In this document: one piece after another, positions 1 to 35,861 of the stretch
How the letters are laid out: each line of letters starts with the position of its first letter
How positions within the stretch are numbered: position 1 is the first letter of the stretch
From: a virus
Direction: 5' to 3' (one strand)
IMG/VR virus record: IMGVR_UViG_3300027793_000176
Location: 1 to 35,861 of that record
DNA length: 35,861 nucleotides
Program-made: the position numbers and the translations under genes
Notes under the pieces: generated by a model
Told to the model about the DNA's origin: nothing
Seen by the model: only the letters and a program-made list of their open reading frames with translations
Database searches by the model: none

Positions 1-17
1 ACACATAGGGGGACGCT

Positions 18-950
18 ATGGAAATGCCATTCCTGTACGACAAAAATGTCTACGGTGGCACCGAATATATGATTCGTACGTGGGAGCAGTTAGTGCTACC
101 GCATATGGTCAATATGGAGAACTACCTTTGTATGGTGGCTCCAGGCATATCACTCGATGTGCCAGAGGTAATCAAGGATGGACGCCAGGTTATTCTCTGG
201 CTCCACAATACGAAGGCTCAGTTCAATCCAGTCTACATAGAGAAGATTCTGGGCAATCCTGAGTTCGTCAAACGGATAGCCAAGATAGTGGTGCCATCTA
301 CGTGGCACAAGCTCTGGACATCCGAGGAACTAAACCTGCCACTCGACAAGTTTGTGGTCATACCGAATGCCATCTTCCCTTTGGAGTACATCCCACAGAA
401 GTTCGAGAAGGTCAAGCAGGTCAGGCTCATCAACACCTCAAGCGCCTACCGAGGCTTGCACGTGCTGATGAACTCGCTCAAGTATGTCGATGCTGACTTC
501 CGGTTGGAGTTCTACAACGACTACAACCCAGACCTACACTTTGAGGGAGACCAGAAGTACATCGACCCGAGGGTTAGGTTCTACTGGAAGACCCCGAAGC
601 GGACCCTGATGGAGGCGGTAGAGGAAGCACACATCTTTGCCTATCCATCCACCTACCTCGAGACCTTCTGCCTATCACTGGCTGAGTCGATGAGCGCAGG
701 GAACCTGACGGTCCACCCTGAGCTGGGTGCGCTACCGGAGGTTGCCAATGGGTTTGGTCTGAGCTATGACTATCTGGATAATCCAGACGAACACTCGCAG
801 TTATTTGCGGGCAAACTGACAGAAGCTATAGATAAAATTTATAATGGAGACTGGAACCCTGAAGCACAGGTTTCCTACATCAATGAAGCATTCTCTTGGG
901 AGACTATCACTGCCAAGTGGATTGAGTTCGACAAACAACTGGGGGCATAA
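18..950 (+). CDS. Glycosyltransferase, GT-B fold (GT4-like)
   Basis: Probably transfers a sugar from an activated donor to an unknown acceptor. Residues 13-16 are GGTE, the N-terminal acceptor-side loop typical of GT4-type enzymes. The segment VVPSTWHK followed by VVIPNAIFP, the usual 'wait for the name of the landing site' boundary between the two Rossmann domains, lies near residues 90-121. The donor-binding region FAYPSTYLETFCLSLAESMSAG, near residues 210-235, carries the E-x7-E arrangement. At 310 residues it is slightly shorter than the 350-400 usual for the family. The start is fixed: an in-frame TAG lies at 6-8 and GGGGGA lies just upstream. The stop directly abuts the next glycosyltransferase, so the two are co-translated. 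The substrate is unknown. Confidence 0.88.
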   Translation: MEMPFLYDKNVYGGTEYMIRTWEQLVLPHMVNMENYLCMVAPGISLDVPEVIKDGRQVILWLHNTKAQFNPVYIEKILGNPEFVKRIAKIVVPSTWHKLWTSEELNLPLDKFVVIPNAIFPLEYIPQKFEKVKQVRLINTSSAYRGLHVLMNSLKYVDADFRLEFYNDYNPDLHFEGDQKYIDPRVRFYWKTPKRTLMEAVEEAHIFAYPSTYLETFCLSLAESMSAGNLTVHPELGALPEVANGFGLSYDYLDNPDEHSQLFAGKLTEAIDKIYNGDWNPEAQVSYINEAFSWETITAKWIEFDKQLGA

Positions 951-1685
951 ATGATTCAGAAGAATGAAACCGTCGCTATTGGCTGGTGTGACGGGGGACT
1001 AACAGATGGCAAGTTTACCGAAGGTTTGATGGCTGCAGTTATTGCAGGTCCTGGCAATGGTATGCCAATTCATACCAGTATCCGAGTACAAGGCAACCAG
1101 ATTGGCAGACAACGCCAAGTGCTCTTTGACTACTGGGCAGACAAAATGAAAACAGATTGGCTCTTGTGGGTGGACTCAGACATTGTTCTAAGTCTTGAGA
1201 CTATGGCTAAGCTGTGGAAGACGGCAGATAAGATTGCTCGTCCGGTGGTATCAGGTGTTTACTTTATCTCCAAGGAGAATGAAGGAACACTGATGAAGCC
1301 ATTCCCTGCAGCATTCCACAATGTAGACGAATACAACATTCAGTATGTACATCCACTACCAGAGAACCAAGTAATCAAGGTGGATTCTGCTGGCTTTGGT
1401 CTAACTCTTATGCATAAGTCCATTATCCCGAAGATGCGAGAAAAGTTTCCTAACGAATCTTTCTTCACTGAAAGGGCTGGCTCGGCTAGTGATGACCATT
1501 TTGTAGGGGAAGATATTATCTTTTTCCGTAAACTCCAAGAGTCAGGTGTAGAACTACACCTTCACACCGGCGCATTGGTCAAACATATGAAGCGGTTTAG
1601 TCTTGACTTTGACTATTACGCATTGTACTGGGCACATCAGCATTTGAAGAATCAACTAGAGGAACAACAAAAACAAGGAGAGTAA
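951..1685 (+). CDS. Glycosyltransferase-like protein, GT-A fold
   Basis: Probable nucleotide-sugar-dependent glycosyltransferase of GT-A type. The metal-binding DxD motif is D75-S-D77 inside WLLWVDSDIVLS, after a helix and strand that fit the nucleotide-binding half. GED at 186-188 fits the acceptor-side catalytic segment and HLH at 203-205 the late metal-ligand histidine. The ATG starts one base after the stop of the GT-B gene, with GGGGGCATAA as ribosome binding site, so both enzymes are translated together and may act in sequence on one glycan. The C-terminus is a charged Gln/Lys-rich tail. The acceptor could be a virion protein, host surface glycan or DNA; the position beside tail genes favours the first two, but this is inference. 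Confidence 0.82.
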   Translation: MIQKNETVAIGWCDGGLTDGKFTEGLMAAVIAGPGNGMPIHTSIRVQGNQIGRQRQVLFDYWADKMKTDWLLWVDSDIVLSLETMAKLWKTADKIARPVVSGVYFISKENEGTLMKPFPAAFHNVDEYNIQYVHPLPENQVIKVDSAGFGLTLMHKSIIPKMREKFPNESFFTERAGSASDDHFVGEDIIFFRKLQESGVELHLHTGALVKHMKRFSLDFDYYALYWAHQHLKNQLEEQQKQGE

Positions 1686-3893
1686 GTGGCTGGTCGTGAT
1701 ATTACCGAAGGTCGCGCAACGCGGGCTATCGCTGTTGATGTTGGTGTCGTTGCTACCGATTCTATCTGGCAAAACACAGATATAGTTTATGATGTAGCTG
1801 TTGGCGGTATGCCATTTATCTATGCTATTTCAGATGCTCGTCCTTATATTAGACAGACTGCTCCCTATCGTAAAGACCAATTTGATAATCAAAAAGAACC
1901 AGGAGAACAGTCTCTAACTGGGTGGTGGATTAGAAGCCAGTCCTCGTTCCACGAGGGGACTGGCATTATTTTTTATGACCCAGGTTTGATTCCTGGTGAA
2001 GGTACATTTCAATTCAAAGATAGTCGTGGCGTTGATGTGTGGACCGAAGGACAGGTTACTTTACTTAGTTCATCCACAACTGCCCACGTAACCACCCACC
2101 CTATTGAATCTAATGGACGCTCTTTCCAACAGCTTCGCTCTATTCAATGGACTACTAGCGGTACAACCTATGATGGTGTGCTGCTTCACGATGGATATGA
2201 TGTAGATAAGATTGATTCAAACGGAGTAGAAACCCACTTCGTTGACTACAACGCTGGCGCTGATGATAAAGTCTATGCTATCTGCGATGACGGTACTACA
2301 GCATTTTGGGTGACTAACGATACTGGTCCTAGCGGTAAACTTGAGGTCTTGAAGAAATCTCTTGACCTCACCTCTGTGTCAGCAGCCACTTCTATGTTTA
2401 CTGCTGCTGGAATTACTGTAAAAAACGCTACTATGGAATATGTAAAAGAACGTATTGTGATGTGCGTCAACAGTTCGGTATACGAACTATCATCCAATAC
2501 ATCGTCACTTCCATCTGCCGTATACACTCACAGCGATTCTGACCATATTTTTACCAGCATTACTGCTTCTGGTTCAGCTATTTATGTAGCTGGTTTTAGT
2601 GGTATTCAATCTAATATTTATAAATTTACTCTAAATACTAGTGGTGCTATGCCATCACTAACTAGTGCTATTACCGCAGCAGAAATGCCAACTGGTGAAA
2701 TTGTTCATAAGATTTATTATTACCTTGGTTATATGCTTATCGGGACTAGTAAGGGCGTAAGAGCTGCAACGATTGATAGTGAAGGTTCTATTACGTATGG
2801 TCCTCTAATTGTTGAAACTAGCCAACCAGTATATGACTTTGCCGCTAGGAATCATTTTGTTTGGTGTGCTGCAGGTGTAGATGGGAATGCTGGTGTCATA
2901 CGGCTAGACCTTAGCACGGAACTATCTACCCTACGCTTTGCTTATGCTAACGATATTTTCTTTGGTGGAGCAACAGGTTTAGAAACTACATCCTGTGCAT
3001 TCCTCGGTGAAACCGAAAGGCTTGCTTACTGCACAGAAGCTAAGAATCAATTTACGGTTACACAGAAAGCTAGGGCAGGTAGTGCAGCCACTCTAACAAC
3101 ATCGGTATCTCACGGTATAACGGTTGGTGAATCGCTATATGTTATCGGTGTAGATAACAATCTTGATGGTGGTCCATTTGCGGTAACGGCAGCTAATACC
3201 AATACGCTAACTTATAATACTGCTACAACAGCAACAGTTGCCACTACATCCGCAACGGGTTTTACTGGTGTTCCAGGTTATAGTTACTTGCAACACCCTA
3301 CAGATAAGATTACATCTGGTTATCTAACTACTGGTTATATTAGATATAACACCTTAGAACCAAAGAATTTCAAACGATTGATTGGTAGAGGTGACTTTAC
3401 ATACGGTTCATTGACACTAGAAACTGTTGATGAAAATGATATTGAATATGATGTGGTTACATATAGTGCATCGGTTCCAGCTGTTGAAGTAACAACTAGC
3501 CAGCCCAGCGGTTCTCAAGAATATATTGGATATAAGTTTGTTCTTACCCGCGATGCTACGGATGCAACCAAGGGTCCTATCTTCAAGGGCTACCAAGCAA
3601 AAGCAACTATCGCTACCCCGCGTCAAAGAGTAATTAGATTTCCTGTCTTTTGTTACGATGTTGAGACAGACAAATACAATGTAATGGTTGGCTATGAAGG
3701 TCGAGCTAAAGACCGCATAGCACAATTAGAAAATATTGAAGCAAATGGTGATGTCGTAACGTGGCAGGATTTACAGACTGGCGAAAGCCGTCAGATAGTT
3801 ATTGAACAAGTTACATTCACCCGATTGACTCCACCAGACAGAGGATTCTCTGGCTATGGAGGCATTCTCGATATTACTATAAGGACCGTATAA
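1686..3893 (+). CDS. Large beta-rich virion protein, likely tail or receptor-binding component
   Basis: A 735-residue protein starting at GTG, directly after the stop of the glycosyltransferase gene and preceded by AGGAGAG. The N-terminal 100 residues (GGMPFIYAISDARPYIRQ and the following FDNQKEPGEQS) look like tail proteins I recall from actinophages. Residues about 190-430 contain repeated short units ending in AIYVAGFSG, YMLIGTSKGV and FVWCAAGVDG, consistent with blades of a beta-propeller. The C-terminal half is Thr/Ser/Val rich and beta-like. Its size, composition and position before the lysis genes argue for a structural tail protein that contacts the host. No enzymatic motif is evident. 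The gene is more AT-rich than the glycosyltransferases before it. Confidence 0.65.
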   Translation: MAGRDITEGRATRAIAVDVGVVATDSIWQNTDIVYDVAVGGMPFIYAISDARPYIRQTAPYRKDQFDNQKEPGEQSLTGWWIRSQSSFHEGTGIIFYDPGLIPGEGTFQFKDSRGVDVWTEGQVTLLSSSTTAHVTTHPIESNGRSFQQLRSIQWTTSGTTYDGVLLHDGYDVDKIDSNGVETHFVDYNAGADDKVYAICDDGTTAFWVTNDTGPSGKLEVLKKSLDLTSVSAATSMFTAAGITVKNATMEYVKERIVMCVNSSVYELSSNTSSLPSAVYTHSDSDHIFTSITASGSAIYVAGFSGIQSNIYKFTLNTSGAMPSLTSAITAAEMPTGEIVHKIYYYLGYMLIGTSKGVRAATIDSEGSITYGPLIVETSQPVYDFAARNHFVWCAAGVDGNAGVIRLDLSTELSTLRFAYANDIFFGGATGLETTSCAFLGETERLAYCTEAKNQFTVTQKARAGSAATLTTSVSHGITVGESLYVIGVDNNLDGGPFAVTAANTNTLTYNTATTATVATTSATGFTGVPGYSYLQHPTDKITSGYLTTGYIRYNTLEPKNFKRLIGRGDFTYGSLTLETVDENDIEYDVVTYSASVPAVEVTTSQPSGSQEYIGYKFVLTRDATDATKGPIFKGYQAKATIATPRQRVIRFPVFCYDVETDKYNVMVGYEGRAKDRIAQLENIEANGDVVTWQDLQTGESRQIVIEQVTFTRLTPPDRGFSGYGGILDITIRTV

Positions 3894-3895
3894 CT

Positions 3896-4099
3896 ATGTC
3901 TCCTGCTGATTGGGCTGGTTTAGCCGTAGCCGTAATGACCATCACTGCTGGATTTGCTGCAGCAATTAGATGGTTAGTCAAACATTACCTCAACGAACTG
4001 AAGCCCAATGGTGGGTCTAGTATCAAAGATAAGGTAGATAGACTCGACGATAAGGTTGAGTTTCTAACTGACCTAGTAATGCAGGTGCTCAAGAAGTGA
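3896..4099 (+). CDS. Small membrane protein with coiled-coil tail (holin-like)
   Basis: A 67-residue protein with one transmembrane helix at about residues 5-27 (WAGLAVAVMTITAGFAAAI). A short basic stretch follows, then a heptad-like charged helix (IKDKVDRLDDKVEFLTDLV) at the C-terminus. It starts two bases after the stop of the virion protein and overlaps the next mini-gene at GTGA. Single-span proteins of this shape next to an endolysin are often holins or antiholins in actinophages. It shares a cassette with the lysin and a second membrane protein, so holin or accessory lysis protein is the best guess. Sequence alone cannot say which of the two membrane proteins makes the hole. Confidence 0.6.
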   Translation: MSPADWAGLAVAVMTITAGFAAAIRWLVKHYLNELKPNGGSSIKDKVDRLDDKVEFLTDLVMQVLKK

Positions 4100-4182
4100 G
4101 CATCTTAGATAATCCTTGGCTGGTTCCTATCAGTCCTAATATTCCAGATGATGATATATACGAGGAGGAGGATGATGAATAA
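4096..4182 (+). CDS. 28-residue acidic peptide, unknown function
   Basis: A GTG-initiated mini-ORF coupled on both sides: its GTG overlaps the upstream TGA as GTGA, and its TAA overlaps the endolysin ATG as TAATG. The peptide begins VSILDNPWLVPISPNIP and ends in a run of Asp/Glu (DDDIYEEEDDE). The codons for that run (GAGGAGGAGGATGATGAA) also form the ribosome binding site of the endolysin, so part of the constraint may be on RNA rather than protein. The Pro-rich head is not expected by chance from a leader, which favours a real peptide. The function is unknown. Confidence 0.5.
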   Translation: MSILDNPWLVPISPNIPDDDIYEEEDDE

Positions 4183-4652
4183 TGAAAGGTGTAGCGAAGA
4201 GAGCCACACCTGCTGCCATCGCTCTGTTGCGACAGGCAACTGCTCTTGTTCCGAAGCGTTTGAAGGTGAGCGATGGACTGCTTCCTTCTGCTGCGCATCT
4301 AAGTCAGAGTCCTAATTCTGACCATAATACTGGCTACGCCGTCGACCTAACCCACGACCCGTTCCACGGTATTGATTGCGCAAAGGTATTCAAAGAACTC
4401 AAGAAAGATAAGCGGGTCAAGTATCTAATATTTCGTGGGGTTATCTGGTCTCCTGAGCGGGGCAACCGTACCTATACCGGTAGTAATCCACATATGAAAC
4501 ATATACACGTATCCATCAAAGATGGTCACGGCAAGGATACTTCTGACTGGTTCCCTTGGATGGGGCAGAACAAACGCTGGCTTCATCTCAAGTCTAAGTT
4601 TGTCCGAGTGAAAGTCATCAAGGACAATCCATCTAGTCCAAAGGAGGACTAA
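4182..4652 (+). CDS. Endolysin, M15/VanY-like D-Ala-D-Ala or L-Ala-D-Glu peptidase
   Basis: Predicted zinc peptidase that cleaves peptide stems of host peptidoglycan. The M15-type signature H48-x2-G-x-A-x-D55 is present as SDHNTGYAVDLTHDP, and the second zinc ligand motif is HMKHIHVS (H107 and H109). The spacing of about 60 residues between motifs fits the fold. At 156 residues it is a single catalytic domain with no obvious cell-wall-binding domain; the basic C-terminal 35 residues might bind the wall. There is no signal peptide, so release would need a holin, supplied by the flanking membrane-protein genes. Start codon and upstream stop overlap (TAATG), and its own stop overlaps the next ATG. 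Confidence 0.85.
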   Translation: MKGVAKRATPAAIALLRQATALVPKRLKVSDGLLPSAAHLSQSPNSDHNTGYAVDLTHDPFHGIDCAKVFKELKKDKRVKYLIFRGVIWSPERGNRTYTGSNPHMKHIHVSIKDGHGKDTSDWFPWMGQNKRWLHLKSKFVRVKVIKDNPSSPKED

Positions 4653-4843
4653 TGAAAATCAATGAGCAATTCAAGCAAGTCGCACTGACTTGGTTCCGTG
4701 CTGCAGCTTCTGCTGCTATTGCACTCTACCTGGCTGGTGAGACTGACCTCGCTACCCTTGGTACCGCAGCCTTGGCTGGGTTCCTTGGACCTGTTCTCAA
4801 GTGGCTAGACCCATCTGCCAAGCAATTTGGACGCCGTAAGTAA
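4652..4843 (+). CDS. Small membrane protein, probable holin
   Basis: A 63-residue protein with two short hydrophobic segments, about residues 10-28 (LTWFRAAASAAIALYLAG) and 31-51 (TDLATLGTAALAGFLGPVL), separated by a tight turn. A charged tail (DPSAKQFGRRK) follows. This two-helix hairpin with a basic end fits small phage holins. Its ATG overlaps the endolysin stop, and it is the last gene of the late operon before the strong terminator, a common holin position. I cannot assign it to a named holin family from memory. Confidence 0.65.
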   Translation: MKINEQFKQVALTWFRAAASAAIALYLAGETDLATLGTAALAGFLGPVLKWLDPSAKQFGRRK

Positions 4844-4893
4844 GGGCTAAAACACCCCCTAGAATGCCCGCTAACCCCCCCTTAGAAGGGCGA

Positions 4894-4938
4894 AACCCCC
4901 CGACTTGTAGTAAACCTACAGGCTGGGGGGTTTTTTTT
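4894..4938. terminator. Strong intrinsic terminator between convergent operons
   Basis: AACCCCCC at 4894-4901 pairs with GGGGGGTT at 4925-4932. The inner arm TGTAG/CTACA closes a small loop, and eight T follow on the plus strand. The complementary A/T flanks could also serve the minus-strand operon, whose last stop is at 4955. The inner T-G pair (CTTGTAG with CTACAGG) is a legal wobble in plus-strand RNA, so its primary user is the late operon. Confidence 0.9.
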
Positions 4939-4954
4939 ATTTAGTTGTCCCCTG

Positions 4955-5344
4955 CTATACCGCCTTGGTCTGCTCCTTGACCACGTTTAGTATATGTTCA
5001 GGCTTGATGAGGTAGCCCTTGCTGGGGTTCGGAGGAATATTGCAGTTGATAGGGTGCCCATACTGGGCAATAGCTATCCGCACATATTCTGTTTGAACCA
5101 AGAGAACTGTACCTTCTAGTACAAATCCCCAATAGTCTGCCTTGGTAACTGAGATACCAGATGGTAGCCACTCACTACTTGAGTTATACCAACAGATAGT
5201 TTCGATATAAAGATTACCTGTGTTCTTCCATTTGATGTCTGTCTTGACTTCAACGGTTTTGCCACCGGTCAGCAACTCGTTGACGAGTTCTTCCCCTGCC
5301 TTTCCGGTGGCAAAATCTAGGTCGAAGTCAGAAAACTTAGGCAT
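4955..5344 (-). CDS. Putative PD-(D/E)XK nuclease-like protein
   Basis: A 129-residue protein, the last gene of the minus operon. The N-terminus has a helix with Glu (GKAGEELVNELL) followed by a strand KTVEVKTD, an E-x-K core with preceding acidic residues, as in PD-(D/E)XK nucleases. The aromatic middle (LYIETICWYN, ADYWGFVL) would complete the sheet. Phages often carry such small endonucleases for recombination, junction resolution or host DNA degradation. The start overlaps the WhiB-like gene by 8 bases. The catalytic aspartate before the E-x-K is not unambiguous, so this is a fold-level guess. Confidence 0.5.
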   Translation of the reverse strand: MPKFSDFDLDFATGKAGEELVNELLTGGKTVEVKTDIKWKNTGNLYIETICWYNSSSEWLPSGISVTKADYWGFVLEGTVLLVQTEYVRIAIAQYGHPINCNIPPNPSKGYLIKPEHILNVVKEQTKAV

Positions 5345-5624
5345 AGTACTTAGCCATTTCCCACTCTGAAATGAGAATGGGTTTAGGAATTATGTTCAGC
5401 TTCCTACGCATATCCCGTCTCTCTTTCTCTGAAGTTCCTGCCCAATATCCTATCACATTATATTCAAGCGCATACTGTAGGCATTCATCTTTTGCCATAC
5501 AAGCACCACAGATTCTTCTAAGCGTATCCTTATTGTCATAAGCTTTCTTGTCTGTAAACCAATCTTCTGTATCTGTACCAGCACAATTGGCTGGATTGTT
5601 GAAGCTATTCACAGTCTTCCTCAT
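5337..5624 (-). CDS. WhiB-family iron-sulfur transcription regulator
   Basis: Four cysteines at residues 14, 39, 42 and 48 give the WhiB pattern C-x24-C-x2-C-x5-C that holds a 4Fe-4S cluster. The tight turn GYWAGTS (59-65) matches the family G[IV]W[GA]G motif, and a basic tail (EKERRDMRRKL) follows for DNA contact. Known WhiB proteins act with the host primary sigma factor, whose region 4 they bind, and phage members can redirect host transcription. The gene lies one gene away from a sigma-like factor. The ATG at 5624 is used here; a GTG four codons later (5612) is better placed behind GAGGAAG and may be the true start. Confidence 0.93.
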   Translation of the reverse strand: MRKTVNSFNNPANCAGTDTEDWFTDKKAYDNKDTLRRICGACMAKDECLQYALEYNVIGYWAGTSEKERRDMRRKLNIIPKPILISEWEMAKYYA

Positions 5625-5835
5625 AATCCATTGGGGTAGATAGAGTAACTAAAGACCCACATCCTGCACACTCAGCGTCTAAGAAATAGAATGTTAGCTC
5701 ACCCTTAGTGAATGCACCTAACATAATAAATACTTCACAGCCACAGACACACTGGTCTCCAATAGGAGTGCCTCGTAAATCCATTGCTTGTGTGTAGTCC
5801 TGGGTATGCAGCAGGTCTCTAATATCTCTAGGCAT
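5605..5835 (-). CDS. Small zinc-ribbon protein, unknown function
   Basis: A 76-residue protein with two cysteine knuckles: C29/C31/C33 in QCVCGCEVF and C56/C59 in ECAGCGSL, separated by a predicted beta hairpin (GELTFYFLDA). This fits a single zinc ribbon. Such proteins are abundant in actinophage early operons, and no enzymatic residues are apparent. It overlaps the sigma-like gene by 8 bases upstream and the WhiB-like gene by about 20 bases downstream, so the three are translationally linked. It could bind nucleic acid or a protein partner. Confidence 0.7.
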   Translation of the reverse strand: MPRDIRDLLHTQDYTQAMDLRGTPIGDQCVCGCEVFIMLGAFTKGELTFYFLDAECAGCGSLVTLSTPMDYEEDCE

Positions 5836-6478
5836 CTATGTCGTCGGCTTTTTCTGTAGGACCATCGTTGTCATAGTATGGTCTGAATCCACCAAGATTC
5901 TTGATAAGAGAATTGATAGCTCGCTGCACCTTCATTCTGGCGCCATCTGCTGTGGTCTTGAGTTCCCCAGCGAGAGCCGACCATTCTTGATTGTCAGCTG
6001 AGAATCTAATCCTCAATACATTTTGCTTGGCTTCGGACAACTTGTAAAATGCTGCTGCTATATCTGACCGTAATACTAACCAGTTGTTGCCGTCATTGGT
6101 TTCCCCTTTGCTGAACTTGAAGTTCAAGTCTTTTATCTTTTGAGGAATCTCGTATGACTCTGAAATAATAGAGGGAAGGAAAGCCTCTACGACAGATGAG
6201 TCGTAGTAGTAGAGGTCTAGAATCTCGTAGCCAGAGACCTTAGCTTTTTCTTTTTCGCAGAAAGATATTGCTGCATTACGCAGCGACTTAGCTATAAGTT
6301 TATCTTTATCTTTTTGCTCAAGTGCAGACCATTCAGAATACTTATTTGGATGGGTAACAAACCACAACCACAGCATTTGTTGAATGTCTAAGGCTTCAAC
6401 CATTTGATACCTACGGTGGTATTCAATGGCTAAGGACGCGACTAAAGTGTCGTACTCACTTAGATACGACTGCTCCAT
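5828..6478 (-). CDS. Sigma-70-like RNA polymerase sigma factor
   Basis: 216 residues. The N-terminal part (DIQQMLWLWF at 31-40, then LIAKSLRNAAISFCEKEKAK at 61-80) has the helical arrangement of a divergent region 2. Residues about 147-197 (YKLSEAKQNVLRIRF, WSALAGELKTTADGARMKVQRAINSL) read as region 4 with a helix-turn-helix, where the recognition helix follows TTADGAR. The central 60 residues are variable. It would compete for host core polymerase and direct it to phage promoters. It is two genes upstream of the WhiB-like regulator in the same operon. The start ATG follows GGAAGGAACTG. Region 2 is weak, so it might be an ECF-like or sigma-mimic protein. Confidence 0.7.
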   Translation of the reverse strand: MEQSYLSEYDTLVASLAIEYHRRYQMVEALDIQQMLWLWFVTHPNKYSEWSALEQKDKDKLIAKSLRNAAISFCEKEKAKVSGYEILDLYYYDSSVVEAFLPSIISESYEIPQKIKDLNFKFSKGETNDGNNWLVLRSDIAAAFYKLSEAKQNVLRIRFSADNQEWSALAGELKTTADGARMKVQRAINSLIKNLGGFRPYYDNDGPTEKADDIDA

Positions 6479-6761
6479 CAGTTCCTTCCCATTGACCTCT
6501 TTGTACCATTAGTCCTATTATGGCATAGTTTGCTAGGTCCATTAGGGTGTCCTCGACTGATTCATAGTTCGGCGTGTCGCCTTTTCTATTATAATAGAGG
6601 TGCTGCAACCGCTCCATCTTGTCGTGCATACGCACCAGTAACCCATTCATAGCACCGCCAGGGGCGTGGGCTATATTGTATGGACCATAATCTTCGTGCT
6701 TACGAATCATTACATTGTTGAGGTCTTTGAGGATTGCATCAAGATGCTTACTATCTTTCAT
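6456..6761 (-). CDS. DUF1599 / nucleotide-modification-associated domain 1-like protein
   Basis: 101 residues, all alpha. Conserved family features visible here are KHEDYG (21-26), a charged RMHDKMERL helix (44-52) and ESVEDTLMDLANYAIIGLM (67-85). The acidic and Asn residues of the last helix probably bind metal and nucleotide. This is the pattern I recognise as DUF1599/Nmad1, related to MazG-like all-alpha nucleotide pyrophosphohydrolases. A role in trimming or sensing nucleotides, or in base modification, is suggested by the family and not shown here. Its 3' end overlaps the sigma-like gene and its start overlaps the preceding ORF. Confidence 0.72.
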   Translation of the reverse strand: MKDSKHLDAILKDLNNVMIRKHEDYGPYNIAHAPGGAMNGLLVRMHDKMERLQHLYYNRKGDTPNYESVEDTLMDLANYAIIGLMVQRGQWEGTDGAVVSK

Positions 6762-7056
6762 TTAGTATCTCCTTTACGGACTGGTCAAAGGTTTCCATTG
6801 ACTCTTGAATAATTATCTCATTGACAATCTCATCGGCTGTTCCCGTTGCTGTCGCAACCAATACGCTAGCTATCATAGTCAGCATATATGTAGCCTCTTG
6901 AACCCTGTTGCTGGTCAAGGCTAGGTGAACATCCATCAAAGCTGTCAATAAATCTAGATTCTTTTCTTCTGAAACGGCAATGCCAACAAGACGTGGGTTA
7001 GCTTTTACAAACTCCCAAATATCTTCTTGGTCATATGACTCGTTTGATTCGCTCAT
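6751..7056 (-). CDS. Hypothetical helical protein
   Basis: A 101-residue acidic protein of mainly helical composition. A leucine-rich central stretch (LDLLTALMDVHLALTSNRVQEA) is followed by a mildly hydrophobic helix (YMLTMIASVLVATATG) and an acidic C-terminus. The ATG at 7056 is preferred to a TTG one codon upstream. It overlaps the primase TOPRIM gene by 26 bases and the Nmad1-like gene by 11. The hydrophobic helix is too polar at its ends to call a membrane span. I do not recognise the family. Confidence 0.6.
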   Translation of the reverse strand: MSESNESYDQEDIWEFVKANPRLVGIAVSEEKNLDLLTALMDVHLALTSNRVQEATYMLTMIASVLVATATGTADEIVNEIIIQESMETFDQSVKEILNER

Positions 7057-7654
7057 CAAGCCACTCTCTTCCTTCTCTCATCACAATGCTATTTACATCG
7101 TGTCCTTCTGGCATCTGAATAATGTTTACATTGCCTAGTTCTCGGCTTACTTTTTTGCCGAACTCTAGCCCTGGATTGTCACCATCTGCCAGTATTACTA
7201 CAGTCTCGAAGTCATCTAGTATCTTGCTATAGAATGGCTTCCAGTTTTGCGTGCCAGGAATACCGACTGCTGGGTGTCCGGTCTTGACCACAACTGTAAT
7301 GCAGTCAATTTCCCCCTCGGTAACACAGATATAATCCTGTGCTGTGAGCACAGCTTGTGCGTTATACATCGTAGTCTTAGCACCAGGTACACCCATATAC
7401 TTAGGCTCTGAACTATCCAAAGACCTGAACCGAATATCGGTCACGCCTGACGGCGTTACATATGGAATGGACAACCTACCCGCGTAGCTTTCGTGACCTG
7501 GTAAGGGAGAAGTTACTACCCCCAGATGGAACTGCTGCGCTTCTTCTACCGACAGACCGCGACTTGCCAGATAGCTTTCTGCCATTCTTATTTGCGAAGC
7601 GTACTCTGTCGCTGCCTGTAGGAGAAATTGTCTCTGCGAGTTTGACAGCCTCAC
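7031..7654 (-). CDS. DNA primase, TOPRIM catalytic part (split gene)
   Basis: About 207 residues. This is the catalytic half of a DnaG-like primase, making RNA primers for phage replication. An N-terminal segment (AESYLASRGLSVEEAQQFHLG) matches the start of the DnaG core. The TOPRIM motifs are EGE in CVTEGEIDC and DGD in VVILADGDNPG. It lacks a zinc-binding domain, which is encoded in another frame by the overlapping upstream ORF. The start chosen is GTG at 7654, 8 bases after a near-perfect Shine-Dalgarno sequence (7659-7668). An earlier GTG at 7663 lies inside that sequence. It could be made as a separate subunit or, by +1 frameshifting, as a fusion. Confidence 0.82.
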   Translation of the reverse strand: MRLSNSQRQFLLQAATEYASQIRMAESYLASRGLSVEEAQQFHLGVVTSPLPGHESYAGRLSIPYVTPSGVTDIRFRSLDSSEPKYMGVPGAKTTMYNAQAVLTAQDYICVTEGEIDCITVVVKTGHPAVGIPGTQNWKPFYSKILDDFETVVILADGDNPGLEFGKKVSRELGNVNIIQMPEGHDVNSIVMREGREWLDERIKRVI

Positions 7655-7865
7655 GATAATCACCTCCCTCTTTATGAATAATCAAATCGTATACATCCCC
7701 AGATACTTCACAACCAAAGCACTTGAAGTAGCAACGCTCTTCATTTACTCCAGCTGATGCGTGTGTATCGTGGTGAAACGGGCATTTCATTTTGCGCCAC
7801 CCGTTGCCGGTTGGAACGGTGGCGCCTATATATTGCAGATAGGCACTAATGCTGTGCTTCTCCAC
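7476..7865 (-). CDS. DNA primase, CHC2-type zinc-finger part (split gene)
   Basis: A 129-residue ORF whose first 65 residues form a DnaG-type zinc-binding domain: CPFHHDTH then CYFKCFGC, giving the C/H and C-x2-C ligand pairs. DVYDLIIHKEGGDYREAVKLAE follows as the usual helix after the finger. From about residue 70 the sequence turns basic and Ser-rich and no longer looks like primase, while the overlapping frame carries the DnaG core. The tail of this ORF is therefore probably not functional protein, or the ribosome changes frame before it. The start GTG at 7865 overlaps the end of the resolvase gene. Confidence 0.75.
   Translation of the reverse strand: MEKHSISAYLQYIGATVPTGNGWRKMKCPFHHDTHASAGVNEERCYFKCFGCEVSGDVYDLIIHKEGGDYREAVKLAETISPTGSDRVRFANKNGRKLSGKSRSVGRRSAAVPSGGSNFSLTRSRKLRG
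7659..7668 (-). promoter_or_regulatory. Strong internal ribosome binding site for the TOPRIM ORF
   Basis: On the minus strand this reads GGGAGGTGAT, nearly the full complement of the 16S 3' end. It lies inside the zinc-finger ORF and 8 bases before GTG 7654. It allows the TOPRIM part to be translated independently; a strong internal SD can also stimulate frameshifting. Confidence 0.75.
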
Positions 7866-8199
7866 CCATAGCCTTTCTTATAAGTGCAAGCCAAACTTTG
7901 GCTGGCATCGTGCAGTACCACTCATCAACATCTGATTTGCCGTGACGCTTGTGAATAACCGTACCCGTCCAGGCATTGTCATTCGTCATCTCGACTTCTA
8001 ACTCACCAACCCATCCTGCCAAGTCCATTCGTTTGTGGTTCTTGACCTCAATGGTTACGCCTAGAACACCGCTAATGTCACCCTTGTCGAGGGTGGCTCC
8101 GGCTACCCTGCGGTCTGCATACTGGTAGCCATTAGCCTTGAGCCAAGCAACAACATCTCGCTCGGCTTGACTGCCCTTGCGTTTGGCTGCGCTACTCAC
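7846..8199 (-). CDS. Holliday-junction resolvase, Hjc-like PD-(D/E)XK nuclease
   Basis: 117 residues. The order of catalytic residues fits archaeal-type Hjc/RecU-like resolvases: E13 in KRKGSQAERDVV, D41 in DKGDISG, and E51-x-K53 in VTIEVKNHK. The N-terminal KRKG and the RRVAGA loop are typical DNA contacts. It would cut branched recombination or replication intermediates before packaging. The start is GTG, overlapping the upstream stop as GTGA; its 3' end overlaps the primase zinc-finger ORF by 20 bases. Enzymes of this type are common between helicase and primase genes in actinophages. Confidence 0.82.
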   Translation of the reverse strand: MSSAAKRKGSQAERDVVAWLKANGYQYADRRVAGATLDKGDISGVLGVTIEVKNHKRMDLAGWVGELEVEMTNDNAWTGTVIHKRHGKSDVDEWYCTMPAKVWLALIRKAMGGEAQH

Positions 8200-8372
8200 T
8201 TTAGTATGTTACCCACAATTCCCATAACAGCACTATTTGTATCTTCATATAATGCATCATTGTTATACAACTCATCAACAATAATGTTCCACTCGCCATC
8301 TGTTATTGGTTTACCAAAATAGTTTTCTACATCTTCTTTGCTGTAAGTAATTTCCCAAATCTTAGTCTCCAT
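8196..8372 (-). CDS. Hypothetical small protein
   Basis: 58 residues from ATG 8372, which sits 6 bases after AGGAGG and overlaps the last codons of the helicase gene. A longer reading to 8408 lacks a binding site. The sequence (KIWEITYSKEDVENYFGKPI) resembles a short helical segment with an acidic C-terminal half; no known motif. It is coupled to the resolvase gene by a GTGA overlap. Confidence 0.7.
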   Translation of the reverse strand: METKIWEITYSKEDVENYFGKPITDGEWNIIVDELYNNDALYEDTNSAVMGIVGNILK

Positions 8373-9180
8373 ACATAGCCTCCTGTGTATATTTGATTTG
8401 AACATCATCTAAAAACATTGAGTCAGGGTTGAACGAGAGCGTGACATAGTTGTTACCGGTATGGTCTGCCCTGCCATATCTGTTCTTGACTGGGGCTACA
8501 CACAGGTAAGTATCATCGCCCTGTTTCATCTGACCAATGGTAAGAACCATTGCTGGAATCTGGTTGACCAGACCCTGAATGGCTGACCGTGGCTGGCAAG
8601 GATAACCTTCGAAGCCTTCTTTGGTGTGGTGCAATACCAATACCGCAGCATTCGTATCTCTGGCGAGATACTTCAGCTCCTTCATAGCAGCACGCATACC
8701 TTCGAACTCTCCGTGTCCATCCATTGCTATATCCATCAGGTTGTCAACAACAATTAGAGTGGGACTCCTGCCCCATACTGTCTCGAATGCGGACACCTCA
8801 TCGTCTAAGTCCTTGAGTGTGGGCGTAGACTCGAACGACCAGAACAAATGATTGTTGATATTCAACACTTCATTGGCTCGGTCTGGCTCTCGCTTGAGCA
8901 GTAACTCTGCTTGTTGCTGAGTAATACGACTAGCCATAGAGATAAGTCTCATAGCCATCGTGTGTGCGTTGGTATCAGCAGAGAAGTAAAGCGTTGGATG
9001 CTTCGTCCTTGCGGCAATTGCCAAAGCAATAGATGATTTACCGGCACCAGGAGTGCCAGCAATAACTGTTACCTCGGCACGACGCAGGATAATTCCTGCC
9101 CGCTCAAATGCCGCAAAGGCGGGGGGCAATGGTTCTCCCCCCACCTCTGCTTTATTGATGCTACGTCTAAGTGTTTTCAT
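8362..9180 (-). CDS. RecA-fold ATPase, DnaB-like replicative helicase
   Basis: 272 residues forming a single RecA-type domain. Walker A is GTPGAGKSS (42-50) after strand AEVTVIA, and Walker B is TLIVVDN (141-147). The sensor/His segment AVLVLHHTKEG and the Arg-rich VKNRYGRADHT loop near the C-terminus match DnaB/RadA-like helicases. It lacks the N-terminal DnaB domain, so it resembles the short helicases found beside primases in actinophages. It probably unwinds the phage fork with the split primase encoded just downstream. The start overlaps the upstream stop as ATGA. Confidence 0.82.
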   Translation of the reverse strand: MKTLRRSINKAEVGGEPLPPAFAAFERAGIILRRAEVTVIAGTPGAGKSSIALAIAARTKHPTLYFSADTNAHTMAMRLISMASRITQQQAELLLKREPDRANEVLNINNHLFWSFESTPTLKDLDDEVSAFETVWGRSPTLIVVDNLMDIAMDGHGEFEGMRAAMKELKYLARDTNAAVLVLHHTKEGFEGYPCQPRSAIQGLVNQIPAMVLTIGQMKQGDDTYLCVAPVKNRYGRADHTGNNYVTLSFNPDSMFLDDVQIKYTQEAMYGD

Positions 9181-9629
9181 TTCACCTGGTCAGGTACGAA
9201 TGTGTTCCACTCTGGAGTTCCGACTCGTACATAAACATTCTTGCACTTGTCAAGAGCACCCTTCTGTGCTGCGCAGAAGTAACCACGGTACAACTTACCG
9301 TCCTTACCTGTGCCTTGGATGGCTGTCATCCTGCCGTGTGGGCAAGCCTTGCCACCGATTGTTGCTGATGTTGTTGGTGGTGTAGACCAACCTGCATCAT
9401 CATTGCTAACGATGTTACCGCCCAATGCTGACGCAACCTGAGCTGGTGACAATGGAGCCGATGTAGTTCCTCGAATGTTTGATTCGAGTTCGTTCACGGC
9501 TGATGAGATTGCGCTATATGCCTCTGCTACGAGTGCATCTAGTTGTTCGCCTGATTCGGCGCGGACTGTAATCAAGCTACCTGCTGGTGACTTGACTGTG
9601 ATACTGATAGGTGCTTCGCTGTGACTCAC
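9177..9629 (-). CDS. Zinc-finger protein of the replication module, possibly ssDNA-associated
   Basis: 150 residues from GTG 9629, which overlaps the exonuclease stop (ATGTGA) behind AGAAGGAG; readings from 9710 would lie inside the exonuclease gene. The first 45 residues (ISITVKSPAGSLITVRAE) are beta-like. A Ser/Ala/Thr-rich linker follows, and the C-terminus carries CPHGRM, GYFCAAQK and KCKNVYV, a probable zinc site. Many actinophages have a similar protein ending in a CPHG...C zinc element between exonuclease and helicase. Its role is not established; binding to single-stranded DNA is a guess. Confidence 0.68.
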   Translation of the reverse strand: MSHSEAPISITVKSPAGSLITVRAESGEQLDALVAEAYSAISSAVNELESNIRGTTSAPLSPAQVASALGGNIVSNDDAGWSTPPTTSATIGGKACPHGRMTAIQGTGKDGKLYRGYFCAAQKGALDKCKNVYVRVGTPEWNTFVPDQVK

Positions 9630-10405
9630 ATATCTCCTTCTATTGTTGTGGTTAGACCCTTTTTGTCTCGCCACTTTCTGACTTTCATAGCAAATTGTAA
9701 ACCCTTCCAACCCTCATCAATGTCTATGAAGTGTAGACGACACATACCTGTTCCCGCAGGTAGGTGAATAATGATTGCTTTCTCTTGGTTTACATCTCCC
9801 CATACGCCACGGGTTGCCGTAGCGATGTCATACGGCAAGCCGTGGGCATAGATGGCTAACTGTATTGCTATGTTATTAGGGTGGTCTATTCGACCAGTCT
9901 TTATATCAGCAATGAATAGCTCACCCTTATAGCGAACTATTCTGTCTGGTGTGCCAGCAATTTTATATTTGTCTAGCACACAGAACTGTTCTATGTTTAG
10001 TTTTTCTAATCCACTAGTAGCAGACTCATATGCACGAATGTCTGGCAACCATTGGTCTGGGACAACACCTAAGTCTTCTCCCAAATCTAGTTTCTCTGTA
10101 AGTGCGTGAAGTGCTGTGCCAATATTGGCTGCGCTCTTAGCGCCAGCAACTTCCATAGCTTGTTCAATGTAAGCATTGATAGCCATCTTGTCATCTTGTG
10201 CTGCGCTAATTGCCAGCAATAAATCTGGACGAGCAGTAAGTCCAAGCGCTGCCATCCTCATCTTCCAAGCAGTCAATGCTTGCGGGTCATCAAGCGAGTT
10301 GGCAATAGTTGTGGCACGTGTGTATGCCACTGGCTTCTTGCCACGTGGCGGGACTACTAGCGGACGACCATATCTGTCGCGCTGGATTTCTACTTTGTTT
10401 GTCAT
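9626..10405 (-). CDS. RecB/Cas4-like PD-(D/E)XK exonuclease
   Basis: 259 residues. The catalytic order is H100 (GTALHALTE), D154 (AGTPDRIV), D167-x-K169 (LFIADIKTG) and Q182 (AIQLAIYAHG), the RecB-nuclease arrangement including motif Q-x-x-x-Y. It likely resects double-stranded ends for recombination and may degrade host DNA. No iron-sulfur cysteine cluster is present, unlike Cas4. The ATG follows AAGGAGAACA. The 111 bases upstream of the gene contain three inverted repeats, so translation or transcription into this gene may be controlled. Confidence 0.85.
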   Translation of the reverse strand: MTNKVEIQRDRYGRPLVVPPRGKKPVAYTRATTIANSLDDPQALTAWKMRMAALGLTARPDLLLAISAAQDDKMAINAYIEQAMEVAGAKSAANIGTALHALTEKLDLGEDLGVVPDQWLPDIRAYESATSGLEKLNIEQFCVLDKYKIAGTPDRIVRYKGELFIADIKTGRIDHPNNIAIQLAIYAHGLPYDIATATRGVWGDVNQEKAIIIHLPAGTGMCRLHFIDIDEGWKGLQFAMKVRKWRDKKGLTTTIEGDM

Positions 10406-10421
10406 TGTTCTCCTTAGTTAT

Positions 10422-10466
10422 GAGAACCGCCTGAGAAAAGGAGACACAAATCCCAGGCGGTGTCTC
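10422..10466 (-). promoter_or_regulatory. Pair of mutually exclusive hairpins ahead of the exonuclease gene
   Basis: ACCGCCTG (10426-10433) pairs with CAGGCGGT (10454-10461), extended by GAGA (10422-10425) with TCTC (10463-10466). Alternatively GAGACAC (10441-10447) pairs with GTGTCTC (10460-10466). Both need the same bases at 10460-10466, so only one can form. The region lies 17 bases before the exonuclease start. There is no U-run behind either helix, so a simple intrinsic terminator is unlikely. Confidence 0.55.
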
Positions 10467-10468
10467 GC

Positions 10469-10511
10469 TCCAAATAGTATCAGAAAGAGAGGCAAGCTAA
10501 TACTATTTGGA
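10469..10511. repeat. Perfect 12-bp inverted repeat
   Basis: TCCAAATAGTAT (10469-10480) is the exact complement of ATACTATTTGGA (10500-10511), with a 19-base spacer. It sits just after the stop of the upstream gene. It may be a transcript 3'-end or processing hairpin, or an operator. No T-run follows on either strand. Confidence 0.8.
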
Positions 10512-10516
10512 AGCCT

Positions 10517-10942
10517 TTACTCGGCGTCTACCTTGCGGATGTCGATGGTGTATTCCTCAATACGCCCATCGGCTGAACCCCAGTCAGCGGTGAGTTGGTC
10601 TTGAACCTCAGCCTCTGCTGCTTCTGAGTCTTCTGCTTCAACGCCACTGATGGTGACATCAATGGTAGCTCTGACCATAAACAAAGACTTGAGTTTGTTG
10701 CAACTAATAGACTCAAGCAGTGTGTTGATTTGTTCTATGCTAAAGGTTAGCTCATCATCACCTGGCGTAAAGGCATCATTGAAGAAGTCGAAGACCTCAC
10801 CACGGATAGTGGCAAGTTCATCGTCTTGATTACGCACACGCTTGGATAGGACTTGATTCAGCCCATCAAAATCATCCCTAGTTTTTAGGGCGGTGATAAG
10901 CATATCCTCTGTGTACTTTACATCTTTATAGATTAGTTCCAT
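10517..10942 (-). CDS. Hypothetical acidic protein
   Basis: 141 residues from ATG 10942 behind AGAAGGAGACAGCA; the longer frame to 11071 has no binding site and covers the neighbour. The N-terminal half is helical (YTEDMLITALKTRDDFDGLNQVL). A predicted beta segment (FMVRATIDVTISGV) near residue 85 leads into a very acidic stretch (EAEDSEAAEAEVQDQL) and a final strand. There is no recognisable domain. In related early operons such acidic proteins accompany DUF932 genes. Confidence 0.65.
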   Translation of the reverse strand: MELIYKDVKYTEDMLITALKTRDDFDGLNQVLSKRVRNQDDELATIRGEVFDFFNDAFTPGDDELTFSIEQINTLLESISCNKLKSLFMVRATIDVTISGVEAEDSEAAEAEVQDQLTADWGSADGRIEEYTIDIRKVDAE

Positions 10943-11174
10943 TGCTGTCTCCTTCTGGTAGGTAGTGTTCATCTGTTGGTTTGAGTTGATAGAACTGATT
11001 GAACGTAGCCCTAATGCGCTGGTCCCTAACGTTTGAAGCCATCGCATAATCCAACTCAAAGTTATCGCCATCGAAATTATTTACCCAATCGTCAAACAAA
11101 CGATAGGCAAGTGCCTCCCTAATCTGACCGATTGTGTAAAAATCTAGCTCATTGAGAAAGGATTTATCCAACAT
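10926..11174 (-). CDS. Hypothetical small protein
   Basis: 82 residues, acidic and aromatic, mainly helical (FYTIGQIREALAYRLFDDWVNNF). Its ATG lies inside the last codons of the DUF932 gene and its stop lies inside the next gene's start, so it is held by overlaps on both sides. No family is recognised. The Gln/Arg/Phe-rich central helix could be a protein-interaction surface. Confidence 0.62.
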   Translation of the reverse strand: MLDKSFLNELDFYTIGQIREALAYRLFDDWVNNFDGDNFELDYAMASNVRDQRIRATFNQFYQLKPTDEHYLPEGDSNGTNL

Positions 11175-12156
11175 TCAATAACTCCAAAGCTCTGAGTTTC
11201 AGTCCGTCGCTAGCACCACTGATAGCGCGGACTGCGGAGTTCTTCTTGCCCCCGTGGTCTGCGTACTCAACGATGCTTTGCCACAAGCCAAACTCTGTGC
11301 CATAGATGTTGTCATTTATTTCTGTGTTCTCATAGATAAGGCGTGCCAAGTTACGTGCCTGAGTAGCACGAGTCAAGGCTCGCTTCTCACCTGTAGAAAG
11401 CAGAGAAACTGGGACGTTTTCGATGGAACTAGGTAATGGAAATACCTTCTTGAAGTAAGCAGTTGCTTGCGCACGACTGACTTCCTTGCTAATAAGTTTA
11501 TTACCTAGAGTTATATAGTGCTGGGTATTGTCGTACGATAGGTCAAGGATACGGCGTATCTCTGACTGGTCTAGTACTGAACCCGTGCTGTGACGCAGGG
11601 TATAGGTGAAAGCATTGTGCTTCCGATAGATTTTATTTATCTGGTTACTACAACGCAGTCGCTCAATGATTGGCTTGATGACAACTGAACTGCTGCCATC
11701 GTGGCTAGTCTTGGCAAGGATAAACGCAGCGTGCGGGTCGCCTGCTACTGTCACATCCATTGGAAGGGAGAGCAACATCCATACCTTTGCACCATTGTCA
11801 TACTCACCGGCTGCTGCGTAGCGAGCTTCGCTAGAGTCAATCAGATTATCTAGTGCCGAAAACACCTCAGCATTCTGAAAGACTTGATAGCGCCCACCAA
11901 CTACACCAATAGCCTTGGTGTCACCAAATGGTGTCGTCTTGACTACACCAAACTTGTTCTCAACTGGAATGCTAGTAGCCTCATCATTACCTGGCACCTG
12001 ATAAGAAGCGCTTAGAGTATGAAGAGATACTGTCCAATCAAGACCAGCCTGACTAGCCACTTCACTGGCTGAAGTTGCAGTCACTGCCGTGCCTGCCCGC
12101 AACCAGTTGGAATGATGCTTAGTTGGAACCGCTTCGAGATTAGTCAAGGTTGTCAT
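11164..12156 (-). CDS. DUF932 phage/plasmid-like protein (TIGR03299 type)
   Basis: 330 residues from ATG 12156, which has GAGGGAAT upstream; an in-frame codon 9 residues earlier is less well placed. Diagnostic segments are GVVGGRYQVFQNAEVFSALDNL, AKVWMLLSLP, and a late IERLRCSNQINKI followed by a histidine-rich YTLRHSTGS. These are the landmarks of DUF932 proteins found in phages and conjugative plasmids. The family has no settled biochemical role; links to recombination or replication are by neighbourhood only. It lies upstream of the exonuclease in the same operon and overlaps both neighbours. Confidence 0.8.
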   Translation of the reverse strand: MTTLTNLEAVPTKHHSNWLRAGTAVTATSASEVASQAGLDWTVSLHTLSASYQVPGNDEATSIPVENKFGVVKTTPFGDTKAIGVVGGRYQVFQNAEVFSALDNLIDSSEARYAAAGEYDNGAKVWMLLSLPMDVTVAGDPHAAFILAKTSHDGSSSVVIKPIIERLRCSNQINKIYRKHNAFTYTLRHSTGSVLDQSEIRRILDLSYDNTQHYITLGNKLISKEVSRAQATAYFKKVFPLPSSIENVPVSLLSTGEKRALTRATQARNLARLIYENTEINDNIYGTEFGLWQSIVEYADHGGKKNSAVRAISGASDGLKLRALELLNVG

Positions 12157-12658
12157 ATTCCCTCTCAATAATTTTGAGTACATTGGCGTGCGAACCTTTA
12201 GCCATATCTACAAAAAGAGATGGATGCCATCCTGCATTATGTACACGGAGCAATAACTTAGCTAGGTTGTACTCTGGGTCTGCCTTGAGTGCAATGTCTA
12301 GCATAATCTTAGACTCTTCAATCTTGTTATCCTCATAAAGATAGGCTGACAAAACTGTGAGTGCTGGCACTGAATTGTAAACATCCAATGCTTCGGTGAG
12401 CTTTGCAAGATAGAGCATTACATTGTTCTTGGGCTTTTCGACATAGCCAACTCCCATAAAGAAGTCACGAATCTGGACATACTCACGGCAGGCAATAGCA
12501 ATTTCTGCTATGTGCTTGGCTGGCAAATCAAGGTTGTCCTCGATGATTGCTCGTGCCTCATCAATAAGACGAAGATTAGTAGCAGTATCCTTCCAATTAT
12601 ATGTAACTGCATTCATCTTCTCTTCTACTTCTTCTCTTAGTTGTTGTATCTGTGTCAT
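12140..12658 (-). CDS. DUF4192/TPR-like protein
   Basis: 172 residues, entirely helical. The second half (LTVLSAYLYEDNKIEESKIMLDIALKADPEYNLAKLLLRVHNAGWHPSLF) has the rhythm of a TPR pair and the 'ALKADP..LAKLLL...AG' signature of actinobacterial DUF4192 C-termini. The first half lacks a full DUF4192 head. It probably scaffolds protein contacts. It starts behind AAGGAGACAAACA and runs 17 bases into the DUF932 gene. Function unknown. Confidence 0.62.
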   Translation of the reverse strand: MTQIQQLREEVEEKMNAVTYNWKDTATNLRLIDEARAIIEDNLDLPAKHIAEIAIACREYVQIRDFFMGVGYVEKPKNNVMLYLAKLTEALDVYNSVPALTVLSAYLYEDNKIEESKIMLDIALKADPEYNLAKLLLRVHNAGWHPSLFVDMAKGSHANVLKIIEREYDNLD

Positions 12659-12669
12659 TGTTTGTCTCC

Positions 12670-13089
12670 TTATAGGTACTTGCTGATTGCATTATATGTA
12701 GATGTACTGACGGTTTCTTCATCAGTCATCTTCAGGATACGAATAGCATTGGAAATCTCTTCCTTCTGCTGCTCGTAATCATAGTCACCAATAGTCTTGA
12801 AGTCACGCTCTGGTTCTGGCGGTAACTCTAACTTGTTAGTTGCAACAGTAAAGTTGACACAAACTTTTTCCCAACGTACTGTTGCGTGTAAATCATCTGA
12901 CTTCAATACATTGCGGATTGCTATTGCTGCTACCTTTGTATTGAATTCTTTTTCTAGCTTCCTGAACTTAGCCTCTTTCTTTTGCTGGTCTTGCCAATCT
13001 TTCTCGAGATTGACAAGGGCTAACTCAAGCGACTTGATTACCTTCTTGACTGGGAGTTTGACATTGATGCTCCCTTTTCCACGTGCCAT
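12670..13089 (-). CDS. Hypothetical coiled-coil protein
   Basis: 139 residues from ATG 13089 (AAAGGAGACAGCA upstream). A basic N-terminus (ARGKGSINVKLPVKKVIKSLE) precedes a long charged helix (LVNLEKDWQDQQKKEAKFRKLEKEF) likely to form a coiled coil, then a beta-like stretch ending in two short helices. No enzymatic motifs. The basic head suggests nucleic-acid or polymerase contact, without direct proof. Confidence 0.62.
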   Translation of the reverse strand: MARGKGSINVKLPVKKVIKSLELALVNLEKDWQDQQKKEAKFRKLEKEFNTKVAAIAIRNVLKSDDLHATVRWEKVCVNFTVATNKLELPPEPERDFKTIGDYDYEQQKEEISNAIRILKMTDEETVSTSTYNAISKYL

Positions 13090-13222
13090 TGCTGTCTCCT
13101 TTGTAGTAGTTATCATAGGTATTACATCTGTCCACTGCCCACTTGCTGAGCTGTGACCAGACTTCTAGTTCCTGGTCTTTGAGTCTTTGTAACTCAGACC
13201 ATTCTTCGAATGTCAATACCAT
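13025..13222 (-). CDS. Hypothetical small protein
   Basis: 65 residues. The first 45 are helical, acidic and Trp-rich (LTFEEWSELQRLKDQELEVWSQLSKW). The last 20, read in the overlap with the next gene, are basic and Gln-rich and may not matter. The ATG follows TTGGAGGAAAAATAA and overlaps the lytic transglycosylase stop by 10 bases. A 65-base overlap with the downstream gene is long for this operon, so the functional part is probably the N-terminus. Confidence 0.55.
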   Translation of the reverse strand: MVLTFEEWSELQRLKDQELEVWSQLSKWAVDRCNTYDNYYKGDSNGTWKREHQCQTPSQEGNQVA

Positions 13223-13620
13223 TTATTTTTCCTCCAATGGTTCCACGCCACCGATGGTTTGCCGTAGCGGTGTTGGATATAAGCCAGCCCCCGCTCGATT
13301 TGGAGCGGGGCTGGCGTGTCCTCTGGAAGATTGAGTAACTGTGGAATACCGAACGCTGAACTCGTAGGGTTCTTTGCCTTTGGATTCCACGCTGACTCTT
13401 TGCCCCATAATTTTGCTACTGCTTTGAATTCGCTGCGCTTCCACTCCGGATAGAAAGTCTTCATCAATAGTCTCGTATAAGACTTGGACAGTGGCTTGTC
13501 CCATACGATAGGTAACGCTTCGCGTAACCGTTCGTCTTTCATATACGTAGCTACTGCTGCTGCGTAACTCTCGCTTGGATAACCAAATATCTGAGACCAG
13601 AATGCCAGATACCAAGCCAT
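13213..13620 (-). CDS. Lytic transglycosylase-like (lysozyme-fold) protein
   Basis: 135 residues from ATG 13620. The C-terminal half has the SLT signature: catalytic E75 in LWGKESAWNP, then SSAFGIPQLLN, and the late GLAYIQHRYGKPSVAWNHWRKNKWY, where the YG.P..AW.H...N.WY ending is diagnostic. It cleaves the glycan backbone of peptidoglycan. The N-terminus (AWYLAFWSQIFGYPSESYAAAVA) is mildly hydrophobic and could aid export. It follows a single-span membrane protein by two bases. Finding it in the early operon, far from the main lysin, is unusual; it could act in superinfection exclusion, wall remodelling or an accessory lysis step. Confidence 0.8.
   Translation of the reverse strand: MAWYLAFWSQIFGYPSESYAAAVATYMKDERLREALPIVWDKPLSKSYTRLLMKTFYPEWKRSEFKAVAKLWGKESAWNPKAKNPTSSAFGIPQLLNLPEDTPAPLQIERGLAYIQHRYGKPSVAWNHWRKNKWY
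13283..13315 (-). other. Strong hairpin inside the transglycosylase gene
   Basis: GCCAGCCCCCGCTC (13283-13296) pairs with GAGCGGGGCTGGC (13303-13315): 13 base pairs with one bulged C and a 6-base loop. On the minus strand it is read near the 3' end of the coding region, at codons for PLQIERGLAY. There is no U-run downstream. Confidence 0.7.
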
Positions 13621-13622
13621 TA

Positions 13623-13751
13623 CTACTGCTCCGATTCTCCTGAACTGAACCATCGAACAAGCCTCCATCCGAGATAAAATAATCCTGCAATGAGAAGCCA
13701 GGACTGTAGCGGGTTGAGTGCATAGACTTCAATTGGTACCTCGCCATTCAT
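13623..13751 (-). CDS. 42-residue single-span membrane protein
   Basis: A short ORF from ATG 13751 (AAGGAG ten bases upstream) to TAG 13623. An acidic N-terminus (NGEVPIEVYALNP) leads into one transmembrane helix (LQSWLLIAGLFYLGWRLV, about residues 15-32) and a short polar tail. The stop is two bases before the transglycosylase ATG. Overlapping reading frames in the same stretch lack binding sites. The membrane-protein plus wall-hydrolase order imitates a holin/lysin pair; it could equally be a membrane anchor or regulator for the hydrolase. Confidence 0.65.
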   Translation of the reverse strand: MNGEVPIEVYALNPLQSWLLIAGLFYLGWRLVRWFSSGESEQ

Positions 13752-13765
13752 TAGTAGTAATCTCC

Positions 13766-13942
13766 TTATCTGGCAGTTACTTCAATGTCAATAGACTCAT
13801 CACTGATTTCTTGATAGCGCACATCTGATAGCAGTTTGTTTACTATCTCTCTGGCTAACTCATTGGCTTGCTCCCAGGTTGGAGCACCAACTCGCATTGT
13901 CCATTGGATGTTTGCAAAGACATCAAACTCCGGCATCTCCAT
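13766..13942 (-). CDS. Hypothetical small protein
   Basis: 58 residues from ATG 13942 behind AAAGGAGACTACTA. It reads as strand (FDVFANIQWTMRVGAP), helix (WEQANELAREIVNKLL), strand (IDIEVTAR), a compact alpha/beta unit. It overlaps the upstream gene by 20 bases and is followed by the binding site of the membrane-protein gene. No family recognised. Confidence 0.65.
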   Translation of the reverse strand: MEMPEFDVFANIQWTMRVGAPTWEQANELAREIVNKLLSDVRYQEISDESIDIEVTAR

Positions 13943-14084
13943 TAGTAGTCTCCTTTAGTTTCTGAACTTCCTCTTGATAATAAGTGCGGTATTCATCCTT
14001 ATGGACTTGTACCAATCTAGTTTTTGCTTTGCCTTGAGCACGTGTAAAGATATTAGTCTTGGTCTTCTTGGTTTCCTCTGTCAT
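13923..14084 (-). CDS. Small basic protein
   Basis: 53 residues from ATG 14084 (GAGGAGAATACAA upstream). Lys/Thr/Arg-rich N-terminal half (TEETKKTKTNIFTRAQGKAKTR) and a helical Gln/Glu-rich second half. The basic character suggests nucleic-acid binding, but there is no motif. Both ends overlap neighbouring genes. Confidence 0.55.
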   Translation of the reverse strand: MTEETKKTKTNIFTRAQGKAKTRLVQVHKDEYRTYYQEEVQKLKETTNGDAGV

Positions 14085-14223
14085 TTGTATTCTCCTCGTG
14101 TGAATAGAACTTGACTGCTGCACAAGGATAACAGTAGGCACTGCTAGTAGACCAATCCGTCTGCCGGATTTCTATCAGACTGCCACACTTCATACACGAT
14201 GTAGTCAGATATATGGTGCTCAC
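14053..14223 (-). CDS. Small zinc-knuckle protein
   Basis: 56 residues from GTG 14223, overlapping the upstream stop as GTGA. Two C-x2-C pairs, SCMKCGSL and AYCYPCAA, spaced by about 20 residues, predict one zinc ribbon. A His/Glu/Asp-rich tail follows. It is the third of a run of small cysteine-rich proteins in this operon. Function unknown. Confidence 0.65.
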   Translation of the reverse strand: MSTIYLTTSCMKCGSLIEIRQTDWSTSSAYCYPCAAVKFYSHEENTNDRGNQEDQD

Positions 14224-14426
14224 GAATCTACTCCCGCCCACATTTCTTCCCAACATTCGGGATGTGTACCAGAGATTATCTGCTCGCGTAATGGCGCAGA
14301 TAAATTCTTGAACGCGTCTTGCGCACGGCTACCTTTGAGATAATCGAATAGCTCATCTTCATCTACATTGATGAAGCCACTCTTGCCGCAATGCAAGCAA
14401 CGCTTAGTTGCGTATCCAGTTAGCAT
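14220..14426 (-). CDS. Actinophage-type small zinc-binding protein
   Basis: 68 residues. CLHCGKSG near the N-terminus and SGTHPECWEEM near the C-terminus supply the metal ligands. The middle (FDYLKGSRAQDAFKNLSAPLREQI) is a short helical pair. This layout, ending in ISGTHPECW, is widespread among actinobacteriophages as a conserved hypothetical protein. It starts at an ATG inside the last two codons of the preceding mini-gene. Confidence 0.78.
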   Translation of the reverse strand: MLTGYATKRCLHCGKSGFINVDEDELFDYLKGSRAQDAFKNLSAPLREQIISGTHPECWEEMWAGVDS

Positions 14427-14506
14427 TCTATTTCCTCTCCTTGGTCTGATTCAATACCACACCTCTGACAATACGACTCATAAATATGGTCGCAGGATTC
14501 AGTCAT
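14420..14506 (-). CDS. 28-residue cysteine-rich peptide
   Basis: ATG 14506 follows AAAGGAGACAACA, the standard binding site of this operon. The stop overlaps the next ATG (ATGCTAA). The peptide contains ESCDHIYESYCQRCG and a final Cys. C-x-H and C-x2-C ligands could bind one zinc. The good ribosome site and the overlap support translation. Confidence 0.6.
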   Translation of the reverse strand: MTESCDHIYESYCQRCGIESDQGEEIEC

Positions 14507-14523
14507 TGTTGTCTCCTTTAGAT

Positions 14524-14557
14524 GATGGGGCTGGTGCAGGTCGGTACCAGCCCCATC
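14524..14557 (-). other. Perfect 12-bp intergenic hairpin
   Basis: GATGGGGCTGGT (14524-14535) pairs exactly with ACCAGCCCCATC (14546-14557), with a 10-base loop. It lies between the SSB-like gene and the ribosome binding site of the 28-residue peptide. No U-run follows on the minus strand. It may limit readthrough or protect the upstream mRNA. Confidence 0.8.
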
Positions 14558-14568
14558 AAGATTAGGTA

Positions 14569-14883
14569 TTAGATACCCGCGACGGAATGAATCTCGATAC
14601 GAGTCATTGGCGCACGGCGCTGCTCATTAGGAACGTTTGGACGCGTATCAAACCGAGTCGACAAACGACCTGTGACATTGACATACTCCGATACACCCGA
14701 CTCATCGAAGGTCACTGAGCGCAAGCTCTCCTTGACCTTTGGGTCAGAGATAACTACTGGCATTGTCACAACGCAGCGTCCATCTGAACCACGCAAAGTA
14801 ATGTTGCCGGTAATTACTTTGTATGCACCAGCACCACGCTCTGTTAGATTCTTGATTTGTCCTGATAGTTCAACTGTATTCAT
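14569..14883 (-). CDS. Single-stranded-DNA-binding-like OB-fold protein
   Basis: 104 residues. The opening MNTVELSGQIKNL and the late YVNVTGRLSTRFD followed by MTRIEIHSV match the first strand and the 'V.V.GRL.TR' strand of SSB proteins. The middle (ITLRGSDGRCVVTMPVVI) fits the other strands. It lacks the acidic C-terminal tip that recruits partners, and is shorter than bacterial SSB. It would coat single-stranded phage DNA during replication. ATG behind AAAGGAGACAGAAGCA; preceded by an 89-base gap with a large hairpin. Confidence 0.6.
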   Translation of the reverse strand: MNTVELSGQIKNLTERGAGAYKVITGNITLRGSDGRCVVTMPVVISDPKVKESLRSVTFDESGVSEYVNVTGRLSTRFDTRPNVPNEQRRAPMTRIEIHSVAGI

Positions 14884-14922
14884 TGCTTCTGTCTCCTTTG
14901 TATTATTGTTTATTGTATACCG

Positions 14923-14959
14923 GCGGTGTCCCGCTGGGCGTTCCGCCAGCGGGCACCGC
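14923..14959 (-). other. Large GC-rich intergenic hairpin
   Basis: GCGGTGTCCCGCTGG (14923-14937) pairs with CCAGCGGGCACCGC (14946-14959): 14 pairs with one bulged T; the loop can pair further. It lies between the cysteine-rich peptide gene and the SSB-like gene, 40 bases before the latter's start. No U-run. Confidence 0.78.
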
Positions 14960-14973
14960 TTCTAACTATGAAA

Positions 14974-15054
14974 TTATTCAACTGCCTCACACTGACAACT
15001 ACCACCGTAGAATGATGGACATTGTTCATTGTCATCTTCACAAGCAAGATTCAT
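14974..15054 (-). CDS. 26-residue cysteine-rich peptide
   Basis: ATG 15054 lies 4 bases after AGGAGG, which overlaps the end of the upstream gene. The peptide has four cysteines (ACEDDNEQCP and GGSCQCEAVE) and is strongly acidic. Four cysteines in 26 residues could make a tiny metal site or two disulfides. The excellent binding site supports it; size alone makes it uncertain. Confidence 0.5.
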   Translation of the reverse strand: MNLACEDDNEQCPSFYGGSCQCEAVE

Positions 15055-15062
15055 CGTGCCTC

Positions 15063-15518
15063 CTAAAGGCAGTTAGGACAAGGTGCGTGCAGATTGACTT
15101 GATAGTGACAATCCTCGCATATAGAATAACCACGAGGAATGTCAAGGTCATCCACTTGCGTGAACAACCTGTCGGTAATATCCACAATGGGTTCCTTGAA
15201 CTCCTTGCGAATTCTACCGTCAGCAGTGCGAGTCACTGAACCAATCCATTCAGACTGGTCAACTACCTCGCCAGGGTCATAAATATGAGATAGAATCGTA
15301 CCTAACCCAAAGCGTGCACGATTCTCAGCGTGGTCACGTTCCCACGGTCCTGAGCTATGAGAGCGCCACTCACGCTCTTGCATACACTCTAGACACATAG
15401 CATCTAGATGTTCACAATATACGCAGCCCATCACTGGACTCGTATCAAACGGTAAATCCAATATATCGTTATCCATCTCTTGACGCTCAGCTAACGAATA
15501 CACTTCGATACCATTCAC
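15063..15518 (-). CDS. Hypothetical protein with two cysteine clusters
   Basis: 151 residues. An N-terminal cluster (CVYCEHLDAMCLECM) and a C-terminal cluster (ICEDCHYQVNLHAPCPNC) each supply four cysteines in a treble-clef or rubredoxin-like arrangement. Between them is a charged segment (EWIGSVTRTADGRIRKEF) that looks beta. GTG start overlapping the TGA of the short ORF upstream. It may bind nucleic acids, or act as an assembly of zinc fingers at the head of the operon. No known family recognised. Confidence 0.68.
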   Translation of the reverse strand: MNGIEVYSLAERQEMDNDILDLPFDTSPVMGCVYCEHLDAMCLECMQEREWRSHSSGPWERDHAENRARFGLGTILSHIYDPGEVVDQSEWIGSVTRTADGRIRKEFKEPIVDITDRLFTQVDDLDIPRGYSICEDCHYQVNLHAPCPNCL

Positions 15519-15622
15519 TTGCTGTCTCCTTTCTTGAGCACAACCCCGTCACCCCTGTGCGGGGTTGTGCGACTTAGACTTGTAAGAAACTCAAGATACT
15601 TTCGATAATCTCTGATACGCAT
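15515..15622 (-). CDS. 35-residue basic leader peptide (possible)
   Basis: ATG 15622 behind AAGGGAACCT, stop overlapping the next GTG (GTGA). The peptide is basic (RIRDYRKYLEFLTSLSR, then a Gly/Lys-rich end). It is the first ORF after the proposed promoter at 15654-15683. It contains a perfect GC hairpin in its coding region, so translation of this leader could control folding and thus expression of the operon. Confidence 0.42.
   Translation of the reverse strand: MRIRDYRKYLEFLTSLSRTTPHRGDGVVLKKGDSK
15538..15570 (-). other. Perfect 11-bp hairpin in the leader
   Basis: GCACAACCCCG (15538-15548) pairs exactly with CGGGGTTGTGC (15560-15570), loop of 11 bases. On the minus strand it lies just upstream of the AAAGGAGACAGCA ribosome site of the 151-residue protein. 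Confidence 0.82.
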
Positions 15623-15653
15623 AGGTTCCCTTACCTCTCTAGACTTAGCCAAT

Positions 15654-15683
15654 ATTCTACACCCACCGAAGTGGAGATAGCAA
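15654..15683 (-). promoter_or_regulatory. Predicted sigma-70-type promoter for the minus operon
   Basis: On the minus strand TTGCTA (15683-15678) and TAGAAT (15659-15654) are separated by 18 bases. The spacer contains CCACTTCGGTGG, a hairpin with a UUCG loop. It lies directly behind a terminator and upstream of the next operon. Confidence 0.5.
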
Positions 15684-15712
15684 AAAGGGCTGACTGTTGC
15701 CAGCCAGCCCTT
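15682..15712 (-). terminator. Intrinsic terminator after the first minus-strand gene
   Basis: On the minus strand AAGGGCTGGCTG pairs with CAGTCAGCCCTT around a GCAA loop, followed by TTTTTGC. The one imperfect pair is a legal G-U only in minus-strand RNA, matching the direction of the gene that ends at 15717. Confidence 0.82.
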
Positions 15713-15716
15713 GATG

Positions 15717-16070
15717 CTAGAGCGAGGAGTCTTCCGACGGCTCTATGATTTCGTCGACGGATTCCAGCCTGAAGACCGTGCTCCAGGCTTCGCCACGCTT
15801 GTCAGTCTTGAACCAACCAGACACGCTTGCAATCGGGCGCTCTGGCTTACCGCTTTCGCCGGTGAGTTCAGCGGAATGCTCTTGTTGCTCCAGTATTCGG
15901 AGCGCTCCTACGGCATTGCTGAAGCAAATGAACGGTAGCGATGATTCAAAACCGCCGTTCTCATTGCGGAGGAGCAGTACGCCGGACGCGTATGGCTTGC
16001 CGTTCTTAGCAGTCCTGATGGACAGACCTGCAAGTTCGGCGTCTACGAAAGAAACGGTGTGCTTTGACAT
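15717..16070 (-). CDS. Hypothetical, possibly OB-fold (SSB-like) protein
   Basis: 117 residues. Beta-rich: VSFVDAELAGLSIRTAKNGKPYASGVLLLRN, then SSLPFICFSNAVGALRIL, then IASVSGWFKTDKRGEAWSTVFRLESVD. The 'V.G.......G...S.VFRLESVD' ending resembles the last strands of SSB. The C-terminus is acidic (IIEPSEDSSL), as in SSB tails that recruit partners. It is its own transcription unit, ending in a terminator, and is the gene nearest to the divergent regulatory region. A replication or recombination role is likely but unproven. Confidence 0.6.
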   Translation of the reverse strand: MSKHTVSFVDAELAGLSIRTAKNGKPYASGVLLLRNENGGFESSLPFICFSNAVGALRILEQQEHSAELTGESGKPERPIASVSGWFKTDKRGEAWSTVFRLESVDEIIEPSEDSSL

Positions 16071-16093
16071 TTCGACCTGCTTTCACTTTGGAG

Positions 16094-16652
16094 TTGTCGC
16101 CGCTCTTTTGAGCGACAAGACCCACGCTTTGCCACGGCGCGGGTTCCCTGCTGTCATAAGACACGCCCGCCCCCGGCGAGGCGTGGCGTTGACGGGAGGG
16201 TGCGGTGTGGCAGGGTCGTCTGTCGCTCAAGGCGGGAACCCAAAGTAGGTCGCAATGGCAACACCGTTCTGGAGTGCCGAACTGGGTCTGCCAAGGACTG
16301 CTGGCAAGCCGTCCGGTGGGCTCCGCAATGGCGGTTTTATCGCTCGGACATTTGCCTCGCGATGCCGTGCTCCGATGGGGCAACGTTCCGCTACCGGCGA
16401 GGTAAGACACCGATTGCGTCTGGTGGTTCCGACTGACGGTGAAGCCTACGGTTCTCAGCGGAAGCCCGACGAATCATCGGCGGTCCCGCTTCCCGTCAAG
16501 GCTGGCACAACGGTCAGCATTTATAGTTATCGGAACTATACTCAGCGCCCTGCTTAGGCTGGCAGAGACTGTAGCCTCTGCTCAGCCACGCAGAACAGTG
16601 CAGACAGCCCTGAGTCAAACAGTCTGGCGGTCTAAATGACCCCAGACTGTTT
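16094..16652. ncRNA. Candidate large structured non-coding RNA
   Basis: No reading frame here resembles a real gene, and the stretch is clearly GC-richer than its flanks. Visible helices: 16108-16117 with 16221-16230 (10 bp); 16119-16123 with 16213-16217; 16130-16135 with 16207-16212; hairpin 16162-16185; 16141-16148 with 16234-16241 (8 bp, crossing the first); 16189-16197 with 16491-16499 (9 bp); 16352-16360 with 16397-16405; 16427-16436 with 16455-16463; hairpin 16522-16540; arm 16540-16545 with 16610-16615 enclosing 16557-16567 with 16576-16587; 16617-16627 with 16642-16652. End-of-helix G-T oppositions are mostly legal wobbles in plus-strand RNA, which favours plus-strand transcription. 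Comparable in size to phage GOLLD/ROOL-type RNAs, but no identity is claimed. Confidence 0.55.
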
Positions 16653-16865
16653 ATATCTGGCTGAACTGGATATAGTACATACCCCAAAAGATTTTTCTGT
16701 ACAGTCCTGTGCCCCTGTTATCTGTCCTAGTATGTCCTATTTTGGTAGGACTTGGAAAAAATTTTTTCAACCAAACCGTTCGGTTAGGCTGTTTGAACAG
16801 GTTATATAGATAGTAGAGGCTGTTTTATTTTCTGCTAGCAAATCCCTTATGGATTTGCGTTACAG
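16653..16865. promoter_or_regulatory. AT-rich divergent regulatory region
   Basis: No gene is seen. The stretch has TATATC/GATATA arms (16652-16675), GTCCTA twice plus its complement TAGGAC (16725-16750), CTGTTTGAACAG, and a perfect palindrome GCAAATCC/GGATTTGC (16838-16845 and 16851-16858). Such symmetry suggests operator sites or an origin between the two divergent modules. No iteron set long enough to call an origin is apparent. Confidence 0.45.
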
Positions 16866-16875
16866 ACCGTATAAA
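16847..16875 (+). promoter_or_regulatory. Weak upstream tandem promoter
   Basis: TTATGG and TATAAA with a 17-base spacer. The -10 lies in ACCGTATAAACTAT, repeated nearly exactly 36 bases downstream in the stronger promoter. The -35 overlaps the 16838-16858 palindrome, a possible operator. Confidence 0.4.
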
Positions 16876-16882
16876 CTATCTG

Positions 16883-16911
16883 TTACAGCCTAGCTGTTCT
16901 AACCGTATAAT
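16883..16911 (+). promoter_or_regulatory. Predicted promoter of the terminase/late operon
   Basis: TTACAG (16883-16888) and consensus TATAAT (16906-16911), spacer 17 bases, 24 bases before the terminase GTG. The spacer contains the small palindrome ACAGCCTAGCTGT, a possible binding site overlapping the polymerase footprint. Confidence 0.68.
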
Positions 16912-16934
16912 ACTATTGTAGATGGGACAGCTCT

Positions 16935-18824
16935 GTGACTTTTCAGAAGAAGAATAATAACCCCAATGTGAGGGCTAGCGCAGAGGCAAAACTAAAAGTT
17001 CTAGCCTTAGTAGCAGAGGGGCACTCTGTTCCCAATGCGATGAGGCAAGTGGGGATGAAGCCCGACACCGTTAGAATATGGCTGGTGCGGGATAAGGACT
17101 TTGCCGCGAAACTGGAGCAAGCCCAGCAGGATGCCAAGTCGAACTCCATCAAGTCGCTGGGTATCGCAAAGGATGAGATTCAGTTTGCCCAGTTCTCTGA
17201 GATATTCTTAGGCAGCAAGATTTTTCCCCACCACCAAGATTGGATAGATTTGTTGGAGGGGCGCGAACCGAGCTGGCTCCATCCGTCGATGGTTTACGAG
17301 CCAGCCCAGTCCAACCGCTTTCTTATCAATGTGCCACCTGAGCACGCTAAGTCCACCGTCATCACGGTCAACTATTCGACTTATCGCATTGCTCTCAATC
17401 CGAACATACGAATCATCATCGTATCGAAGACCCTGTACAAAGCACGCGAGTTCGTGTATTCTATCAAGCAGCGTCTATCCCACCCACAGTATATGAAGCT
17501 CCAGACCACATATGGTCCTGAGGGCGGGTGGAAGCAGGACGCAGATACCTGGCGGGTCGATACTGTCTATCTTGGGAGCGATGCGAGGAATTCCTCTGAG
17601 AAGGACCCAACCATCCAAGCGCTCGGTATGGGCGGGCAGATTTACGGTGCCCGCGCCGATTTGATTATTCTGGATGACTGCATCACTACTGCCAATGCCC
17701 ACGAGTACGAGAAGCAAATCAACTGGCTGCAGAAGGAAGTTATCACCCGTCTGGGTAAGAACGGCAAGTTGCTTATAGTAGGGACACGCATTGCACCAAC
17801 TGATTTTTATAAAGAGCTTCGTGACCCTAAGTATTGGTCGTCTGGCAAAAGTCCTTTTACCTATCTTGGTATGCCCGCTGTACTTAGCTATGGCAGCAGT
17901 CCAAGCAAGTGGGAAACTCTTTGGGCTAAGTCTGACCAGCCCTGGGATGGCGACGATATCGAACCTGATGCGGATGGGTTATACCCAAAGTGGGACGGAC
18001 CAACCCTATATACCCGTCGTGGAGAAGTAACGCCGTATACCTGGGCGCTGGTCTACCAACAAGAGGATGTCGTCGAAGACTCCATCTTCCCACCTGACCT
18101 AGTACAAGGTTGCATCAATGGAATGCGCAAGCGTGGTCCGCTGCGACCTGGCTCTGCAGGGCACCCAACCCAAGTTGAGGGTTACACCGTAGTGGGATTT
18201 GACCCAGCTATGGGTGCGGGGCGTGCTGCATTTGTGGCAATGACCTACAACCGCCACGATGGAAAGATTTATGTGCTGGACTGTCTTGATATGGCAGAGC
18301 CAACACCACAGAAGATTAGGCAAGCGATTGAGGAGTTTGTCCAAAGGTACAAACCGCAAGAGCTTCGCGTCGAAATCAACGCCCACCAGAAAGCATACGC
18401 ACTTGACTCTGACCTCCAACAGTGGCTCTCCGCTTATGGATGTCGTCTCAATGCTCACTTCACTGGCAAGAATAAATGGGACACCAACTTCGGCGTCGCG
18501 GGAATGTCTACGCTCTTTGGAACAACCCTCAATGGCAAGCACCAGAAGAACAACCTCATTGAGTTACCAAGCACTGAAGGTTCTGAAGGACTCAAAGCTT
18601 TAGTCCAGCAGTTACTTACGTGGCGTCCCGATACTAGGGGCAAGACTGACTGTGTGATGGCACTCTGGTTTGGTGTGCTTCGCTGCCGAGAGTTTATGCA
18701 GCAAAACTCCTATGTTCAAAAGTATGCCCATAACCGTTGGGCTACGAGAGCACAGGCTTCTAAGCGTTATACGGTAAACCTTGATGAGATGGTTTCCGAA
18801 CAGTGGCAACAAATCTATGGATAG
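16935..18824 (+). CDS. terL: Terminase large subunit with N-terminal helix-turn-helix
   Basis: 629 residues; drives DNA packaging and cuts concatemers. Residues about 15-65 (LALVAEGHSVPNAMRQVGMKPDTVRIWLVRD) form a helix-turn-helix like those of small terminase subunits. The ATPase has a variant Walker A (VPPEHAKST, 133-141) and Walker B LIILDD (243-248). The nuclease domain begins at VVGFDPAMG (D423), with further acidic residues at VLDCLDMAEP and ALDSDL. No separate small subunit is visible in the window, so the N-terminal HTH may do its job. GTG start with GGGACAG upstream, directly behind the late promoter. Confidence 0.93.
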   Translation: MTFQKKNNNPNVRASAEAKLKVLALVAEGHSVPNAMRQVGMKPDTVRIWLVRDKDFAAKLEQAQQDAKSNSIKSLGIAKDEIQFAQFSEIFLGSKIFPHHQDWIDLLEGREPSWLHPSMVYEPAQSNRFLINVPPEHAKSTVITVNYSTYRIALNPNIRIIIVSKTLYKAREFVYSIKQRLSHPQYMKLQTTYGPEGGWKQDADTWRVDTVYLGSDARNSSEKDPTIQALGMGGQIYGARADLIILDDCITTANAHEYEKQINWLQKEVITRLGKNGKLLIVGTRIAPTDFYKELRDPKYWSSGKSPFTYLGMPAVLSYGSSPSKWETLWAKSDQPWDGDDIEPDADGLYPKWDGPTLYTRRGEVTPYTWALVYQQEDVVEDSIFPPDLVQGCINGMRKRGPLRPGSAGHPTQVEGYTVVGFDPAMGAGRAAFVAMTYNRHDGKIYVLDCLDMAEPTPQKIRQAIEEFVQRYKPQELRVEINAHQKAYALDSDLQQWLSAYGCRLNAHFTGKNKWDTNFGVAGMSTLFGTTLNGKHQKNNLIELPSTEGSEGLKALVQQLLTWRPDTRGKTDCVMALWFGVLRCREFMQQNSYVQKYAHNRWATRAQASKRYTVNLDEMVSEQWQQIYG

Positions 18825-18831
18825 GAAATAG

Positions 18832-20580
18832 ATGTTATCTATCGAGCAAATCTCTGCGAGAGTGGAGAACCTACGCGAGCGAGCACAGGACCGCGATTCT
18901 CGCCAACAAGATGTCCTTGCCGTCCGCCGAGGTCAGATTTCATCTGTCTATCCTGACTTCTTCCCAGAGGGTATAGATGCAAATGTCGTTGCAAATTTTA
19001 TTGATATTGTTGCGCGAGACCTATCTGAGGTTATGGCGCCCCTACCCGCTGTCAACTGTTCTGCAGCGAACCAATCGAGTGACCGTTCTCGCAAGTTTGC
19101 TGATGCACGCACTCGCATTGCTAATAACTATTTTTCTCATTCTGACCTTCAGGTCCAGATGTACACAGGCGCAGATATGTACATCACCTTTGGTTTCGTC
19201 CCGTTCATAATCGAACTCGACGATGAAGCAGGGCTACCGCGTATCCGCATAGAAAACCCAGTGGGAGCTTACCCAGAGTTTGACCGCTATGGACGCTGTA
19301 TTGCCTTTGCTAAGCGCTACTATATGGCAGTCGGTGAACTAGCTTCTCAGTTCCCCGAGTACTCTCATATCCTTCTTGGCAAAGAAATGTACAAATCGGA
19401 TATGAACTCGCAGATTGAGATTGTGCGCTATTACGATAGCGAGCAGTCACTTCTGTATGTACCAGAACGCAATAACCTTGTCTTGTCTCAGGCTAGAAAC
19501 CCAATCGGCAAGATGATGGTTGTGGTAGCGCGTCGCCCATCTATTGATGGCGAGATGCGTGGACAGTTTGATGATGTACTCGGCATTCAGTTGCTTCGCA
19601 ATAGGTTCGCATTACTTGCGATGGAAGCAGCGGAAAAGTCCGTGCAGTCTCCGATTGTTCTCCCTGCCGATGTCAACGAACTCGAAATGGGTGGCGATGC
19701 TGTTATCCGCACAGCCAATCCAGCTGGAGTCCGCCGCGTAGACCTGAACATTCCACCTGGCGCATTTACCGAGCAGCAGATTTTGCTACAAGAATTGCGC
19801 ACCGGAACCCGTTACCCAGAAGGTAGAACTGGCAACATTGATGCCAGCATCATTACGGGTCAAGGTGTCCAAGCCCTTATGGGTGGATTCGATACTCAGG
19901 TCAAGTCAGCGCAAGCTATCTTTGCTTCTACGCTCCGCGACGTTATCTCTGTCTGCTTTGAGGTGGACGAGAAGTTCTTTGACTACGAGAAGACTATTCG
20001 TGGCGTAGATGCTGGTTCTCCATACCAGATTACCTACAAGCCAAGCAAGGACATCAAGAAGGATTACTCCTCAGATGTTCGTTATGGAATGTTGGCTGGA
20101 CTCAACCCAGCACAAGGTTTGATTTTTATGTTGCAGGCTCTTAGCGGTGGTTTGATTTCTACTGACCTAGCTATGCGTGAGTTGCCATTTGGTATCAACG
20201 TTACCCAAGAGCAAGAGAAGATTGAAGTCGAGAATATGCGCAAGTCGCTCGTTCAATCTCTTCAGGCATACACCCAAGCCATTCCGCAGATGGCTATGTC
20301 TGGTGCCGACCCAACCGGTGTTATCAAAAAGATTGCAGATGTCATCAAAGCACGTCAACGAGGAGTAACTATTGAAGATGCCGTTGAGGATGTCTTCGCT
20401 CCAGAATTACCTCCTGCTGGTGCACCAGAGGTTGAGCAACCGTCCCCTGCTCCCACCGCGCCAGTAGGAGGCGCTTCTCCTATGGCACCCACCGCAGGTG
20501 GTGGATTACAAAGTATTCTTTCAGCATTGACCGCAGGTGGTCAAGCGTCAGGTAGTGCAAGAACCGTATCGCGTAGATAG
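18832..20580 (+). CDS. Portal protein
   Basis: 582 residues, following the terminase by 7 bases. The N-terminal helices (ISARVENLRERAQDRDSRQQDVLAV), then SSVYPDFFPEG, NVVANFIDIVARDLSEVMAPLPAV, FGFVPFIIEL and a long alpha-helical stem with conserved Arg-rich loops fit portals of actinophages. The C-terminal 60 residues are Pro/Ala/Gly-rich and disordered (PAPTAPVGGASPMAPTAGGG), probably facing the capsid interior. It forms the DNA channel and, with the terminase, the packaging motor. Confidence 0.85.
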   Translation: MLSIEQISARVENLRERAQDRDSRQQDVLAVRRGQISSVYPDFFPEGIDANVVANFIDIVARDLSEVMAPLPAVNCSAANQSSDRSRKFADARTRIANNYFSHSDLQVQMYTGADMYITFGFVPFIIELDDEAGLPRIRIENPVGAYPEFDRYGRCIAFAKRYYMAVGELASQFPEYSHILLGKEMYKSDMNSQIEIVRYYDSEQSLLYVPERNNLVLSQARNPIGKMMVVVARRPSIDGEMRGQFDDVLGIQLLRNRFALLAMEAAEKSVQSPIVLPADVNELEMGGDAVIRTANPAGVRRVDLNIPPGAFTEQQILLQELRTGTRYPEGRTGNIDASIITGQGVQALMGGFDTQVKSAQAIFASTLRDVISVCFEVDEKFFDYEKTIRGVDAGSPYQITYKPSKDIKKDYSSDVRYGMLAGLNPAQGLIFMLQALSGGLISTDLAMRELPFGINVTQEQEKIEVENMRKSLVQSLQAYTQAIPQMAMSGADPTGVIKKIADVIKARQRGVTIEDAVEDVFAPELPPAGAPEVEQPSPAPTAPVGGASPMAPTAGGGLQSILSALTAGGQASGSARTVSRR

Positions 20581-20588
20581 GAGAAGAT

Positions 20589-20858
20589 ATGCCACCAAGA
20601 AAGAAAAAGGCTGCTCCTAGAAAGAAAATCAAAACCGTCAAGCGTGTGCGTACCGTAAAAAATCCGTACCACACCAAACTTGAGGTTTACGCAATTTGGC
20701 TCAACGAGTACTACAGCTCGCTCAAAGCTGCTGGTTTTCCAGAAGACATTTGCCTAAGTCTGATTATGGATAAAGAGTCCTACCCAGCTTGGGTAAATTT
20801 TGAAATTCCTAAAGACATTGACGCTAAGAAGTTTATCGACGAAGAGGATGAGGATTGA
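20589..20858 (+). CDS. Small basic/acidic head-module protein
   Basis: 89 residues. The first 22 are almost all Lys/Arg/Pro (PPRKKKAAPRKKIKTVKR), a nucleic-acid-binding type of head. The rest is helical (YAIWLNEYYSSLKAAGFPEDICLSLIM) with an acidic end (DAKKFIDEEDED). ATG behind AGGAGAAGAT, 9 bases after the portal stop. It may be packaged with the DNA. Unknown family. Confidence 0.7.
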   Translation: MPPRKKKAAPRKKIKTVKRVRTVKNPYHTKLEVYAIWLNEYYSSLKAAGFPEDICLSLIMDKESYPAWVNFEIPKDIDAKKFIDEEDED

Positions 20859-21271
20859 TGGCTGACCGACGTGGTGGATATAGACCAACTGCTCCTCAGA
20901 ATAATCCTGCCAATGTAAATCCTCTTGGCGGAGATGGTCAGAGCGGGCGTGCTACGCAACCAGCTCGATACATTTCTGGACTTCCATATGGCGAGGGACA
21001 AGCAACTATGGAGCAACAAACTGGTGCACCGATGGCTGGACGTGCCGAGGTAGGACCTATGGAGATGCCAGTACCACTAATGGCACCATCTGCTCGCCCT
21101 GACGAGCCTATTACAGCTGGTGTTGATTTTGGTCCTGGACCAGGTTCTGAAGCCGTGATGACACCAAACCGCACGCCGAGTTTGATGGAGACTATCCGAA
21201 GCCTTATTCAGTATGACCCAACCGGAGATACGGAGCTTATTTACCGAAGACTTGTTGATGAAGGATACTGA
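20858..21271 (+). CDS. Disordered Pro/Gly-rich head-module protein
   Basis: 137 residues from ATG 20858; the overlap with the upstream stop is TGATG, so the TTG three bases earlier is unlikely. The first 100 residues are Pro/Gly/Met/Ala-rich without predicted structure (YRPTAPQNNPANVNPL). The last 35 form an ordered helix pair (PSLMETIRSLIQYDPTGDTELIYRRLVDEG). Likely an internal or connector-associated protein; function unknown. Confidence 0.65.
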   Translation: MADRRGGYRPTAPQNNPANVNPLGGDGQSGRATQPARYISGLPYGEGQATMEQQTGAPMAGRAEVGPMEMPVPLMAPSARPDEPITAGVDFGPGPGSEAVMTPNRTPSLMETIRSLIQYDPTGDTELIYRRLVDEGY

Positions 21272-24200
21272 TGACTCAGGAAATCAACTACATCGTAGCC
21301 AAGACAAGCCCAGGACTTTACGCAGCAGCAAAGCAAGCTGGACTCAATACACAGCAAAGAAATCAAATTGAGCAGTTTTCCTGGACGGTAGACAAGAATA
21401 AGCAGCTAAGTTCTAAGCCGATTGACTTGGCTCGCAGTGAGTTCAATAACCTGGATGCAGATATTCAAGAGATGCTGAAGTTCCTGTACCCAAATGCTGA
21501 GTATACCCAAGGCGCACCAACAACAAAAGACTATGCCTTTGGCGCACTCAAAACAGCCAGAGATATTGTTGCTAGTCCCATTGTTGGACTTTTCAAAGTA
21601 GCCGGTGTATGGAATCGTCTTATCAATACGCCATATCTAGTGGCGCGTCAGACAACACAAGGCGAAGGTTTTTTCAATACTAAAACTTTTACCGACGCTT
21701 GGGACGGGCGTAGGGTCTACGACAATGGCGCACTTACTGAGGCTATCAAAGTATTTGGCAAAGAAAAGGTTGAAGTAGCAAAGGGTCTGCTTGCTGGTCT
21801 TACTCCTGGCGAGATTATCTCTTCTTATGGTTCTATTGACCAAAAAATTCTTGATGCTATTTCTGAAGCATTTAGCGAAGAAGCTAGCTTCAAACAAGTA
21901 CTTGATGGTGTCAAATACGCACAGGTTTCTCCAGGGCGCGACCTAGCAAGGTCGCTAACTAAAACTAACAATCGTGCCGTTTCTTCACCGCACCTTGATT
22001 ATATTAGTGGTAGAACAAAGAACATTTCTGGTTGGGTAGATTTTGCCTATCAGCTAATGGTTGACCCGCTAAGTTATGTAACTGCTGGTTTTAGTAAAGT
22101 GCCGATTCTTGGAGCACGCCTTGCTGGCAAATATAAGGCTGGTCAACAAATTACAGATAGCATTTCTCGCTATGGTTCAGATGGTGTGCGCGAGGCGTTC
22201 AAGAAGTATCCTGAGCTGGCTAAGCACTGGAATGATGAAATTGGTCCACGAGTAAAGGATTTGGTCAATGCAGAAACAACAGCAGAAAAAGCTGTTATTA
22301 GACGCAAGATTGGTCAAGACTTCCAGGGACACAACTCCGATGAGTGGATTTCGCTCCTTGCTCGCAACAGAATATTTGATGCCGAGAGTGCTGCAAAGTA
22401 TTTTGGTGATAATCTTGATGCTGCTACTAAGCTTCTTGCTGGTCGAGTAGACGGCGTTCAGTATTTTAGAAACGGTATTGCTACCGCAAGAAACCAGCGC
22501 AGACTTGGTGCTGGGCTTGAAAGATGGGTAGATAACCTTTTCAACCCAACTCGCCCGATTGACGAGATGGAAAAATCAGGAACCGATGTCTGGGATATTC
22601 TTACCAAGGTTGGAACCGAGGGAGAACTGGTTAGCCCTGTTATCTCGGACCTTCAGCAGTTTCGCAAAACTATGTCTCGCCGTACAAAGTTGGGACAGTG
22701 GATGGCAAAGAGTCCACAAAGCCGTTCAATTCGTATTGGCGACAGAGCCATTGAGACTGCAGATAACTTTAGAGACACAGCCCGCCTAGTCCTGCCCCGC
22801 GACCTAGCCGATGTTGTTACTATCAAGTTTGTAAACTCGGAAGCAGATGAGCAGGTTGCTGTTTTGCGTAGCCTTTACTTCGCGGTTATGCAGCGATACG
22901 GCTTAGATGGTCATCCGCTTGGCAAAGAACTTATTGATAAAGAGTTAGCCAGCCACTTCGGAGATAGAGAGGGATTGGCGGTTCTTGGCGCTCTCGAAGT
23001 CAACCCAAAGTTTGCAGATGTTGTTGGCAAGGTTGGTCTAAAGCAGGAAGAAAATCTGCTTACCTATGAATCTTCTAGTATTATTCACCCATTCCAAGAA
23101 GCGCAAGCCATCTCAAACCTTGACTATCAGCTTATTTCGCAAACCGTTGCTGAGATAAAGAGCAAGAAGAGTCTTATTCAGGCTGTAAGCGGTGCAACTC
23201 AGCGTAAATTCTCGTCTGAGTTTGTAAACTTCTGGTCTGTATTTACGCTTTTCCCACGTTTGGGTATTAGGTCTGCTATTGATGAGGGCTTCTTCTTTAT
23301 GTTGACAGCCCCAGCTCGTGATGTTTTTGATGTGTTGCGACGCAAGGGTCACAGAATGGGCAAGGTTGCCACAGCAACTAGCGGTTCTAAGTCAGCAGAA
23401 GGATTTAGAGAGTCCATCAAAGGTGCGCTTGGTATTACTCGGGGTTCAGAATCTATCTCTGCTGCAGAACGTATTGCCATTCGCAAAAAACTTGCCCAAG
23501 ACAAGGGTGTTAGCGAAGAGGCAATTACTGATGTTGAGTTGTCGTTGGCAACAGCAAACCGCGCTAACCAACTCTTTCCGTCGGGATTGGACTCACAAGA
23601 TTTTGACTACCTAACACAGGCTGTTTCACATCACACCCATAGTCTTACTGGTCAGGCTGCCTCGATTACTGGTCGGTCAAGTATGTCTGCACGAAAAGAC
23701 CCAGAGATAACTGAACAAATTGTTGCTCTAAATGAATATGAATTCTTTCTCAAGCAGATTGACAATGAATCCGGCAACCCTGGAGTTGTCCTAGATGTTA
23801 GGGATATAGCCAACGCAAAGACTCTTGGAGAGCATCCAGTTGCTGCAGTTCACTTTGAGAACTGGACAAAGCGCTTCTATGGCAACCGCAAAGAGGTAAA
23901 GGGTGTTATAGATGAGGTGCCAGTTACTAGGGTATTCAACCCAGTTGAAGCATTCTTTGAGAATAACGCACTAGAAACTGCAGAAGATTTTGCCAAAGCA
24001 AGGAACGTACTGCTTCAGGCATTGGGAGTTATGCCAAATGCCCGCCTTGTAGATGAGGTTGGGGATGCTGTTGCATCGCAGATTCCTAAATATACCTATG
24101 TGGTTGACGACCCCATTGCGGTTAGAGAGTTTCTTGCGATGTCCAACCGCACTGCAGAGCTTCGGGCACGCGGGTTTAGCGACGCTGAGATTGTTCGTGA

Positions 24201-26415
24201 CCAGGTAGACCGTGTTCTTTTGGATATGTATTCCACATTTCACGGTAGCGCAACTGGCTATAACTCAAATCTATTGGCTAAGCTAAAGTCAATCCACGCC
24301 CGTATTGCTGCCGATGAGGAAGCTTCTGGTCGTAAGATTAGAAACAAGTGGGGCAAGGCAGCCCAGCAATTGAACTATGATGAGTTTGTTGATGCCACCA
24401 GTGGATTCCGTCCCGCTGCTGGCAAAATGTATTCGACGCTCAATATTGATGACCTCAATAATTTTGAGAATGCCTTTAGCCGTCTTGGCAATAGTATGTT
24501 TGAGATTATGGACCGCCAGGTTACTGGTATGTTCCGCCAACCAGCTGTTGCTGTTTCATATCTACGCCTGCGCAAGAACTATGCCAAGCTTGAGAAAGAG
24601 CAAATTGATAAGCAAGTTGCCATTGAGTTGGATATAAAAGCACGCAAGGGTGCCAATGTATCTAACCCAATAGTCAGGCAAGAGATTATAGATGATGTAA
24701 CTGAGGTAGTAAATCGCAGGTTTACCGAGATTGCACTACAGCAGGCAGCAGATACAGTTCTAAAGTTTGCCGATAATCCAAACATTCGAAGCAACTTTGC
24801 TCTGTCGGCACGTAACGTGGGGCGTTTCTATCGAGCTACTGAAGACTTTTGGCGCCGTATCTACCGTCTAAGAAACGTTACTCCACGTGCTCTGTATAGG
24901 CTCAGGCTTATTCACGTAGGTATGGATGCCAGTGGAGACGTCTATGAGGACGCAAATGGTGAGCCATATGTAATGATGCCTATGGATGACATCATCTTCA
25001 AGACTGTTGAGTCGGTTACTCGCGGACTTGGGGCTGGAGAAGGTGCATTCAAGCAACCATTGTTCAATGATTTTACATTCAAGTTGAGACTAGCTAACCC
25101 ATCCTTTAGCCCTGATTCTGGTTTGCCAACATTGTCTGGTCCTATATCTGCACTTGGTATTGTAACTATGAAGGCTTTATTGGGTCAGACTGGTTCTCCT
25201 GGACTAAAGAAGCTTGGAGAAGAAATAGACAACTATGCTCTCGGCAGCATTGGTGAGGGTATGGATGTGGTTCGAGCTATCGTTCCACTCTCCCTGCAAC
25301 GGCTTTATGCCATTATGCCAATCAATGAAAAGTCTCGGCAAGAGAGCACGGCTGCTATGCAAGCCATTGCTTACAATGCTTCACAGGGTAGATTCATCAA
25401 TCCCAATATGTCGGAGCAGGAGAAGTACGATTACCTCAAGAACATCCGCGTATCTGCTCACAATATTATGGTTATGCGTTCCGTGCTGGGTCTTATCTCT
25501 CCAGTTACAGCCAGTACTCAGGAAAGCAAGCAAGTTCCAGAGTATCTAAAAGAGGTTGGTATAACCGGTCTACGTTCTGAGTTCTACGACATCTTGAATG
25601 GAATTATGAAGAAGTATGGTGGGGATGTCCAAGACCCATACGACCTGGCTGTTGCTACCTTCATAGCCAAGAATCCAAACAAGCTTATCTATACGGTTTC
25701 CCGCGATGACCGCAATACCAATGTGGTTATTCAGAAAACCTCTGCTATGAAAGACTGGTACATCCAGAACGAAAACCTAGTCAAGACATTTGGCGAGGCA
25801 GCATTTATCTTTGCTCCGCATACTGGTGATTTTGATGCTGGTGCATACACCTTCCTTGAGGCAGCGGACTATATTCAGAACAAGAGTCTTGAGAAGTATT
25901 ATCAGGACATTCTTGTAGCCCGTGATAAGCAGGCTTACTTTGATATTGAACGCGACCAGCGAGAAAAGCTTAGCCAGACTGCCAGCATTACAGCCCGCAA
26001 GCTCATCATAGATGAGGCTACCGCTAAGCGTAATAGTCTAAAGCTATCCAATCCATTGCTCGGTCCAGCCCTTGTCGGTGGTGGAAACGAGATTGCTTCT
26101 GAAGAAAATATGTTCAGGTCTTTAGAAGAGATGATTGTCAACCCAGATGTAAAGATGCCAGAGGCTACTCGGTCTAAGTTGATTGTTCTTTCCAACCAGG
26201 TTCGGTCTTTTATTGACCTAGCTAATGACCCAGAAGCTAGGTCTGTTAGTAACTTCACCCAGCTCAAGCGCGAGCGAAGAGAACAGGTTGAGGCTTTGAT
26301 TGCTCAGTTCATTGAAGGAGATTTGATTTTGAAGGAAGCTAACCGCGCTATCTTTAGGTCAATACTCAATTACTATTCTCGTGATACATACACGGTATTT
26401 AGGAAAGGATTCTAA
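21271..26415 (+). CDS. Giant virion-associated protein (1714 residues), possible ejection protein
   Basis: The longest gene in the window, between portal and capsid. It is almost entirely alpha-helical, with several amphipathic stretches (ALKTARDIVASPIVGLFKVAGVWNRL near residue 90; SALGIVTMKALLGQ near 1310). I find no polymerase, protease or lysozyme motif, nor a tape-measure-like heptad array. Large helical proteins at this place are often internal virion proteins that leave with the DNA and build the trans-envelope channel in short-tailed phages. Start and stop each overlap or abut the neighbours by one to four bases. The role is inference. Confidence 0.65.
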   Translation: MTQEINYIVAKTSPGLYAAAKQAGLNTQQRNQIEQFSWTVDKNKQLSSKPIDLARSEFNNLDADIQEMLKFLYPNAEYTQGAPTTKDYAFGALKTARDIVASPIVGLFKVAGVWNRLINTPYLVARQTTQGEGFFNTKTFTDAWDGRRVYDNGALTEAIKVFGKEKVEVAKGLLAGLTPGEIISSYGSIDQKILDAISEAFSEEASFKQVLDGVKYAQVSPGRDLARSLTKTNNRAVSSPHLDYISGRTKNISGWVDFAYQLMVDPLSYVTAGFSKVPILGARLAGKYKAGQQITDSISRYGSDGVREAFKKYPELAKHWNDEIGPRVKDLVNAETTAEKAVIRRKIGQDFQGHNSDEWISLLARNRIFDAESAAKYFGDNLDAATKLLAGRVDGVQYFRNGIATARNQRRLGAGLERWVDNLFNPTRPIDEMEKSGTDVWDILTKVGTEGELVSPVISDLQQFRKTMSRRTKLGQWMAKSPQSRSIRIGDRAIETADNFRDTARLVLPRDLADVVTIKFVNSEADEQVAVLRSLYFAVMQRYGLDGHPLGKELIDKELASHFGDREGLAVLGALEVNPKFADVVGKVGLKQEENLLTYESSSIIHPFQEAQAISNLDYQLISQTVAEIKSKKSLIQAVSGATQRKFSSEFVNFWSVFTLFPRLGIRSAIDEGFFFMLTAPARDVFDVLRRKGHRMGKVATATSGSKSAEGFRESIKGALGITRGSESISAAERIAIRKKLAQDKGVSEEAITDVELSLATANRANQLFPSGLDSQDFDYLTQAVSHHTHSLTGQAASITGRSSMSARKDPEITEQIVALNEYEFFLKQIDNESGNPGVVLDVRDIANAKTLGEHPVAAVHFENWTKRFYGNRKEVKGVIDEVPVTRVFNPVEAFFENNALETAEDFAKARNVLLQALGVMPNARLVDEVGDAVASQIPKYTYVVDDPIAVREFLAMSNRTAELRARGFSDAEIVRDQVDRVLLDMYSTFHGSATGYNSNLLAKLKSIHARIAADEEASGRKIRNKWGKAAQQLNYDEFVDATSGFRPAAGKMYSTLNIDDLNNFENAFSRLGNSMFEIMDRQVTGMFRQPAVAVSYLRLRKNYAKLEKEQIDKQVAIELDIKARKGANVSNPIVRQEIIDDVTEVVNRRFTEIALQQAADTVLKFADNPNIRSNFALSARNVGRFYRATEDFWRRIYRLRNVTPRALYRLRLIHVGMDASGDVYEDANGEPYVMMPMDDIIFKTVESVTRGLGAGEGAFKQPLFNDFTFKLRLANPSFSPDSGLPTLSGPISALGIVTMKALLGQTGSPGLKKLGEEIDNYALGSIGEGMDVVRAIVPLSLQRLYAIMPINEKSRQESTAAMQAIAYNASQGRFINPNMSEQEKYDYLKNIRVSAHNIMVMRSVLGLISPVTASTQESKQVPEYLKEVGITGLRSEFYDILNGIMKKYGGDVQDPYDLAVATFIAKNPNKLIYTVSRDDRNTNVVIQKTSAMKDWYIQNENLVKTFGEAAFIFAPHTGDFDAGAYTFLEAADYIQNKSLEKYYQDILVARDKQAYFDIERDQREKLSQTASITARKLIIDEATAKRNSLKLSNPLLGPALVGGGNEIASEENMFRSLEEMIVNPDVKMPEATRSKLIVLSNQVRSFIDLANDPEARSVSNFTQLKRERREQVEALIAQFIEGDLILKEANRAIFRSILNYYSRDTYTVFRKGF

Positions 26416-27866
26416 TGGCAAAAAAATCAAGACCCCTAAATACTAGCACCGGAAGTGTTCTAAATATTGGAGTCAACCCAGAGCTTAGGGGTTATCCGCT
26501 TGGTGCTATAACGACTGTATACGATAATACTACCAAACAACTTATTGGTTATATGAAAGATGATTCTTTTTTTCCAATGGGTGCTTATGCAGAAAAAGAA
26601 CAATCAATAGAAAAGACTTCAGAAAAAGATGTTGCAGCATCAAAAAGGGGACCAGCATCTCTTGCTACAAGTCCACTGGCACTTGAGTTTGATAAATATA
26701 AACTTCAGGTTACAACCGACCCAGATGCGGGAACTACTTATGTAGCTGGTGTTTTAGCTGGAACAGAAGAGTCGAAAGAACACTTTATCTATGTTGGCGC
26801 AAACAATAAAGTAAATATTAGCCCCAACTTTGATGTAATTAGAAATGCTATTATCAAAGATGCAACAACTCAGCCTGGTGGGCTTGATGCTTTGATGAGT
26901 TCAATGTATTCAGCTGGTCTTATTAGCAAAGATACATTTGACAGAAAAGACTTTTCTTCTCCAGACTTCAATAAGAATCTGCAGTATGCAATTAGAAATT
27001 ACAGCATTGACGCTATTGACGATATTGCATTCAACAATGCCCAGAAGATAGACCCGTTCCTGAAGTATCTTTCTGGCGGTGGCAAGAAGTCTATGGCTGG
27101 TACTACCAGAACTACCACCGAAAGCTATGTAACCAAGCGTGCAGATGCAGCCGATGATGCTGATAGATTCTTTATGCAATACCTTGGGCGTGGTGCTACA
27201 AAGGATGAAGAAGATGCTTACTATAACGCTCTTCGTGAGTTGGAACGTTCGAACATTGCCTCTCGAACTGCAACCTATGATGCCGAAGGAAACTTGGTTA
27301 GCAATGTAAATACTGGCGAATTGGTTACAGATTTAGATAAGACACTTTTGCTTGGCAAAGTTGCCGGTAAGGCAATCAAGGGCAGCAAGGTAGATAAGTT
27401 GCTTGAAGCAGGCGGTCAGGCTGCCGGAGATATACAGCAGATTATGAGTCTTGCAAACCAATACGGTTTGATTATGACGCAAGAAGACGCTATGGATTAT
27501 GTGTCTACCAATCTGCGCAAGGGCAAGAATATTGAGCAGACAAAAAACAAACTTATCAAGTTATCGCAAGCAAAGTATCAGAATATTGCAAACCTCATTG
27601 ACGACGATGTATCAGTCAAGGATATTGCTTCGCAATATGTCTATGATATGTCTCAGGTTCTTGAGCTAAATCCTCAGAGTATCAATGTCAATGACCCAAT
27701 GATTCAGTCTGCGTTGCTCAATAATAACAACAAGGGAACTATGTCTATTACAGAGTTCAACACAATGCTTCGCAAAGACCCACGCTGGGGTAACACTACT
27801 AACGCTAAGAATACTGCTGCTCAATATGCTCTTGAAGTTCTTACCTCATTTGGATTGGTGTCATAG
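26415..27866 (+). CDS. Structural protein, unknown (483 residues)
   Basis: Follows the giant protein with a one-base overlap (TAATG). The N-terminus is basic (AKKSRPLNTSTGS), a beta-like section follows (VYDNTTKQLIGYMKDD), and from about residue 190 it is helical with repeated Asp/Lys/Ala patterns. A segment (YVTKRADAADDADRFFMQYLGRG) resembles none I know. Codon usage and coupling match its neighbours. Likely an internal or ejected virion protein. Confidence 0.6.
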   Translation: MAKKSRPLNTSTGSVLNIGVNPELRGYPLGAITTVYDNTTKQLIGYMKDDSFFPMGAYAEKEQSIEKTSEKDVAASKRGPASLATSPLALEFDKYKLQVTTDPDAGTTYVAGVLAGTEESKEHFIYVGANNKVNISPNFDVIRNAIIKDATTQPGGLDALMSSMYSAGLISKDTFDRKDFSSPDFNKNLQYAIRNYSIDAIDDIAFNNAQKIDPFLKYLSGGGKKSMAGTTRTTTESYVTKRADAADDADRFFMQYLGRGATKDEEDAYYNALRELERSNIASRTATYDAEGNLVSNVNTGELVTDLDKTLLLGKVAGKAIKGSKVDKLLEAGGQAAGDIQQIMSLANQYGLIMTQEDAMDYVSTNLRKGKNIEQTKNKLIKLSQAKYQNIANLIDDDVSVKDIASQYVYDMSQVLELNPQSINVNDPMIQSALLNNNNKGTMSITEFNTMLRKDPRWGNTTNAKNTAAQYALEVLTSFGLVS

Positions 27867-29149
27867 TGGCAAAGAAAAAAGTAGAAGCAGTAACTAAAAA
27901 GACCGGCAGGCAGGCTCCTGCTCTAAACCCAACAAATCCAAATGATGCTATGACCTTGCGGTATCAAGCCATACAAAAGGCTGTTGAGGCTGGCAAGCAG
28001 GTTGCACCTAGAGTTAGCGTTCCATCTGGAATGACTCAGGCTCAGGCAGAGTCCATTGAGTTGGGTAAAAATCTTGATGCAGCCCGTTATGCTGCAAGAG
28101 TTCCTGGGACTACAGACAGAGATATATTTGGACCTGGCGGAATTGTTAGCACCGCAACTGGCGTAACTACCGGTGCTGGTGGTAGCCCAGGAGTAGGACT
28201 TGGCGGAATAACTAATTCATACACAGCAGAAGATTTTACTCCAGATGGTCAATTCAAGGACAAAAAGCCTGGACCATCCGGAGAAATGAAAGATGCTTTT
28301 GCAATGCTCAAGGATTTGTTTATGCAGTATGACCTTGAGGAGTTGCTACCTGCTATCAATGAGTTGATGGTATCTGGAGTTGGTCCGGCAGCAGCAACGC
28401 TTGCGCTCAAGACTGACCCTAAGTACAACAAAGATGCTGCTGGCAACGCCATTGGCTATGCCAGAAGGTTTGCCGGAAATGAACTGCGTCGCAAGCAAGG
28501 GCTAAATGTTCTATCTGAAGCCGAGTATCTTGCATTGGAAAATAGCTATTCAGAAACCCTTACTGCTTATGGACTTGTTGATTATTTTGGTCCAAAGGGT
28601 AAAGAGCGTACACAGAGAATGGCAGAAGTAATCGGCGCCAACATCTCTGCCGTTGAGTTCAACGATAGGGTCAACACTTCCTATAGCAGAGTAATCAATA
28701 CAGACAAGGCAACAAGAGATTCGTTCAAGTTGTTGTACGGGATTACAGATTCTGACCTTACTCGCTACTTCCTTGACCCGAAGAATAATGTCAACGTGCT
28801 CAAGGAGAAGGTTACTACCGCAGAAATCTATGGCTCTGCCGTGGCACAAGGATTGGCTGGCAGCCTAGAGATTTCTACAGAACTAGCCAAGCTTGGCGTA
28901 GACAAGCAGTTAGCTCGACAGGGTTATTCCGTCATAGCGGAGGTGTTGCCAGAGGCAACGAAGCTCAGCCAAATCTATGAAGAACTACCTGCATATACAC
29001 AGCAGACCGCAGAAGCCGAAGTCTTCCAAGGACTTGCCTCTGCACAGCGCACACGGCAGCGTTTAGTCCAGAGAGAAACCGCAGAATTTAGCGGAGAGTC
29101 TGGACTTAGTACTTCCGCATTAGACCGCCAAGTAGGCGGACGAATCTAG
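27866..29149 (+). CDS. Structural protein, unknown (427 residues)
   Basis: GTG start overlapping the upstream TAG. Basic N-terminus (AKKKVEAVTKKTGRQAPA), then helices, a Gly/Thr-rich linker (TATGVTTGAGGSPGVGLGGI near residue 95), and a long helical C-terminal half including LLPAINELMVSGVGPAAATLALKT. The final 35 residues (LVQRETAEFSGESGLSTSALDRQ) are polar. Another virion protein of the block between portal and scaffold; unknown function, possibly a partner of the giant protein. Confidence 0.6.
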   Translation: MAKKKVEAVTKKTGRQAPALNPTNPNDAMTLRYQAIQKAVEAGKQVAPRVSVPSGMTQAQAESIELGKNLDAARYAARVPGTTDRDIFGPGGIVSTATGVTTGAGGSPGVGLGGITNSYTAEDFTPDGQFKDKKPGPSGEMKDAFAMLKDLFMQYDLEELLPAINELMVSGVGPAAATLALKTDPKYNKDAAGNAIGYARRFAGNELRRKQGLNVLSEAEYLALENSYSETLTAYGLVDYFGPKGKERTQRMAEVIGANISAVEFNDRVNTSYSRVINTDKATRDSFKLLYGITDSDLTRYFLDPKNNVNVLKEKVTTAEIYGSAVAQGLAGSLEISTELAKLGVDKQLARQGYSVIAEVLPEATKLSQIYEELPAYTQQTAEAEVFQGLASAQRTRQRLVQRETAEFSGESGLSTSALDRQVGGRI

Positions 29150-29268
29150 ATTCCTGACGTGGACCGACCAGCCCCACGCAGCGTATAAGACTGGGAGCAA
29201 GAGCCAGCCTACCTACCCCTGAGTAGAACTGTGGCTTGCGACAACTACAAACAGAAAGGGTGGTTGCT
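29150..29268 (+). other. Intergenic gap before the scaffold gene
   Basis: 119 bases without an ORF. It contains CGTGG/CCACG arms (around 29158-29179) and TATAAG at 29184-29189, a possible -10 with no good -35. A weak internal promoter for scaffold and capsid is possible. The ribosome site AAAGGGTGG precedes ATG 29269. Confidence 0.35.
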
Positions 29269-29739
29269 ATGAGCAACAACTACTGGGATGAAGACGAAGA
29301 CGACCTAGATACACCGGAACAGCAATTGTCTGACAACGACTTAGTAAAGAAGTTGCGTAAGGCAAAGCGTGCTGATGAAAAGCGTATCAAGGAACTTAGC
29401 GAACAACTTGATGGATTCCTCAAGGAGAAGCGCGAAAGAACCGTCACTGAAGTCCTAGCAAAAAAGGGAGTAAACGCTAAGGCTGCACGCCTTATCCTCA
29501 AAGATGTAGACGATGCCACTGAGGAGTCTATTGACTCTTGGCTCCGTGATAACGGAGATTTGATTGGCTATAGCCCACAAACTGAGGTACAAGAAAAGCA
29601 GCAAGACCTGGCTGCATTACGTCAACAGGATGTAATTGCTCAGGGTGGTATTACTCCAGACAAAGCCGTAGACCTTGAAACTCGTATGGCAAATGCGGGT
29701 TCAATGGACGAGCTAATTAGCTTGCTACGCAATTCCTAA
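29269..29739 (+). CDS. Capsid scaffolding-like protein
   Basis: 156 residues from ATG 29269. It is acidic and helical: an acidic head (DEDEDDLDTPEQQLSD), a charged coiled coil (LVKKLRKAKRADEKRIKELSEQLDGFLKEKRE), a small folded domain, and a Gln-rich tail. Size, charge and the place directly before the capsid gene are those of scaffolding proteins, which guide procapsid assembly and then leave. There is no protease gene nearby, so removal would be by release rather than cleavage. Confidence 0.78.
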   Translation: MSNNYWDEDEDDLDTPEQQLSDNDLVKKLRKAKRADEKRIKELSEQLDGFLKEKRERTVTEVLAKKGVNAKAARLILKDVDDATEESIDSWLRDNGDLIGYSPQTEVQEKQQDLAALRQQDVIAQGGITPDKAVDLETRMANAGSMDELISLLRNS

Positions 29740-29770
29740 TCGTTCATAGTCACTTGGAGGTGACAACTCA

Positions 29771-30967
29771 ATGGCATATACCGATACATCGTCCGGCTCG
29801 CTGGGCGGTACCGTTGGTGGTGCTGGTCTAGTTCAGAAGGCGTATGACCGCCTTCTCGAGTTCGCTCTCCGTTCAGAACCACTTATTCGTTCTGTTGCAG
29901 ATAAGCGCCCAGCCCGTCAAGCTTTCCCAGGTTCAACCGTAGTGCTTCAGCGCTATGTTGACCTCGCTCAGGCTACAACGCCTCTTACTGAGACAACTGA
30001 CCCAGATGCAGTTGCTCTCTCAACCCCGACCTCCGTTACCATCACTCTTCAGGAGTATGGCAATCCGGTCCTCGTAACCCGTGCACTCGAGCTTTTCTCG
30101 CTCGCTGATGTTGACCCAGCAATTGCAAATATCGTTGCATACAACCTTGCTGACTCAATCGACGCAGTTGCGATGACCACGCTTGGTGGCGGAACAAACG
30201 TCCTCTATGGTGGCAACGCAACCGCAACTGCAAACGTTGACGCTTCTGACACCATTGACTCTGCAGATATTCGTCGTGCAGTTGCTAAGCTCCGTGCCAA
30301 CAAGGCTAAGGCTCGTCGTGGGTCTTACTACTGGTGCGGTATTCACCCAGAGGTCTCACACGACCTCCGTGCTGAGTCCGGCAACCTTGGATGGAACTTC
30401 GTCCACGCACAGAGCAACCCAGCTGTTGATAACATCTGGGCTGGCGAGATTGGCGACTACGAGGGTGCATTCTTCGTTGAGTCCCCACGTCTCTTCAATG
30501 CAAAGGTCGGCGCTGACCAGACCCCACTTGCAACCACCGCTGTCACCGTTGCTGGTACTTCCGGAGGCTTCACCGTTGGTGTTGCTTCTTCGGCAGTCAT
30601 CGCAACTCGTGCTGAGGTTGGCGACAAGATTACTGCAACCGGTATGGGAACTGGCGCGAAGATTACTTCGATTGCTACTTCCGGTAACAACGTTATCTTC
30701 ACCGTTGACGTTGCTAACACCACTGCGGTAGCAACAACCGCTGCTGTTCAGGTTACTCCAGTAACCCGCGTCTTCGACACCATCCTCTGCGGACAGCAGG
30801 CGATGGCAGAAGCCGTTGCTGAAGAGCCACACATCGTTATCGGTAATGTCACCGATAAGTTGATGCGTTTCCGTCCAATCGGATGGTATGGCGTTCTCGG
30901 CTTTGCCCGTTATCGTGAGGAAGCACTCTTCCGCATCGAGACTGGTTCTTCAATCGCTGCTCTCTAG
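29771..30967 (+). CDS. Major capsid protein, N4-gp56/HK97-fold family, with inserted domain
   Basis: 398 residues. The segment LLEFALRSEPLIRSVADKRPARQAFPGSTVVLQRYVDLA (about 28-66) and the late FDTILCGQQAMAEAVAEEP...RFRPIGWYGVLGFARYREEALFRIE are typical of the N4-gp56 family. A Thr/Val/Ala/Gly-rich beta segment at about residues 253-330 (30527-30760) interrupts the fold between LFNAKVGADQ and VTRVFDT, and looks like an inserted Ig-like domain on the outer face. Strong SD GGAGGTGACAACTCA. The gene is more GC-rich and codon-optimised than its neighbours, as expected for the most abundant protein. Confidence 0.88.
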   Translation: MAYTDTSSGSLGGTVGGAGLVQKAYDRLLEFALRSEPLIRSVADKRPARQAFPGSTVVLQRYVDLAQATTPLTETTDPDAVALSTPTSVTITLQEYGNPVLVTRALELFSLADVDPAIANIVAYNLADSIDAVAMTTLGGGTNVLYGGNATATANVDASDTIDSADIRRAVAKLRANKAKARRGSYYWCGIHPEVSHDLRAESGNLGWNFVHAQSNPAVDNIWAGEIGDYEGAFFVESPRLFNAKVGADQTPLATTAVTVAGTSGGFTVGVASSAVIATRAEVGDKITATGMGTGAKITSIATSGNNVIFTVDVANTTAVATTAAVQVTPVTRVFDTILCGQQAMAEAVAEEPHIVIGNVTDKLMRFRPIGWYGVLGFARYREEALFRIETGSSIAAL

Positions 30968-31028
30968 TTGATTGACTGACGGGCTGGGGCAACCCAGCCT
31001 GTTGGTAAGTTCACTAGAAAGGACTGAG

Positions 31029-31301
31029 ATGGCTGAGTGGTTATTCAAAACACCTACTGTAAAAGAAGGTCCTGCTGGTGGAGCTAGGTTGTTTTACTTC
31101 TACAAGTTAGACCGTGGTATCACTATTGTTAGATTAGACAATGGTAGTTATGCACAGATTCGCTATCCACAGGATGAAGTACTGGCAGATTATCCAGTTG
31201 TTTATCGTGGCGGGTATAACCATATTGTTGATGATGCTACCAAAGCATCGTTGATTGCTGGCAATGTTGGGGTGACGGAGGCAAATTTTACAGCGCTATG
31301 A
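31029..31301 (+). CDS. Small head-module protein
   Basis: 90 residues from ATG 31029 (AGAAAGGACTGAG); upstream in-frame codons have no binding site. Beta-rich: ARLFYFYKLDRGITIVRLDNGSYAQIRYPQDEVL. Its stop overlaps the next ATG (ATGA). Perhaps a head-stabilisation or head-tail completion protein; the assignment is positional. Confidence 0.65.
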   Translation: MAEWLFKTPTVKEGPAGGARLFYFYKLDRGITIVRLDNGSYAQIRYPQDEVLADYPVVYRGGYNHIVDDATKASLIAGNVGVTEANFTAL

Positions 31302-31609
31302 AACATTGGGAAGCCCATCCAGAGTTTGTTGAGGGGTGCTTTGGGTGCAAGGGACTAACTCTCAGTATGAATGCTGGTGATGCGGATAGCCGTCGGGTTA
31401 CTCCCAACAAGCGATTCAATAAAGAATTGGATGCCTATGCAGAAGCTAGGGCTAATGGCATTCAGCCTGCTGGAACTTCTATGCAGAAGATTCAAGAGGC
31501 AGTAAAGGCTAGTGAAACACTTGGGCGTCCATATGACGCTGGCAAGATGCCACCAGCTAAGCACATCAATAAAAAATCCGTAGAGGTAATGAAAGAACTA
31601 GGAGTATAG
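31298..31609 (+). CDS. Small zinc-binding-like protein
   Basis: 103 residues. HPEFVEGCFGCKGL near the N-terminus could bind a metal with the nearby His. The rest is helical and basic (RVTPNKRFNKELDAYAEARANG). It lies in the block after the capsid gene; unknown family. Confidence 0.62.
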   Translation: MKHWEAHPEFVEGCFGCKGLTLSMNAGDADSRRVTPNKRFNKELDAYAEARANGIQPAGTSMQKIQEAVKASETLGRPYDAGKMPPAKHINKKSVEVMKELGV

Positions 31610-31611
31610 AT

Positions 31612-31758
31612 ATGCCAATGGTAGGCGCAAAGAAGTTTCCATACACAGCTAAGGGCAAGAAGATGGCTAAGGCTGAGGAAAAGAAGATGATGATGAAGAA
31701 GATGGCTAAGAAGGCTCCAGTCAAGAAGATGGCAGCCAAGAGAATGAAGAAGAAGTAA
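31612..31758 (+). CDS. 48-residue Lys/Met-rich protein
   Basis: About 20 of 48 residues are Lys and 10 are Met (KKMAKAEEKKMMMKKMAKK), with the N-terminus PMVGAKKFPYTAKG. ATG directly after GTATAGAT. It is too basic to be globular and probably binds phage DNA or an acidic partner. Similar short Lys-rich genes behind the capsid gene occur in aquatic phages. Confidence 0.68.
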   Translation: MPMVGAKKFPYTAKGKKMAKAEEKKMMMKKMAKKAPVKKMAAKRMKKK

Positions 31759-31759
31759 T

Positions 31760-31954
31760 ATGCCAAAGCAAAATAAGCTTGGTGGCAAAACCCGTATTGG
31801 CAACGAATCACGCATTGCTCGATATATCGAGAATGCAGCCAAGGAGTATGCAGAGTGGAATGAGCGAGGCAGAACAGACGACGAAGGTGGTCAGTTCTGG
31901 GGAGCTATTCTTCAGGGACGACGCTATAACCAAAAAGGAAAGCAGAAGAAGTAA
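31760..31954 (+). CDS. Small basic protein
   Basis: 64 residues. Basic ends (PKQNKLGGKTRIGNESR and GRRYNQKGKQKK) surround an ordered helix (IARYIENAAKEYAEWNERG). ATG one base after the upstream stop. Unknown; part of the basic mini-protein run. Confidence 0.65.
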   Translation: MPKQNKLGGKTRIGNESRIARYIENAAKEYAEWNERGRTDDEGGQFWGAILQGRRYNQKGKQKK

Positions 31955-32130
31955 TGAAGGCTAAAAAGGGTATGGGCTTCAAAGCAGCCCAGAAGCAAAT
32001 TGCCAAGAAGCAGGGTATTTCTATGGAGCGTGCTGGTGCAATCCTTGCAACCGGTGCTCGTAAGGCTTCTGCTGCTGCAAAGAAGAAGAATCCAAACCTC
32101 AAGAAGGTAAAGGGTAAGGCGAAAAAGTAA
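31954..32130 (+). CDS. 58-residue basic protein
   Basis: TAATG overlap upstream and downstream. The middle (AAQKQIAKKQGISMERAGAI) is helical, and both ends are Lys-rich (KAKKGMGFK, KKVKGKAKK). Likely nucleic-acid-binding by composition only. Confidence 0.66.
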   Translation: MKAKKGMGFKAAQKQIAKKQGISMERAGAILATGARKASAAAKKKNPNLKKVKGKAKK

Positions 32131-32408
32131 TGGCTAAGAGTCCAGCGTGGCAACGTAAAGCAGGTAAAAATCCAAAGGGCGGTCTCAACGCCAAGGGTCG
32201 TGCTTCCGCTAGGGCACAAGGTATGAACCTCAAGCCTCCTGTCAAGAAGCAGGAGGCAGCCAGGTCTAAGAAGGCAGCCGGACGGCGCAAGTCATTCTGC
32301 TCCCGTATGTGTGGGATGAAGGCAAAGCTCACATCAGCCAAGACAGCCAAAGACCCTAACTCCAGAATCAACAAGTCCCTTCGGGCTTGGGATTGCAGTT
32401 GCCGATGA
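32130..32408 (+). CDS. DUF6321-like small basic protein of aquatic phages
   Basis: 92 residues. GKNPKGGLNAKGRASARAQG, NLKPPV, then RRKSFCSRMCGMKAKLTSAK and DPNSRINKSLRAWDC match a short protein that recurs in cyanophages and pelagiphages. Cysteines at CSRMC and CSC could bind a metal. The conserved cationic Gly/Asn/Arg pattern suggests a nucleic-acid or assembly role. The match is from memory of the pattern; exact family membership is unverified. Confidence 0.75.
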   Translation: MAKSPAWQRKAGKNPKGGLNAKGRASARAQGMNLKPPVKKQEAARSKKAAGRRKSFCSRMCGMKAKLTSAKTAKDPNSRINKSLRAWDCSCR

Positions 32409-32566
32409 ATAAGAAAGCTTTCTGGGACAAGAAGAACCCAAAGAAGAAATCCACAAAGCTGACTCCAGCCCAAAAGGCTGCAGCTAAGAAGCGTGCAAAA
32501 GCAGCGGGACGACCATATCCAAACCTTATTGATAACGCAGCAGTAGCAAGGAAGAAGGGCAAATAA
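32405..32566 (+). CDS. 53-residue basic protein
   Basis: ATGA overlap upstream, TAATG downstream. Lys-rich head (NKKAFWDKKNPKKKSTKLTP), then a helix with AAGRPYPNLIDNAAVARK; the motif GRPYPNLIDN is seen in small proteins of aquatic phages. Function unknown. Confidence 0.66.
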   Translation: MNKKAFWDKKNPKKKSTKLTPAQKAAAKKRAKAAGRPYPNLIDNAAVARKKGK

Positions 32567-32841
32567 TGGCAACGGGAACAGCAGGTAGTTCATTTGCCAG
32601 CGAGCTAAACAGGCTGGCTAACGGTGGGACATATCCAGCTATTACTGCATACCTGGCTCCTACAAAGGCAGCCAATGTCTATGCAAATACCACGGGGCTT
32701 GCTCTTATTGCTGCCCTCAACAAGAAGGCAGATGCTAACCGCCAGCCCAAGGACTACAAGGCTATGGGCGGAATCTGTAATGAGCTTGCCGGAACAACCG
32801 GACTCTCCCCTACCGATGCGCTTAGGAGTATCAATCTATGA
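32566..32841 (+). CDS. Hypothetical small structural-module protein
   Basis: 91 residues, neutral, helical and Ala/Asn-rich (SSFASELNRLANGGTYPAITAYLAPTKAANVYANTTG). ATG overlaps the upstream stop. Its stop overlaps the next gene's ATG region. Perhaps a virion or connector subunit; no family recognised. Confidence 0.62.
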   Translation: MATGTAGSSFASELNRLANGGTYPAITAYLAPTKAANVYANTTGLALIAALNKKADANRQPKDYKAMGGICNELAGTTGLSPTDALRSINL

Positions 32842-33761
32842 CAATAACTTTGGCGCAAATGATGGATGAAGTCCAGATAAACCTATCTGGATATACCTAT
32901 CAGCAAGACCGTTCAACCTATCTTACTGCTGCGGTTAGTACTCTAACCTCTCCTAGTTCATCGCCTTTGGTTCTTCAGTTGGCTTCAACCACCGATGTTG
33001 GTAAGGGAGTTATTGAGATAGATAGCGAATTGTTTTGGGTAGACAATGTTGACCGTGTTTCTAATACCGCAACCGTTGCTCCCTATGGCAGAGGCTATCT
33101 AGGTACAACTCCTGCTACCCACGCTATTGATACAAAGGTAACTGTTAGCCCAATTTTTCCACGCTATAGCATTGAGAAGGCTATCAACGATACTATCAAT
33201 GCAGTTGGTGGGGCTGTATCTGCAATCAAGCAAACAACCTTTACATACAACGCCGCTATTACTACATATGAGTTTCAAGATTTAGGTATTGAGAATATTC
33301 TTTCTGTGTCTTGGCAGGATATTGGACCAAGCAAAGAATGGATTAGGGTCAAGCGTTGGGACTTTGACCCATTTGCAGATGTATCTACCTGGGGTTCTGG
33401 TAGCCAGACCATCACTATTGGTGATGTAATCGTGGCTGGTCGTACCGTCAAGGTTATGTATATGACAGAGCCAAGCGTCTTCACATCTGCTAGCCAAGAG
33501 TTTTCTGCACAAACAGGATTACCAGCCAGCTGTAAGGATGTTGTTACTTTGGGGGCGGCTTACAGGCTATTGCAATATCTAGACCCAGCCAGGGCTGCAC
33601 AATACAGCCCACAAGCCGACGAGATTGATGCTAAGCGTCCATTTGGTGCTAGCAACAATGCCGTCCGACAGTTGTTTGCTCTATACACACAGCGCCTCAA
33701 TGAGGAGCGTGGCAAGCAACAATCACAATATCCACCACGAGTTCACTACAGCGCCCGATAG
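32838..33761 (+). CDS. Head-tail connector or neck-like protein
   Basis: 307 residues, beginning with a short helix (LAQMMDEVQINLSGY) and continuing with beta-rich segments, including IEIDSELFWVDNVDRVSNTATVAPYGRGYLGT. The second half has a helix-rich section (CKDVVTLGAAYRLLQYLDPARAAQY). The pattern of an N-terminal helix, a beta domain with 'VAPYGRGYLGTTPATH', and a helical tail fits adaptor/neck proteins of tailed phages. Located between the small-protein run and the fibre gene. Confidence 0.55.
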   Translation: MTITLAQMMDEVQINLSGYTYQQDRSTYLTAAVSTLTSPSSSPLVLQLASTTDVGKGVIEIDSELFWVDNVDRVSNTATVAPYGRGYLGTTPATHAIDTKVTVSPIFPRYSIEKAINDTINAVGGAVSAIKQTTFTYNAAITTYEFQDLGIENILSVSWQDIGPSKEWIRVKRWDFDPFADVSTWGSGSQTITIGDVIVAGRTVKVMYMTEPSVFTSASQEFSAQTGLPASCKDVVTLGAAYRLLQYLDPARAAQYSPQADEIDAKRPFGASNNAVRQLFALYTQRLNEERGKQQSQYPPRVHYSAR

Positions 33762-33769
33762 GAACCTAA

Positions 33770-35809
33770 ATGACAATACGGCAATATTCTTCCCGCTCTC
33801 AGCAGACCACGCTGACTGGTGCTATCACATCAGGTGCTACCTCTATGACGGTGGTATCTGGTACTGGATTGCTTGGTGGTGTAACCATTCCAGCAGGGCG
33901 CACATTCACCATAGTCATTGACCCCGATACAGCCCTTGAGGAGATTGTCAATGCTACGGCAGTTTCTACAAACACATTTACGATTGTTCGTGCTATTGAC
34001 GGCTCATCTGCGCAAGACCATTCAGCTGGCGCAGTTGTTCGGCATATGGCTATTGGTCGAGATTATCGTGATGCTAACCTTCACGCAAACGCTTCGACTT
34101 CCTACAATGACGGTAGTGGAAATGCTGTCACTCTTCACGGCATCGGTGCTGGCGAAGGCGATGTGGTTGGCACTCTCAAAACGCAAACTCTAACCAACAA
34201 AACTCTTACTGCTCCAACTATCTCTGACCCTGTATTTACCGGAACGCCAACGGCTCCATCCTCTATTGTCTTTGAGGGTACTAATGCAGACCCATTTGAA
34301 ACAACCCTGACGGTAACAGAGCCCACTCAGGACAACACCATTACCCTGCCTGATACAACCGGTGTTGTCGTTATAGCAACCGCTGCTCAGACCCTGACCA
34401 ACAAAACAATTGATATGACGGGCAAGACCCTGACGGGTCTCTCCTCGGCAGGTATGGTCTCATCCTCGGCTACCCCGAAGGACTATGTAGACTCCATCCT
34501 CGGCTCCGCCACGGCTGCTTCAACCTCCGCTGCCTCCGCCCTGGTCTCAGCCAACTCGGCTGCAGCCAGCGCTACGGCTGCCTCTACAAGCGCCTCTAGC
34601 GCCTCTGTAAGCGCCGTAAACGCCTCAACAAGCGCTGCTAGTGCTTCGGTATCCCAGATAGCCGCAAACACCTCTGCAATCGCTGCTAGCACTTCCGCAG
34701 CTTCTGCGAGTACTCAGGCTATTGCAGCCTCTACTTCGGCTGTCAATGCCAGTACCTCGGCTGCCTCGGCTTCGGTTAGCGCTACATCGGCTTCCCAAGC
34801 AGTAGCTTCTATCCAAGCCTTTGCGGTGGCAGCCCAGACCTCTGCTGCTTCGGCTGACGTTTCGGCTATCGCTGCTTCTACTTCTGCAGCATCGGCTGCT
34901 GCTTCTGCTGTTGCTGCTTCGTCGGCTAACGTTTATGCAGCCCAAGCTTCTACTAGTGCGGCATCTGCCAGCCTATCAGCCATTGCAGCCAGCACATCTG
35001 CTGCGTCTGCTTTAGTCAGCGCTAACTCAGCAACTGCTGCCGTATCCTCGATTGAGGGATTCTCAATTGCAGCGCAGACCTCTGCAGCTTCCGCTGCAGC
35101 GTCTGCTATTGCAGCAAGTACATCTGCGGTCAACGCATCTACATCGGCTGCATCCGCATCCGTGAGTGCTATCGCTGCGAGTACATCAGCCGCTAATGCT
35201 GCTGCTACTTATGATTCATTCGATGACAGATACCTTGGAGCAAAGTCTTCGCCTCCATCTGTAGACAATGATGGCAACCCACTCATTACGGGTGCTCTGT
35301 ATTGGAACACTGTTGATAACGCTATGTATGTCTGGACTGGTTCTGCGTGGGGTGGTATTTCCTCAACTGCTCAGTTGTTCCGATATAGGTATACGGCTGC
35401 TGGAGGAGAAACTTCTGAGTCGGGTCCAGATGACAATGGTGTAACCCTCTCCTACCTTCCTGGCAAGGAGCAGGTCTATCTCAATGGTGTACTTCTTGTA
35501 AGGTCTCAGGACTACACAGCGTCTAATGGAACTAGCATCACTGGACTTAGCCCAGCGTTGGTAGCCAGCGATGTTCTTGAGATTATTACATTTACTGCGT
35601 TTGATGTAGCTACCACAATTCCTAACTCTATCCTTGATGCTAAGGGCGACATCATTGTTGCTAGCTCAGCCGATACGCCAGGAAAACTAACATTGGGTAC
35701 AAACGGATATGTACTCACAGCAGATTCAGCTCAAACACTTGGAGTCAAGTGGGCTGCAGTTGATACAGAGTCAATCGAAGTCAACACCCTTATGGGTGTT
35801 TATCTATAA
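33770..35809 (+). CDS. Tail fibre/spike-like protein with long Ala/Ser helical shaft
   Basis: 679 residues. The N-terminal domain (TLTGAITSGATSMTVVSGTGLL) should attach to the virion. Two TLTNKT motifs (near residues 136 and 207) introduce the shaft. Residues about 240-485 are Ala/Ser-rich with a recurrent STSAASASVSA unit that should make a trimeric coiled coil or helical fibre. The C-terminus (SVDNDGNPLITGALYWNTVDNAMYVWTGSAW) resembles chaperone-proximal or receptor-binding tips. It would recognise the host surface. Synonymous codons vary widely across the repeat, so selection is on the protein. Confidence 0.78.
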   Translation: MTIRQYSSRSQQTTLTGAITSGATSMTVVSGTGLLGGVTIPAGRTFTIVIDPDTALEEIVNATAVSTNTFTIVRAIDGSSAQDHSAGAVVRHMAIGRDYRDANLHANASTSYNDGSGNAVTLHGIGAGEGDVVGTLKTQTLTNKTLTAPTISDPVFTGTPTAPSSIVFEGTNADPFETTLTVTEPTQDNTITLPDTTGVVVIATAAQTLTNKTIDMTGKTLTGLSSAGMVSSSATPKDYVDSILGSATAASTSAASALVSANSAAASATAASTSASSASVSAVNASTSAASASVSQIAANTSAIAASTSAASASTQAIAASTSAVNASTSAASASVSATSASQAVASIQAFAVAAQTSAASADVSAIAASTSAASAAASAVAASSANVYAAQASTSAASASLSAIAASTSAASALVSANSATAAVSSIEGFSIAAQTSAASAAASAIAASTSAVNASTSAASASVSAIAASTSAANAAATYDSFDDRYLGAKSSPPSVDNDGNPLITGALYWNTVDNAMYVWTGSAWGGISSTAQLFRYRYTAAGGETSESGPDDNGVTLSYLPGKEQVYLNGVLLVRSQDYTASNGTSITGLSPALVASDVLEIITFTAFDVATTIPNSILDAKGDIIVASSADTPGKLTLGTNGYVLTADSAQTLGVKWAAVDTESIEVNTLMGVYL

Positions 35810-35826
35810 GAAAGGTACAGTAACTA

Positions 35827-35861
35827 ATGGCTGTAGTATCCAAAGTGCTAGCCCGAGTGGC
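35827..35861 (+). CDS. Partial tail gene, runs off the window
   Basis: Only the first 11 codons are present (AVVSKVLARV after Met), behind AAGAAAGGTACAGTAACTA. The opening resembles small tail proteins of the 'VSKVLARG' type. Joining the window end to its start does not continue this frame into the first gene, so the window is not a simple circle. Confidence 0.55.
   Translation, partial: MAVVSKVLARV

Follow-up and report, generated by a model that had tools for sequence, protein, structure and literature searches.

A phage gene and its frame-broken inverted copy are predicted to form a bulged rod RNA antisense to the gene

Upstream of the terminase gene of a freshwater phage, a small gene on the minus strand stands beside a shrunken, frame-broken inverted copy of itself, and on the plus strand the two are predicted to fold, through a covarying apical arm, into a single long rod. 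Comparison of related sequences supports this anatomy of gene, apex and copy well, and the feature is best explained as one non-coding RNA of about 0.9-1.0 kb, on the plus strand and antisense to a gene whose product resembles single-strand-binding proteins (SSBs). It is probable, though far from assured, that we are dealing with a new class of phage element, in which a small early gene is accompanied by an inverted copy of itself, broken in frame and bulged at regular intervals, and the two give an antisense-strand rod RNA coevolving with the gene base by base; which arose at least twice, from unrelated genes in two families and in both cases upstream of the terminase, where early and late genes divide; and which serves either locked-antisense control or a host-directed RNA device.

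The stretch of DNA analysed (the window) is an IMG/VR record of 35.9 kb, which was compared with about 80 closer relatives collected from IMG/VR; contigs and loci other than the window carry L numbers. Its large terminase subunit (TerL) is 43% identical to those of Streptomyces phages and 62% identical to those of two unannotated phages. A host search for TerL relatives in GTDB genomes gave none, neither rod-associated gene (the SSB-like gene or that of the second family described below) was found in named phages, and BLAST of the rod region against named phages gave no match. Exact 23-base and earlier 26-base patterns returned no homologues; an exact 15-base pattern returned mostly chance contigs, which were later reused as a background set.

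A preliminary description of the locus had proposed one nested RNA within 560 nt (16094-16652), GC-rich and without a gene. The segment is indeed GC-rich (0.61 in 16001-16500, flanks 0.43-0.53) and beats every shuffle on both strands (z -6.4 on plus, -6.6 on minus; these and all other z-scores and E-values are uncorrected for the search that led to the locus). It holds no weighty Rfam or PHROG gene match, but an inverted gene copy fills 16247-16531, and the RNA is about twice as long as had been thought, its 5' arm (15671-16083) lying outside the segment as the antisense of a conserved gene. Folded without guidance, the plus strand of 15640-16660 forms one rod of -531.5 kcal/mol, in which the gene antisense is the 5' arm, the covarying apex (16084-16247) the tip and the copy the 3' arm (Table 1). 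The z-scores on the plus strand at six such loci are -16 (window), -20 (L007), -19 (L004), -16 (L008), -25 (L028) and -30 (L079), and a six-sequence alignment of the whole RNA gives a consensus rod of 344 pairs. Complementarity runs over the whole length of the gene, as in a cis-antisense RNA, the 5' arm being by position the complement of 15717-16070. The base of the rod is kept in both the window and the L028 lineages, and the pairs flanking it compensate (GU/AC in the window type, GC/GC in L028).

Table 1. Features of the rod locus and its surroundings in the window
Feature	Position	Strand	Remarks
Rod base, 5' strand GTGGAGATA	15671-15679	+	Pairs with 16528-16536 around a GGA/GGA internal loop; read off the sequence
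5' arm, complete antisense of the SSB-like gene	15676-16083 (aligned part 15676-16078)	+	Inverted alignment and unguided fold
Intrinsic terminator of the gene	15685-15712	-	Copied in the 3' arm at 16500-16531
Conserved SSB-like gene, 117 aa, predicted OB-fold	15717-16070	-	Homologues 52-89% identical in amino acids; on the strand opposite the RNA
Apical arm, about 70 pairs, loop near 16171-16175	16084-16247	+	Covariation
3' arm, shrunken frame-broken inverted gene copy (ribosome site, whole CDS, terminator)	16247-16531	+
Rod base, 3' strand TATCGGAAC	16528-16536	+
3' domain of the RNA	16537-16616	+	Weakly conserved, rearranged among relatives
Perfect terminal hairpin AAACAGTCTGG..CCAGACTGTTT	16617-16652	+	Compensating change in L079
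Promoter-like site ahead of TerL, GTTACA-18-TATAAT, 10/12	16882-16911	+	Consensus scan only
TerL with small-subunit-like N-terminus (fused terminase), first late gene	16935-18824	+	PHROG 38, E 4e-64; terminase small-subunit PHROG matches at residues 3-67

A reverse-strand match first revealed that the sequence following the apical arm is an inverted likeness of the neighbouring minus-strand gene. Local alignment of 16247-16531 with 16078-15676 scores 226, against a shuffle maximum of 70, and the locus therefore reads as gene (minus), apical arm and degenerate inverted copy. The copied stretch extends from the ribosome site through the 117 codons to the terminator and is interrupted by dozens of gaps, each 1-6 nt long, while substitutions are few. 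Copies match their own gene at 88-97%, with scores of 228-364, and usually score far lower on the genes of other lineages; that of the window reaches 228 with its own gene and 26-87 with the rest. Between the window and L004, 71 gene differences fall in pairs common to both, and 62 of these are compensated, the pair being Watson-Crick in both. Across the 344-pair consensus of six sequences, 55 pairs have changed on both sides, compared with 19 +/- 3 after shuffling (shuffle maximum 29). The 36 double-sided changes between gene and copy lie mostly at codon position 3 (27, with eight at position 1 and one at position 2), which indicates that the gene drifts synonymously and the copy follows. That the rod is a product of alignment scoring is countered by the shuffles, the cross-locus scores and the unguided folding, and also by 106 unrelated contigs without a match and five contigs found after the prediction.

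The region is shared with seven relatives at 60-87% identity, and in six of the seven 16084-16247 forms a single long arm. Here 20 pairs have changed on both sides, a number reached in 0 of 500 shuffles, and 90% of arm cells are paired, compared with 37-47% when the partners are slid. The arm includes an invariant internal loop, GUCAUAARACACG / CGUGGYGUUGAC, and the model R1 matches only loci of the window type. Among the helices listed in the preliminary description, 16108-16117/16221-16230 is real, covaries and belongs to this arm. A second, 16189-16197/16491-16499, does not survive comparison and is excluded from the arm because each half pairs elsewhere with a partner that is better conserved: in all homologues the 5' side forms a local pairing with 16151-16156, and the 3' side, a piece of the copy arm, finds its complement on the gene arm near 15711-15716. 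A third, the hairpin 16557-16587, is present in the window, but other pairings take its place in most homologues. Compensatory changes, the absence of which among homologues was to have told against a large structured RNA, are thus present. The hairpin that ends the feature probably represents the 3' end or terminator of the RNA.

Several plus-strand open reading frames cross the feature (15745-16248, 16200-16436, 16255-16557 and 16439-16639) and were rejected as genes, given one weak PHROG match (E 0.02) and indels in homologues that break the frames; their partial protein resemblance arises because they carry the inherited copy of the gene. Frames starting past the apex were likewise rejected as mini-genes, the start codon not being kept (ATT in L027).

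Gene and copy occur together. All 21 contigs with the SSB-like gene, of three lineage types, also carry the copy: 16 from the first set, four from a gene search made after the prediction (L273, L274, L280 and L289, one of them with a protein only 52% identical) and one from the background set (L122). No such inverted copy was found in about 60 relatives without the gene or in about 106 unrelated contigs. The idea that all relatives have the rod was accordingly dropped; within the family only phages with the SSB-like gene have it. Tests on the newly found contigs, like those on the second family, are independent of the search that led to the locus.

That second family emerged from a background scan in which usable IMG/VR contigs that shared a 15-mer by chance, 114 in all, were searched by gapped inverted alignment around genes. 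With a clean cut-off (score above 110 and more than 1.7 times local shuffles), eight matches were obtained, five of the SSB-like type and three of a second family (L118 5080-5885, L191 4096-4769, L193 1684-2513; the family is listed as L290-L304), with nothing else near the threshold. The gene copied in inverted form in the second family is a different one (83-110 aa, MALNIENNKGIAFYNDKG...), the terminase differs too, and the rod lies between minus-strand early genes and plus-strand TerS-lysin-TerL. All 15 contigs with this gene, representing about three lineages, have the copy, with scores of 112-197 compared with shuffle maxima of at most 75. This family is independent support for both the arrangement and the strand.

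The two arms of the rod differ in their bulges. The 5' (gene-side) arm of the window type has about 20 one-sided bulges of 4-7 nt (GCUCUU, ACGCUU, GCUCC, GUUCUU and others), one per roughly 14 nt, whereas the copy-side arm (16247-16531) is nearly bulge-free. In minimum-energy folds, the window and its nearest lineage have 17-24 such bulges, compared with about two in shuffles and 0-3 in relatives without the SSB-like gene. Descriptively, in six related sequences, the autocorrelation of bulge spacing peaks at 13-15 nt, and four motifs, CGCT, GCTT, GCTC and GTTC, occur 3 to 5 times as often as expected (CGCT 32 against 7 expected, GCTC 23 against 6.4). U makes up 39% of bulge bases and 20% of paired 5'-arm bases. 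The pattern is not one fixed design, because the L028 lineage has bulges on both arms, GCUC-type ones on the copy side and others on the gene side. The regularity of the motif nevertheless favours a bound partner.

The product of the gene was modelled by AlphaFold2 at pLDDT 74 with the strand order of an OB-fold, b-b-b-a-b-b, and its best Foldseek/VIA matches are bacterial SSB and PriB (Foldseek probability 1.00, best E 3e-3; best Z 7.5, to SsbA, under the tool's caution line of 8), no weight being given to families that the VIA table lacks. Sequence profiles gave no Pfam match at E<=10 and only weak PHROG matches (0.07); with no sequence family and modest structural statistics, 'SSB-like' is a fold-level lead only. 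We tentatively suggest, at somewhat less than even confidence, that the RNA is a cis-antisense regulator carrying its own lock and that it probably controls the gene, its transcription and function both being inferred. The antisense arm could anneal to the mRNA of the gene, and the internal copy would keep that arm folded. The bulges would hold every helix at about 10 bp or less, easy to open and too short for RNase III, until a signal frees the antisense arm and the gene is shut down. OB-fold SSBs prefer pyrimidine-rich single strands, and because the bulges are rich in U and C, the likeliest signal would be the gene product itself, with the bulges as entry points for a single-strand-binding protein. 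Control would then be autogenous, as for gp32 of phage T4, but would act through an antisense rod. In T4, a phage single-strand-binding protein likewise sets its own expression, by autogenous repression, through RNA structure (PMC535899); gp32, however, acts on an mRNA pseudoknot and unstructured leader, without antisense RNA or an inverted gene copy. The protein of the second family is modelled with no confident fold (AlphaFold2 pLDDT 57), so SSB binding may not be common to both families.

A locked antisense arm could equally mean an RNA unrelated to the gene. The main rival to cis-antisense control is accordingly a structural or decoy RNA (a scaffold, a cage, a sponge with GCUC-type bulges, or a decoy for a host sensor or nuclease) with the gene merely on the back of one arm, which we regard as unlikely but deserving of serious weight. 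It would account for the regular bulges and their enriched motifs, for the position beside terminase genes in two phage families, and for the different structured RNA (z -3 to -14) that relatives without the gene keep at the same place. Host sensing has a precedent in cabRNA of staphylococcal phages, about 400 nt from the terS-terL genes themselves, which is sensed by a CBASS cyclase (PMC10686824), and phage structural RNAs therefore do meet host sensors. Like the rod, cabRNA is a structured phage RNA of the terminase region in which double-stranded parts matter (PMC10686824); it differs in lying within terS-terL and having no gene-copy rod, the rod here being upstream of TerL (15671-16536 against 16935-18824). 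An RNA unconnected to the gene should sometimes appear as a gene-free rod, and none was seen among the gene-less relatives or the unrelated contigs; gene and copy are always together, 21/21 and 15/15. Such strict co-occurrence, seen in both families, makes it more likely that the gene is involved.

The strand that folds can be read from the mismatches, since the alignments scored identity only and so penalised G.U and A.C, or A.G and C.U, alike. Read on the plus strand and pooled over 11 loci, which are related but of which every lineage leans toward plus, G.U exceeds A.C by 64:25 and A.G exceeds C.U by 97:15; in the non-coding apex alone, G.U and A.C number 19 and 5. In the second family, G.U numbers 18-27 and A.C 0-5 in 14 of the 15 contigs; the remaining contig has 12 and 1. 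All five contigs tested there have an antisense strand whose fold is 66-109 kcal/mol more stable than that of the sense strand. The asymmetry therefore indicates that selection acts on the antisense of the gene as the folding strand. Mutation biased by strand could also produce it, but explains it less economically.

These counts bear on two further readings. In one, the plus strand would act as DNA, forming a single-stranded hairpin or a cruciform that serves in replication, packaging or the making of genome ends. An SSB-like gene lies next to it, DNA too tolerates G.T and G.A mismatches, and the site is the divergent intergenic region at which the genome of the related Streptomyces phage Kumquat (L270, OR193800) ends, with a 264-bp direct terminal repeat (1-264 and 44584-44847). 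A cruciform in duplex DNA, however, folds both strands and would leave no strand bias, whereas the bias observed is strong; Kumquat has no such copy near its end, and to our knowledge these phages have no single-stranded DNA stage. We regard this reading as improbable. Slightly less probable again is that what folds is the mRNA of the gene itself (minus), whose long leader, the complement of the copy, would lock the whole coding sequence. The minus strand is also far beyond shuffles (z -14 to -31) and the ribosome site lies within the apical arm, but mismatch types favour the plus strand in every rod-bearing lineage tested, overwhelmingly so in the second family, and such a leader would need either to run through the terminal hairpin or to begin inside the copy.

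A locus without function, whether a decaying inverted duplication, one kept alike by gene conversion or an assembly artefact, would fit a copy whose frame is lost and from which many short pieces are missing, yet it is very improbable. Bulge positions are kept within the window lineage though the sequences diverge to 63-75% (286 shared paired columns, compared with 227 expected); gene conversion would erase the bulges and requires identity longer than 8-10 nt; and compensation at third codon positions, the many independent contigs and the second family all stand against it.

Membership of GOLLD or ROOL, raised in the preliminary description, finds no backing. No Rfam family, including GOLLD (RF01998) and ROOL (RF03087), reached its gathering score in the window, L290, L297, L304, L007, L028 or L289; at E<=10, 15500-17000 gave neither of the two, only implausible matches such as those to HIV and microRNA models; and ARAGORN found no tRNA in the whole window. 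GOLLD frequently, though not obligatorily, lies near tRNA islands. GOLLD and ROOL are likewise large (0.6-0.9 kb) structured non-coding RNAs of phages with unknown function, but they are multi-branched, self-contained RNA cages, in contrast to a single long bulged rod made of gene antisense and inverted gene copy. A known large ornate class (GOLLD, ROOL or OLE) is the least credible reading of all, for although size class, phage home and a 3' part commoner among phages than the 5' part recall GOLLD, with its conserved 3' and variable 5' parts (PMC12286853), there is neither a covariance-model match nor a tRNA in the window, and one arm complements a gene.

Several observations concern the surroundings of the rod. 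No convincing promoter candidate for the plus-strand RNA was found at the locus; a conserved box upstream of the rod, considered for that role, is accounted for as the beginning of a small ORF on the minus strand. This ORF (about 15519-15642, 36-52 aa, ...KYLEFLxSLxRT...GD..VL) is conserved, lies between the gene terminator and the next gene, and contains a covarying hairpin inside its coding sequence. On the other side, the right half of the terminal hairpin (TGACCCCAGACTGTTTA) overlaps a DNA element conserved far beyond rod-bearing phages and found without the hairpin partner in L014, L267 and L268. The element (16637-16668), TTTGACCCCAGACTGTTTAA followed by TATATAGTA, occupies the same place in L014, L074, L081, L267 and L268, persists in phages only 62% identical in TerL, and is probably a phage promoter or binding site. 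The 275 nt preceding TerL (16660-16935) are strongly conserved, contain more hairpins (AACCGTTCGGTT, TAGCAA..TTGCGTTACAG) and are a candidate late promoter and cos/pac region. Six relatives lacking the SSB-like gene (L020, L029, L039, L040, L076 and L081) have strongly structured RNA upstream of TerL, in several cases with a hairpin containing tandem G.A pairs (CCGAGC/GCGAGG) and a UAUUAUUA stretch. In L014 and L029, a minus-strand gene for a CxxC-containing (zinc-ribbon-like) protein replaces the SSB-like gene upstream of TerL, making the site a swap point for small early genes. In L280 (607-936), a stop and frameshifts, unless they are sequencing errors, interrupt the SSB-like gene; the rod pairing persists there with a lower score of 211.

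Among known systems, cis-antisense RNAs of bacteria and phages likewise complement a gene over its whole length from the opposite strand, but ordinary antisense RNAs lack an inverted, folded-back copy of the target in coevolution with it. Inverted duplication of a target gene gives rise to young MIRNA genes of plants and to hairpin-RNA genes of Drosophila. These too give a bulged hairpin RNA and are the nearest evolutionary parallel, differing in being eukaryotic and Dicer-processed; here the gene itself is one arm, the bulges are periodic and there is no RNAi. Obelisks (PMC11922315), viroids and hepatitis delta virus RNA are likewise rods of about 1 kb with protein coded in the rod or its complement, but are RNA replicons, whereas this rod is part of a DNA phage genome. 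In the open-access literature searched, no account was found of a gene accompanied by a bulged inverted copy that coevolves with it.

Such elements escape ordinary RNA finders, since one half of the structure is hidden beneath a gene and numerous short gaps set one arm apart from the other; a gapped inverted alignment run gene by gene detects them, so their spread is testable at once. If the interpretation is correct, it would add a further class of large phage RNA beside GOLLD and ROOL and a new use of both genome strands, with one coding for protein and the other serving as half of a structural RNA, the novel principle being a long-range RNA structure complementary to a whole gene and held by compensation against its wobble positions. 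The regular bulges would make it a natural RNA nano-rod. Should the lock model be right, the rod would embody a regulatory principle of a new kind, in which an antisense RNA contains a decoy of the very gene it targets and the product of that gene opens it.

Follow-up and report, generated by a model that had tools for sequence, protein, structure and literature searches.

Long stems are found in the early leaders of phage transcripts that are processed by RNase III, such as lambda N and T7 0.3. A different arrangement is present in T4, where the gene 32 operator comprises a pseudoknot of ∼28 nt, and the SD region downstream of it is less structured and has UUAAA repeats (PMC535899). P22 sar is a cis-encoded phage antisense RNA to ant (PMC12197685), and the staphylococcal cabRNA, a CBASS-activating phage RNA, is derived from the terS-terL coding region (PMC10686824).

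Here, we have analyzed a 35.9-kb virus record of IMG/VR (IMGVR_UViG_3300027793_000176), whose whole length of 35,861 nucleotides is referred to as the window. A leftward gene block (∼4.9-16.07 kb), which includes a DnaB-like helicase, a DnaG-like primase and a weakly sigma-factor-like protein, is followed by a rightward block that opens with the terminase large subunit gene (terL) at 16935, and the divergent genes are separated by 864 non-coding bases (16071-16934). The 600 nt from 16071 folded far better than dinucleotide shuffles on both strands (z = -7.1 on + and -6.7 on -), with local sources of the signal at ∼16050-16250, 16500-16700 and 16750-16900, and 16260-16450 being unremarkable. 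An ORF on the + strand (16255-16557) was rejected as coding because indels and early stops interrupt it in relatives; its ATG is ATT in L027.

The subject of this study is a rod-like imperfect hairpin, D1, at the left edge of this region. Structured phage mRNA leaders are a known kind of element, to which D1 would add a new variant. It has no Rfam family: with 4227 models, nothing in the window reached the gathering threshold, and matches at E up to 10 in 15500-17000 were at chance level. A blastn search of the region against phage records gave no match either. As in the autogenous translational operator of T4 and RB69 gene 32 (SSB), D1 would regulate translation of a phage SSB gene from a structured 5' leader; the product of the adjacent gene, p117, has a predicted SSB/PriB-like fold (Z up to 7.0) with no sequence match, and the transcript is presumed. 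It differs from that operator in that the SD and AUG lie inside a rod of ∼190 nt: opening the SD costs 17-28 kcal/mol, and no conserved pseudoknot 5' of an unstructured SD was found. As with lambda N and T7 0.3, D1 would have its long stem in an early leader, and loss of this stem would make the ribosome-binding site accessible, whereas cleavage of D1 is putative and the alternative hairpin formed after loss of its far arm is a folding-based proposal. Were it transcribed rightward, D1 would relate to an early gene as sar does to ant, lying antisense to its translation start, but it is much larger and more structured than sar and lambda OOP, a further cis-encoded phage antisense RNA, and its promoter and transcript are hypothetical. 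It resembles cabRNA as a structured phage RNA near terminase genes, but lies between genes, is associated with another gene and has its pairing conserved by covariation. The features are as follows (strand given where assigned).

15717-16070, - strand: p117, a 117-aa protein encoded at the head of the leftward operon and predicted to have an SSB/PriB-like OB fold (AlphaFold2, Foldseek, VIA-align)
16067-16257: D1, rod-like imperfect hairpin with 67 consensus pairs in six helices (RNAalifold and pair counts, 11 homologues; covariance model R1)
16067-16101: 5' arm of the closing helices, the complement of the SD and start codon of the gene at 15717-16070 (-) (compensatory changes in helix 1, 7/24 pairs)
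16068-16084, - strand: start codon of the divergent gene (16068-16070) with its SD-like GAAAGCAGGT (16075-16084) (sequence; opening cost 17.3 kcal/mol)
16094-16118: alternative local hairpin, TTGTCG..CTC / GAGCGACAA, mutually exclusive with helix A (analogous hairpin in folded type A and B members)
16108-16117: 5' arm of helix A, real and conserved, partner 16221-16230 (92.7% paired, double change in 5/10 pairs)
16119-16140: 5' arms of helices 3 and 4, partner 16202-16217 (consensus fold, pair counts)
16141-16148: GGGTTCCC, 5' arm of a claimed pseudoknot, not supported as such (homologue pair counts, energies)
16146-16200: distal rod with helix 5 (16146-16156/16190-16200), a conserved internal loop, helix 6 and the apical loop (96% paired)
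16221-16230: 3' arm of helix A (covariation with 16108-16117)
16231-16257: closing helices, 3' arm, which seals the SD and AUG on the - strand (pair counts, opening cost)
16234-16241: GGGAACCC, 3' arm of the claimed pseudoknot, whose partner in the nested rod is instead 16090-16098 (covariation, energies)

Architecture, conservation and distribution of the rod

Conservation of D1 was analyzed in an alignment (A2) of 11 type A sequences, including that of the window, over 16067-16257 (mean column identity 81%). The consensus fold was a single unbranched rod of 67 pairs, in which 92.1% of cells were paired and compensatory changes were observed at 21 pairs. Double-changed cells numbered 42, compared with 11.3 in shuffles (0/500), and when the partners were slid by 1-3 columns as a control, pairing was only 39-47%. 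The closing helix covaries through the SD and AUG (TTTTGTA/TACAAAA, TTTTCTA/TAGAAAA and TTTCATA/TATGAAA among relatives), and its pairing reaches CAT/ATG in relatives. The rod alone had z = -6.0/-4.9 in the window and down to -11 in relatives. On the basis of these results, 16067-16257 is a genuinely structured, selected RNA or DNA element.

The distribution of D1 was examined in terminase relatives from IMG/VR (best 80 of 576 stretches kept) and in relatives of the divergent gene. D1 was found in freshwater-type phages only, and always at the start of the p117 gene, that is, at every p117 locus with upstream DNA read, in both types A and B. In type B relatives, p117 is ∼52-62% identical and the rod is shorter (∼120 nt), with the same closing helix and an interior of unrelated sequence. 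The type A covariance model gave 140-233 bits for its 11 type A training members and 30-34 bits (E ∼1e-5 to 1e-4) for six held-out type B members (L027, L094, L079, L041, L048 and L028); it missed L051, L095 and L096, although their folds appeared similar by eye. A type A motif scan of IMG/VR yielded, outside the locus, just two unrelated contigs (L103 and L105), neither of which was recognized by the covariance model. Phages with a 79-83% identical terminase but a CxxC-rich first gene had no D1; some of the D1-less relatives had just a short hairpin before the RBS, and others had other, larger structured inserts. Since D1 is absent from phages with a near-identical terminase and another first gene, it belongs to the p117 gene and not to packaging.

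The translation start within the rod

The product of the divergent gene was characterized by structure prediction. The AlphaFold2 model of p117 (pLDDT 83) contains five strands and one helix in OB order, and SSB and PriB predominate in the Foldseek and VIA-align lists (best VIA-align Z 7.0 over 87 residues). Its sequence had no Pfam, PHROG, NCBIfam or PDB match, and a search for a host or prophage among 84,980 prokaryote species, each represented by a single genome, gave no relative of the protein. The modelled fold makes an SSB-like role of p117 likely; a structure comparison with Z 7.0 would, taken alone, be no proof of SSB identity.

The computed cost of opening the SD and AUG was 17.3-28.4 kcal/mol in 12 of the 13 rod-bearing members, whereas 33 other starts (14 first genes of rod-less relatives and 19 other genes of the window) required 2.2-14.5 kcal/mol. 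The exception was L092 (10.5 kcal/mol). In this least sealed member of the set, the p117 gene (607-960) was observed to have a stop after ∼48 residues. When the transcript was started inside the rod, such that the far arm is lost, the computed cost dropped to 4.5-13.9 kcal/mol. In addition, the near half of the rod holds a second hairpin that is incompatible with the rod in both types (16094-16118 in the window, GCCACTC-UUGU-GAGUGGC in most type A members and unrelated sequences in type B). In most members it was more stable than in rod-preserving shuffles (combined p ∼1e-9 over members that are related, kinship being ignored) and was weakest in the window (p = 0.24; 35/150 rod-preserving shuffles). 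Within type A, it had no significant covariation of its own. The anatomy of D1 is switch-like, in that a central strand can pair either with its immediate 5' neighbor or with a strand far to the 3' side, these two pairings being mutually exclusive.

Given the opening costs and the second hairpin, our interpretation of D1 is that of a two-state leader belonging to the leftward operon headed by the SSB-like gene; it would lock SSB translation until the far arm is lost, and a pseudoknot has no part in it (probability roughly 40%). On a leftward transcript, the whole of D1 would fold as one long rod with the SD and AUG in its base, and because of this position the intact leader would presumably not be translated into the SSB-like protein. 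As a dsRNA-like stem, the rod could be cut by RNase III, the obvious candidate, or opened by some other event; this release step we infer. Once the far arm (16221-16257) had been removed, the near arm could refold into a small hairpin a few tens of nt upstream of the SD, and the computed accessibility of the SD and AUG would be about that of ordinary genes. The earlier note, which was made from the window alone, had contrasted the element with a simple leader; this contrast is unsupported, because one end of D1 falls exactly on the start codon of the divergent gene and, in any leftward mRNA with an upstream start, D1 would necessarily form the 5' leader. Should the leader reading be correct, the translation start of a replication protein is locked in an unusually stable RNA rod with a releasing alternative fold, a directly testable switch that differs from the classical T4 SSB operator.

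Strand of folding and alternative explanations

The strand on which D1 folds is the main weakness of the leader reading, and the evidence on it is mixed. The leader reading keeps first place since the SD and AUG are where the helix ends. A serious rival, standing nearly equal to it although in itself somewhat unlikely, is that D1 is a rightward (+) noncoding RNA. Its 5' end would overlap the start of translation of the SSB-like gene in antisense orientation, and it would either repress the early operon as an antisense RNA or act as a free rod-like RNA. A first count of G.U against A.C in the alifold consensus was strongly in favor of the + strand, but came partly from a bulge ignored by the consensus, and was replaced by a count in Watson-Crick-only folds. 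In such folds, the 1x1 mismatches of D1 types A and B were G.U-type in 11 cases and A.C-type in 1, and all structured inserts at the locus gave G.A 40 to C.T 3 and G.U 22 to A.C 6, a G.A count that the purine-rich + strand may inflate. Many members have apical loops G(CUUG)C or C(GNA)G on the + strand, which are stable loops on that reading only. Energy was lower on + in all type A members; after correction for composition, the difference favored + in 8/8 type B members and 16/16 other inserts, but was near zero in type A. On the other hand, the - strand covariance model outscored the + strand model on held-out type B members (46.5/33.7, 38.0/30.7, 36.3/30.2 and 34.8/33.3 bits), such that the covariance models show a slight preference for -. 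No rightward promoter was found at the left edge, where the divergent gene is coding, and a promoter scan for a transcript over D1 gave none that was convincing on either strand.

A broader version of the noncoding reading, which we consider rather unlikely, concerns the locus as a whole. In freshwater-type phages (576 terminase relatives in IMG/VR), it may hold a fast-evolving set of highly structured rightward ncRNAs of several unrelated types (120-330 nt), optional and swapped between relatives. D1 would belong to this set and serve in some role apart from leader control, such as early-operon silencing or decoy.

It is less probable still that D1 works as DNA, namely, as a hairpin extruded from a single strand, for example, a primase/helicase loading site of an origin beside the SSB gene. 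D1 folds well on either strand, and the phage encodes a DnaB-like helicase and a DnaG-like primase. GNA loops and G.A or G.T mismatches are favorable in DNA too, and would suit such a hairpin as well. The cumulative GC-skew minimum is also near 15-20 kb, but this turn coincides with the switch from leftward to rightward genes. Relatives with ∼80% identical terminase lack D1, which therefore is no general origin, and a DNA role leaves unexplained why the closing helix lies exactly over the SD and AUG.

The earlier note had suggested a functional tertiary RNA, in which helix A is crossed by a second helix (16141-16148/16234-16241) and 16189-16197 reaches out to 16491-16499. It is very improbable that this pseudoknot with its contact is the functional fold. 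The quoted complementarities are exact in the window: TTGAGCGACA (16108-16117) pairs with TGTCGCTCAA (16221-16230) at 10/10 positions and GGGTTCCC with GGGAACCC at 8/8, and, as a statement about sequence, TTGACGGGA (16189-16197) is complementary to TCCCGTCAA (16491-16499) at 9/9. Helix A was borne out by covariation over the 11 homologues (92.7% paired, compensatory change in 5/10 pairs), and the helices 16119-16123/16213-16217 and 16130-16135/16207-16212 are real parts of the conserved rod. The crossing helix, examined in the same way, was rejected: all 8 pairs form in the window alone, ten relatives retain 2-5 of them (57.5% of cells paired), and chance yields an exact 8-mer complement in 24% of shuffles of the stretch. 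Its 3' arm is engaged instead in a nested covarying helix with 16090-16098 (GUUGUCGCC/GGCGGGAAC in the window and GUUGCC/GGCAAC in L004 and L005), with compensatory versions at the same position in L007 (UUUGCGCC/GGCGCA) and L008 (UUGUCACC/GGUGACAA). Freeing both arms would cost ∼22 kcal/mol, of which the 8-bp stem gives back at most ∼15, and the fold is thus at least 7 kcal/mol worse before any pseudoknot penalty. The 9-nt contact is private to the window, with 6-7/9 pairs elsewhere and a longest exact complement there of 4-5 nt. Two crossing helices that are both maintained, as in an RNA pseudoknot, were not found, and the aligned sequences indicate that the pseudoknot is not real as a conserved fold. 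What stood of the proposal is a structured, selected element, be it RNA or DNA; the interlocking and the long-range contact did not hold against the homologues. A striking exact pseudoknot from one sequence can disappear on aligning homologues.

Finally, a packaging RNA, for which the intergenic position upstream of terL might speak, was rejected by distribution and can hardly be entertained, as many phages with 79-83% identical terminase have no D1, which tracks the divergent SSB-like gene and does not co-occur with the terminase in the manner of phi29-type packaging RNA.

Other structures of the intergenic region

The highly conserved block before the terminase (16780-16934) contains a palindrome (CCGTTC-N13-GAACGG) followed by a TTAATACTATATAGGGGC-like promoter sequence (TTATATAGATAGTAGAGG in the window). 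Its leader part has covarying hairpins (GGGGCACAAAGTGCCC/GGGGCGCAAAGCGCCC, and CTGATAGT..ACTATCAG swapped with ACTATCAG..CTGATAGT), and the + strand folds better in 49/50 loci. The block looks like a late promoter with a structured leader. A weak sigma-70/ECF match was observed at 5828-6478 (- strand), possibly a phage sigma factor able to read the late promoter.

Strongly structured inserts unrelated to D1 (z down to -9.9) were found in L020, L029, L040, L045, L052, L074, L014, L026, L059 and L076-L078, at the same place (∼-860 to -480 from the terminase) and with a CxxC-rich first gene; several of them share a CTGTCA..TTTGACAG closing motif. L021, L032, L055, L061, L071 and L081, which have no large insert, carry a hairpin whose short loop is rich in purines (on the leftward strand, ARRTA-like), mostly directly upstream of the SD of the first gene. 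The contigs of seven relatives (L003, L009, L010, L033, L034, L037 and L072) start 364-377 nt upstream of the terminase (∼16558-16571 in the window), perhaps at a physical genome end or an assembly break.

Between these positions and the late block, a near-perfect hairpin was observed at 16616-16652 (AAACAGTCTGG-CGGTC-loop-GACCCCAGACTGTTT). The 3' arm, TGACCCCAGACT, persists in most relatives even with a diverged 5' arm, as if the sequence itself were read. It is followed at 16660-16760 by a conserved CAAAAAGATTTTCCCGTACA-like block and then by TGTCCTATTTTG direct repeats.
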